Positions 1-64,000 of a DNA stretch of 64,000 nt are shown here, in pieces. The position numbers and the translations under genes are program-made. The notes beneath the pieces are model-generated. The model did no database searches and was not told the origin of the DNA. It saw only the letters and a program-made list of their open reading frames with translations. The number at the start of each line of letters is the position of its first letter. Within the stretch, counting starts at the first letter, position 1. The DNA lies in assembly GCA_037952775.1 (NCBI GenBank), contig JBANAY010000003.1, positions 28,706,001-28,770,000 of the forward strand, in the 5' to 3' direction. Source of the stretch: Clonostachys chloroleuca (taxonomy: Eukaryota; Ascomycota; Sordariomycetes; Hypocreales; Bionectriaceae).

Positions 1-1884
1 GGTGAAGCCTCGTGTGGGGAAGACAGTTCGGCGGTTGCCAAGGGTATAAGCCAAGTCCAAGAAGTCATAACTCTTAGCGACAGTACTGTGAGCTGTGAAA
101 TTTCTCTCCAGTGCGCTTTTGTCATGAGCCGAAAACACGAACAGGTATGGTCGACTGCGATTAAACGCACCACGAGGACTCTTGATAGCTCTTCTCTCCC
201 CAGAGAGATACTTGTAGGTCTGCTTGCGTGTTAGGAGGGCATCAGCACTCTCGACGACGACGTGTGCATTGGTTCCCCCGTATCCGAAAGAGTTGATACT
301 GAATCGTTTCAAGGGAAGATCTGGGTATGGAGTTGGCTCAGTAGGTACCGTCACCATCCACTCCTTCCACTTGATAGCAGGGCTGGGGTTGACGACGCCT
401 CTTGTCGGGGGGATAATGCCCCTTTCGACAGAGAGTACAGCCTTAATCAGAGCAGACAAACCCGAAGCAGCTTCAGAATGCCCAATATTTGTTTTGACTG
501 CCCCAATCATGAGCGGATCTTGGCTAGAGGTTCGCTGTTGGTTCATTGCGATGGAGACCGCGTTGACCTCCAGAGGATCCCCAACAGCAGTGCCTGTTCC
601 GTGGCACTCGAAGAACCCTGTCATGCGAGGATCCAGATTGCCACCTCTATAATAAGCATGGGAGATGACTTCGGCTTGCCCGTCGCGGTTTGGGTGTGTG
701 ATGCCAACGGCAGGGACTTTGCCATTGTTGTTCGTTGCGCTGGAGCGAATCACGGCACGGATGGGGTCACCGTCTCGCACAGCGTCACTAAGAAGTTTCA
801 AGTACACCGCACCGACAGCCTCAGCTCTGCCATAACCATCGGCGGAAGCATCGAATGTGTCTGAATAATTAACAAGAGGTTAGTTTTTGTTCAATAAAAT
901 GCATAGCAGCGAAGAAGTGTGCTCTAGAAAAGAGCACAAGGAAGGGCAAGCTAGCCTGTGCAGAAGATTGAGGACATTGCAACCACGACAGAGACTTACG
1001 GCATGTTGATGTAGGTGAAAGAACACCAAGCTTGGCGGTGTTCATGTGCTGGTCGACTGTCATCACAAGGTTCACACCTCCCACCACTGCGGCGACGCAT
1101 TCCTTGTTTCGAATCGCATTACACGCATTGTGCAAAGCATAAACACTAGATGAGCAGGCTGTGTTCACCACAATAGAGGGACCTTTGAGGTTGAAAACGT
1201 GGCTGATTCGATTGCTCAGGATACCGGGATCGACACCTGTGGCCGCAAGCGAATGTCGGAAGGCCGGCTCCTTGAACGCCATTTGCTGGAAGTCGGCAGT
1301 GAAGCTCGCTGCGAAGACGGCGGTTTTGGAACCCGATACTGTATCTAGAGTTACACCGGCGGACTCGAAAGCCTCATACACTACTTCGAGGAGCTTTCTT
1401 TGCTGGGGATCCATCCACATGGCCTCAATTGGGGTGATATTGAAGCAGGACGGATCAAACTGCTCTAAACTCTCATTCAGGAAATACCCACCGAGAACAT
1501 TGAAGCTTCCAGGCCTATCGTTGTTCTCGTGAATGTGGGCATCGATGTTGAAGCGGCTTTCGGGTACTTTGGGAGTTTGGCCAGTGCCTTTCGACATCAT
1601 GAGTTCCCAGAAATCAGAGGCCGACTTAACATCACCAGGCAAGCGGCAGCCTAAAGGCGTTAGTGATGATCCATATCAATATTCGAGCATAACTTACCCA
1701 TGCCAACAACCGCAACAGGTTCTAACTGTTCGCTCAATGGTTTCTCAGTGCTTCCTGGCAACGAGAACTCCGCATAGGTGTCATCATCCACCACGGCATT
1801 CTGCGTTTGGTAGTGGAAGCTTGCTTCAGACCTAGCCTCTGTTCCCTCCGGAGACGGGCTTGCGCTGCCACGGAGAAAAGGCAT
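1..1884 (-). CDS. Highly-reducing-type polyketide synthase, N-terminal ketosynthase part (3' end outside window)
   Basis: This is the first 566 codons of an iterative type I PKS, which condenses malonyl units on an ACP. Exons read 1884-1698, 1650-1000 and 860 to beyond position 1, with introns 1651-1697 and 861-999 (GT-AG). After a Ser/Glu-rich lead of about 55 residues the ketosynthase begins at EPVAVVGMGCRLPG. The active-site Cys lies in NTACSSS (about residue 228; the usual Asp before TACSS is Asn here), with the two catalytic His in ECHGTGT (about 366) and NIGHSE (about 407), so the KS looks catalytically complete. The sequence then enters the KS-to-AT linker (SFGYGGTNAHV). The KS resembles the highly reducing class rather than 6-methylsalicylate or non-reducing enzymes. 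The AT, DH, MT, ER, KR and ACP domains cannot be seen. It is divergently transcribed from the monooxygenase at 2646 across a 761-bp promoter. Confidence 0.93.
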
Positions 1885-2645
1885 CTTGAAGAATATAGTT
1901 TCTGTTTTATCTTCGAACGCAGTTGGGAATTTTGATGACCTGCAAGTTGTGCCTGCTCAGGATCAGTGAGATGCCGTTACTGAAATGTCAGGAAGCCAGT
2001 TTGAACCATGAACTATTCATTAGTATGTCAGCGTTCCTATATCATTGAATACCTTGAAACTATTGAGATTTCAGCTTGAACTGTGAAAGCTACAAGGGCG
2101 AACCAAGTCTGACCATATAGCAACTCAGCCTTACCGCCTCGGCGGCATCCACAGCGGTTGACAAGGGTAAGCCGCATGGTAGTGACGGACACGGATCAGC
2201 GAATGACTGAAAGCGAATGACTGGAAGCTCAGATGTGGGAACCGACAAGCAAGCACCGGCGGACTCCGTCCACCCCTCGCTTCTGGACGTGTATCTGGAG
2301 ATTCGGAAGATGAGGCCGTGCTTACTTGTCCGCGCCGGCCGAGAGATCCAGCCGCGAAAGGCCCTTTTGGGCGGGCTTAGAGCCCCGAGCTCATTGGGAA
2401 ATGCCGTCCGCTAGAGGTGTGTAGTCTCGCGGGTAATGAAATTCCTATCGGATAATACCGACTCAACAGCTAGCTTGAGTAGACTCCCATCCGAGATGAA
2501 TGATACTACTGATGCCTGCACAAGCTGCCGCTTTGCTTTCAATACAGCCCTCTCCCTCTTCCTCTCCCACCCATAATCTCGCAAGAATGATATCAATCTT
2601 TCATTGACTTTGTGATTTGTTGCAAGTTCAAGCGAGAAGAAGACA
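1885..2645. promoter_or_regulatory. Divergent promoter between the PKS and the flavin monooxygenase, with CGG-triplet pairs
   Basis: This is 761 bp without a convincing gene, between two head-to-head starts. It holds three pairs of CGG/CCG triplets, each separated by 3 bp: CCG-N3-CGG at 2134-2142, CGG-N3-CGG at 2186-2194 and CGG-N3-CCG at 2260-2268. Such triplets are typical half-sites of Zn2Cys6 regulators. Binding is inferred. The same CGG-N3-CCG form recurs at 10,287-10,295 in the other divergent promoter of this block. Confidence 0.45.
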
Positions 2646-4588
2646 ATGCCTGGAACTACCACAGATCATCGGCAGGTCCTCGTGGTCGGCGCAGGTAAGC
2701 TCCCGAACTTTCTTGGGCCACGTCGCTAGAAATTAGGTACAGATCGCTAAGAACCGCCAGGATGGACTGGTCTAATTTCGGCCAAGACGTACTTGGACCT
2801 CGCTCCAGGGACTGACCTCCTGATCGTCGACAATGAGAGATCAATTGGTGGTGTATGGTGCAAGGAGCGACTGTACCCGGACTTGTACGCTCAAGTCAGT
2901 CACCCACTTTTCGAATACAGTTTCTATGACATGCCACGAGAAGGAATTACACCGGATGGCTTCTTATCAGGTAGCATTCCAAAGCCTCTCTTCTGATATC
3001 ACGAGAGATACTGACAATGATATCCGTCCCAGGTTATACGATCAACAAGTATTTGAACAACTTCGCTCGTGATTTTGGGCTCGAGTCCAAGATCAAACTG
3101 GAGACAACTGTAACCGAGGTGAAGAGATCATCATCGGGCAGTTGGCTTGTCAGCTTCGATCATGGCCCCGATGTGATTACTGACAAGTTGATCTGGGCAG
3201 TCGGACCCGGCTCGAGCGCTGTGCAACCATCATGGCCAAGCAAGGGGTTCACGCAACCCATCATCCATTCGGCCGATACTGGCAGCAACCTAGATCGGAT
3301 CAGCAAAGTCGAGCGTGCAACCGTTGTCGGTGCGGCCAAGTCGGCTTTTGATACGGTGTATTTCTTGCTCAAAGCCGGGAAGAAGGTAGACTGGATCATC
3401 CGAGAGGAGGGTGGAGGCCCTATTGCCATGGGTCCCCCGAGTCTCTTTGGCGTGATAAACACGGTTGATGCCCTTTCAACACGAGCCATGGCTAGCTTTA
3501 GCCCAAGTATAATGAGGACTTCTGGTTTCTGGTACCACGCAATCCAGAGGACGCGAATTGGTCGCCTTGCGGCAAGGGGCTTCTGGAGATTTGCCAACTT
3601 CCTTGCCGACTATGCTGCAGGCTACTCCGAGAATGATCATTTTGAAAAAATTCGACCCGAGCCGCATGGCTACGGGTAAGTCAGCCCTACCTCATCGCCT
3701 GCAAGGGAGAGAACTAAGTTTGCTGTTGCAGAATGTTCTGGGCTCGTGCCGGATTGGGGGCACCCTCGGCCCCAAATTTCTGGAAGGTAATACACTCAGG
3801 AGAGTTAAACGTTATACGAAGTGAGGTCGAGTCGCTATCGCATACGAATGTCGTCAATCTCAAGAACGGTATCTCGGTTCAGACCGATATGGTCATTGCC
3901 TGCATCGGTTTTGAAAAGCCGTACAGGCCCTTTGATCGTGAGCTCCGGAAAGAGCTTGGCCTAGCCTACGACGAAGTTGATGCAGGCCGATGGGCCGAGC
4001 TAGATGCTCAAGCAAGCAACAAAGTAGACGAGCTGCTTCCCATGCTCCAAGAATATGCTCCTGCAGCATCTTCTGTCGATGTCAAGACCGAGGCAGTTCT
4101 TCATGGTCCAAATAGACACTACAGACGTTTGATCCCTCTCAAACTAGCTGCGTCGGGCGACAGGTCAATTTGCTTCCCAGGACTGGTCCATGTCATAGTG
4201 ACACCAACCATCAGCGAGTTTCAGGCCCTGTGGAATTCTGCGTATATGCTTAACATGCTCAACCTTCCAAGCTTGGATGAAATGGAAATGGAAGTTGCCG
4301 TCTTTAACGCGTGGGTTCGAAAGCGACATCTCGAGATGGGTCAGAAGCACTCCTATTGCATCTTCGACTACTTGTCGGTAAGGTTTCTAGCTGAAGACAC
4401 ACTCCTATGACGAATTCAGTTACTAATTTGCCGCACTGCAGTACATCGACACTCTAGCAGGAGATCTTGGTATCAAGACTGCGCGAAAGAGTAATCCCTT
4501 CTCTGAGGCCTTCGTAAGATATAAGCCAAGTGATTACCGAGGCTTGATAGACGAATTCTTAGCGGCACAAAACAAAGACAAGCGGTGA
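2646..4588 (+). CDS. Class B flavin monooxygenase (FMO/Baeyer-Villiger-like)
   Basis: Predicted 564 aa from five exons: 2646-2694, 2761-2970, 3033-3675, 3732-4377 and 4442-4588. The ATG at 2646 is chosen because it puts the FAD Rossmann motif (VVGAGWTG, about residues 13-20) at the N-terminus, split by the first intron. The beta-2 acid (LLIVDNE) and a GGVW motif follow. A second nucleotide fold (VVGAAKSA, near residue 186) would bind NADPH, and a variant of the FMO/BVMO signature is seen at KGFTQPIIHSAD. The family inserts one oxygen atom (hydroxylation, epoxidation, Baeyer-Villiger or heteroatom oxidation); the substrate here is unknown. It is divergent from the PKS, so it is probably a tailoring enzyme of the same pathway. 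No frame break was found. Confidence 0.85.
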
Positions 4589-5332
4589 TTTCCCGGAGTG
4601 TCGGTAGACCTTAGTATGAACAGAACACATTCTCGGAATTTTTAAGTGTCACCCTTGTGATTGTTTCCCTAGACTACACTCCAGGCTCAGAGGTGATAAT
4701 ATCGTAGAATGCGGTAGTAGTTAATGAAGCCGGCGGTAAGGTTTGAGTGGAGTTCAATTTGTAAATCAATGACATTAACTCCGTATCGCCAAGCTCCATC
4801 CAACTATGTCAACGGGAGTCACCAAGTTGTTGGTGTTAGGCATGTAGTGAAGATGATCTTAAAGACATAGCTTGCATTGGCATTGTCTAGAAATACCAAA
4901 GATTTACAATGAGCCATCATCATTTTCATTGCAACATACACTGCCAAGAGCCAAGCATCACGCCCTGGTAACACGTTGAGGCAGCATCATCCCTTGAAAG
5001 CGCCAACACAGCATCTTTTTCGTCATGTCAACATGCTGTGCAACCCGAAAATGAGTCATCAGGCATAAAAAATGTCTTTCTTCGAACTGTATTCAATTAC
5101 TAATGTCAAAAGCTGAGAAATGCAACAGACTGCCTTTGTTTTTGATTCATAAGCAAGGACGGCAAGAAATGTCCGCTCGCGCGGACAAAATTTACCGAGC
5201 AATGCAAGTAACCCAATAAAAACCCTTCAGCCCAAGACTAACAGCCTCTCTGAAAGCACCACTGCTGGAAACCCCTGTCAGATATTATCAATATTATTAG
5301 AAGCAACGCGTCCGGCCCTCCGCATACGCGAA
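4589..5332. other. Intergenic region upstream of the efflux pump gene
   Basis: About 740 bp between the monooxygenase stop and the transporter start. I see no credible coding sequence, RNA gene or repeat in it. It must hold the terminator of the former and the promoter of the latter. Confidence 0.5.
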
Positions 5333-7446
5333 ATGGAACCTCCCGGTGAGAAGCATGCAGTGTCAGTCGACAATAGTGGCGGCGACAGCTCGTCTCAACA
5401 AGAGGCTGGTCAAGCATCGCCTCGCCAGGTCCACGGGTGGAAGGTCAGTTCCTCTTACCACACGTGCTGTTATACATCTGTAGAAGGAGTTTAGTACTGA
5501 ATCATCGACAGTGGGCTATAGTGTACCTCTCAATCCTGACCACCGTCTTCCTGTTTGCTCTCGACAATACCATTGTACGTCCGAATCCTCCCGAGGCTCG
5601 ATAAGAACAATCCCATCTCACATAAATAACACAGGTTGCTGCTATCCAAGTGCCGATCCTGAATACCCTAGGTCATGTTGAACTCTTGCCATGGATAGGC
5701 ACGGGCTTTGCGCTTGGCAGTACAGCTATCCTCCCTTGGGGTAAGGCTTATGGCATCTTCTCAGTCAAGTGGTTGTTCATTTTCAACATCATCTTGTTTG
5801 AGATTGGGAGCGCCATATGCGGTGCAGCGCCCAATATGACAGCATTCATCATTGGCCGAGTCATTGCTGGCGTTGGGGGCTGTGGCATGTACTCAGGGGC
5901 ACTCAGCTACATTGCCTTTACCACTTCATTGAAAGAACGACCTGCCTACATGGGCGGGTCTGCCGTCATCTGGGGAGTGGGTAGTGTCCTCGGGCCTGTG
6001 GTATGTTACTTCACAACTCGACAACTCTAGAAGAAATATGTCATTGATCAGTGTGTCGATAGGTCGGCGGCGCTTTTGCTATCAGCTCAGCGACTTGGCG
6101 ATGGGTATAGTCACTCAACTGAACACCCTATAAACTGAGGCATATACTTACCGTATTTGCAGGCGTTTTATATTAATCTCGTGATCGGCGCCGTCTTCGC
6201 CCCCGCTTACCTATTCCTATTGCCCAATATTCAACTGCTAGCTGGTAAGCCGTTGGTCCAAAGACTTGGCATGCTTGACTGGGTGGGAACTACGATATTC
6301 ATTGCTGGCTCCGTATGCTTCACAATGGCCATTACGTTTAGTGGCCTGACTTATCCATGGAGTTCTGGCTCAGCCATTGCTCTATGGGTCATGACAGGAG
6401 TATTGCTGCTGTGTACTATTGCTGTTACCATATGGCATCCTTTGAGCACCAAGGAAGGCCGCCTCATCCCAGCGCATTTCTTCAGACGCCCTGAGATATT
6501 GAATTTGGCTCTTCAAACATTCCTGGCTTCAGGGGTGATGCTATCTGGCGCATATTATATTCCCCTATTCTTTGCTTTCACGGAGGTAAGAAAATTTATC
6601 TTTTCCTGGGACATGTTCAAACTGTTGACGTTTTAATGCTATTTAGGGAGATGAAGCTATGGAGGCCGGCATACGGCTACTGCCTTTTATTTGCTTACTT
6701 GTCTTCTTTTCTCTCTCCAACGGCATTGCGATGCCTATGACTGGTCACTATTTCCCATGGTTCGTTGTTGGGGCCGTGGTGAGCTCTGTCGGGGCTGGTC
6801 TTATGAGTGAGTTGCCTGGGTCTAGTCGACAGTGTTTGTAGTTATACATCTAACTTTTCCCCAGCAACGGCCGACTCCAGCACGTCGGCAGCCAAAATCT
6901 ACGGTTTCACCATCCTCGTCGGTGCCGGAATAGGCTCTTACGTCGTAGCCGGATTTTCCGTCATCCAGGCGCTGGTACCCGTCGAGGACGTGGCAAGCGC
7001 TGTGGGCTTTGCAGGAGTCTGTAAGTCTATCTCTCGTTGTATAGTATACCAGAAATTGTAAAGTAGATGCTAACGAACGTTTTTACAAGCACAAATTCTG
7101 GGGACTGTCGTTTTCCTTGCTGTTTCAGGCAGCGTGATGTCCAACACGGCAGCCAAGCTCATCGCGCCACTGCTCCCTGCAGATACCCCCACCGAGTTCG
7201 TGCATGACCTTGTGGCTGGAACAAGCAGTGCTGCCTTCCAAAGCCTTGATTCCGAACTCGCATCGAGAGTAGTGGAGAAGGTCGCCAAGAGTATCGGAAA
7301 TGTGTGGATCCTCAATGTCGCCGCTTGCGCCCTAAGCGCGGTGTGTGCTCTCTTCCTCGGAGTAAGTGATAGGCCAAAACACCAATCAATAGCTGCTTTT
7401 CACTGACTGTATATTCTAGCGCAAAAAATTGAACCTGACTGGTTGA
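5333..7446 (+). CDS. MFS drug:H+ antiporter (DHA2-like, about 14 membrane helices)
   Basis: Predicted 539 aa from nine exons: 5333-5443, 5512-5574, 5635-6000, 6063-6104, 6163-6585, 6647-6806, 6865-7020, 7090-7361 and 7420-7446. A polar N-tail of about 37 residues precedes helix 1. The helix-1 motif LDNTIVA is typical of the 14-helix DHA2 family, and RVIAGVGGCGMYSG matches a helix-4/5 region. The C-terminus ends in a short basic tail. The family exports small lipophilic compounds across the plasma membrane by proton antiport. Lying between two monooxygenases and next to a PKS, it is probably the product exporter or a self-protection pump. All nine exons join in phase, so the gene looks intact. 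Confidence 0.85.
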
Positions 7447-7977
7447 CGGTCGCAATGATCAGAGAAAAGGCAGAGAGTATCATTGAGATGTAAGGTTGTG
7501 AAGGGGACGTGCAAGGAAGAGGAATCTTTTGTAGGATAGTCTATTGTTGTATTCCTGTAGTAATTAGAATGTTAGATTAAAATTAATATACAATGCTACC
7601 TCGTCTGAAAATATCGTGTTTGCAAGTGTCATTAAATTTGTCGGTCGTTGACTCGCAATTAAACGATCTTCCCAGCTATGGCCTCTCTACTCCTTGGTAC
7701 AGCCATAAGCAAGAACCTCCCCGAGGAGAGAGGCACATGTGAACTACCTCTAGAACTATATCTACTGCAAGACTATCAATTGTCTAGCCATTTCCGTGAG
7801 TTCGCGTCACAAATGGCTTGAGTTACTCATACATTATTCGTGTTTTTCATCACAGTGAGATGAAGCGTATCACGCAGACAAAGTAACTGAAAGTTTGGAG
7901 GAGATTTTGCCTTTAGGCCATGTTGCTACGCAGAACTATCTCTTGCAGATCTTAATGGCAGATTGCGGCGAGGAGAA
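7447..7977. other. Convergent spacer
   Basis: 530 bp between the 3' ends of the efflux pump and the FAD monooxygenase. No coding sequence is supported; it should contain both polyadenylation regions. Confidence 0.5.
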
Positions 7978-9593
7978 CTAATTAGCTATCGCTGAAAGCT
8001 GTGCTTTGGCCAAGAAGATCGGCTTCTCCCTCCCTCCTCCAAAATACCAGACAGTTGCTGTGTAGGCGATGAATGCTGAAGTTACAATAGAAGCAATTAA
8101 CCCATTCAATGCGGCTTTGCTTTGTCCAACCTGAGGATTGATCCTCTTCTCGACTTCCCAATCCTGTTTCTTCCAGTTGACTTTGCCAGAACGTTGCTTG
8201 AATGGGATAAAACTCAGTACCGGGGCACCCGCCATCGTTGCAGCAAGCTGCTTAGCTCCTTTCATAAAAATTAGGCTGTTGAGAAACATGTCAGAATATT
8301 TGAGGTTTTGCATGACTATTTATAGGAATTGTGCTCACGGAAGAATCCATCGCTGGACGACATACCAGCCCCAGCCATCGTATGCTTGTAAGCGTGTCAA
8401 CAACCAGCTAACGTCGAAGAGTTCCTTTACTCTTGGTGTGCGGATCTCATGGTACCGCTTGAATGCGAGACGGACTTCTTCGTCGCTCGGTTTCTTGTTC
8501 GGATGCCGTTGGATGGCGGCGAATATCTCGTTGGCCAGCACGACAGCGCTCTCCATGGCCATGTTGCCACCGAGCCCGGCATTAGGGGTGACCTTGTGGA
8601 TGGCATCACCGCACAGGACAATTCTCCCGTAGGACCAATGGGAGAGAATCCCTTCTTCGAGGGAAACCAACTGGCCCCGGACACGAGTCTTCCAAATGTC
8701 ACCAAACACTAGAGTGTCTGAAATGGGGTAATCCAGAATTTTGTTGGCTTCCGCCTGGACATCTTCATCGGTGAACCGTAGGCGGTTCGGATACTTGCTC
8801 ACTTGACCGTTCGGCATCTTGATAGGGACGATGAAGAAAATCTGTTCCGGCTGCGTTAGGAATAAGAATGAAAACCTGTCGTTGGAGACGCTGCTGAGAA
8901 CGTTGGTCCCTAAGCCGTGCTGGTATGGGGCAACACCAATAAGGCAAGTATATGTCGCCTTCATTGTCTGTTTCTCACTGGCAGTAATCAGACCAGGAGA
9001 CAGCTGATGAGCGCGCTCCCACATGATCTCCCTGACAGCACTGTGTGCGCCGTCGCAGCCAATGACGATGTCGCCTTCATGGACAACCCCGTCCGAAAGC
9101 ACAACCTTGACCGCGCCTTTCTCCTCTACTACGCTGACAACTCTGGCATGTTCAATGACCTTGGACTTGTCAGGAAGCTCGTCGTACAGCGTCTGCAGGA
9201 AGACTCTCCGCTCTATCGTCATCCCCAGATACCCAGAACTAAATGCATTAGCACTAGCCCAAACGTATTAAGAGGGAAAAGGGCGTACCTATCCGAGATC
9301 TCCTTAAGAAACGGTTCAGCACAATACGTTTTCCCGTCAGAACCACGACAGTGGAAATATTGCATTTCCGTATGTTTAGTATTCATTATGTCGTAAAGCC
9401 CCAGCTGGTCGAGGATTCGACTTCCATTGGGGAAGATACTGATACTGGCACCCCATGCTGGAGCCACGGGATGCTTGTCAAGGACGACATAATCGATGCC
9501 GGCTTGATGAAAAGTATGAGCCAGTGTCAGGCCACTGACGCCCGCACCAACAATGATGACTTTGAAGCGACCGTCTACTGTTTTCCCATTCAT
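7978..9593 (-). CDS. FAD-dependent monooxygenase/epoxidase of the PaxM/AurC type
   Basis: Predicted 500 aa from exons 9593-9289, 9238-8339 and 8275-7978. It has the class A flavoprotein layout: FAD motif [10 protein letters not shown] near the N-terminus, the DG motif at [12 protein letters not shown], and the GD motif at [17 protein letters not shown] hydrophobic C-terminal segment ([20 protein letters not shown]) probably anchors it to the ER. Members of this group epoxidise terminal prenyl alkenes (indole diterpenes, meroterpenoids) or polyene chains (aurovertin/citreoviridin-type pathways). The membrane cyclase-like gene at 10,551 is divergently transcribed, a frequent pairing of epoxidase and cyclase. 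Assignment to the group rests on remembered family resemblance; the substrate is inferred. No frame break was seen. Confidence 0.85.
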
Positions 9594-10550
9594 GATTTCA
9601 AAGGCGTATGACAGTCAGGTCAATGAATAGAATTGATGACATGGAATTACACGCAGAGAAGAGCTACGGTACCCAATTGGGAGGGAGTGATATCTCGAGG
9701 GCCTGGGGCTGGGGATCGAGAATGTGAAAGCGACGGGCACATCTATAAATTGATTACTCCATCGGTCACTACACGCCTAGGTGATATGACTGAAGTTCAA
9801 ACGATTACATTCTTTAGGTACCAATGATCAGTGTTAGTTGATTGGCTACGGCATGCTTATTCTCCTTGTCGGTGCCCCCGGCCGCAAAATGCCGAGGATA
9901 GAAGCAGGTGTCTTGCTTGCTCAGCAAACTTACTTGGGCTTACTTGGCCATCTGGCTCCGATCATATGAAAATGGACCATCCTAATGTATGCTTATTGGA
10001 CAACGTTTGCTGCAGTACACCACTGTGGGAGAATTTTCTGTAGGAGTGGGAAGCTGGGCGGCGCAAAAACTCGGCCGCAATTGCTGACATGCCAGAATAT
10101 TACAGCCCTCTGCATGATATGATGCCATTTCTGTTCGGAGCAATCAAGATGGAGACAAACAGCCTGAAGCTCGGCTATGTCTTCCTTGTAAATTCTCCAT
10201 CCCCCGTCCAGGCGGGATATAACTCCGACAAGTATCACATTCAAACCTATCCTGACGATCCTGTTGGCAGAGGTGAGGCGCCGCTCCGGTCCCCGACACC
10301 GGTCCCGAGTTCCAACTCAGCACAGGCACGGCCCGGTCTTTATTTTCCGCTCACTATAGTAGGTAGCCCTGCCCCAAAGCACCACATACAAAAAAGCGCT
10401 TTGAGAGCTTGTTGAGACTTGACGTTCACAGTCGATGGAGATAGATAGTTATGAATAAGTTACTGTCCTACGAGGACAACTCCCCTTACCGATCTTATAA
10501 AGACTTCTTTGCCAACCAAACAATCGCGGCAGCCATCTATTCAGCACCGG
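9594..10550. promoter_or_regulatory. Divergent promoter between FAD monooxygenase and membrane cyclase-like gene
   Basis: 957 bp with no convincing gene. A CGG-N3-CCG pair (10,287-10,295) is followed at once by CGG-N2-CCG (10,300-10,307). A TATAAAG box lies at 10,496-10,502, 49 bp before the ATG of the cyclase-like gene. Regulatory function is inferred. Confidence 0.45.
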
Positions 10551-11692
10551 ATGGAGGCCCCAAGATCGCTTCTAGCGCTCAGCGCCGTTGGCTGCATCAC
10601 GCTTTGGGGCATCATGCTGGTTAACGGCACCCTGGATGGTGTGTCGACCGTGGTTCAGACAAGCAAATTCCCAGACGGCCGGCTACTTCGAGCTTCCTAC
10701 ACCGGCTATGCCCTATTTGATCAGAAGTTCAGTAATGTCGTAGTCTTCTTCGACCTGCTATCCAACTCCAAACCCGATGCACCTAGATGGCTGCTGTTCC
10801 ATCTCTGCAATTTACTGGGGGCAATAGATACATGGGTGCTGATAGAAAGCCGCCGTCGCGGAGTCCGCAATCTTTTCCTACGCCAGTAAGTTGTACTGGT
10901 TTTGCTCATATCGCAGGCTCTGACTGTATTCATAGTACCATCATCTTCATCTTCATGTGGAACATTGCTGGTGCTGCTTTCATCACCCCCATTTACTTCT
11001 ATCTTATCTGCAGTAGTGGCTATACAGCCCGCGATGCTACTATACCTCTTAATGAGGCTAGAGGCTTTCCACCTACAGTCGTCGCCAACGCTTTATTCCC
11101 TCTTCTTCTATTCATTCCTACGTGGCAAAACTGGCCTTCCCACGATCATCAAGGAAACATTGGGCTCTACCATTTCACGCCCATGCTCATGGTCGTAACT
11201 GTGGTTCTCTGCAGTCGGCCTGGAACATCGCTGACTGTCTTCGAATCACCCAAGGATAAGAATGCCCCCCATAAAGATGCCCCTTGGGTTGTGGCCTCTT
11301 TCCTGGCCACTGGTGTCATCTCAGCAGCTGTACATTTGTACATCATCGCCAGCGCGCTTACTCTACCCTCCACGTCAGATGTGTCTTTGCCCCGGCTCTT
11401 CTGGCCGAAGCCAGAAAACGTATATACAGCGTCCCATGGTTCTTACGAGGCGCTCTTGGAAGGCGCGCATCTTTTCACGCAGCTCGACGCACTGGTCCTA
11501 TCATCAGCTTGTGTCATATTCACCCACCATCTGCTGCAGAGTGCCACTCCACCCAAGTCTCGGGACAGCATGCGAGATATGTGGAAGAACATACTGGGGA
11601 CTGTGTGCCTTGGCCCGGGTGCTGCTGGATCTTTCGCCCTTGCTGCGAGGGAATGGAGACTCAGGCAGCTTGTTGATACTAAAATTGAATAG
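10551..11692 (+). CDS. Multi-pass integral membrane cyclase-like protein (MacJ/AscI terpene-cyclase type or related epoxide hydrolase)
   Basis: Predicted 363 aa from exons 10,551-10,885 and 10,936-11,692; the 50-bp intron has a CTGAC-like branch site, and TATAAAG lies 49 bp upstream. The protein is mostly hydrophobic, with seven to eight likely membrane helices. Segments such as YTGYALFDQ, NVVVFFDLL and WVLIESRRRGVRN recall the membrane-bound cyclases of the MacJ/AscI group, which protonate an alkene or epoxide to start ring closure. Related multi-pass proteins may open epoxides in polyene-pyrone pathways, and I cannot separate the two options by eye. The head-to-head FAD epoxidase supports an epoxide-handling role. 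No prenyltransferase is visible in the window. The family call is moderate; the gene model is good. Confidence 0.6.
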
Positions 11693-11864
11693 ACAACATA
11701 TCAGAATAGAGCTATATTGGATGGTATAGGATAGGATACAAGCTAATACACCAAAAAAAATGTTCTTGCAAGAAGTTGCATCTCTTTTGGGGACTTCATA
11801 GTAGCTGAAGTTTACAGCGAGCTCTATTTATAAAATTATATAGATCCGGACCAAGGTTGTTGTA

Positions 11865-13632
11865 TTATTGAAGAGACAGATGTATTGGTGTTTGCTTCTC
11901 TATCCCCTCCAGTACTTCAACATACTTTGTCTCTCCAATCAACCTATCGACAAATACCCAGCCAACATGTAAAGCTGTATATTCACGATTCTGAGGAGAA
12001 CTCTGGAGCTGACGAAGCGCGAAGGGAACCGGAAAGCAGGGTGATACTACTATCGGGTCCCCATCCTCAAGGTCGGGTAGGCCGATCCCAAATAATCCTG
12101 TATCAGTCTCAAAAAGGCACTTATTCGCTAGATGTTGAATATTCTGTATAAATTCCTTTATAAACAAAAGGTAAGGGGCCATAGACTTATCAGACAAAAG
12201 TCTAACCCAATCTTCCAAGGTGAGTTCTTTGGTAAAGGTCATATACATATTAACGAGCTGGGGTATATCATAATTAGTTCGTCCCATATCGTGGTTATAG
12301 CATACATATACCAGTCTCCCTTGAAGATTATCTTTGATCCTCAATTCAGTACTGGTAGAATTGATTGAAACTGAACGGTCTGTGATCTGCTCAAGCAGAG
12401 CCGATATCTGGCCACAAATCGTTACCATATCTTCAGCGAATGAATACAGCACAGTACACTCTCCAATAATCTGAGCTTCCAAAGTCAATATTCTTAAATC
12501 TTTTGACAAGGTTACCGATGCATTTTCTCTCTTCACAATCTCGTACGAATCCCACTTGGATATCAGACTAAACGGGTGGCGACAAGAGAGGTCTGGAAGC
12601 CAGGAAGGGTACTCATTATCAACCAACCTAGAAGTACGAAGTGGCCAAAGACCTATGGTGCTTCTGAGAAAGATATTCCAATTGCCATTGATAATATATG
12701 CCATTGCCTCAAAAAGCACTTGCTCCGGAGACTTGGCATAATTCGGGCGCGGAAATTCAGTATTCGTTTCCTCGAACAACGGATAGAGAGCAAATATTTT
12801 ATCGCGAGGATCCGAGCACTCCCGATGAGCAGTTATTGTCAAGAGAGATGGAAGAGGAAGGCGTGTCACCGAACTCGAATCGTGGCTCAGCATCAAATCG
12901 AGATAGTGCTTATCCGATATTGTGCTTCCTGTGTTTCCAAGGTCCATAGCTTTCCAAGCAGGAACAAGATCTGGATCTATGTCTTTTTCTTCTCGGCTGA
13001 AAATCTTAAATGCGCGGAATCTAAGGGTACTCGTGTCGCCATTGTAGTAATTAATCCGGAAAGCTGACTTGTCGGTCAAGAAAATGGGCCTGAGTTGTGG
13101 AAGGATAAATTCTTGGAATGTCCACATCCGACTGAAATAGGGATGGCCTTCAAAAGTTTCTTGGCCCAAAAAGAGTCGATAGTTGTGGTTGTCTTCTTGC
13201 TTTACGCCTTGGAGCGGAGTTTGTGGTATCTTGAAAAGTATACATTTGTCCATGCTGCGAAATAGTCTAGCTCAGGTGACGCATTGCCCAGCCAAGCTAT
13301 TACACAAGATGCACTCTGAAAGGTTCTGCCCATCAATGGTATCTGGTAGTTGTTCTCCCCTGTATCGCATTGGTTGATACAGAGAGCATCTGCCCATATT
13401 ATCCGCGGCTGTGACGGTTGCCGTAGATGAAAAAGCGCAGAACGAAGACTTGAAGTAATCTGAAAAGGGGCATTCTCCAAAATGATGTCATGTTTGACAG
13501 TTGCATCTCCCCAAACATATACAGTACCTCGAACTTCGGGCTGGTCGGAAGAGAGACAACCTTCAATGAGCAATGTAGCTCTCTCGGTCGGTTCCAGAGC
13601 TTATTTTGGATCCAAAAAAAAACACAGGTCAA
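11865..13632 (-). pseudogene. HET (heterokaryon incompatibility) domain protein relic
   Basis: HET proteins trigger cell death when incompatible hyphae fuse. Reading the minus strand, the N-terminal HET signature is split between frames: HCSLKVVSL...KFEVL in one, YVWGD in the next, with one base missing at about 13,530. The domain continues through ADALCINQ and VIAWLGNASPELDYF, then needs a second frame change near 13,240-13,260 to reach HPYFSRMWTFQEFILPQ and the remaining roughly 430 residues, which are open to 11,865. No plausible intron explains either shift. The gap between the WLG and W..QE motifs is also shorter than usual, suggesting a small deletion. It separates the polyketide block from the catabolic block and is unlikely to belong to either. 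Confidence 0.75.
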
Positions 13633-14713
13633 AGTAGAGAATTATGAAAGGCGGGGAGTACAGCAAAATCCAACGAACTGACTGCATCTCCAATGCACTA
13701 TTTTTAGTAAAGTGGCTTAAATTTAACCGCTCTCTCCACAATTCAAATCAAAGTGGGGAAGCAGAAATGATAATCCAGCCTTGGCAGCGCCTCTTTGCCT
13801 CTTTGTCATTTCTTCCATGAACTTTTAGACTCGGCTTACTAAGGCAGATTTTCATTACCAAAACGCGTTGTTTATTGACTGTAACGCGATGCTTGAAACG
13901 TATGTCATAACGCGCCATGACGCGACCGATGCAAGCTGCATGTGAATTTAAGGAAAAGTATCGGATCTTATAAAGAGATAGGGAACTGTGCAAGCTTCTG
14001 CGTTTATCGAGTTGTGTATTTTATGTTGTCACTACTCAAGATCTTCAAACTCTCTCGTAGTCTAATAGGCCCAGAATCTACTCCGTGAGAATTATCCTAA
14101 TCCTCACTGCAAAAACCATAAATATCACTATAAAACTCAGAGTACACATCATGAGTTATACAGGTTGGGTTTTATGTAATGGTCAAGTTTTGTTATCACA
14201 AAATCTGTTGAACAGGGACAATGTGATTTTCTAGTGACCCATACCTGAAGCCACGCCTCTTTCGTCACAATGGAAGAGTGACATGACTATATTAGCAATT
14301 AGAAAAATCTCTACGGAAGGTCCGGGTAGAAGGCACTCTGACAAACAATTCAATCATCTTCACCCATTTATAATTGACAGGTTCAACAAGATTTAGTCTT
14401 TGCGACGAGCGCCGAGGAGGTACGTGTCCAGGCCCATAACTACAATTCGAATGATATCACGAGTATAGGGTAATCGGCTGCTTTCCGAACTTCCGCGGGA
14501 GAAGATAGAAAGAAAATGGGAGAATCTGTAGGACCCACATAGCCACAGTGTCCCTCGGAGGCGCGGGTCATTTGCCGGTCTGAGGGCCTTACCTTTTCGG
14601 GTGAGGAATGGCGATTATATGATTTAGCTGATAACTCACGTCCCAACATTAGTTGTGCCAGAAACAGTTAATATCGCTGAGATAACTTATTCCTTAAACA
14701 AAAGACCAGAACA
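13633..14713. promoter_or_regulatory. Intergenic region and promoter of the aldehyde dehydrogenase
   Basis: 1.08 kb without a supported gene. A CCGCGG palindrome lies at 14,493-14,498, about 216 bp before the aldehyde dehydrogenase ATG. The same palindrome is present in the three divergent promoters of the downstream genes (18,052; 18,194; 21,536; 21,685; 26,052). Its role as a regulator site is inferred. Confidence 0.4.
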
Positions 14714-16167
14714 ATGACTGCCGTCAAATTTCGACCGGACTCGGTAGTCCCGCTGTGGCTCGACGGCCAACAACATGTTACCGAAAGCACATTTGACGTG
14801 GTTTCCCCAGTCACAAACCAGGTTCTGTGGAAATGCTCTTCGGCCGAAGAAACAGACGTTGTGTCTGCCATCGCATCTGCTGAGAAGGCGTTCGAGACAT
14901 GGCGCTGGACTAAGCCGTGGGAAAGGAGGGATATCTTTCTGCGCGCATACCATCTCCTGAAGGAGCGCCGACATACAAGCATGGCTCATAGCACAACGGA
15001 AACCGGTGTGCGGGAAGTCATGTTTGGGTTTGAATACGGGACAGCGATGGAAATCTGTTTCCAACTGGCAGCCTTGGCTGGCAATGAAGCAGGTTTTGTT
15101 GTTGACCCAGAAGAGAAAGGCACCAGCGCCATGGTGATTCGTGAACCATATGGCGTTGTCCTGGGCATCGCGCCTTGGAATGCGCCGCATACACTAGGAT
15201 TAAGGGCTTGCTTGTTCCCATTGGCCGCAGGAAATACGGTGATACTCAAAGGTCCCGAGTTGGCGCCAGCGACTTATTGGCATTTCGTCTCTATTCTTCA
15301 TGAGGCTGGTCTTCCCGCGGGCTGCCTTAATACCATCTACCACAGACCTAGCGATGCGGCTAGGATCACCGGCCAGCTTATTGCCCATCCTGCAATCCGA
15401 AAGGTCAATTTTTGCGGAAGCACGCTGGTGGGATCTTCCATTGCTAGCCTCTGCGGCAAATATATTAAGCCCTGCATCATGGAGCTTGGAGGAAAAGGTG
15501 CTGCCATCATTTGCGAGGACGCCGATATTGCTCTGGCAGCCCAGCAGTGTGCTCTTGCGGCCTTTAATCATGCAGGTCAGGTGTGCATGAGCACGGAGCG
15601 GATCATCGTTCATCAAAGGTCGCAGGCACATTTAAAAAGGCCCTGAAAACAGCCATCGACGAGTTTTTCCCCGCAGGCGGCCCAAGCCCTATTTTGATCA
15701 ACGAGAAGGGCGCTTTGAAGGCCCGTAGCTTGGTAGTGGATGCAATCTCCAAGGGTGCCGTCGCATTGCACGGGGAGTTGTCAAGCCCAGACGAAAATAG
15801 TGATGGGAAGAACCGAATGCATCCCATTGTCGTTGAGGGAATAAACCGAGATATGGACATTTACTACAAGGAATCTTTTGGGCCATCGGTGTCTCTATAC
15901 ACTGTCAATGATGACAACCAGGCACTGACTCTAGCAAATGATACCTCTTTTGGACTTACTGCGGCGATATTTTCCGAGGATCTCCGGCGGGCAATGAAAA
16001 TTGCCAAAAGATTGGAAACGGGCGCTGTTCACATTAATAGTATGACGATCCATGATGAAGCCTCGCTACCTCATGGAGGCGTTAAAGAAAGCGGGTTTGG
16101 GCGGTTTAACGGATGGGATGGATTAAAAGAATGGCTCCGAATCAAATCCATCACTTGGAGGGATTAG
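14714..16167 (+). pseudogene. Aldehyde dehydrogenase (salicylaldehyde/aromatic aldehyde type) with a -1 frameshift
   Basis: An intronless ALDH of about 484 codons that oxidises an aldehyde to the acid with NAD(P)+. The first frame carries the oxyanion Asn (APWNAPH), the glutamate motif (MELGGKG, about 15,480) and the catalytic Cys (GQVCMSTER, about 15,577). At about 15,612-15,620, just after IIVH, the frame shifts by one missing base, and homology resumes with VAGTFKKALKTA through KESFGP to the C-terminal GGVKESGFGRF. Nothing of intron size is available. It is therefore a recent pseudogene or a sequencing error. Similarity to salicylaldehyde dehydrogenases, and the nearby gentisate dioxygenase and FAH hydrolase, suggest an aromatic aldehyde substrate. 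Confidence 0.85.
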
Positions 16168-16548
16168 TTCCAAATATGCTCCTATAATTTTTATTTAGAG
16201 GATTCATGGCTTAGGTAGTTGATGCAGAAAAAACTCAGGAGTGAATCAAGACAGATGCTCATTTGAATCTCACTCGCATCTCCAATCAAAGTTAGTATAC
16301 CGTTGGTTTTCATATTTCAACCTTTAACATGTCATGGAAATATTGGCTTACCAACTAAAGTATTAGGATTGTTCAACCTCATTATCTAATAAGTATATCA
16401 ACGTTTTGCGTGGATGGACTGTGATTGTAAAGCTCTTATACTCTATGATTATCTAGTAAAGAAACCCTTCAACTCAAATTTGCAACACCATTGGCCATGT
16501 AGCTCATCATGCTTTAAACAGAGGAGAATACCATTGATTCCCACATGG
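16168..16548. other. Convergent spacer
   Basis: 380 AT-rich bases between the stops of the aldehyde dehydrogenase and the alcohol dehydrogenase. Nothing coding is supported. Confidence 0.5.
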
Positions 16549-17893
16549 CTACTGGGGCATACGAAGTACGGCTCTACCAATAATCTGACCGGCTGCTAGT
16601 TTGTCCATCACAGATTGTAGCTCATCGAAGCCAAATACTTGTACCTCTGGCTTAACCTTTCCTTGTAATACTAGTTCCATCAACCCTGGCATTTGGCTTT
16701 TGTCTCCTACGGTTGAGCCAATAATTGTCAACCCACGTACTAGCATTTCGAAAGGGTTCACCTGAAGTCGGTAAGAAGACGGGGGAATGCCGACACATAT
16801 CAGTTTGCCACAGTTTCGGAGCATAGGAAGAGACTCATCATATGAGCTTGTAGCACCAGTAATGCAGACAACGGCATGTGCGCCGAGCCCTCCAGTGACC
16901 GAGCGGACGTCTTCGATAAGGCTGGCGCTCTTACGGAAGTCGAAAAAGTGCTCTGCTCCGAGTGAGATGCAGACGGTCGCTTTGTCACCTGCGTCGATGG
17001 CTATGACTCGATAGCCTAGACTTCGTGCAATCTGCACACCAAGGTGGCCGAGGCCACCGCCAGCACCGGTGAAGACCACGTAGTCTCCAACGTTCAATTT
17101 GGCCCTAATAAGTGCTCCATAGGCAGTGATACCACCACAAAGCAGGGGCGCCGCAATTTCAGGAGGAATCTCATCTGGAATAGCAACAACATACGCTGCT
17201 TTTGCCACGCAATATTCTAGCAAGGGGTCAATTTCCATCTGATAGCTGAATCTGTGGACAAAGTTTACGCACGTTGAAAAGTTCCAGGCACATTCTGTCA
17301 TATGTTAGAATTAGGTTACTGCACTGGATGATGGAAATAATGGTTTTCTACTCACTCTGCCCGAATTGTTCTGCTTAGGACAATGAACATATTCCACTGC
17401 GCATATTTCACAAATTCCACAAGCTTCATGAAGCCACCTTTGATTCAAGATGATGTTATTACTCCCAGGTTGTTATTACACTGATTTAAGATTGAGACTC
17501 ACGATATGCCCACTCGGGTGTTGATGAGCGTTTCAGAAACCTGTGGCCCAGCTGTTGCACACGACTTAGCCTTGGCTGAGGGAATTCAGGTGCTTATTCA
17601 TACTGTTTATAACCTTTCCTACACCCTCATGGCCGGCAATATGAGTACTCATTGGTGTATTGCCATAGATGGAATGATGATCTGAGTGACTGGCGGAATA
17701 TGAGCCGTTGCGTGTAAAAAGGATGGAACAATTAGATGTGATCTAAGACTCACCATACTCCGGTCACCTCTAGCTTAACAATAACATCCCCTGGACCGGG
17801 TGAAGGAACTGCGATACCCCGGAGCTCGATCTCCGCATCTGGTCCTGGTTTTTCCACCCAGGCACAAACTTGATGTTGAGCCGCGATCGACAT
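16549..17893 (-). CDS. Zinc-dependent alcohol dehydrogenase (MDR family)
   Basis: Predicted 351 aa in six exons: 17893-17754, 17689-17614, 17570-17503, 17437-17356, 17294-17273 and 17216-16549. The 22-nt fifth exon is needed to complete NVPGTFQQYCVAK. The catalytic zinc ligands are visible as CHSDHH and GHEGVG, the structural zinc Cys set as ACGICEIC...HC, and the NAD site as GAGGGLGHLG. This is the layout of microbial class I alcohol dehydrogenases. It would interconvert an alcohol and an aldehyde; beside the aldehyde dehydrogenase, a benzylic alcohol such as gentisyl or salicyl alcohol is a reasonable guess only. All exons join in phase, so it looks intact, unlike its neighbour. It is divergent from the SnoaL-like gene. 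Confidence 0.85.
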
Positions 17894-18377
17894 TTTCTCA
17901 CTTCTCTGCAGTTGGATAGAAGGCAATGCCTAGATGGGCAGCTGAATCCATCAGATACAAAACTTCACGATCGGCTTGCTCCTTATTTCAATTAAGAATT
18001 GAGTAAGACAAAAAATCACTAAATAATTGATAGAGACATCACCTTGTGCATCCGCGGAACATCGGGTTGTATGCCGGAATTCCCGCCACCCTCCATATCA
18101 TTACGTCGCGCTTGTGGGACAGTGGGAACAATTCCCGATCTTACCGAAATATACTTATGTATTTTAGTCTGAGACTTGTACCTTCTGGATATTCCGCGGG
18201 CTGTTGGCCGAATCAGCAGTGTGTCAACGTGCGGGTATAAACAACCTTGACGTGTGATATAAATTGCTTTCCCGCTCACAAACCCTACTAGATGAACCCT
18301 GCAGACAACCATTTTCATTTCCGTGAACTACCTAACTCAAGTTTGGCTAATCGAAACCCACAATCGTTCATTTCACA
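17894..18377. promoter_or_regulatory. Divergent promoter between alcohol dehydrogenase and SnoaL-like gene
   Basis: 484 bp. It contains CCGCGG at 18,052-18,057 (inside the perfect palindrome TCCGCGGA) and at 18,194-18,199, and CGG-N5-CCG at 18,075-18,085. Shared control of the two genes is inferred from the arrangement. Confidence 0.4.
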
Positions 18378-18836
18378 ATGTCACCCTCAGCCACCGATTC
18401 CCCCATCGCGGTCTTGAACCGATTCTACGAAGCAGAACGACGTTACATGGCGGCCGGTGGGAAAGCAAGCGGGGCCTCTTTTGATGAATTCGCCAGTACT
18501 ATGGCAGATGATGTCGTTTTACACCAAACCCCGGACTTGCCGTGGGGTGGAGAATATTTGGGTGTTGAGCGATATGCGGACTGGGCGGCACAAATGAGCG
18601 ACTGCTTTGAGACCGTTGATGTGCAGGACGCCAAGTTTATCGAGAGTGACGATCAAGTTATTGTGCTGTGCACACTGGAAACCAAGGCTAGGCGGACTGG
18701 TGAGGTTATACGGCATCCGATGGTGCAGGTGATTACGGTGAAGAACGGCAAGATCACAGACTTTCGACCTTTTTACTGGCATGTGCCGGATTATGTTTCA
18801 GCACAGAAGGGAATAAAGACGAGTTTTTCGAAATAA
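18378..18836 (+). CDS. SnoaL-like (NTF2-fold) small protein
   Basis: An intronless gene for 152 aa. The pattern fits the SnoaL/NTF2-like cone fold: an N-terminal helix (AVLNRFYEAERRYMAAGG), FDEFASTMADDVVLHQ, then a sheet ending in VQVITVKNGKITDFRPFYW. Fungal members include polyketide and pyrone cyclases, isomerases and proteins of unknown function. Two contexts compete. A SnoaL-like protein would suit the PKS/epoxidase/cyclase block as a ring-forming enzyme, but its promoter is shared with the alcohol dehydrogenase and carries the CCGCGG element of the catabolic genes. The fold is a good call, the activity open. Confidence 0.75.
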   Translation: MSPSATDSPIAVLNRFYEAERRYMAAGGKASGASFDEFASTMADDVVLHQTPDLPWGGEYLGVERYADWAAQMSDCFETVDVQDAKFIESDDQVIVLCTLETKARRTGEVIRHPMVQVITVKNGKITDFRPFYWHVPDYVSAQKGIKTSFSK

Positions 18837-19358
18837 ATATAATAAAACTCGTTCATTTCTCCATGGTGTGTTTATTCCTCCGATCTAATATCTTCCTCAC
18901 TCCGTTCTCTGGGCAGGTGTGCGGGGATTACAAATCTAGGGACAAAAATTAATTTGGAAGCTTTTCAAGAGAGAAGGAAAAATTGTCGATTTTATTAGTC
19001 TACTGCCATTCGACCAGTTTAGCTGTCTAATGGATCGTGAGAGCAGAGTAGAATTAGGGCTACAGGATCTGCGTATAGTACCATGGCTTTCAATTCATCA
19101 CCATGCCGGCTTGGGAGGCTAAAAGCTCCTGTAATACAGTCTTTAGTGGTAGGGTAAATATAACCTGTTGCAAAACAACTCTGTTAATTATCTACCTTAA
19201 TACCTCGATTCCCCCTTGAAGCCAGCAACAGATTGGTTAAACCAAGCTACGTAGTAGGGTTTCGGACGTTATGCCACCTGATATGACTGTGAAGCCCATC
19301 TTACGAGACAATAAATGGGCTCAAACTTCGCCACCAGAGGCTACTACCTTCGGGAATG
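18837..19358. other. Convergent spacer
   Basis: 520 bp between the SnoaL-like gene and the transporter, both ending here. No coding region or repeat is supported. Confidence 0.5.
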
Positions 19359-21326
19359 TTATTTCGTGCGACGGCTGCCCAAGATGTGCTGCCCTGCCAC
19401 GACAAAACCCGAGAACACTGCCATAAGCCCACAGCACAAGGCGGCACTCCCTCGGAGTCCAATAGACCTGAACATGACAGGAAACCAAAATGGACCAATC
19501 TATGAATCAAGTTAGATATTTTGTTTGCCACAAGTTGGGGAGAACTTACAAAGCTCCAAATCTGCCGGACAAGAACGAGGATAACTCCAACTTCGCCCGA
19601 GTGAGTAGGGTTCTTGTCAACAGCGTCTATAACAGAGTTAGGCATATTGATCGGTTTTGTTATTTTGTGTCGATGACATACAGGTAAATAAGATTGTTGT
19701 GCTCATCTGGTTGCCGAGTCCTGCAAGTGCTAGTCCGATGTCAGGGCGGACATTCCATTTGCCCTCGGTAGCCTGATCTAGAGTCACCAGAAACACAGTG
19801 ATTCCTGCAAAACAGAACCCGAGGGCTGGGTAGAATAGCCACAGTCGCCTTTCAGGTAATGGCGGAACGCCGTTCTTGACAGCTCGATTCTGCCACCAGT
19901 CGCTCAGCGGACCGCTCACTATTTCACCGATTACATTTCTATTTGACATATGGTCAGTAGCCATTGGAAAGCGGAATGAGTTCAGTTTAATCAAATGCTT
20001 ACCCAATTATCAATGGAATGAAGTTGAGCCCGATAGCCTCGAAGTTGAGGTTGAACTTGCTGCCGAGGAGCGCCGGGATCTCAATGCATACCAGAACGCT
20101 ACAGAAGCAGAAAATGACCATGTGGGTAAGAGCGGTTGTGTTCACACTGGCTTTGGCAAGTGACGTAAAGGGCAACCAAAAGTCTCGCAGTAGCAGTGGT
20201 TGAGAGCCGGGTATTTTCCCAAATGTCAAGTATTTCTGGACCGGCGTCGGCTTTGTAGCTGAGACGCGATTGTCCTCTTGTCGGATGTATCGAGTTTCGG
20301 GCGAGAAGAATAGATATCCGATGAATTGTGCTCCGTTGAGTACAGCCATGATCCAAAATATCCATCTCCAGCCTACACGAACTGCCACAAAGCCCATGAG
20401 AAGAGGCCCAAGGGGGTTTCTGCTAAACATTAGTATCAGCAGATGATTTGAAGCGTGTGCCATACCCTAATGTGACCATCAGACTGGAATCGTGTCCATT
20501 TGTGTTAGTAATGCATGATTCTAGAGTGTTACACGTAGCTAACTTACGTCCAAATTCCCTACTCATGTTAGCAAATGCTTATTGCAACTGGGCTGGTGAC
20601 TCACAAGTTTCTGGCCTCTTTCTTTGGCGAAAAACAGCTCTACGACCACAGCGGGACCAACGGCTCCCGCTGGAGCATTAAAAAAAGCCTGAAATGCACG
20701 CGCCACAAGCATTTGAGCGTACGTAGTGCAGCACGCGCATCCAATACTGCAGACCATGCAGAGAAGTGTTGAGATCAGCCACATAGGTCTGCGTCCAAAC
20801 CGTTCCGATAAAGGCCGCCAAAACAGAGGTGCCACGCCAAGAACGGCAACCTGTGAATAAGGTTACTGTTAGCGAGTAAACATCTTGCGCAGTAATGTGG
20901 ATAGCCTTGCCTGGATGGAAACAATATAGGCAGCAGCATCGATAGATACATCAAAGTCATTGGCAAATGCTTCAAAGGCGGGAATAGGAGAGCCAGCCAC
21001 GAATCCAATCATAAGGGCATGGAAGGCAATCAGAAAAAGATTGATGCGGGACTGGGAGGGATCGTCAGCATGTATTGAGGAGACGGAAGTGGCAGTTGTC
21101 AAACCTTCCATCGAGGCCAGTTATAGGGTTCGTTCGGGTCGGTAGAAGGCATCGGATCTAAGTCGAGCGTTTTATGGCGTTTAAGAATATAATTCTTGTG
21201 TTCCTCCGTCATCTGCGCAATTATGGTGGTGGTGGTGGTGGTGGCAGGTTGTCGCGATGTATCTGAATGCTCATCTTGAGACTCCAAGTGCTCAGAGGAA
21301 ATGTTTAATTCTCCTACTTTCTCCAT
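19359..21326 (-). CDS. MFS transporter (DHA1-like, 12 helices)
   Basis: Predicted 510 aa in nine exons: 21326-21105, 21051-20911, 20850-20605, 20558-20548, 20483-20466, 20422-20003, 19938-19682, 19626-19550 and 19499-19359. Exon 4 is an 11-nt microexon and exon 5 only 18 nt; both are required to build the conserved GIWTLMVTLG stretch. The second intron appears to start with GC (GCAAGG) instead of GT. The N-tail has a run of six Thr from a CCA-type trinucleotide repeat, then EPYNWPRWK, typical of fungal MFS proteins. Helix 2-3 motif LSERFGRRPMW is present. It is head-to-head with the Zn2Cys6 regulator. It probably imports an aromatic substrate or exports an intermediate; direction unknown. All nine exons join in phase. 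Confidence 0.82.
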
Positions 21327-21766
21327 GGTAGTGTTGGATAGCGAGTAAAGAAGTGATGGTATGGCCAGACAGCTCGTGTATAGCGAACATGAAAGCAAGC
21401 AACTACCTAGATTGTCGAGATGGGGGGAAATGGTCTCTTTTACATTGTCAACCAAGGCCAGCCATGCTGAGTCTCTGGTTATCTGACTCATACCTCTTCG
21501 CTCATTCATGGAAAAGCAGACACCAACCGATGGTTCCGCGGTGTAGGCCAGCCCCATACCCCATACCCCAGATACTAAGAAATTCAGAACTCATCAGAGG
21601 AAGAGGATCCACACGGAATCGCAGTGTGGAGAACTCGTCCTGGGTCGGTTCTTGACGACTAAGCCGGCTAAGTTCCCGACAGTCCCGCGGCTAGATAAAT
21701 CCGATTGTCCCGTTCTTCACTCCACTCCCAGATTCATCTTCTTCACTCCCCGACCACAGCGTTCAC
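21327..21766. promoter_or_regulatory. Divergent promoter between MFS transporter and Zn2Cys6 regulator
   Basis: 440 bp with CCGCGG palindromes at 21,536-21,541 and 21,685-21,690. A regulator next to its transporter with shared sites suggests autoregulation (inferred). Confidence 0.4.
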
Positions 21767-24647
21767 ATGCTCAGAAACTCCCCAGACCCCGACATGTCTG
21801 CCGAAGGTGCCTTATCCAATCAGTCATCGCCGGCTGAGACTCCGCGGCCGGCTCAATCCAAGAGACGACGAATCGGAGTAGCATGTATCTCCTGCAGAAA
21901 CAGGAAGTCTCGCGTACGTCTTGGCAAGGAGTTCGAGATCGGGGCTGTGGAGTCCTGGAGTTGCTAATTGCTAATTGATTGGCATGAGATGAGCAGTGCA
22001 GCGGCCAGCGACCGAAATGTAGCACATGCAGTGAGCTAGACTTGGTATGCGAATATGTCTCGTCTTCACAACCAGCCAAGGCTGTAATTGTTGGTAAAGA
22101 GTAAGTCAATAATTAATTTGATTGCGAGTATGAGAGTTCTATTCACAAGTTCGTTTACTCATGTCTCTCCTATCCCTAGGCATATTCAGTCCATCGAAGA
22201 CCAGTTGAAGAATTTTCAGGCTCTTGAGCACCGTCTTAAAAGTCTCGAGGCGCAGCTTGAACAACAGCAACAGCAGCAGGGAACCGGATGCATCTCACAG
22301 CAAACCTCTGGGCAGACAGATATAGCTCCTCTGACAAATCGTAACCTCAACGATGTCTTTGATGGCCCTGAGCATATCGACGCCCACAGTACTGACCCTC
22401 AACTAACGTCTCCAAGTGACGCTCCTACGACTAGCCTGGCGGAATCCAAAGATCCTACGGATGGCATGGGGCATTTCTTATTTGCGGATGAGGAAAACCG
22501 AGCATCCTTTGGTAAGCCCTCATACGACCTATTATACACTGATGCAAATAAACAACTGACGAGTCACATAGGGCCATCTTCCAGTATTGCCTTCACATCA
22601 GATCTTTCGCACACATTGTGGAGCTTATCAAAAAATCGTGGATCATTCGTCACCAGCCAGGGAAATTTGACATTTTCAGAGTTCCACATTGCCAGGGTCT
22701 CACGGCACTCTTCTCCGGCCCCGGAACCTGATCATGCCGTTCCGTCAATTTATTACTTGCCCGCAGACGGAGTGGTTACAGCGTTGATCGACAACTACTT
22801 CTCAGATACCGGCCTTCTATTCCCCTATCTTCACGAAGAAAGCTTTAGGAACACATACGCACAGCTGAAAAGCAATGCGGTGGCAATTTCTCGCACATGG
22901 CTTGGCCTTCTAAACATGGTTCTAGCTATCGCTACGCACGCCTCGACGTCTCCTATCTCGGACGCGGAGATACGTAGCGAGAAGGCTGGCCAATTTTACC
23001 GCCGGGCGAATAGTCTATGCAATGACCATGTGATGAACGGAGCGAGTTTAGAAATAGGTATGAATAACTGAGGCCATCCATTTACGATCCCGCGTTATCA
23101 TTCCCTACAAAGTTCGCTTGTTAGAGAATTGTTGAGCCATGTATTAATTTCTGAAATACAGTCCAATACTTGCTGCTGGTGAGCCAGTATCGACAGGGCA
23201 CAAAGTCCTCGGCTCAAACGTGGGCAACACATGGTTTGGCTGTCAAGGTCGCTCTGCAGCTTGGGCTTCACTCCTCCGAGGCATTAAAGAAATTCTCACC
23301 ATTAGAGCGTGAGATTCGCAAGAGAACATGGTTCGGATGCATTGTTCTTGATAGGTAACTCTATCCCGAAATCTCACGACACTGAAGCGGTACTGATAAG
23401 CCGCATAGAACCCTCAGTATGACACTTGGAAGACCAGCTTCCATACCACAGTCGTATTCCCGCCTTGAGCTTCCAAGCTACTATGATGGTATTGAGCCCT
23501 GGCCGCGGCAGCCGTGGCAACTGCAGCGGTGCCGACATAGCACTGACTTTTTCTGTGCTACAATGTGAGTTGCCTATGGCAATTTGGTATCAATACGACT
23601 TTGCTGGCTAACCTGATTGGCCAAAGCCGACTATACGCAATTATTGGTGATACTATTGATCTGTTGTATGGCTCTAATCTGGGCTGTGGAGATGAGCTTA
23701 CTGACTATGAGCTGGTGATACGCACTCTCAAACTAAGACGTCGTATTAATGAGTGGAACAAACAGCTCCCACCGCACATGCCCATCATCAAGGCAGAAGA
23801 GCACCGAGGACATCTTGGCTCGGACCCACTAATCGATCGCCTCCGAACCATTCTCGCACTTCGATACCATAATCTCCGGATCTTGATCCATCGCGCGGTG
23901 TTAGTCCGTTTGCTCAAAATTATCAATAACTGTCAGACTGGTAGTATGCCGACCTTGGAAACAAGTGAATTGAAAGATGTCGTGGGAAGCACAGTGGAAA
24001 ACTGCATCGATTCTAGTAGTGAAATTATAAACATACTCCATGCAGCTGAGCAAGGAAATGGGGAACGCCGTGTCATGCTTGGTGCCTGGTGGTTCACCTT
24101 ATATTATGGTTGGAAATCCCGATCTCTTCCTATGGAGTATGTTGCTCACGTATTCTGGATGACAGCTTTCGATGCCGCACTTGTATTATTCACTATCTTG
24201 TTGCTTTTACGAAGAACCGCCTACGTTGCTTTGCCAACTCGTTGCACGCCCGAATCGGTAAAAGAGCTTTTCACAAAGTGTATAGAAGCTTTAAGGCTCT
24301 TAGACAAAGGCAACACCACCGTGAAGCGGTGCTTGCAGTGTTTACAAAAATTGACGGAAGTGATTAAATGGACTGGTGCGTGTACTTCCCCTTTCAGCAC
24401 TACACTTGTCGGATACTTACAAAATCTATCATCAGAATCAAATTATCCGCATGAGCCCGTCATGGCTAATGTAGAACTGAATGATAATTCACACATTGGT
24501 ACTTTATCTGATCCATTCAGGGCTTTTTCGCCCCTTGGAAGTTTCGACGGCTTCTTGCACCAAGATCTATCATTGTTTAACTTTGATTTCATGACAAACG
24601 ACAGGATGGGATTCCCAGATGACTTTGGACAGAGTCGGTCGCTATGA
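21767..24647 (+). CDS. Zn2Cys6 transcription factor with fungal-specific middle homology region
   Basis: Predicted 813 aa from exons 21,767-21,913, 21,997-22,100, 22,180-23,057, 23,162-23,354, 23,409-23,564, 23,627-24,108 and 24,166-24,647. The zinc cluster is joined across the first intron: CISCRNRKSR then CSGQRPKCSTC and C, spacing Cys-2-Cys-6-Cys-6-Cys-2-Cys-6-Cys. A Gln-rich coiled coil (HIQSIEDQLKNFQALEHRL) follows, as is usual for dimerisation. The middle homology region shows WATHGLAVKVALQLGLH, REIRKRTWFGCIVLDR and WWFTLYYAFDAALVLF (last joined over an intron). Two ATGs are possible (21,767 and 21,797). It is the best candidate for the pathway regulator of the catabolic genes. The gene looks intact although several target enzymes are broken. 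Confidence 0.82.
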
Positions 24648-24804
24648 GCATATTGTGATTCTCTCTTTAAGATCTTGGTCACCAGTGATATGGATAGCTA
24701 GTCCAAAGGGTAGAAAATGTGAGATAAAAACACAAAAAGAAGATTTCAACCTCAAATTTTATTTGCCCATAGCATCCTGTCTAATATTTATCGAAGGTAA
24801 TAAT

Positions 24805-25876
24805 TTATGCGTAAGCCACTTCATTTCTTAGCGTCCCAGTTTCCGATATATGCACTTCCATCTGGGTCCCAGGTCGCAGCCAGCTCGGAGGCTTCATATC
24901 GCCACCGACACCTATTCCACGGTTAGTGATTTAGTTCACTGAACATCACAGTATTGGAGTATGACTTACCACCGGGGGTACCAGTCATAATAACACTGCC
25001 TTTCTCAAGAGTGGTGCCTTGGGATAGGTAAGAGATGAGATATCTGCAGTCAAACAACAAGTCTGATACAGAGCCATCTTGCCTGACTTGGTCATCTATC
25101 GTCGTTTTGAGAAGCAGGTCTCTTGGTTCTCTAACCAAAGCGCTCGAGACTAGACAAGGCCCGAGCGGCGCGAATGTATCAAAGCCCTTGGAAAATCCCT
25201 ATTGAGGGACTGTCTGCATAGTTTGGATCGCGCAGCAATTTGCGCGAGGAGATATCATTCCCAATCATGTAAGCTGCCACATAGTCCATAGCATCTTCTT
25301 GAGAAACATTCTTGGCATCCTTTCCAATGACGATGATCTACAATTGATGGGCTTGTCAGTTTTTTCACCATGCCTCTGAACAAGAAGGACCATTACTAAC
25401 CAACTCTCCTTCGTAATCAGCCTGATCATCCTGACAGATCTTTAGAATGACAACCCTGTCATCAGGACCAACGATGGTAGCGGTGGGCTTGAAAAATATG
25501 AATGGGAATGGAGGCGGTGTTCTTCCTGCTTGTTTGAGTATTACCAGAACAAGTTGGCTAGAGAATTGACATGCTATCAGCACGAATGTAGAGCCTTACT
25601 GTGCTTGAGATAGTTCAAAGCCACAAAGCGGAGGATAGGGACATCTTTTGCTGTGAGTGGGCGGAGAATCTGCTTGACTGTCACCAATTCTTCCGTGACT
25701 CCAGCTGCTCCAGTTGTGTCATAAGGATCATCTCCCGTTATGACCCTGACTTGAATATTATCGGCTTCAGTTACAAGGCCCAAGTCGAAGTCTGGCCGAG
25801 GAAGGATGGGTTCTCCTTGCAGAACTCGGCCATCTGCGGCCTGAAATCGGATTAATCTGCTCCAAGGTACCTTCAT
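24805..25876 (-). pseudogene. Fumarylacetoacetate hydrolase (FAH) family enzyme with a +1 frameshift
   Basis: About 292 codons in exons 25876-25600, 25528-25401, 25337-24970 and 24911-24805. FAH-family signatures are clear: VALNYLKH, PFPFIFFKPTATIVGP, DYEGEL (metal ligands), IIVIGKDAKNVSQEDAMDYV, IGNDISSRKLLRD, GFSKGFDTFAPLGP, and SYLSQGTTLEKG before MTGTPGG. At about 25,198-25,201 one extra base lies between ADSPSI and GFSKGFD, and no intron fits. Family members cleave acylpyruvates; beside a gentisate dioxygenase the natural role would be maleyl- or fumarylpyruvate hydrolysis. It is head-to-head with the dioxygenase. Either a recent inactivation or a sequence error. The acceptor of intron 1 (25,529-25,599) is the least certain border. 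Confidence 0.8.
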
Positions 25877-26276
25877 AGTAGCTTATCGTACACAATACAA
25901 GGAATGAATTATCCACTGTTTCTGACTGAAACGGATTCATGATCGTGCCCTGGTCTTTATCCATAGCTGGTCAAGAGAGTGGCGGGTTTCGGGGAGAGGC
26001 CGCAACCGAGACGGCTTGTGCGACAAATGTAGCGAGGCGCTCCGGAGCGAGCCGCGGGATGATAACTGATATTCCCGATACGTATCGACCGCATCATACT
26101 ATTCGAAGGAGGTATTCAAACTATGTGTTGAAGAAGCCTTTTAAGGCTTTATAAAGAATACAATATAATCTCAAGTAAAACCAGCTTGTTCTCAACCACT
26201 TGCTTAGATATTTCAAACAGCACCTTCAGAACGCACATCTCAATTATCACGGTAAATACGATACTCATCATCTAGT
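25877..26276. promoter_or_regulatory. Divergent promoter between FAH hydrolase and gentisate dioxygenase
   Basis: 400 bp with a CCGCGG palindrome at 26,052-26,057 and a TATAAAG box at 26,150-26,156, about 120 bp before the dioxygenase ATG. Co-expression of the pair is inferred. Confidence 0.45.
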
Positions 26277-26883
26277 ATGGCTACCGAAACAATGACCCAG
26301 CTACAGCTAAACGCAACTGGCACCAACAAATCCACTGATGCCGAGAATTTGGTCAATACTTTCCAAAGCCTCAATATCAAACCTATCTGGACTCAAATGG
26401 AGAAGTTGAACCCGCCCCTGCCCAATCCAACTTGCGTCCCTCACATTTGGCGCTATGAGGATATCCGTCCGAGACTTCTCAAGGCTGGGGAGGTTGTGAA
26501 TGAGAAGCAAGCTGAGCGTAGAGTTCTCATGTTGATCAATCCTGCGAGAGGTTAGCTCCCGTCCCATGAATTGGCAATATACACCTCCGACTCATCAATA
26601 GATTCTCCATATACAACTGATACTCTATATGCCGGTCTGCAGCTAGTTATGCCAAATCAAGTGTCCAAAGCTCACCGCCACACTGCCTTTGCGATGAGGT
26701 TCATAATTGAAGGCCAGGGCGGTTTCACGGCTGTCCATGGTCGCCGGATCAAGATGCAGCGGGGGGATGTCATCCTGACGCCGACCTGGAACTGGCACGA
26801 CCATGGCAAGGATGGGTCTGGCCCTATGATCTGGCTAGATGGCTTAGATCTCCCCAACTTTCACCACTTTCCTGTGCACTTTA
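26277..26883 (+). pseudogene. Gentisate 1,2-dioxygenase, 5' half (interrupted)
   Basis: Exons 26,277-26,550 and 26,602 to the break at 26,883. Gentisate 1,2-dioxygenases are Fe(II) double-cupin enzymes that open the gentisate ring to maleylpyruvate. The first cupin is intact here: the metal-binding set reads AHRHTAF...[11 protein letters not shown]...[15 protein letters not shown], followed by [19 protein letters not shown]. Coding sequence stops at the cac-ttt codons and AT-rich repeat DNA begins. The gene resumes in the same sense and exact register at 43,630. The sequence ACTTTA at 26,878-26,883 recurs at 43,624-43,629 and is the candidate target-site duplication. Confidence 0.88.
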
Positions 26884-28190
26884 AGAATAATAATCTCTAT
26901 ACTTAGTTTACTATTTAGATAATCTTCTAGTATATCCTAAGAAAGAGTATCTCAGTCTATATTATACTATCTAAAGGTAGTTACTCTAAATATTAAAAGA
27001 AAATAAAAAACTAGTAGAGAGATAAGTTAATAGAGCTTAATATAAACTTTTTTATTAGAATTATATATAAAATAAATATATACTTTCTTAATTTAATCTA
27101 GAAGAGATATAATTAGCTAAATATTTTTTTTTTTTTTTTAGAGGGTTTTTACTATATTTAAAGGATATTCTAAGATCAGGCTATATATAACTAGATCTAT
27201 ATAATTTATTTTTAACTAAGTTTTAATCTGTACTTAATCTTTAACTCTATTTTTTTTTATCTTTTTATTTATATAAGCTAAGGTAAGGTAATAGTATCTC
27301 TAAAAACTCTAAGAAGGACTTACTAAGTATATAATTTAGCTATAGACCCTAAAAGGGAATACTTATTATCTATAATTAACTATAATATCTCTCTAAGCTT
27401 ATTATTACTAATCCCTAATTACTAACTACTAACTATCTCTCCTTATAATTATAATAATAGATACCTCTAATATTATTATCCCCTATAGCTAGGGCCTGGT
27501 TATTATAAGTAACTAGGTCCTTATACTTATAATAGTTATTATTAATAAGAACTATTAGGATCTCTTTTTAGATATTAATTATTTAAACCTACGATCTATT
27601 ACAGATTTACTTATAGTAATAAAGCTACTCTCTCTTATACAGACCTAGTAGTTATACCTACTAGGGCTATTACTCTATCTAGCAGCTAGCTAATAAGAAG
27701 GTATATAGATAATCCCAGCCTTTAATATACTTATAGAGGATTATATAAATATTCCTCTAGTACTTAATAATTATTATAATCTAATATACTATATATAGTA
27801 TCAGCAGGTAATATACTAGATTAAATTAATCTAAGCTGAGGTAGCTCTTTAAGTTTAAAAGTCTATTAGTTAGTAATATTAAGTAGGTAGAAGAGAATTA
27901 ATTAAATAAAATAGAATTATTAAAAAGTTTATTAGAGGGAAAAGTTAAATTAAATAAGATTAATTAGATAGTATTTAGAATTATAGTAGATTAGTTAATT
28001 ATTACTATAGAATATTTAAAGAATATAATAGCTAAGAAGTTACTATATACTAATTAAAAGACTAAATATAGTTTTATATAGTAGCTAAATATTTATAAAA
28101 TATAGATTATTAACTTAATAGATACTAGTTCTAATTAAAAATTAGAATTATTTATTTTCTCTAAAAATATTCTAATTCTAGACAAATGAA
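26884..28190. repeat. AT-rich, RIP-degraded repeat DNA (left part of insertion)
   Basis: About 1.3 kb with extreme A+T content, dense TA dinucleotides and stops in every frame, abutting the broken dioxygenase at one end and the F-box gene at the other. Patches such as ACTTATAGTAATAAAGCTAC near 27,613 recur in the islands at about 40,500 and (inverted) near 62,140. No open protein is left. Confidence 0.65.
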
Positions 28191-28194
28191 GCTA

Positions 28195-29616
28195 CTATAA
28201 CCCTTTCACTTCTTCGTATTCGTGAATTCGAACCTGTCGTAAAGACACAGGACGAAAAACTCGCTCGGAGTGACCGGGATGATGCACAGCACTACCCACA
28301 CAAGTCATCTTGGTCTCGTCAAGCATCTCCTGCCAAACATGCAGCTCGACACCATGCAACAACGCGACAGCCTGCCAGGCCTGGATAGCATAATCCTCGA
28401 GTTTCAAGTTCCATGTGCCCTTCCAAATGATGAGACCAGGCTCTAGGCGATATTGGAACATCCCTGCTAGTCCAGCCCTTCCGTTCCATATCTCCATGGT
28501 TTTTAGGTGTGGCATTTGTATCGCTACCTCTGCTCCTTTCCGAAATAAACTATTAGCGTCAGCCGACGGCGTCAACAGCTGTGAAGTCAAGGTAAGTGAG
28601 GTCAGATCCGGCCATGTCCAGGACGGTTCGCACTGGTCGAAAAAATTGCTGGCCCCAACCATAAACGATACCGAAAGCATCTCAAGCTTGAGACTTTGGT
28701 GGGCGAAGGTTTAGGTTAAGAGTTGATGCCGGTGTTCGCGAGGAGATGAGGCTTGCATAATAGCCATGTAGTGTTCGCTGAAGTTTTCTGAAACTATGAG
28801 GCGCCGTAAGGCAGGTGTAAAGTCCTCGCATGTTATGGCGGTATACTCTGTTGGCAATCTTGATTAGCCTATGGTAAACAAGTGTCGAGAAAAGACGGGC
28901 TTACCTTCATCCATTGACAACTGCTTCTCAGCACTCCACGCCCTCCATGGCTCATAATGGACTTGCTCGAGTCGAGGCATTTGCGAAAATAAGGACGCGA
29001 GATCAAATGGCAACCACTGCAAGCGATTTTGTTGACGTAAATTTACATTAGTTATTACTGGGACCGATGGGAATGGCATCTCGTCGGTAAAGTAACCCGG
29101 AACTTGGTCAAACGCTCGCTTAAGCTGCGAAGCAGTCGGCGCCAAATTATATACTATCCCAGCTGGCAGGCCTAGCTCTTGATCGTGGTCGCATTGAGTG
29201 TCCGTTAGATCAGGCTTGAGAGGTATGTGGGCAAAGCAGGGCTTTGTGTCCCAAGGCGAAAAGACACTCAAGTCGAGGGCGAGGTCTCCGTCGCTCGGGT
29301 CCCACAGACTGAGCGTCGAGAACAAACTCCGGAATGCTGATTCAATGAGCTTGGAGTTGGTTTCCCAGACAGCATTCCTCGTATCTTCTAGGTCTATGCG
29401 GAACCATATGGCCCGGATAAAATGTCGTTTGCAAGGAGCGATGAGCTTGAACCTAGGGAGGCGGCAAGGAGTCAAGGTGATGTGGGCGAAGTTTTGGGGT
29501 TCAATCAGATCTCTCCAAATGCACGAAGTTGCGGCGAGACTCGCTAGGCTGCATCCATTTCGACGGAGGCAGGAAATAATGAGGAATCGCAGCTCGTTGG
29601 GGAGAGTGGACAGCAT
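28195..29616 (-). pseudogene. F-box domain protein with one in-frame stop, inside the insertion
   Basis: About 455 codons in exons 29616-28905 and 28847-28195. The N-terminal F-box (LPNELRFLIISCLRRNG, then LAATSCIWRDLIEP) would bind Skp1 in an SCF ubiquitin ligase; the rest resembles the leucine-rich or variable substrate part of fungal F-box proteins. A TAA near 28,712, between HRHQLLT and TFAHQSLKLEM, interrupts the second exon; a CAA-to-TAA change would explain it and matches RIP. If an unrecognised intron removes it, the gene could be functional. Base composition is normal, in sharp contrast to the AT-rich DNA on both sides, so it may be cargo carried in by the insertion or a stranded chromosomal fragment. 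Confidence 0.65.
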
Positions 29617-30064
29617 AGTCGCGGTCTGTGGCTGGTTGATCTGGGTTGTCCGATTACGTGCGTGTCGAGATATGTGTTTGTGCTCTTCTTTTGCACAGGA
29701 GCAGCCAGCGAAGATGACGAGAAGAAGATTGATCTCCTTAAAAATGGCGGCAATCTTTTCTTAATTCTTTATCTTGGCTGGCCGCTCTTAATCAAGCTTT
29801 TATGCGAGTTGGATGTGTAAAGCCTGCGCTATATATGGCCAAGGGGCCACCCGTACTCACTGGGGTGGTTGACTCGTGCTTCGTACAGGTTGAAGTGGTT
29901 GGATTGGATAGGTAGATGACAATCGTCAAGTCAGGGGAAAGACGACAGCTTAAGTAGTTGATTTTGGAGACGCACAGCTCGCCCGATTGACTTATCGGGA
30001 TGAAGGTTTTTTTTTTTTTTTTTTTAACTTTTCTCCCGTATGACTGGGCAAGCGAAGCTTATTT
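29617..30064. other. Normal-composition flank upstream of the F-box gene
   Basis: About 450 bp of unremarkable composition with a run of about 19 T near 30,008-30,026. No gene is seen. It probably carried the F-box promoter. Confidence 0.4.
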
Positions 30065-30296
30065 CTAACCTCGAGGCTGTAGCTGTTGATTGTATTCACG
30101 TGGATCACGGCGGATAGGATCGAAATCACCTGCTCGAGGCCGCTTAAGGCTACAGCTGTTAATACTATTCGCGAGAGTCAGCGTGGATACGATCAAGGAG
30201 AGGTCTGACTTACCTGCTCGAGACTGTGACTGTTGATTGTATTTATCTGGATCGCGGTCAGCGATCAAGGAGAGGTCAGACCTACCTGTGTACTAG
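30065..30296. repeat. Degenerate short tandem repeat of normal base composition
   Basis: Three imperfect units built around an ACCTGCTCGAG...TGT(A/T)(A/G)CTGTTGATTGTATT core, with GATCAAGGAGAGGTC shared by units 2 and 3. It sits at the edge where normal-composition DNA gives way to the AT-rich island. Confidence 0.55.
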
Positions 30297-31454
30297 TTCC
30301 TTTACCCCTTAGCTTCTTATAGGGTTAATTTATTATAATAATTAACTTACAATAATCTTAATTTATTTTTTACTTTCTATTTTTATATCTAACTCTCTCT
30401 AGTCTAGCTTAATACTAATAAGAGTAAAACTAATAAATTTATTATATTTTCTATTATACTATCTACTTCTTTAATTCCTTATATTTAATCCCCTCTAATT
30501 CTATCTAATACTAATAAGAATAATATTAATAAATATATTATATCTTCTATTATACTATTTATTTCTTTAAATTCTCCTTCTATTAATAAGAAGATTATAA
30601 TACTTTACCTCTTAGTTTTAATTTCTTTAAAAATAAAAAGCTTTTAATTACTAATCTTAATAAGATCTAATTTAATAAAAATATTAATAATATTAGATTT
30701 ATTAATTCTAATAAAAGTTTCTATTCCTAGTAAATTAAAATAATAATATCTAGAGAATTAAAATTCTCTTTTTATACTATTTAATATCTACTTTATCTTT
30801 AAAATATAAATATCTAAATTTATAAAATAATCTATAATAAATAGTATTTATTTTCTTCTATTTTTATAATTTATATAGCTTTTCTAAATATCTTAATTTA
30901 TTATATTAAATATAATTATAATATATACTTATATCCTAAGATATATATTTTTATACTTCTATATACTCTTATAAGTTTTATTAATAGTTTATATTATAAA
31001 TAATCTATTAGTATTATAAAAGAAAATACTAAAAACTTTATATATATTTAGGGTTTTTTATACTAAATATATAGAAAATATATAGAAAATAATAGTATTA
31101 TTTTATTTAACTCTATTTATAAGAATATAGAAAATAAGTAAGAGTTTTAATTCTCTTATAGTATCTATATCTATATTACTAAAGCTTTATATCTACTTAG
31201 TAAATTCTTCTACTAATATAAAATCTAGATTTATTTATATTAGAATCTTAATAATATCTAGAAGAACTAATATAGTTATAACTCTAATTCTCTTAGGTTT
31301 ATACTTATTAATATATTATTAAACTATTTAAACTTTTTATCTTATTAAGAAAATAAATTATTATATTATACTATACTCTTTTATCTAGTTACTTCTTTAT
31401 AATATAATAAATAATCTTATAGGTTTTAATTAAACCTTATTAATATTTTACTAA

Positions 31455-31983
31455 CTTAAACTAATATATTCTACCAGTATATAGTCTAAATCAGTATATA
31501 GTCTACTTTCTTATTATACCTTAATAGCCTTTTTTCTAAGAGCTATTTCTAGCTTATTTTAAGCTAAAAAGATCCACTTTTTCTATATAGTAATCGATAA
31601 GGGTTTTCTATTAGTTATAATTTTCCTAGATTTTTTAGATTTTATCTAGCTATATAACTAGGAAAAGTAGAGCTAAGATAAGAGAAAGTCTTTAGATATA
31701 TAGCTAAATAAAATCTAATAAATCTAGGAAAATTATAACTAATAGAAAACCCTTATCGATTACTATACAGAAAAAGTGGGTCTTTTTAGCTTAAAATAAG
31801 CTAGAAATAGCTCTTAGAAAAAAGGCTATTAAGGTGTAATAAGAAAGTAGACTATATACTAGTTTAGACTATATACTGGTTTAGACTATATACTGGTTTA
31901 GACTATATACTGGTTTAGACTATATACTGGTTTAGACTATATACTGGTTTAAACTATATACTGGTAGAATATATTAGTTTAAG
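31455..31983. mobile_element. Foldback/MITE-like element with long inverted arms and a 17-bp minisatellite
   Basis: The left arm 31,455-31,656 (202 bp) and right arm 31,697-31,983 (287 bp) are inverted copies around a loop of about 40 bp. Both ends carry CTTAAACTAATATATTCTACC or its complement. The right arm is longer by 85 bp, exactly five extra 17-bp units. It encodes nothing, so it would be a non-autonomous foldback element. Confidence 0.7.
31849..31967 (+). repeat. 17-bp tandem repeat, seven units
   Basis: Seven head-to-tail copies of AGACTATATACTGGTTT, the first with TAG for TGG and the last slightly diverged. The opposite arm has only about two units, so the array expanded on one side of the foldback element. 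Confidence 0.85.
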
Positions 31984-32597
31984 AGACTTAAGATAACTAG
32001 CTTTATCTCTAAATTTGTTCTATTAATTATATATATATTATTTAGTAGTAGATAGTATTAAAATATAAATACTCTCTTTATAAAGTAATATTAAATAATC
32101 TATATAATAAGAATAATAAGATAATAGATATTTAAATAACTAAGTATATCTAGATTATAGATTAGTTCCCTATAGAACTTAAAATATCTTAAGTAGAAAT
32201 AATATATATTTTAATCTCTTTATAATTATTTATAGATTTTTTATTTTTATTTCTAATTATATAAATTCTTTAAAATATTATAAAAAGTATTTAAATTCTA
32301 AATATTATAATCTTTAGTATATTATATAGCTAGTATAACTAATTATATATAAATAAGTATTAGATTAATATTAAATCTATATTATTTCTAATAAAAGTAT
32401 TCTATAATTATAAATATATATTATACTTATAGAAATAAAATAACTAATAATTTTAAATAACTAACTTTTTTTATTTCTAAATATATATAATTTTAAATTA
32501 AACTAAAATAAATTCTAATATACTTTTATATTATTTATACTCTCTAAATCTAAAGGTTTTTCTTAGCTTTTTTTAAATTCTATTTATTTAATAAATC

Positions 32598-33366
32598 TTT
32601 TGTAAGGTCAAGGTCTCTAGTATAGGGTAGACCAGCTGTAGGGTAAGCTGGGTCTAGGGTAGATAAAGCCTATAGGGTAGGCTCTGAAATACTAGAGAAG
32701 GATCGTTTGAAAAGGCGTAGTAGAAGGTGCAGGCTCTATAAGAGAAAATAAAGCTCTATCAGCTACAGGGTAGCTAAGAAAGATAGACTGTAGGGTAGAT
32801 AAAAGAGTGTATTGGTGACTTATAGAATCTCTATCTAGCAGGGAGGAAGCCCTGTACTTATAGGTGTTTCCAGGCTGTAAGAGCCCTGAAGATAACACGT
32901 TGCCTTCTGTAATACAGGCTCGTAACCGCTATAAGGTTCTCGTACAGAGGGATACGAGACCGCTAATGCAGATGCTACAGCGGATACGAAGTCCGCTAAT
33001 ACAGCTGCTATAGTGGTTACGAGGTTCACTAAACTAAGTGCTAAGGTTCTCGTACGGCGGATACGAGGTCCGCTAATGCAAGCGCTGCAGCGGACACGAA
33101 GTCCGCTAATGCAGCTGCTTCAGTGCAATACGGGATCGCTAGCACGGACGCCACAGCGGCCGTTACAGCGGTTGTAACCGCTAACGTAATTGCCCCAACG
33201 GGCAGCCACAGTGGGTTGGGCCAGTGGCTTCAGAGGGCTCCCAGCTTTAGAGAGCCCTAAGTTAGTTATTTCATTCCCCCTTACCCTATATTAATTATAT
33301 ATTATTTGATCAATTAATATAGGGTAATCTTGATCTACCCTATAGTCTATAGGGTAAATCTTAATA
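32598..33366 (-). repeat. 3' LTR of the Copia element
   Basis: 769 bp. In element orientation it starts TATTAAGATTTACC (TGTTGAG in the partner LTR) and ends CCTTACAAAA. It is near-identical to the 5' LTR at 38,679-39,447, and includes short units alternating CGGATACGA and GTCCGCTAAT. Confidence 0.9.
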
Positions 33367-33374
33367 CCCCTTCT
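33367..33374 (-). other. Polypurine tract of the Copia element
   Basis: On the minus strand AGAAGGGG lies directly before the 3' LTR, where the plus-strand primer is expected. Confidence 0.65.
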
Positions 33375-33385
33375 GAAGGAAATAA

Positions 33386-36300
33386 CTAGGTTAGATCCTT
33401 ACAGTACTCTTTCAGGCCTAGTAGCTCTCTAAAGGCCTGTTGAAGAGGTGCGGTTAGTGGTTTAGTTAGCCCATCAGCGGGTATAGCCTTAGTTTCCAGG
33501 TAACTAAGGCTCGCTAAACCCTCTGTAATTTGAACCCTGTTATAGTGGAACTTCAGCAGTGTATGCTTAGTTCTAGCGTGTAGGGTAGGGTTATTACTAG
33601 TAGCTATACAGCCCTGGTTATTACAGTAGATAGTTACAGGGGTTTTTAGAGGCTGGTTTAGCTCTTTATAGAGCCCTGTTAGCCACTGTAGCTCTCTGAG
33701 AGCCTCTGTAAGGCTATCTGCTTCAGTCTCTACAGTGGAGAGAGCTATAGTAGTTGCCTTCTTAGCTTTCCAGCTGATAGGGCCTCCAGCTAGCTTAAAG
33801 AGATACCCGTAGGTAGATTTGCTAGTGGATTTATCCTCTGCAAAATCACTATCACAATAGCCTTCTAGGGGCTTATTTAGTGAATAGGCTATAGCTAGGC
33901 TTTTAGTACCTTTCAGGTACTGTAGAAGCTTTTTAGCAGCCTTAAGGTGAATTTTATAGGGCTTATATATAGCCTGGGCTAGCTACTGGACTGAAAAGGC
34001 TATATCAGGCCTAGTTTGAAGCATTAGGTATATTAAAGTCCCTATAATCTGCTGAAATAGCCTGTGTTCCAGGGGTTTATAGAGACCTGTAGCCTCTATA
34101 GCTTCCGCTGTGAGCCTTGTAAGATTAGGCTGTAGGGGTACTAATAGAGGTTTTTCTTCAGTGATCTTAAAGGCCTGTAAAGCCTGTTCGATATACTGAG
34201 GTTGAGAGAGATATAGGGTCTTTTTAGACCTATCTCGGTGAATTTGAACCCCTAAGAAGAAGGCTGCTGGCCCCTTATCTTCTATAGGGTAAACCCTATG
34301 AATTTCCTTCTTTAGCTTATTAATATAGCTAATTTCAGGGCCTATTATAAGGCAGTCATCCACATAGGTCACTATAAAGGTGGCCTTTTTAGCGTTATAG
34401 AAGACCGCCGGGTCGGAGATTAGGGGGCTGAAGCCTAGAGACCTTAGCAGGGCTTTCAGTGCCTCTTGCCACTCTCTAGGGGACTGCTTTAAGCCGTACA
34501 GGGCTTTTAGCAGTAGGATAACCTGCTCTTCAGAAGGGTTATAGCCCTGAGACTTGGCTATAGCGAGTAATTCAGGGCTTTTCTTCAGCAGTTCCTTCAG
34601 GCCTTCAGGGAGCTTCATATAGAGCCTTTCAGTAAGTTTACTGTTTAAAAAGGCCCCTATAAAGTCAATCTGTTCAACATTATAGCTATAGATAGCTGCT
34701 AGAGCTAATAGCAGCCGCCAGGTTGGAGGGATAGCTGTAGAAGCGAAAGTCTCGCTATAATCTAGGCCTTCCACCTGTAAAAACCCTCTAATAACAAGCC
34801 TAGCCTTATATTTCAGCGGCTTATTATAGGGGTCAAGTTTCAGCTTTAGCACCTGCCTACAGCTTAGGGCTCTACGGCCCTTAGGTAGGTCTTTTAGTGC
34901 TATAAAGGCGAAGGTTCCAGTGCGTATTAGCTGCTCAAGCTCGCTAAAGATAGCCTGTAGCCAGGGCTCTTTCTCTTTTAGTGGCAGCTGTAGCACCTCT
35001 TTCCAGCTGTTAGGCTCTAGCGAGAGCCGGGCTTTAGCGCATATTATAGCGCTTGCTTGGTATGCTATAGCGGTTGCCTGTGCCCAGTTAGATAGGTCCA
35101 TTGGATCACCTATAGGCTCTGTATTAGGCCTTAGCTCACTGGGTTGGTGTGCTGTAGCTAACGGAGTTTCAGGCTCTAAAGGCCCTGTAGCTTCAGGGAC
35201 TTCAGGCTCTTGAGGCTCTGAAGCAGGTGCTGTAGCCAGCGGTATTTCGGGCTCTTGGAGGGGCTGTTGTAGCGGCTCTACTTGGAGGGGCTGTTGTAGC
35301 GGCTCTAGCGGCTCCTGTAGCGGCTGTTGTAGCAGCTCTAGCGGCTCTTGAGTCTCTTTCACATACTCTATTTCCTCTATTTCCCCTTCTAAAGGTCTCA
35401 AGAGAGGCGGGTTTTGCAGTTGTAAGCCCTGTTTTATAGGGCCTATATCCTCTAAAATCCTTAGATAAGAGGTCTTAGTAACTAGCCTCTTCTGTGGGAT
35501 ATAGATCTGATATATCTTAGAGCCTAAAAGTGCTAAAATTCGCCCTGAGATAGTTCTAGGGGCTAATTTAGCAGCCTTAGCCCGCTGTTCAGGATGAATA
35601 AAGGCTTCACAGTAGGCTCCAATAGCCTTATAGGCCTGAAAATTAGGCCTAAAGGGAGTTCCAGGCTCTAGTTCTTGAAGGAATAGCTGTTGCGGGGGTA
35701 AATCGCGGTTGCTAACAGCGGTACAGTTAACTAACTGAAGGACCCCTGGAAGGATATAACACCAGAGGTATAGCGGGAGCCTAGACCACTGTAAAACAGC
35801 CCTAAGCCTATCCATTAGCACTCTAATAGAGCGCTCAGCAAGCCCATTTTGCTGGTGAATATAGGGGCTTGAGGTGCTAAAGGCAGTACCTTTAGCAGCT
35901 AGCTAATCTACTAAATCCCTTGTAATTTCTCCGCTATCAAAGTGAAATTTAGCGGGATAGCGCTTATAGCGATTATATAGGCCCTGGCAGAAGCCTTGAA
36001 TAGCAGTTGCTATAGTAGTTCCTTCCTTATTAGGGAGGAGAATAACCCATCTATAGCGGGTTTTTCTATCCACTAATATAAGCCCTATAGGCCTTCTATT
36101 ATGCGGTATAGGCTTGAGATAGAAGGTATCCCCTTCTATAGAGTCTAGAGCTCTAGGCGGGTCAGGGATAGCTGTATGCACTGGAAGCCTGTGGCTTTTA
36201 GCGCTAATACAGCCTAAACAGAGGAAATCTTCCTCTCTTATAGGGCTAAAATCAGGGAGACCTTCTGTAATTTTAGCGGTCTTCTTCAGTAACTGAAGCC

Positions 36301-38512
36301 CTAAGTGCCCTAGCCGTATGTGCCAAATACCCGCTAATTGTAGCAGGTCTTCGTAGGTCTTAGGCGCCTGTGGTGGGGGCTTAATAGCGCTAATAGTTCC
36401 TTGCTTTAGAGCCTCTTCAGCGCTAAAGTCAGGATTATCCCCTTCTGAAGGCTTATGAGTAAGGACCTTAGTAGGGGTTTTAGCATACTGTTCAGCGGGC
36501 TCAGTAAGCTCTACAGCAGGCTGTTCAGTGGGCTCAGTGAGCTCACTAGGCCCTGTAAGATCTAGGGCCTCGGGGGCCCAATCAGGGGCCTTAGAGGGAA
36601 TTTGAACCTCTATCGTATGTTGTTTAGTGGGTTCAGTGAACTCACTAGGCCCTGTAAAGTCTAGGGCCTCGGGGGCCTATTCAGGGGCCTTAGAGGGGAT
36701 TTGAACCTCTATAGGGTAGCTATAGCTAGCGTAGGCAGAGGGCTCCTTCGGCATTATTAGCTTAGGGGTCTTTTCCCCCTTTAGCTGCAGATAAAAGCCG
36801 TGTTTTTCAAAGTTCAGCAGGCTACAGCAGGTTCTATCACCTGTAAATAGCTGTTACCTCAGAAGGGTACCCCCTGAACTATAGTGCCTTATCCCACTGA
36901 CTATATTAGTCTCCAGGGTAGGCAGGAAAAGGGCTTCTTTTAGCTCTAAGTCCCTATAGGTTAGGGGGTTTAGAGAGATTAGAACTTAAAATACAGCGGT
37001 TCTAATACCTCTAGGGTAGGCCTTATCAGCAGCTGTAAGAATAAAGCCTGCTTCAGAGTATTTTAGGGCTTTATAATCCCTATAACAGGCTTTATTATTC
37101 ACTAAGTAAACTGTAGAGCCTGTATCGTACAGAAGGGTGTTTAGCGGTCCACGCCCCTGACTGCTAAAGCTAGTAGCGATAGGAGCCGCTGTAATTCCAG
37201 CGGGTTCAGGGGACTGATAGGTCTGGAAGGCTGGCCAGGGGCTCTCTTCATCGCTATCTTCTAGCGGGCTTCGAAGGTTTTCCAGGCTATAGCCCAGGGT
37301 AAAACTAGCGGGTTTAGCTAGCTTGTCTTTAGGGGCTTTAGGCTTTAACCCCTTCTGTTGGGTCTTTCCCTTAGAGGTCTTTTCAGAACTCGAGGGCTTC
37401 TTTTTAGCGGGTCTTTCAGTGTGTTTAGCCCTGTAATTAGTAGCCTTAGCTACTGAAGAGCTCTTATCACGCTGTTCCTCCAGAAGGTCCGCTATAAGGA
37501 ACTGTAGGTTCAGAGGCTCCAGGGAGCCTCCAGAGGCTTTAGTAACCCTAATATTGTTCCGTTGGCGCTCAGCCCACTGTGGGAAGACCCCTTTTAGAGC
37601 CTCCAGGTACTGATTAGCCTGATCCACAGGGGCTATAGTAACCTGAGCTAGTGATAGCCGAGCTAGAAGGTTGTTGAATGCGCTATTAAAGGCCTCTAAA
37701 GAGCCTTTGAAGTCCCTGTAACAGAGCCTGTGAAATTGGGTATATAGGTGGCCGCGCTGAATTTCAGCACTATAAGAGAACTGTTTAACCAGTAACTTAT
37801 AGGCCTCCACAGGGGAGGTCTGCCAAGTTATAGCGGCTTGTAGACCCTCTGTACAGCTATCTTTTAGCAGCATAAGTAAGATAGCCTGGTCTGGGTCTGA
37901 TAGCTGCTGGGCTACAGTGGGTTCTGCTATAAATAGCGGTAAACTAAGGGCCCTGAATTAGATCTCTAGGGCCTGTTTCCACTGATCGAAGTTGTGAGAC
38001 CCCTGTAATTTAGAAGCTTCAGGGAACTTATAGACCCTTTTATTGAAATCCTTAATAATAGAGTCTTTAAAGACTCTAGTCAGGGGGTTAGGGCTTTGAA
38101 AGCCCTGTAAGCTAGGCTGTTGTGAAGCCTGACTGCTCTGTAGGCTAGCGCTAGTAGCGCTGGAAGCCTGTTGACTAGTGCTAGTAGCGCTAGGGGTCTG
38201 CTGTAATTGTAGCAGGTTTACAGCAGCTGTTAGCTGCTGAAGGGTTTGCTGTATAGCGGTGATAGCTTCAGTGGTATTCGGGTTCTGAAGGCTCTGAGCG
38301 ATAGCAGTACTTTCCGCTGTAGAGCCTGAAGGAATAGCGCTAGTAGCGCTAAAATCAACCGGTTGATCAGCTACGGCAGCAGTGCTAGCCGTTGGAATAG
38401 CGCTAGTAGCGCTAAAAGTGATCGGTTGGCTGGGTACGGCAGCAGTGCTAGCCGTTGGAATAGCCGCTGAAGAAGGGTAAGTTTCAGCACCTTCAGGGGC
38501 TGATCCCTCCAT
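33386..38512 (-). pseudogene. Copia Gag-Pol polyprotein with multiple nonsense codons
   Basis: One frame of about 1,708 codons. Gag begins at 38,512 with a Ser/Ala/Thr-rich tail, then an FNSAFNNLLARL-type region. The protease motif is LYDTGSTVYLVNN (about 37,110). A GAG-pre-integrase segment (WHIRLGHLGLQLL) precedes the integrase, whose acidic triad falls in LVDRKTRYRW, FHFDSGE and QQNGLAERSIR. The reverse transcriptase shows YKARLVIRGF, DFIGAFLNSKL, YGLKQSPREW and the YVDD box (about 34,360). The RNase H part ends at 33,386. Stops are seen at 37,958, 36,986, near 36,855, 36,677, 35,903 and 33,983. The Gln/Pro/Leu repeats near 35,240-35,350 form a linker between integrase and RT. The protein cannot be made from this copy. 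Confidence 0.9.
36523..36712 (-). repeat. Two-copy tandem repeat in the Gag-Pol linker
   Basis: Two 91-bp copies (36,523-36,613 and 36,622-36,712, period 99 bp) encode repeated SELTEPTEQ...IPSKAPDWAPEALD-like segments. The copies differ mostly by transitions. Copy one has a Trp codon where copy two has TAG (36,677-36,679). Confidence 0.8.
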
Positions 38513-38664
38513 ATAGCTATCTTCATCAGCTATTTTAGGTCTTCTTTAGTAAAGGAAGCCACTAAGACCTAGGCTGAGGTATAGGGTAAGTATATAACTT
38601 TCCTAGTATAGGGTAAGAACTCTTAATCCTAAGATAAAGCTCTTTTTCACAAGATAGAGCTCTT

Positions 38665-38678
38665 CCGGGCTTATAACC
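38665..38678 (-). other. Primer-binding site, probably initiator-tRNA-Met half type
   Basis: Directly after the 5' LTR the element reads GGTTATAAGCCCGG. This is one change from the complement of the anticodon arm of initiator tRNA-Met (GGTTATGAGCCC), the primer mode known for Drosophila copia. The G-to-A difference would itself fit RIP. The tRNA assignment is inferred. Confidence 0.55.
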
Positions 38679-39447
38679 TTTTGTAAGGTCAAGGTCTCTA
38701 GTATAGGGTAGACCAGCTGTAGGGTAAGCTGGGTCTAGGGTAGATAAAGCCTATAGGGTAGGCTCTGAAATACTAGAGAAGGATCGTTTGAAAAGGCGTA
38801 GTAGAAGGTGCAGGCTCTATAAGAGAAAATAAAGCTCTATCAGCTACAGGGTAGCTAAGAAAGATAGACTGTAGGGTAGATAAAAGAGTATATTGGTGAC
38901 TTATAGAATCTCTATCTAGCAGGGAGGAAGCCCTGTACTTATAGGTGTTTCCAGGCTGTAAGAGCCCTGAAGATAATACGTTGCCTTCTGTAATACGGGC
39001 TCGTAACCGCTATAAGGTTCTCGTACAGAGGGATACGAGACCGCTAATGCAGATACTACAGCGGATACGAAGTCCGCTAATACAGCTGCTATAGTGGTTA
39101 CGAGGTTTACTAAACTAAGTGCTAAGGTTCTCGTACGGCGGATACGAGGTCCGCTAATGCAAGCGCTGCAGCGGACACGAAGTCCGCTAATGCAGCTGCT
39201 TCAGTGTAATACGGGATCGCTAGCACGGACGCCACAGCGGCCGTTACAGCGGTTGTAACCGCTAACGCAATTGCCCCAACGGGCAGCCACAGTAGGTTGG
39301 GCCAGTGGCTTCAGAGGGCTCCCAGCTTTAGAGAGCCCTAAGTTAGTTATTTTATTCCCCCTTACCCTATATTAATTATATATCATTTAATCAATTAATA
39401 TAGGGTAATCTTGATCTACCCTATAGTCTATAGGGTAAATCTCAACA
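38679..39447 (-). repeat. 5' LTR of the Copia element
   Basis: 769 bp, in element orientation TGTTGAGATTTACC to CCTTACAAAA. It is nearly identical to 32,598-33,366 and is followed on the plus strand by the AAATC duplication. Confidence 0.9.
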
Positions 39448-39452
39448 AAATC

Positions 39453-41273
39453 TAATATTAATAATATTAATACTAATATTATTATTTAGATCTATATTAG
39501 TTTTATATATAACTTATATATAAATCTTAATCTGAGTTTCTATTTTAATTCTTATTAAAAATAGAAATTTATTCTAAATTAATATATTAAATATTATATT
39601 AATCTCTAGATTTTTTCTAAAATAGAAATAATATTCTATATCTTTCTAGATAATTAGTACTTTTTAATATAAGAGCTTTTTTTATAATAATTATAATATT
39701 TAATTTTAAATTTATTAACTAGAGGCTTTTATTTTTTTTACTAAAGTATTATTTATTCTAAATAAATTATTTAATTTAAAGAGTTTTAGAGAATCTTTAG
39801 ATTATAAAGTATATTTAAAAAGTAATATCTTTTACTATTATTAAATCTATAATTATAATTATTATTATTTTTATAATTCTCTAAGAGATATTTATAGTTT
39901 ATAAAATACTTAGTAGTTTAATTACTTTTTTATATTTTTTTAAAATCTAGTTTATATATAGATTAATTTTATTAATTTTACTATAAATAAGAGTATATTC
40001 TAAGATTAGATAATATATAATCTAATATATATTTTTTAAAAATATAATTAGTAATCTATATTTAAATCTTTAATACTATAAAATAAAATTAAAATATAAT
40101 ATTTTTAACTAAGATATAGATATTAATCTTATAAAAACTCTAGTAATAGGAGATATTTATATAGTATAGCTAGATATATAAATACTCTAGCTATAACTAT
40201 AGTCCCTAAGAGAAGAAGTTTATTATCTAATAATAATAGCTATCTTTACTTTTTAATTTAAAGCTTATTATAATTAATTAATTAATTATATCTTACTATA
40301 ATTACTTAATTAATTAATTATTAAATATCTTAAATAGCTATAATATCTAATATAAATATTCTAATCTCTTAGAATCTGATTAATACTTCTAATAAGATCT
40401 TTAAAGTAATAATAATAGTTATCTAAGGTAATCTAATATAGCTATTTACTAATTATATTTATAATATATCCCTCTAATCAGTTAAGAGCCTACTTATAGT
40501 AATAGTAATAAAGCTGCTATATATATATATAGATTAATATAGTTCTAGAAGAATTAAAAAAGTTTAATAAAGAAAAAATAAACTTTTTTTATTTTAATTT
40601 TAAAATAAATTATTTTTTAATTAAATTAAAATAAATATAAAACTTCTTTAAAAAAAAATTTTTTATTAAACTTTTTCTAAATTTTAATAAAAATAAAATT
40701 TATAAATTAATATCTCTTTTAGAAAGAATAAATATTATTTAATAAATATAATATAATCTACTAGTATATATATTAAATTAGTATATATACTACTTTTTCT
40801 AATTTTCTTATTAATAAGCTTATAATTTCTACTCTAAAGCTTTATATTTCTATATATAATTTTAATTTATTATTATATATTAATATAGCTAAAAAAAATA
40901 CTTTTCTAAAAATAGTTTATATATAATAAACTATAGAGCTTAATAAATTAAGTAATAATACTATATTTTTTTTATCTTTTTCTACTCTATCTCTCTCTCT
41001 CTCCTTTAATAAAACTACTATAACTAAAATATTATATTCCTAGATAGATCTTAATCAGGTTTAACTAAATAATTAGCTTTAAGATCTCTTAACTAGATCT
41101 AATTAAAATATAATCTAACTAGTTTTAGAAATATATTTTTACTATTTTTAATAAAGCTTAATTAAAATACTTTTTAATTTTTTTTTAAATCTAATTACTT
41201 AAAATAATTTTAAAACTTAAACTAAATAAGTTTTTTTATTATTTTATAAATTTATATATTATAATCTATTTTA
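39453..41273. repeat. AT-rich, RIP-degraded repeat DNA between Copia element and solo LTR
   Basis: No open frames remain. The part at about 39,960-40,520 is an inverted copy of about 62,130-62,690, and 40,740-40,830 resembles 63,180-63,330 in direct orientation. A short CT microsatellite lies near 40,990. Confidence 0.6.
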
Positions 41274-42019
41274 TTATATATTAAGATTTACCCTATAGAC
41301 TATAGGGTAGATCAAGATTACCCTATATCAATTAATCAAATAATATATAATTAGTATAGGGTAAGGAGGAATAAAATAACTAACTTAGGGCTTTCCAAAG
41401 CTGGAAGCCCTCTGAAGCTACTGGCCTAACCTACTGTGGCTGCCTGTTGGGGTAATTGCGTTAGCGGTCACAACCGCTGTAACAGCCGCTGTGGTGTCCG
41501 TGCTAGCGATCCCGTATTATACTGAAGCAGCTGCATTAGCGGACTTTGTATCCGCTGCAGCGCTTGTATTAGCAGACCTCGTATCTGCTGTATAAGAACC
41601 TTAGCACTTAGTTTAGTAAACCTTATAACCGCTGTAGTATCTGTATTAGCAGTCTCATATCCCTCTGTATAAGAACCTTATAGCGGTTACAAGCCTGTAT
41701 TACAGAAGGCAATATATTATCTTCAGGGCCCTTACAGCCTGGAAATATCTATAAGTACAGGGCTTCCTCCCTGCTAGATAGAGATTCTATAAGTTACTAA
41801 TATACTCTTTTATCTACCCTATAGTCTATCTTTCTTAGCTACTCTATAGCTGATAGAGCTTTATTTTCTCTTATAGAGCCTATACCTTCTACTATACCCT
41901 TTCGAATAATCCTTCTCTAGTATTTCAGAGCCTACCCTATAGGCTCTATCTACCCTAGATCTAGCTTACCCTACAGCTGGTCTACCCTATACTAGAGACC
42001 TTGATCTTTTAAAATTATA
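41274..42019 (+). mobile_element. Solo LTR of the same Copia family, opposite orientation, older
   Basis: 41,279-42,014 aligns over its length with the 769-bp LTRs, on the other strand. It starts TATTAAGATTTACC and ends CTTTTAAAA. TTATA flanks it on both sides (41,274-41,278 and 42,015-42,019), the mark of an LTR-LTR recombination product. Many C-to-T and G-to-A changes against the full element show it is older and RIP-affected. Confidence 0.82.
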
Positions 42020-43623
42020 TATATAATATTACTAAGTATCTTATTCTTAATAAGATTTCTAATTCTACTTTATATAATCTTTAGTTTATATTTACTTTTT
42101 AATATTTCTCTAAATAACTAAATCTTAGAATTTCTATATATTAAATAATTCTTTTTTTATAGATATAATTTCTTAGTTTTTTAATATTTATTTAAATATT
42201 TATTTATCTTTCTAAGTTTTACTATTTCTTCTTTTAGAATAATAAGCTTATATATAATCTATTATATATCTTTAATAATCTATTTAATACTTTAAATAAT
42301 TAAACTTAGAGAGTTATTCTAATAGTATTATATCTATCTCTTAATATATTTAAATTATAAAATTATTTCTATTAGATTAATTAGAATTTTTAATTATTAA
42401 AAAATAAATAATTTAAAAAAGAACTTTAATAATATTAATATATTTATTTATATATCTAGCTTTAAAATTATACTTTTAGTATTTAAAGAGATAAATTTAA
42501 TATTTTAAAAATCTTTTTAAATATTTTCTTTTATAATAAAGATATTAAATATTTTAAAAAATATAGAGAAAAAGTTCTTTTTTATAATATAAATAATCTA
42601 GATCTTTATTAAATATTTAATTTTAATAATTATAAACTTTTTTTAATAAATTAAAATAATTAATATTTAATAATTAGAATAAATAAAAAAAAATATAAAA
42701 AAAAATATAAAAAATAATAATATCTTTTTACTTATAATATTTCTTAAACTTTATTAAATAATAGTTTTTATAACTATTTAGTATAAAAAAATAATATTTA
42801 CTTTTAGTTTAAATTTAAATACTTTAATTAAAGTATTTAATCTAATTTATAATAATTTTATTTAAGATTTAATTCTTTTTATTAATAAAGATTCTCTAGT
42901 TAGATAGAAAGAGAATATTTTAAATTTAGAATAAAAAATAATATTAGCTTTTTATTATTAGAAATAGTAAAATTATCTAGCTAGCTATATTAACTATTTA
43001 AATTAAAGAAATCTATTTCTAATTATTAAATTATATTAATTTAAATCTTACTATTTAATTAGAGTATATAATTATAATATAAGTACTAATCTAGTTTATT
43101 AGAAAACTAGTTTTATTAAAATTATATATATTTTTATTAAGAATACTATATTTAGCTATTATATTCTATATAAAATTAAACTATAGATAGATAATTTTAA
43201 GATCTTTATATAAAGCTCTTTAATAGTTATATTTATAAGATAAACCTATTTTAAATAGTAATTAAGATTTAATAAAAAATCTAATTAATACTAATATACT
43301 CTATATTATAATTATATAGTAAGAGATTAATTATATCTTCTAGCTTAAGAAAATATAATAAAAATACTTAAGAATTTAAATTAAAAATCCTTTTAATAAT
43401 AATCTATTTCTTTAGATTAATAAGATTTTAATTACTAGATTAATAATCTATTTAAGAAGTATAATCTTATCTATTTTATATTAGGGTTATATAATTAATA
43501 TTATAGGTTATTATAATCTATTAGAGATTTAATTTTAAATCTCTCTTTAAGGTTTAAAGAGCTAGAATAAATTAATACTTTTTACTAGTAGATAATATAT
43601 TTTATATATAGTTTATTTACTTT
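42020..43623. repeat. AT-rich, RIP-degraded repeat DNA, right part of insertion
   Basis: About 1.6 kb. The part at about 42,920-43,530 is an inverted copy of about 63,350-64,000, with long stretches matching apart from transitions. It ends at the resumed dioxygenase coding sequence. Confidence 0.65.
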
Positions 43624-43629
43624 ACTTTA

Positions 43630-44177
43630 TTGAGCATTATAAGAAACCTCGTTATCCTGCCAAAGACGTCGATACAAACTCGTCACCTATCGTCTTCCCT
43701 TGGGCCAAAATGAAGGAGAGTCTTGATAGTGTTCCAGGGACATGGGCATCAAAAGATTACCTTAAAAACGACGACCGGCAGGTGTCCAAGATCTTGGGCG
43801 GTTTGGCCGGAGCGATTTCATGCCGGCACTTCATCTCCCAGCATTCGGGAAACCAGCTCATCCGTCTACCATGTTGTGTCTGGGCAGGGATACTCAATAG
43901 TTGGGAGTAAAAAGATCCAATGGAAGGCTGGTGATACGTTCTGTATTCCGTCCTGGTTCCGGTATTAGCATGTAGCGGACGAAGCTACCGATGTTTATCT
44001 TTATCGCTTCATGATAAGCCCATGCTTAGCTCCCTCGGTTTCTATCGTGTAGAGGGCACGGATTTAGAGGCTTTGGTATCTGACTATAAGTCAGCATTTG
44101 CCGCATTGAATACAATATGCAAAGCAGTATGCTTCGTCCTGAGAGTTTGGCCTATATCATGTTGCAGTATACAATAA
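43630..44177 (+). pseudogene. Gentisate 1,2-dioxygenase, 3' half, frameshifted and with a nonsense codon
   Basis: Coding similarity resumes as EHYKKPRYPAKDVDT, IVFPWAKMKESLDSVPGTW and QVSKILGG. A one-base loss near 43,800-43,812 shifts to a second frame with RFHAGTSSPSIRETSSSVY and the second cupin (HVVSGQGYSIVG, WKAGDTFCIPSW). TAG at 43,966-43,968 stands where Gln would follow FRY. After DVYLYRF another base is lost (about 44,010), and the last frame gives KPMLSSLGFYRVEGTDLEAL down to TAA at 44,175-44,177. With the 16.7-kb insertion in front, this half cannot be expressed as part of the enzyme. Confidence 0.85.
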
Positions 44178-47050
44178 GAAATGTAACGAGGACTTATAGA
44201 AGATCTTAGTTACATCCCTCTGAGAATGATGTGGAAACAAAACACACATGAATCAAACCTTTGATAGGATTCCTCATTGAACAATGAAAAAACGAAATGA
44301 AGCATTAAGTCATCATCTTACTATTGAACAAAATATAGATTGTGTATTAAACAGTAATTCCGGCTACATGTGTCTCATTGAGCTTTACTGCTACCGCAAT
44401 GGGGAGAATAACATATATGTCGAACAAGCGTCTTTCGGCAGGCATCTATTTTTTTCATTAAGTTGCAGTTAGAAGAGCACAGTTAAGAGTACGCCTTTAG
44501 TTTTATCGGTTATCTTACTCTAGAAATGCGACAAGGTAGCTCCATCTTGTAAGCGATGCATATCCTTTGGGCGGAAGTGTGACGGCGTCGCATTAGACGT
44601 GTCGTTGTGGTTGTTGAGTCCCAAGATCCTCCCTTCGGCGGGTGCCTACTAGGGCGATGCTCCTAGCAGGGATGAGGTGAAGGGCATGTTCCATTTCCTC
44701 CGGTCCAAAATCTCCGGGTATCTGGCCAATGTGATCAAGATTTCTGGATATTAGATCTGTTGCCAGCCACGCGGATCCCTCTCGCCATCCGACACGCGAG
44801 TAACGCCTTGGCTACCATATTGTTGCAGTGACTGCAATTAATCCTGCGGTTCTTATTAATGCTGGCCTCTTTGACGAATTTCGCTGACGCTTCCTTATTA
44901 TTCTTACTACTGTTGTTGTTATTAGAAAGGAGTATTGGTAGGATTATGCAGAGAGGCTCGGGGCCGAGATGTTTATGTATCTTCACCCTGACGCGAGTGA
45001 CATGCGTCTGGGCACTAAGGATTTACGTTTTCAGCCTTTTTCATATTCTTCGTCGAAGATATCAGGAAATTTGAAATACTTGAACTAGTAGTTTTATTAA
45101 TAGTGATAAAAGCTAAGCTGAGTAAAGCAGCTGTCCCTAATATAGCTGAAAGCATCTTGAGAGGTAGCATGCATACCCTTTGGCTCCTTCGCTGATGAAT
45201 GGGCCTTTTGTGATACTATGAAATCTGGCCGTGTATCGACTGGATGTAACGTTGAGCTGGGGTAGCTAACCTTCCATTGTGCCTTGGCGCAACCCTGTAC
45301 GTTTTTCCTATAGGACCTAATACCGATTTCTTATTGCTCATAGTGTATTTAATGGCAGAGGATGGACTTTGGAAAATCTGACCGTGTACCGGCAGTGCAT
45401 AATTAGAACAGGTACATCAAGCCTGTTCCATGTCACTATACCTAGACAGTAAACCAGCTCGAACATGATTGACTTTCGTCCATTTCCTCATTCGCCAGAA
45501 ACTATGGCGACTCAGCATTTGGTAACCCTTCAAATTTAGTGGAGGGAGTTATTCGCGAGTATCTGGAGCCCTAGGGATGGAGCAAGGTCACAATACGACG
45601 GTGCGTTTTACATTGGGCCATGTCTAGCTCGCCCAGGGCATTAGGAGGCGATATAAAGGGGAAAGGGGAAAGGGCTGCTTCCCTGTCATGTAATTGAGCT
45701 CCGCAAGGTATAGCGAATAAGCCCAAGGATTTGAATTTCCATGGCATCAATTCGACCGATCGGGGAATCAACACGACAGCATTTGGGGTCGGAGTTATTA
45801 TGTACCTTCTATGCCTGCTGCACCTACAGGGAGAATCCGCAAGCATGCCCCGAGATTTCATGGTGCTACACTTATTTCTCCTTCTCTCCTAGAAGCAATG
45901 ATCTCCCTCTGCGTTTCCACAACGGTAGTAACCAGGCTGTGTGCATGAGATGATAGAGGGCCTTGAGAGGAATTCTAATGGGGCAAAAGCCGAGAGCGGC
46001 CGGTGGAAAAACGTCGCTGACCTTTGGACTGTCAACCTTCTACCAAGCCGGAGATCTTAATTAATTACAGGCTTTAGTGTGCACAACGACCTGTGCCGTC
46101 CGCGAAGAATTGGTGATCTCTCTGTTAGCTTTACATGCATGACCGCGTCTATGAGGCAACCTATAATTAGATCACGAAACGAGCCGGCCAATGGGCTGGC
46201 AGCCGGCCCACCGGAACTTCTCAAAGTACATAGCGAGGTTGCATAGATAGGCTTGCCTGAGTGTTAGTCTATCCAGTAAGATTTCCCTTTTGGCTGATGA
46301 CTGAGCCAGGGCGGAATTACGTTAAACGAGATAACACCTGCGGCTCGGTTGATCCTTGAGCAAGTAACATTGGCAATCAGCCTCCGCCGTATTCTGGCTG
46401 GTTGCATATAGCTTCCCTGTAAAGCATAAGGTGCAAGGTCAATCTATCTGAAGGTATTTCCTAATTGCCTGGTCATCATAGGCACCTGAACCACGAGGAG
46501 GGTGTGGTGATATTGGCGAAGCTGAGCGGGCCACCAGGGGCTTCTTGGCCTGTGACTCAGTTACCCCAATTGAACGGCTGAGGGCTGCCTCTGGGAGCTA
46601 ATATGCGTCGTACCCCTGACTTGTGATGCTCCCTTGACTTGTGATGCTACCGTTCAAGGCTTAATGGAAGCAATGTGTAGGTACCTGCGGGCTACGTATT
46701 TGGATTATTACGCAAGATACATAACTTCGCACCGATCTACTAGGAACAAGGATTGACTTCCCAAGCGAGTGTAGATATTTCCTAGCTCACTGGATTAAAG
46801 AAGAAATTCAGGGTAATTTTCTCGAATAGTGAGTGAAGCGTCAAAGTACCTAGCTTTTGGAACAATACGGGCAAAGTGGCTGTAGACTTAAATTGACCTT
46901 TGTTCTAAATATATTTTGAAAGATGCCTTCTGATATAAACTCGACGTGCCTTCAAATTCAGGGACTTGTCAACTTCAATTATACATCGTACCGTTATGTC
47001 ATCTGGCATTTATTGAGCTATCATACCTAACTTGTCCTTCAACTTTTACT
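44178..47050. other. 2.9-kb gene-poor region
   Basis: Normal base composition but no frame, splice pattern, RNA gene or repeat that I can support. The short open frames (for example 44,735-44,986 and 45,571-45,861) have no recognisable motif and look random. It contains the promoter of the P450 gene at 47,051. Confidence 0.45.
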
Positions 47051-48767
47051 ATGTACTCCGTCCCGTGGGTGGCGCTGCTGGCAGTGCCTTTCTTTCTCTT
47101 GACAGCGAAGTACATCTACAGACTTCTACTCAGTCCCTTATCCTGCTTCCCAGGTCCTCGATTCGCGGCTTGTTCCAAGCTCTTTGAAGCCTATCACGTC
47201 CTCATTAAAAACGACTGGTTGGATATGCTCGAAGCGCTTCATCATGAACGCGGTATGGTTCATTCTACCTCTATCCCATCTTTTTGTTCCTTTTATTTGC
47301 TCATGCTTAACATACTCATATAGGGTCTGTTGTCCGAATCGGCCCAAACGAACTCCATTTCTCCGATCACCAGTTCTGCCTCCAACACCACAAGCGACCC
47401 GACTTGTACAAATGTGACAACTACTACGGCATCTTGAGCTATCTCCTCGGCGGATTTGCCGACCCAGCCCACCATAAAACTCGGAAGGCCATTCTTCAAC
47501 CATTGTTTAGTGGCCGAACACTTGCTGATTTCTCCGATTCGGGCATGAGTGCTCACCTGGATACATTGGTGGATCGACTTTCTGAATCGAGCCACGCCGT
47601 AGTCAATACAACCCACAATCTCTGGGCCTTCACTACTGATGTGATGATGAGCTATGTCCTCGGTATCGAGACTGGTTATCTGAAGTCTCAAGACCTGAAA
47701 GCCGTACACGACTCTACTCGAGCTTTCAGTGCAATCGACTTGGCTACGGTTCTCCGATCGATGCCACCAATCAAGATGGTATTCGACTGCGTCCCCTCTC
47801 TGCGTTGCTTCTCTCCACTGGGCTGGATCGACCAAGTAATAGCTCCCTCCCCTTCCGAGCCCGGACTGGCTAATTCTTGGACCATCGCTAACCCCAACCA
47901 GAAAATCAGTAACAACCTGAAACTCATCAAGTCGAACTCCGTTCACGAGAAGGGTCAAAAGTCCGTGCTAGCCATGCTTTCTCAGCAATTGCCCGAGGAA
48001 CATGTCCTCATTCACGAGCTTGCTCAAGCAGTGTTCATTGGAAATGAATCCCTTTTGAGTAACCTGACTGTCCTTCTACATCACTTGATCAAAAACCCCG
48101 ACTGTATCAGACGTATACGGGCTGAGCTTGATGAGCTTGACGTCGGCTTGTACGGGCACCGCATCTGGCGTGACCCCAAGGTTATTCGTCTCAAGTACCT
48201 CGTAAGTTGTCTCTAAGGCGAGCAAGCCCTCCACATTATGGTGTTGGAAACTAAAGTTGGTAGGATGCTGTTTGTCGCGAATCTACCCGGATGAGCGCGC
48301 CTGGGTGGCATCGGCAACCAAGACAGGTTTCGACGCTAGTAGAGCACGGGCAATACACTATCCCTCCTATGGTGAGTGCTCATATTCATGATGAACAGTC
48401 TACCTGATACTGACAAATGTCTTAGACAAGTCTCAGCTTCACGCTCAAGCTCTTGGAGCACGATCCCACATTGTACCCTGAACCGCTCAAGTTCAAGCCA
48501 GAACGTTGGCTGGAGACCAATCCTGATTCTGCGGCCATGAAAAGATCGTCTGTGACATTTGGCACTGGCACTCGGACATGTTTGGGACAGTTCATCGCCC
48601 ATCAAGTCCTTCGGAGGACTGTGGCGGCGCTCGTCTATAATTTCAGCATGACTTTCTCTGACGAATTGTTTGACGAGATGGGAGGCTACACGTACCTGAA
48701 CACTTACCCCAAGAAGGGCCACGAAGGTTACCTAAAGCTTCATTTTACCCCCAGATTTAGCCCCTGA
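47051..48767 (+). CDS. Cytochrome P450 monooxygenase (first of two)
   Basis: Predicted 509 aa from exons 47,051-47,252, 47,324-48,201, 48,264-48,371 and 48,426-48,767. An N-terminal membrane helix (VPWVALLAVPFFLLTAKYIY) is followed by a Pro-rich hinge. The I-helix motif is FIGNESLL (a G-x-E-S variant of AGxDT), the K-helix ExxR is ESTRM, PERW is in FKPERWL, and the haem loop is FGTGTRTCLGQF. All parts for oxygen activation are present, so it should be an active ER-bound hydroxylase; the substrate is unknown. A long pyrimidine-rich tract follows the stop (48,783-48,820). It may belong to the interrupted catabolic module, to a separate small cluster, or to neither. Confidence 0.85.
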
Positions 48768-49590
48768 AGCTATTTTGTGTGGTTTTTTCTTTTTTTCTCT
48801 TTTTTTCTTTTTTTCCCTCTCGTTATAGCTGTAGATACTCACCGGACACTGGGGGGATTTCACCGTTTCACTAGTAATTGCTCATCTGTAGAAGCCGATA
48901 GAAAATTATATATAGAGCTTAAAACACCCCGAAGATTTAGGCTTGATCAATAATTGAGATCAGAGTGCTGGCAGGAATGAGTAAAAATTGATTGTGTTAA
49001 TTTAGTCCGCTTCAGATTCGGTCCAAAAGATAAAAAAGCAAGATGCTGACTGCTAATCGTGGGTTGTAGAATCAATCTAGCTGTCTGTTTCTCGTGAATT
49101 GTCTAGTTTCTCTCACGACTATTTCTAGCGAGAAGGGTATGGTGTATAGCTGCGCATTATCAATATGTTTAGATGGTTCTATGTACCGTTGAAGTAGTAG
49201 CACTCGCTTACGCAGGGGCCCAGGTGGTGGTGTGTCTAGATCCAGTAGTCGCCGATGCTTTCAAGTCTATACGTGCGGCCGCAACTTGCCGTCATATGCA
49301 GGGAGGATTGACTGCTCAGGTGGGGAAAGGGCAAAACACTCCGAAACCAAGTCAAATGAGATTGGTTGTCTTACCAATGTCTTATTTTGGCTCGTTCTGG
49401 GCAGGCTCATCTTCCCGGCTCCGGGCCTGGGACTCCTATGGATGATCCTTTGTAGACAAGGAGACCTGTCGATCTTTGAATCCTTCACAGCATGCTGGCA
49501 GTTGGCCATTTGCGATTCGACCCTATAAACACCCAGCCGATTCACTCTATCCCTTCATGATCAACAGCCTCTGTGATCAGCGTGTCTACG
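48768..49590. promoter_or_regulatory. Intergenic region with TATA box of the second P450 gene
   Basis: Begins with a T/C-rich tract (48,783-48,820). TATAAA at 49,524-49,529 lies 62 bp before the ATG at 49,591. No other feature is seen. Confidence 0.4.
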
Positions 49591-51452
49591 ATGCTATCCT
49601 ACATCTTGACCGCACTGCTGGCCGCACTGGTCGTTGGTATGTGGCGATGGCTCCGTCCAAAACCCTTTGCAGGCATTCCGTACAATAAGGAGTCCGCTGG
49701 CCGGATTTTGGGCGACGTTCCGCTGCTCGCACCGCTTATAGCCCAGACCAAAGAGTTCTCGGGCTCCATCACCGCGACTACCACTCGCCGCCTCGGCTCA
49801 CCTGTTGCACAGCTACTCTTCCCAAATATCCGCAAGCCCTTGATTGTTGTCGAAGATGCTCGAGAGATCGAGGACATTATCCTGCGCCGCACCAAGGAGT
49901 TCGACAAGGCACCCACAACGGTTGACATTGTGTTGCCCCTCTTCCCTCACGGCACCGTTAGCCAGTACACTACGCCTGAGCTCAAGGCCCAGAAGCGTCT
50001 GTGGTCGGAGGGCATGACTACAAGCTTTCTGCAAAGAGCAGCTGCGCCAAACATCCGCACCGCAACGCTCGACCTTCTTGAGCTTTGGTCTCTCAAGACC
50101 AACAGTATCTATCAAGGTCGACCGTTTGAAGTGCTCGAGGACTTTCAAAGTACGGCTCTTGATACAATCTGGGCTGCTGTAGTAGGAGAGCCACCCGGAA
50201 TTGTTCGTTACGAAGTCACCAAACTGCAAAGCCGCATTGCAGGCAAGACTGACGTTGGAGAGTTGGAGGCTCCCCGTGGCATGTTCCTACGCGGTGCAGT
50301 CGCCTATATTGCCCACGCCATTGCCACAAACTCCAACTCGCCGATACCTGCCTGGGCAAGCAAGCTCGAGACTTGGATGCCGCGGTTCCGCCGCTTCCGC
50401 GCCACCATGAGTCGGGAGATTGGCACAGCCGTGGCCAAGTCTGTTGACAGATATCAATGCCTTGGGAAGGGCATGCTCGACAACGATGAGTGTGACACGT
50501 GCATGATGGATCTAGTTCTCAGGCGGCAGATTGCTCAGGCTCAGAAAGCGCAACAGCCCATGTTGGATCCTACCAAGGACCAACGTATGCAGGATGAGAT
50601 GCTGACCATGCTTGTGGGGGTATGTATATTCCTCGTGGCCCTCTATCTTATGATTGTGCATCTGTGGTAAACAAGACTGAATGGCTCTCACTCTAGGGCT
50701 ACGATTCGACCGCCGACGCCTTGTCCTGGTTCGTGCGCTTCATGGAAACTTACCCAGGCGTTCAAACCGAACTCCGCTCCGCCCTTCGATCCGCCTTCCC
50801 TGACACAAATCACCCATCTGTCCAGTCCATGCTCGCAGCAGACATACCTTACCTCGATGCCGTGTGTGAAGAGTGTCTGCGCCTGGGAGGTATTGTCAAG
50901 GCCACCATGCGCCAGGCTCTCGTCGACACCGAGATCCTAGGGTTTCCCATCCCCAAGGGTGCAGAACTGTTCTTGAACTACCATATCAATCTTCCCCCCA
51001 TTCCCGTGCCGGAGTCTAAGCGGTCACGGGGTAGCCGAGCAGCAGTAGCCAAGATGGGGGACGGATTGAACGAGAAGGCTGGGCAAAACCTCGATGTTTT
51101 TGAACCCAGGAGGTGGCTCGTCAGGGATGAGAAGACCGGCAACGACAAGTTCAACCGATTTGCTATTCCGGCCCTACCGTTCGGTGGTGGGCCGAGAGGG
51201 TGTTTTGGTAAGTCTTGTCGCTGAAATAGCACGCCAGTTCGCATAGAGTGGACATAGTTGCCGTCTGAAAGATGAATGCTAATGCAGATCCCAGGTCGTA
51301 AACTTGCCGTCTTGGAGCTCCGCATGGTCGTTCAGCTTCTCATTTTGAATCTTGAATTCCTTGAGCTGCCTGCTGAGCACAAGGGGCATGGAGCTGTGGA
51401 GAAAATTTTTCGGGGTCCAGACAAGTCATTTGTCAGGATTAAAGTATTGTAG
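49591..51452 (+). CDS. Cytochrome P450 monooxygenase (second, unrelated subfamily)
   Basis: Predicted 565 aa from exons 49,591-50,619, 50,697-51,207 and 51,295-51,452. The ATG at 49,591 is chosen because it begins the membrane helix (ILTALLAALVVGMW) and lies 62 bp after a TATA box. The I-helix reads GGYDSTADALSW, ExxR is EECLR, and the haem loop is FGGGPRGCFGRK, joined over the last intron. A long polar insert (about 51,000-51,100) precedes FEPRRWL. It is not a close duplicate of the upstream P450: loop lengths and intron positions differ. Probably an ER-bound oxygenase of secondary or detoxifying metabolism. Confidence 0.85.
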
Positions 51453-52331
51453 GATGGCATCACGTCCTGGGAAGTGAGCAAGTCCCTTCAAATATACTCA
51501 CATACGCAATATATATACGACTAAGAACTAGGTCAAAAAGGCAACCAAAGCTGATCAAGGTACACCACTGAATAGTTGCCTTGCCTCCTAACATTCTGTA
51601 CATGCGTTTTTGCCTCTCTTGCCATGGTTTCATATCATGCAAAGTTCCTGCGTTGAGTATTTCACATACTTAAATATGTAATGGCATGCCGTCTATCAAA
51701 GAGTAACACTCTAGAATTTGGGATAAAAATGGCGACATACTTTATGATCATGCCTAAGTGGCTGAAATGAATCTTCACTTGCCACGGGAACGAATGTTTA
51801 GCATGGCTGTAGAGGCATTTAAGCATTGACTGGATATGTGCTCTCCCTGAGCGCGGCAGACATGCCCGCTTTCCCGGGAAAATGACAACAAGAAATAAAC
51901 CCTAGCCGGGATGGCATCTACCGATTTAATCCAATGGGAGTTTGTGTAGCCGTCGGCTATGTCTTGATCGGCTGCGTTGATACATCCCCTTGCTGTTGAC
52001 ACAAGCGGAAGCTACCCTGTCTGCAGAGGCAAATTTGATTTCATCCATTTGCGGGTACCAAGGTTTGAGCCTTTGAGGATACGGCTTTAAAAGCAACAGC
52101 CGTTCTGAAGCGGTGCTTGTTTACAGGTGGAAGAAATGTGTACACCGGTCAGGGGTCGGTATGCAGAAACCCCGCAAAAGAACAGGGGAACGTTTCCGTA
52201 CCCGATGCGGAGAAGCTCAAGGAAAAGTGTCAATGGCAGCGCCTATAAAGCCGGATCGAGAAGAGGTTCGGCAAGTAGAATCAGCGACCGTTTAGCCTAG
52301 TTGACTTACCTGTCGGGTTCAAGCTTTGGAA
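51453..52331. promoter_or_regulatory. Intergenic region with TATA box of the lactonase-like gene
   Basis: About 880 bp with no supported gene. TATAAAG at 52,244-52,250 lies about 85 bp before the ATG at 52,332. Confidence 0.4.
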
Positions 52332-53566
52332 ATGCTCTCTCGATGTTTTCTTGCCGCCGGGTTTGCTGCCCTGGCCTATGCCGCGAATCCGACTCGACTC
52401 TACGTTGCGTCTTATGCCGGAACCGTATCGACTGTCGAGCTTAATAGCGCTGGGCAGCTCGGAGTCACCTCTACTGCGACAGAGTGTGCGCTGACTCCTT
52501 CATGGCTGACCCTTGACCAACGGAAAAAACTACTGTATTGTACGGATAGAGACCTCACGTCGGGCAATGGCACGCTCAACACTTTCAAAACATCATCGGA
52601 CGGCAGGCTGGTGCATCTGAGCAGAGCTCCGACCATTCCCGGCACAGTCAGCTCAGTGACATATGGCAAAAATGCCAATGGCCTTGCCATTGCGGCCTAT
52701 CAGACCTCGACTTTCCAGACATTCGACGTCTCCAATCCCAAAGCGCCGAAATTTCAACAAGCTTGGACATATACCCTCGAGAAGCCCGGTCCTGTGCTGC
52801 CCAACCAAGAAGCACCTCACCCTCACCAAACAGTGCTGGACCCGACCGGAAAATACGTCCTCGTTCCAGATTTGGGCGCTGATGTTGTGCGGCTCTTTGC
52901 CGTCGATTCGAAGTCACTGCTTCTCAAGCCGCTCGACCCTCTTGTGACGCTGCCTCCAGGTACTGGGCCCAGACATGTTGCCTTCCACGTTACAAATGCC
53001 AAAAGGACATTGCTCTACGTCTTAGGCGAACTCGCCAACACTATCGCCACGTATGAAGTGACTTATCCAAAGGGCCAATCTCCGCAAGCAAAAGTGCTAC
53101 AGTCCATTTCCACGTTTGGGGAGGGGAACTCGGCTCCCAGCGGAACATCTGCATCAGAGGTCCAAGTGACGGTAAGTTGAGTTGATCAATGTCTTAGAAA
53201 CAGCAGGATGCTGATAGCTCGTAGGACGATGGCCGATTTGTCGTTGTCTCATCTCGCGGCGACAAGACTTTTACCCTGCCAAACTTCGATCCCACAAACA
53301 GCACCGAGATCGCATCCGACTCCATCATGACTTTTGGTATTGATTCTCATGCGGGCACACTGGACTTGTTGCAGGTTTTTCCGTCTGGAGGCCGAGTCCC
53401 ACGACATTTCGAGATCAATAACGCTGGTACTCTGGTTGCTGTCGGGCTTCAGTCAGACGCTCGTGTCGTCCTAATTGATCGCGATGCGAAGACTGGGAAT
53501 TTGAAGGGGTTCAAGGCAAATATCACCATTCCTGGAGAAATTGTAGCCGCTATTTTCGACGAGTAG
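52332..53566 (+). CDS. Secreted lactonase-fold (7-bladed beta-propeller) protein
   Basis: Predicted 393 aa from exons 52,332-53,171 and 53,225-53,566. The N-terminus is a typical signal peptide (MLSRCFLAAGFAALAYA). The body repeats the blade pattern of the 6-phosphogluconolactonase-like/lactonase family, with HPHQTVLDPTGKYVLVPDLG and GTGPRHVAFH as hallmark loops and the last blade at GRVPRHFEINNAGTLVAVG. Family members hydrolyse lactones or muconolactone-type compounds; many fungal secreted forms are uncharacterised. Because the bacterial-type enzyme is cytosolic, secretion points to an extracellular substrate. The gene looks intact. Confidence 0.82.
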
Positions 53567-54492
53567 ATAAATCTAGCGTGGACCATTCAGAAATGGCAAA
53601 GCTTCACAGCCTTGACCCAGCGAACATGATTGGGGTCTAAATAGTCATGAAAGAAGCATAAGATAAAATAGAGGCCGCTATTTAGGCTACAAAAGATACG
53701 CAGTAAATATAGACTGCTCCCAGACAATGCCATATAGCGCGTGCCTTTCCCGACGCATCAGACCTCACAGTGATGGCCCGCGGCTTCGCTGTTAATTGGC
53801 CCTGGGGGCATTCAGCTTTTTTTTATTATTCGGTAACACCGTTAAATTTTATATAAGGGGCGGCTATCTCGATCTCTCAAATAGCTTGAAGGTAATACCG
53901 GACTCTATGACTAATCTTATAGAATCCGAAGTAGTTTTTGCAACACAAAGGACCAGCTTGTGGTTTGAATCAAGAGCTTATCGCCATGTTATAGGCAGAC
54001 AAAGCTTTCTTATACACTTCTCTGCGATAATTATAAGCGCAGCGGCTTAGGAGGGGGAGTCTAGCGTACTTCAACTACAAATCACGGCGTGGTTGGAACA
54101 GGGGCTACGAGGATGCAAGCCAGTTCGCGTCGCTAACCAGCCAGAAAACATTGATTCCCTAATACACGTCTTGTGAGTTAGGACTCAGTGCCAGACAAAA
54201 GGCTACCTAAGTAGCTAGACTTATGTCATAGCATGGTAGCGATATTGTTACATGTGATGCTTATTAGGCAGCAGTCTCCTAGAAATAGTAAACTCCTAAA
54301 TCCGAGTCTAAAGTTAGGCAGCTAGCCGCCTTACAACTTCTAGATCGCCTAAGCAAAATACACAAAATAAAGAATTATTAGTTCGCGGCCAGGTTTAAGT
54401 ACAGCATTTAATATGAATACAGTTCTTCATGAGTGAGGCAAAAATTACTTCCTCTTATATTCTGATTCAAAGATCTGTTCAATCAGCACAAG
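53567..54492. other. Intergenic region
   Basis: About 925 bp between the lactonase-like and GST-like genes. No coding sequence, repeat or RNA gene is supported. Confidence 0.45.
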
Positions 54493-55326
54493 ATGGCTGA
54501 TAAAACTGAGCCTGAGATTGTCTTATACGACCTGGCCTGCACTAAGAACGTGTGTTTTTCTCCAGTCGTCTGGCGCATCCGCTTGATGCTCAACTATAAA
54601 CGTATCCCTTATCGCACGATCTTCCTCGAATTCCCAGACATTGAGCCCACTCTCAAGGAGCTGTGAGTTCTCTCTCTCCTCTTCTTTCTTCGGTCTTCAC
54701 ACCCTTGACTATTAGGCGTCAAGTCCTCTAACGAGTGAATTTTTCCCAGCGGTATCGCCTGCCACGACTCGGCTTCGGGATCTAAGCATAAATACACTGT
54801 GCCAGCCATCTACCACGTGTCTACCAGCACATACATCATGGACTCACCGGCCATCTCCAAGTTCCTCGAGTCAACCTATCCAAGCCCGCCGGTGCTGCTG
54901 ACGTCTGAACTGGGCCGCCAGATTGAAACCAAAGCGCGCAGTACCATTGCTCCCGCCTTTGCCACTTCAGTAATGCCGCGTGAGATAAACATCCTGTCTC
55001 CGCGGGCGAAAGAGTACTTCCGTCGCACGCGCGAGGCCTTCCTCGGACGCCGGCTGGAGGACCTATGCGCTGACTCCGAAAAGGAGAAACAGGCCTGGGA
55101 TGCCATCGCGGATGACATGCGTGCCGTCAGTGAGTTGATGCTGACGCACAAGGCTGAAGGACCGTTTGTACTAGGTGCTCAGCCAAGTTATACCGACTTT
55201 TTTATCACAGGAAGTCTCCAGTCAGCCAGGATAGTAGATGAGGCTGTGTTTCAGAGGATTATCGAATTTTCTGGTTTCAAGGAGATTTATGAGGCATGCC
55301 TACCTTACATGGAGAAAAGCGATTAG
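54493..55326 (+). CDS. Glutathione S-transferase-like protein
   Basis: Predicted 248 aa from exons 54,493-54,662 and 54,750-55,326. The N-terminal half has a thioredoxin-like pattern (IVLYDLACTKNVCFSPVVWRIRLML, shown here in part as CFSPVVWRIRLML), the cis-Pro region is YTVPAIYH, and DSPAISKFLES forms the glutathione-contact helix. The all-helical C-terminal domain includes GAQPSYTDFFITG, the N-capping region of GSTs. This resembles the GST relatives found in fungal biosynthetic clusters rather than classical detoxifying isoforms. It could add or remove glutathione or act as an isomerase. Confidence 0.78.
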
Positions 55327-55686
55327 TATCGATGAGGGTGTTTCTCACCGACTGTGGTTTATCATCACACATCTATTAGCACTAGAAGCTAAGTAACGGT
55401 CCCAGGCCGGTGGCAATTCAGTCATTTCAAGCATCTCTATTAATTCTTTTATTTATCAAATTTGAAGAGACCGGTCTAGTTCTGGCTTGAGCATATATAT
55501 TCTGACCTGGTTGGTCGGTTGACGCCTAGACAGCGATCAAGGGTTAGACTAAAAATTCCGCGGATTGAAAGTATGACAATGCCGGAAGATTGAGCGGTTG
55601 AGATTAAAAATTAGACTGATAGCTTTATCAAGAAACACATCGTAGTGTAAAGAGAAATTTAGTCCTCCCGCTAATTCTTCTGATGT
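55327..55686. other. Convergent spacer
   Basis: 360 bp between the stops of the GST-like gene and the disordered-protein gene. Nothing is seen. Confidence 0.4.
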
Positions 55687-58195
55687 CTAAAGATAATAGG
55701 AGATAGGGCGTGGAGCAAACAGAGGTTGGTATTTATCAACCTCCTGGACCGATTCAGCTGGCTCGTCATAGTCGTACACGTTTGAAAGTGCATCCATTAA
55801 TGTTTCAAGATCCGTCGTTTCGAAAGGGTTCACCCAGTAGGCATACTGGGTTTCGGTTTGTGGAGTGTTAGGGACTGCCAAGGGCGGAGAGGAAGGAATT
55901 TCGGGTATGAAGTGAGTTGGTGTGTCTAAAAGATAGGCACTAGGTTGAGATTGTTCTATCAACGGTTAGTTTCTCTGCCAAAACGAGGAATTTAGGTTGA
56001 AGTGCACACATACTCTTGAGGATGCTCCTGGGAGCCATTCCAGGCTTTTGAATTGTCCCAGTATCCTGTGTTTGAACGGATGTATAATTCCTGTTCACAT
56101 TGAATGATGGAGACTCTGGTGTATCAAGCTCCGGTGTATCTAGGGCTTGATAAATATCTTCACGGCTCAAGTTCGGTTTCGCCATATCCGTGCTCCAAGT
56201 CAGAGAGGGCGTTGGCTCGGGCACTGGAGACTTGGGTGACTCATTCGTAAGCGGCAACTCCGCCTCAAAGGCGGTGTTAGGGTAACCAGTCGCTACGGCA
56301 GATTTGGGGCGGAAAAGTCCAGAGAGAGTCCGAGACTTTCTCTTCATGCCGTTGCCCACCTTGCGGAGCATAGAGGATGCCGACGCTGGTGTTGCCATAG
56401 ATGATGATGCTGCAAGGTGATCCACTGATTTGCTGAAGATTTTACGACTGTAGATTCCATGACCCGAACCATTGTGCGGTTGAGGTCTATCTTCATTGCG
56501 CGCTTCATGAGCAGCCCCCTGGTCTGTGGGTTCAACATCATGGCCATCATTTGCTATATCAGGATGTTCCCCGAGCAGCTCTATGCTGCCAGCTGAGAGC
56601 ACCTTTCGAAGCCTCGAATTCTTGGCCTTCCCTTCCACTTGCTTGGGACCCATCTCGGCCGTGGGACTGCCACATGTGATGGAATTTGTCCGGCTATGAT
56701 TGGCTGAATCGTTCGATGCTGTCGCTGGCCTTCCAAGTGGGGACGAGGTGTACGTCTTCGCGGGGTTGTGCAAATAAGTGTCTTTCATGTCGGGGTGCTT
56801 AGGCGATGTTAGACTAATGACAGACTATAGCAAATTCTGTTAGCGAGTATAGATAACTGCAGGTGACATTACAAGGCAGCTTACCGAGGGCCTAGAGAGG
56901 CTACTCTGATTAGAAATTGCGCTGTCAAAACTACCCTTATGAGAGTGACTTGGTGAGGAAGCGTTGACAAAGTTATGAAAGGCCCTCTCCAACTGCATGA
57001 CCGTAATTTGTAATTGCTGGAGCTGCTCGTGGTCGCTCATCACCGGAGGCTGTTCTGGGGTTTGAGCCTCTCGTTGTGGAGTCTGTTTTGGCACGTGTTG
57101 AGGGTTTGGTTCCAGTGCAGATGGATCCCGGGGCTTGTCCTTTTGGGCCAAATACGTAGGCGACTGTTGATATTGGGCTGGTTCTGGAGTCCGAAAGGCT
57201 CTCTCCAACTCCATAACAGTGGTTTGTAATTGCTGGAGCTGTTCGCGGTCATTCACCACTGGAAGATGTTCTGGAGGTTGAATCGCTCGCTGTGGAGTCT
57301 GTCTTGGTACGTGCTGTTGATGGGTTTCTGATGCAGATCGATTCTGGTTTTTGTCTTTTTGGTCCATATTTCTGGGTGATTTTTGATGCTGAACTGGTTC
57401 CGAATTCCGGGGCTTTGGCGTCGTTTGTCCAGACAATTGCTGTTGAGAAGATAGCCCTGGGGTTTGGACTTTTTGTTGTTGGCTTTGACTTTTTGGAGGT
57501 TGTTTCACAGGTTGAGCTTTTTGTACTGTTTGCTCAGATGGGGGATGATGTTGAGAGCGTTGCGGGTTTTGCGTCGCTGGGAGTTGTTGAGACCGCTTTG
57601 GCGTCCCAACACGCTGAGGAACTTGTTTTGGGGGCAATTGCTGATGCGGTTGTTCTGGACTTTGAGCCCGCTGTGGGACTGTTCTCGACACTTTCTGGTG
57701 GTGGCCCTGCTCCGTCGTCTGAACCACGATCTGTGGTATTTGGCTTGGTGTCTGTTCCTCTCGCGGCCTCTTACTCATCCTTGATGAGTCCATTGCTAAC
57801 GACAAGGCGGAGTGTAGACTGACAGGCCGGTCCTGAGCCTGACGCTGGGGCCTGCTCCCTAATGTGGTCGACAAACTCTGTCGTGACCCATTGCTCGTGA
57901 GATTTCTCGAAGCAGAGGGGAAGATAGCACTTTGGGTTCGAGTACGGTCTGTGGGCGGACGTGTTCGAGGCTGGACGCTTGGCTGAGAGGATGAGATATC
58001 AAGCCTTGACGGAGACCCTGGTCGAAATGCGGCAGTGAATTTTGGCGAAGGGGATGAGAGAGCGCTCAGCCATGGTGGGCTTGAGTGCCTCGGACTGGGA
58101 GACGCAAATTGCTGCTGTCTTGAAGCGGTCACACCGCGATAGCTAGAGATGGTCGGGCTGCCCATGGAGGGAGCCTCTGTCTGCAAAGCCGACAT
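55687..58195 (-). CDS. Large disordered Gln/Pro/Ser-rich protein of unknown function
   Basis: Predicted 796 aa from exons 58195-56885, 56824-56014 and 55955-55687, all joining in phase. I do not recognise a catalytic domain. The first exon is Pro/Gln/Ser-rich with two copies of a roughly 80-residue unit, each holding the coiled-coil heptad stretch EQLQQLQ(T/I)TVM(E/Q)LERAF followed by QTPQR(A/E)-type segments. The middle part is basic and Ser-rich (KIFSKSVDHLAASSS, KRKSRTLSGLFRPKSA). The C-terminus is acidic with Tyr. Such composition suits a scaffold, cytoskeletal or signalling adaptor. An open stretch at 58,226-58,567 may be an extra 5' exon (a possible phase-0 donor occurs near 58,342), so the start is uncertain. 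Confidence 0.65.
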
Positions 58196-58567
58196 GGTAA
58201 ACAGGCTTGAGGGGCATTCACAGGATCACAAACGGGCTTCCTGTAGATCCGGGACAAAAGGGAATTTGCCGGCAGCGACGTAATCGAGCGGGAGGGAGTG
58301 GATACTCTGAAGAATAACTGGGGAAGAAGCTCGCACTTGCGCTGGGGCGCGATTTGACAAACAGCAAGCACACTTGGGACGGGAGGAAATTCCCCGAGGA
58401 GAATTGGTTGATGAATAGTCGAAAAAAAGGGAGGGAGGATGGAGAGACGGCAGTGCCATGAGAGGCGGTGGTAAGTCATCCGGCAGCTTGAGCCCGATGT
58501 GATCTGCATCTTGGATACGAGGCTTGGAATTTTCTGCCCGCGGAATACGAGGCCTGCTTGGATCCAT

Positions 58568-60657
58568 TGGCTAGACCAGACTCCACCTGGTCGACTTGTG
58601 GGGTTATTTGTTCGCTGGCCCACGCAATGACACATGATTTATTTACATCTCACCATATTTGCTTGTTGGCTGCGTTATTGGGTCTGGTTGCTTCTCTACG
58701 GAGTCTGCTGCCTTCGCTTCCGTTTGTTTTGGTCGCACAGGGGCTGCGTGGCACATCGTGCATGAAGTAAGCACCATCAAATCCGGCTAATAGCTAATAT
58801 CTAGGACCTGCCTCGCACGCACATCCGGGGCCGCCGGAGTACGACCGTGGCGTGTCGACACATTCACATAGGGGAGGGTCATGATGTTGGATGGAGCCAC
58901 AGGAGGCTGGGAACGGTAAACGCCACACTTGCTCCACTAGTCATGCCTACATGTACCTACCCTACAGACATCCGCGCACATCACAAATTCAAGCTCAAAA
59001 CAAGTCATAGCATGATAACATGGGGGTCTGTTAAAAAAAAATTCAAATTAGTTCTCGTACGACCCCCTTTCAGAATACTTAAGTACTTAATGTCAAGTGC
59101 CGCTGATCGATTCTCGAATAAGTGTGATAGCCTCATCCATTAGCGCTTAAGAACTCTACAAGAGCTCAGAAGGAAGTTTCCTAGGTATGAGGGCTAGTGA
59201 TATTCTTATAAGTATCCTGTCGAAAGACAACCGGCCAGCTTACCCTTTGCACTTATGAGAGAGATAACAGCCGCGTAATAAATAAGCAGATTCCTGGAAC
59301 ATGTTTAACAGCCCCGTCGAGTCTAAGTGTGAAAGCCAAGAGTCGTGAAGTCTTCCGTAGAATGATTATATTATTCCAAACTCCTTAGGTCCTAGTCTAA
59401 TGCCGTAATTAAGCGTTTGGCACCAATCCTTAATGGCGTCCCGTTATGTACGAAGAGCTTCGTGATAATAATGTTCAACTAACCACGTAGACAAAACTCC
59501 AGTTGTCACCTACTATTCGCCTGGCCGATCATGGACTGGATCGTCGTCACTTAGGGTATTATTTTCTTGAGGTTCTCCAAGTTACTTGTATCCAAGCCTT
59601 CCCACTGATTTCGAAATGCAGCGGTCCTATATAAAAAGATGGAAACATGTTTTCGTTATGCCTTACTCTAGCTGGTCTTGGGTTCTGGCCCTTTCCAATG
59701 TGCCAAACCAGGCATCGTGTTTCTTTCTTTCTTTTGGATTACTCGGCCTTACTACCGGCTGCGATGAAGGCGGTATCGAACCGAATTATTCACAACCAGT
59801 AGTTTTTATCCCAATTGACACTCATGCCCAGGTGATTCGACACTACATCAGAACCCACAAGTCCCTTAACTTTCTGACCTGGACAAAGTTTTGGAATTTT
59901 CCTGCGGTCTAATCACCATGGCTTCCCAAAATGGCTTCCACCATCTGAATAGAGAGTTCATGACACTCGTATTGTGCATGATCGTAATAGACAATTTCCT
60001 CCGAATCCCTTTAAAGAGGATGAACACGGATAGCAAGTAGTAATTAAACTCGGAGGGTATGAAGTGCAAGAGCAAGCATAACATAGGTAAGCCGAATTAC
60101 GCAACGTGAGAATTAAAACAATGTATGTGCTGTGCTATTTATCTGATAAGGTCGAGTAACATTTGGCCATATAGGTAGATCCATCACTTCATTAATCCAA
60201 TTCCACACAGATGGACTTGGAACCTGTTAGATAGAAATTTCTCCCCATGCCTATTTCACAATGCCAGCTTCTTGCAAATTTCCAGAGAAGTGTACAGCTT
60301 GTCGCCATCCATCACTTACACGTCTTAGACCTCAGCCCTGTTTCAGCCATCACAAGATGCCAATATTTCCTCATCGGGACACGGCGCCGACTGTTTGGTG
60401 AGCCGGCAAAGATCGGACTTTGGCTTTCCCCATTTGCACCAAGTGCGGGCGCACAGTGTGGCCGGATGATAAGCCAAGTCGCTAGTCATAAACCGTTAAC
60501 CATTCCGGACGATGAAACGGTGAAACGTCCGGGTCCACACTGATAGTGAGATAGACAAGGGTTATCCTCATAACCTGCCGGCCGGAAGCGCCTTCCTGGA
60601 AGGTTTCCTATTAGTCTCGAGCCTGTTCCGCCTCATCTTGCATCGTCCAGTAGAGCC
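58568..60657. other. 2.1-kb gene-poor region
   Basis: No supported gene or RNA. The open frames at 59,586-59,912 and 60,247-60,543 lack recognisable motifs and splice partners. The region contains the promoters of the disordered-protein gene and of the Zn2Cys6 fragment. Confidence 0.45.
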
Positions 60658-60980
60658 ATGCCAGTAATCAGCCGTGCCCGCCGCGAGGGAAGGAACAAGG
60701 ATTCTAAGGCGTGAGTATTTTGTGCATATTATCTTCAAAGTACATATCGCTAATTAGAGACAGCTGCAATCGATGTCGCTTGTTGAAGGCGAGATGTTCC
60801 GGCACGCAACCGTGTAACCGCTGTGAACGTCGTCATGAGTCTTGTCACTACGCAGTCGAGGAGAAACGAGTGACCATTACAGAGAGGTCCTCCATCCGTA
60901 TTTTCCTTCTTGACTATTGGCCTTTGACTGACCTTGATCCTGGCACAGTTATCTCCGAGAGTAACGCTTATATATCCTGA
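60658..60980 (+). pseudogene. Zn2Cys6 transcription factor, N-terminal fragment
   Basis: Exons 60,658-60,710 and 60,758-60,980. After a basic lead (MPVISRARREGRNKDSKAD) comes a complete zinc binuclear cluster: CNRCRLLKARC, then SGTQPC, NRC and a sixth Cys in RRHESC. Only about 45 residues follow before a stop, and AT-rich repeat DNA starts within about 170 bp. Functional regulators of this family need a long effector domain, so this is most likely a gene truncated by the repeat island, with its remainder lost or displaced. A stand-alone short protein is possible but less likely. Confidence 0.65.
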
Positions 60981-61149
60981 TCTAGGACAATGTACGAAGC
61001 TAAGACATCAGTTGTATTTTTGAACAAGAACTCATCTAAAGCTGGATAAGATTTATGTAGTTTTTCTAATAAAGAAAACAGGAGGCAACAAGGTCAGAAG
61101 TCCACAATATAATCATTACCACACTTATATACCAGGACAACGGTTATTC

Positions 61150-64000
61150 CATTGCTAAACTCGAGGTTACTCAGTATATATATATATCTATAAGGCTTTA
61201 TAGTATAAAGCACTTAGCTATTAATACTATAACTATTGGTTAATCGGTTTTCCGGCTTAAGATTTATATATTAATTAATAAAATAGTAAGTACTATTATT
61301 TAAACTAATATTCTAATATATATTTATATAATAGTAATTATTAGTTAAAACTCCTAATAACTGGAGCTATTCTTTATACTTTTATAAGCCTGTATTCTAT
61401 TCCGAGATAAAAGTTTAGTTTTATAGTTTAGTTATTTCTATCTATAGTATATTAATATAAGTAGTAATATTTTATACTTATATCCAAGTTAATATCTTAA
61501 GTAAAATATAGATCTTTTTAGTTCCAAATCTTATATAATCTTAGAGTTAATTTCCTAATAGTAATAAAATAGAGTTTATATTAATAGAATAAGTATTAGT
61601 ATTTATATTATATTATAATATCTAGTATATTATATAGTATAATTAATTATATATAAATAGATATTAGATTAATATTAAATCTATATTATTCCTAATAAAA
61701 ATATTCTATTATTATAAATATATACTATATTTATAAAGATAAAATAATTAATAATCTTAAATAACTAGCTTTTCTTATTTCTAAATATATATAATTTTAA
61801 ATTAAATTAAAATAAATTCTAATATACTCTAATCTAATATAAATAATATCTTAATCTAAATATAACTAAAAAAATATAAAGTTTAAATAATTAATTTTTA
61901 AAAACTATCTTTATTCTAATTATCTTAATATAGTATATAATATATTAAAACTATAAGTTATATATTAGACTATAGTAAGTCTATATAAGAGAGTAGCTAT
62001 TCTTAAGATATAGTATTTTCTTAAGCTTATCTTAATTCTTTATAAATTTCTATAATAATAGTTATAAGTAGTAAGCTATATAAAGTAATAGATTAAGTAG
62101 ATATAGCTACTAGATCTATAATATTAAGAGTAGCTTTATTACTATAAGTAAGCTCTTAATTAATTAGAGAAGTATATTATAAATATATTTAGTAAATAGC
62201 TATATTAGATTACTTTAAATAACTATTATTATTATTTTAAAAATCTTATTAAAAGTATTAATTAAATTCTAAGAGATTAGAATATTTATATTAGATATTA
62301 TAAATATTTAAAATATCTAGTAATTAATTAATTAAATAATTAATAATAAAATATAATTAATTAATTAATTATAATAAGCTTTAAGTTAGAAAGAAAATAT
62401 AGTTATTATTATTAGATAATAAGCTTACCCCCTTAGAGGTTATAGTTATAACTAGGTTATTTATATATCTAGCTATATAAATACTTTCTATTACTAGAGT
62501 TTTTATAAGATTAATATCTATATCTAGACTAAAAGTATAATATTTTAACTTTATCTTATAGTATTAAAGATTTAGATATAAACTACTAATTATATTTTTA
62601 AAAAATATATATTAAATTATATATTACCTAATCTTAGGATATACTCTTATTTATAGTAAAACTAATAAAAAGAAAATTAGTCTATATTATATTTTCTCCT
62701 TTAATTATTTATTTCTATTTATAAAATTTATATATTTCTTCTTTCTATTTTTAAACTTATTTAAGATATTTCTTTATATAGTTAATATTATTGCTAGTAT
62801 CTTTTATAATTCTTAATACTTCTTTCTTATTATCTAAGTAGTTTATATAGTTCTAATTATAGTATTATTTAATATAACTATTATATTTATAAGTAGCTTA
62901 AGCTTTAAATTCCTTTTATTTATACTAAAGTTTAATCTTAGAGTTTTAATAGATTTTATATTTAGTATTTTAATATAATTTAATATATTATCTCTCTATA
63001 TTATACTTATAGAGATATTCTTCTAATATCCTATTATAAATAAAGACCTCTAATCTAGCTATAGGAAGTTATATATAAGATAGCTTAGCTAACCTACCTT
63101 AAGAACTAATAAGATTAACTTTACTCTAGTTAAATAAGGTCTAAGTAAAGCCTAAGTAAAACCTTAATAAATATACTAGTATATATATATATTTATTTCT
63201 ATAACTTAGATAATATAATCTACTAGTATACTAAATAAACTAATATACTAAATACTTTTTCTAATTTTCTAATTTTCTAACTTTATATTTACTTCCCCTT
63301 ACTAAAAAAATATATTATAAGCTAATAGTTATAATTAAATTACTTTAATACTTTAAGCTTTATAAAAAGATCTAAAATTAAGCTTTTAAAAAACTATATT
63401 AATCTATAATATTAGCTATATAATACTCTATAATTACTAGTATAGCTATACTACTTAATCTAATTATTAATCTAGTAATTAGAATTTTACTAATCTAGAG
63501 AAATAGATTATTATTAAGAGAGTACTTAATCTAGATTCTTAAGTATTTTTATTATATTTTATTAAAATAGAAGATATAATTAATCTCCTACTATATAATT
63601 ATAATATAAAGTATATTAGTATTAATTTAATCTCTTACTTTATTAAATACTAACTATTACTTAAGATAATTCTATTTTATAAATATAATTATTAGAGAGT
63701 TTTATATAAAGATTCTAAGATTATTTAATTATAGTTTAATCTTATATAGAATATAGTAGCTAAATATAATATTCTTAATAAGAATATTTATAATTTTAAT
63801 AAAACTAGTTTTCTTATAGATTAAATTAGTATTTATACTATAATTATATACTCTAATTAAATAATAAGATTTAAATTAGTATAATTTAGTAATTAGAAAT
63901 AAGTTTTTTTAATTTAGATAATTAATATAGCTAGTTAGATAATTCTACTATTTCTAATAGTAAAAAACTAATATTATTTTTTATTCTAAATTTAAAATTC
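61150..64000. repeat. AT-rich, RIP-degraded repeat island at the right edge (inverted relative to the insertion)
   Basis: About 2.85 kb running to the window end, with extreme A+T and no open frames. About 63,350-64,000 is an inverted copy of 42,920-43,530; about 62,130-62,690 is an inverted copy of 39,960-40,520; 61,600-61,840 is a direct copy of 32,310-32,530. The underlying element type cannot be read because RIP has erased its coding sequence. Confidence 0.65.

Follow-up and report, generated by a model that had tools for sequence, protein, structure and literature searches.

A Gentisate-Dioxygenase-Like Gene of Clonostachys chloroleuca Split by a 16.7-kb Nested Insert between Two Copies of a 6-bp Sequence

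In the soil fungus Clonostachys chloroleuca, two pieces of a cupin gene lie in the same sense on either side of 16.7 kb of other DNA, which raises the question of whether they were once a single gene and, if so, what came between them. The locus (26277..44177) belongs to the window, the whole 64,000-nucleotide stretch that was analyzed (C3:28,706,001-28,770,000, on a contig, C3, of 37,472,460 bases), and searches covered a genome of 59,374,895 bases in four contigs. A preliminary description had claimed that the 6-bp sequence ACTTTA stands at both borders of the insert and that removal of one copy restores continuous codons. Both copies are read where it placed them (Table 1), and the codons across the join are CAC TTT ATT GAG CAT, as it had said. 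The left half ends in the residues HHFPVHF, and the right half continues with IEHYKKPRYPAKDVD after one copy of ACTTTA is removed.

A search with the intact paralogue L044 as the query gave 2,739 homologues, and each gene piece was compared separately with the best 120 of these. Among those 120, the top match of every piece was the same uninterrupted protein, C. byssicola P0063, and the insert sits exactly between its residues 185 and 186, with no residue gained or lost, which bears out the proposal that the ancestral site is marked exactly. The right piece matches P0063 at 91.7% over residues 186-245 and then, in a different frame, at 83.8% over residues 246-319. Four paralogues were found in the genome, and all four are uninterrupted at the site (L043, L044, and L046 by abutting translated matches; L045 by sequence inspection). 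L044 shares 97% identity with a protein of Clonostachys rosea, and L046 (C3:34674000-34677000), the nearest paralogue, is itself damaged (short deletion, frame loss, and stop). The DNA of L046 across the site is CCACTTTGTTGAGCAT, with a single ACTTTG, and P0063 is without an extra residue. An uninterrupted allele, which the preliminary description had suggested seeking in relatives, is thus present at the protein level (C. byssicola P0063) and at the DNA level (paralogue L046), and the halves are separate genes, which would have spoken against its reading, in none of the five relatives examined (four paralogues and one orthologue). A single gene was almost certainly split at exactly this place.

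Table 1. Positions of the gene pieces and of the layers of the insert, counted from the first letter of the window
Feature	Position	Strand	Remarks
Exon 1	26277..26550	+	86.8% to P0063 residues 1-91
Predicted intron, 51 nt	26551..26601	+	GT...AG and P0063 protein
Exon 2 before insert, first cupin	26602..26883	+	96.8% to P0063 residues 92-185
ACTTTA, left copy of probable target duplication	26,878-26,883	+	
Orphan AT-rich left end, RIP-like composition	26884..27119	.	Only itself found
LINE-like repeat, T-run end and adjoining part, RIP-saturated	27120..28127 (right limit approximate)	-	
F-box/DUF6546 gene, one premature stop	28195..29616	-	DUF6546 E 3.8e-45
Three minisatellite units, 73-74 bp apart	30070..30257	.	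Upstream of F-box gene
RIP-saturated AT-rich block	30320..32592	.	GC 0.162, CA 5, TG 9 (30,320-32,590)
AAATC, left target duplication of copia	32593..32597	+	
Copia LTR retrotransposon, least mutated layer	32598..39447	-	RVT_2 E 2.2e-44
AAATC, right target duplication of copia	39448..39452	+	
RIP-saturated block, LINE-like from ~40,729 on its right	39453..41273	.	
Solo copia LTR (41,279-42,014), TTATA on either side	41274..42019	+	
LINE-like repeat, rightmost part, cut off at ~43,604	42020..43604	-	CA 0, TG 0, TA 353
AT-rich 19 bp	43605..43623	.	No repeat family matched
ACTTTA, right copy of probable target duplication	43,624-43,629	+	
Gene remainder, second cupin	43630..44086 (end approximate)	+	P0063 matches

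A repeat of 6 bp or longer arose by chance in 0.28% of draws over a 155-bp stretch of the gene and in 0.78% at the actual point (200,000 draws each, with random insert ends taken from the insert's own AT-rich parts). ACTTTA occurs nine further times within the insert, so the repeat alone is modest evidence. A border marker independent of the duplication is the edge of repeat-induced point mutation (RIP). Counts of CA plus TG per 100 bp run 16, 16, 16, and 17 up to the left border and then 1, 0, 1, and 1 from 26,884; at the right border, they run 0, 0, 0, and 0 to 43,629 and then 10, 14, 15, and 10. With these steps, RIP composition ends at the duplication on both sides, as expected if RIP hit the insert alone. 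The rightmost part of the LINE-like repeat retains neither CA nor TG (Table 1) and the gene halves are normal, a RIP signature restricted to the inserted repeats. Taken with the gene join and with the RIP edge, it becomes strong evidence for insertion: the ACTTTA repeat does not stand by itself.

The first cupin, in the left half, scored above the cut-off of PF07883 (E 1.4e-14), and the second, in the right half, just below that of Cupin_2 PF07883 (E 3.5e-6; 27.1 bits against 27.2). The left half also matched TIGR02272 (E 7.6e-39) below the cut-off, which, at 442.1 bits, was reached neither by the fragments (133.6 and 32.3 bits) nor by the intact paralogue L044 (255.7 bits). Matches in NCBIfam and the PDB are to ring-cleaving enzymes, namely gentisate 1,2-dioxygenase and its relatives, all NCBIfam scores being below cut-off. 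We have kept the name at gentisate-dioxygenase-like because TIGR02272 stays below its cut-off, in the intact L044 too; gentisate ring cleavage is a putative function, read from the source labels of homologues and from PDB names. The 5' half is open once the predicted 51-nt intron is removed; the genomic reading of that intron has an in-frame stop, and P0063 reads NPARDSPYTT there. The 3' half has a frame change near 43,800, another near 44,020, and a nonsense codon (43,966-43,968) at a position where P0063 and the intact paralogues have glutamine, and its reading extends beyond the end of P0063. The split gene is now a pseudogene with a decayed 3' half, the small indels of which may in part be read errors if a Nanopore assembly is the source.

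Inside the 16.7-kb insert lie LTR insertions with 5-bp duplications of their own, in support of the nesting that the preliminary description had proposed. The larger is a full copia element, in which RVT_2, paired LTRs, and a 5-bp duplication are all found, as in Ty1/copia retrotransposons; its coding part is spread across several open reading frames. Identity between its LTRs is 98.3% over 771 bp, and a global alignment of 771 columns contains 13 transitions and 2 transversions, both transversions being in the last columns, outside the LTR. Twelve of the 13 transitions are of RIP type (CpA/TpA or TpG/TpA). Because the element has a GC content of 0.465 beside RIP-saturated repeats and its LTR differences are nearly all of RIP type, it seems lightly RIPped. 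The same 12 of 13 rule out the LTR pair as a clock, and stand as a warning that LTR-pair divergence is unsuitable for dating here. The LTR family is common, with at least 41 matches including the two in the window, all at 93% or more (155 candidates, 40 scored). The solo LTR is 87.5 to 87.9% identical to both copia LTRs, in inverted orientation, and interrupts a LINE-like repeat that is continuous at that point in five other copies (L013-L017).

That repeat is putatively a truncated LINE-like element, judged by its T run and its cut-off end. The T run (~27,120-27,140, + strand) marks sequence with 78-95% matches elsewhere in the genome. In a multiple alignment, all five of the other copies share sequence with the window to the right of the T run, with no consistent similarity to its left, and blastn matches of L017, L018, L022, and L023 extend to 27,037-27,071. 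The run is plain in the window, L022, L023, and L024, interrupted in L017, and unclear in L018; it is also present in L006. At the opposite end, nine aligned copies agree with one another beyond ~43,604 and not with the window. Among 41 other matches at this end, for which 40 of 48 candidates were scored, two (L019 and L020) reach 43,624 and none of the rest goes beyond 43,616; when aligned, L019 and L020 go with the other copies. No target duplication of the repeat was seen by eye in the multiple alignment. Tad is an example of the fungal LINE (non-LTR) retrotransposons. The repeat resembles these in its T-run start (an A-tail on the other strand), its copy-specific flank, and its cut-off opposite end, and departs from them in that its own target duplication was not seen and that one of the five aligned copies, L018, is without a clear T run. 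A second AT-rich island occupies the right end of the window (61000-64000; GC, about 0.14-0.18); within it, positions 63,307-63,713 match the LINE-like repeat at 79%.

No element ending at either ACTTTA was found, and neither the leftmost 236 bp of the insert nor its rightmost 19 bp matches a repeat family. The 236 bp (CA 1, TG 0, TA 51) returned itself alone in a DNA search of the genome that skips very common words, and a longer query, for which 40 of 88 candidates were scored, gave 45 other matches that all stopped at 27,023 or to its right. With nhmmer, the same piece gave no match in 41 loci (147,622 bases), in which a control of equal length matched 11 loci at eight distinct places. RIP normally requires a repeat. 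Sister copies of this RIP-saturated piece may have been lost or be too mutated to find, or the piece may have arrived already mutated. As unrelated AT-rich sequence also lies left of the T run in L006 and L007, the orphan end may be a regular trait of the LINE-like repeat and not a separate first element.

Besides transposons, the insert carries a host-type gene, F-box/DUF6546, with a predicted 57-nt intron (28,848-28,904) and a surrounding GC content near 0.49. Its protein is identical at 440 of 454 residues (97%) to P0127, named Clonostachys chloroleuca, and the next full-length relative is 39% identical (among the best 120 of 191). With the F-box open reading frame alone as the query, a length-limited protein search returned six proteins that were 33-54% identical. 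A genome search found no second DNA copy of the gene; the DUF6546 part matches six other places in the genome at 33-44%. Comparison of the inner border of the segment with L017 scored 190 for the left piece and 176 for the right, against at most 148 when the left piece was shuffled 200 times, with borders too fuzzy to place a duplication. Units similar to the minisatellite ones occur in 16 other genome matches (68-81%). Within the neighboring RIP-saturated block, positions 31455-31983 contain a 17-bp unit repeated in tandem, together with inverted arms that are 188 nt long and 96% complementary.

The locus is probably best explained by a transposition that struck exon 2 and duplicated 6 bp, followed by RIP and further insertions. 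An intact gentisate 1,2-dioxygenase-like gene would have been broken in exon 2 by a mobile element, the staggered cut of which duplicated ACTTTA, and the inserted DNA would then have been mutated by RIP and have gathered further elements. The added layers would be the LINE-like repeat, the F-box/DUF6546 segment, and an LTR element of which a solo LTR is left. The copia retrotransposon was probably the last to arrive, as it is the least RIPped layer; the order of the older layers is one that we infer. The duplication could instead stem from repair of a double-strand break in the gene, in which AT-rich DNA was captured and 6 bp were duplicated by fill-in; the first cut would then be transposon-free, and later elements would have landed inside the captured DNA. 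The two border pieces, in no repeat family found, and the LINE-like copy cut off at ~43,604 would suit such filler; against it, a short clean duplication without codon loss is typical of transposition, and both nested LTR insertions carry 5-bp duplications. We regard repair filler as an unlikely source of the outermost DNA, and retain it because no element was found to end at ACTTTA. Multi-copy families are present within the insert, and we infer transposition, not filler DNA at a break, as the origin of the duplication. It is a doubtful proposition that an undescribed mobile element of low copy number, with ends at 26,884 and 43,623 and the ability to carry host genes, was the first to insert; if it was, the F-box/DUF6546 gene would be cargo moved into a metabolic gene.

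Transposition by stages into one gene was also set against three accounts with other starting points. Misplacement of an island from elsewhere into the gene during assembly is very improbable. The likely source, the C. chloroleuca Cc878 assembly, is a scaffolded Nanopore assembly with a read N50 of 10,471 bp, less than the insert length, and a reported depth of 161x and QV of 45.75 (PMC11256822); misplacement would not be expected to leave RIP edges and a duplication precisely where the gene is joined. Delivery of the island by a Starship or another captain-borne large element is hardly credible: a host-type gene does lie inside the island and DUF3435 genes do exist in the genome, but the island is small and layered, and a Starship was rejected on the absence of a DUF3435 captain from the window (0 of the 39 matches listed). 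That two separate cupin genes stand 16.7 kb apart by happenstance and were never one is practically inconceivable, being ruled out by the exact abutment on P0063 and the read-through in all four paralogues; the left reading frame, moreover, enters the insert by 7 codons only.

Among the papers found in literature searches, none reports this locus in its title or abstract opening. The split gene is a further example of a known phenomenon, gene interruption by RIPped transposons in ascomycetes, and not a new kind; it raises no new question of principle, and its value is that of a clean, base-exact case in which a member of a biocontrol genus lost a gene to nested transposons. In the available part of a study of RIP in Clonostachys, LTR/Gypsy repeats of C. 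chloroleuca exceed 1 on the composite RIP index (PMC7896725); it gives genome-wide indices by repeat class, not a single-gene case, and the word "gentisate" is absent from its text. The accessible portion of another report (PMC13401452) concerns homothallic strains of C. rosea, the mating-type locus of which has AT-rich repeats. In Pyrenophora teres, going by the part of the source at hand, genes are interrupted by transposons in a RIPped genome (PMC5915480). That case and the present one have in common a coding sequence interrupted by transposable elements, RIPped repeats, and GC-rich gene islands within repeats; they differ in the fungus and the genes concerned, and in C. chloroleuca the join is fixed by the duplication, the orthologue, and the RIP edge.
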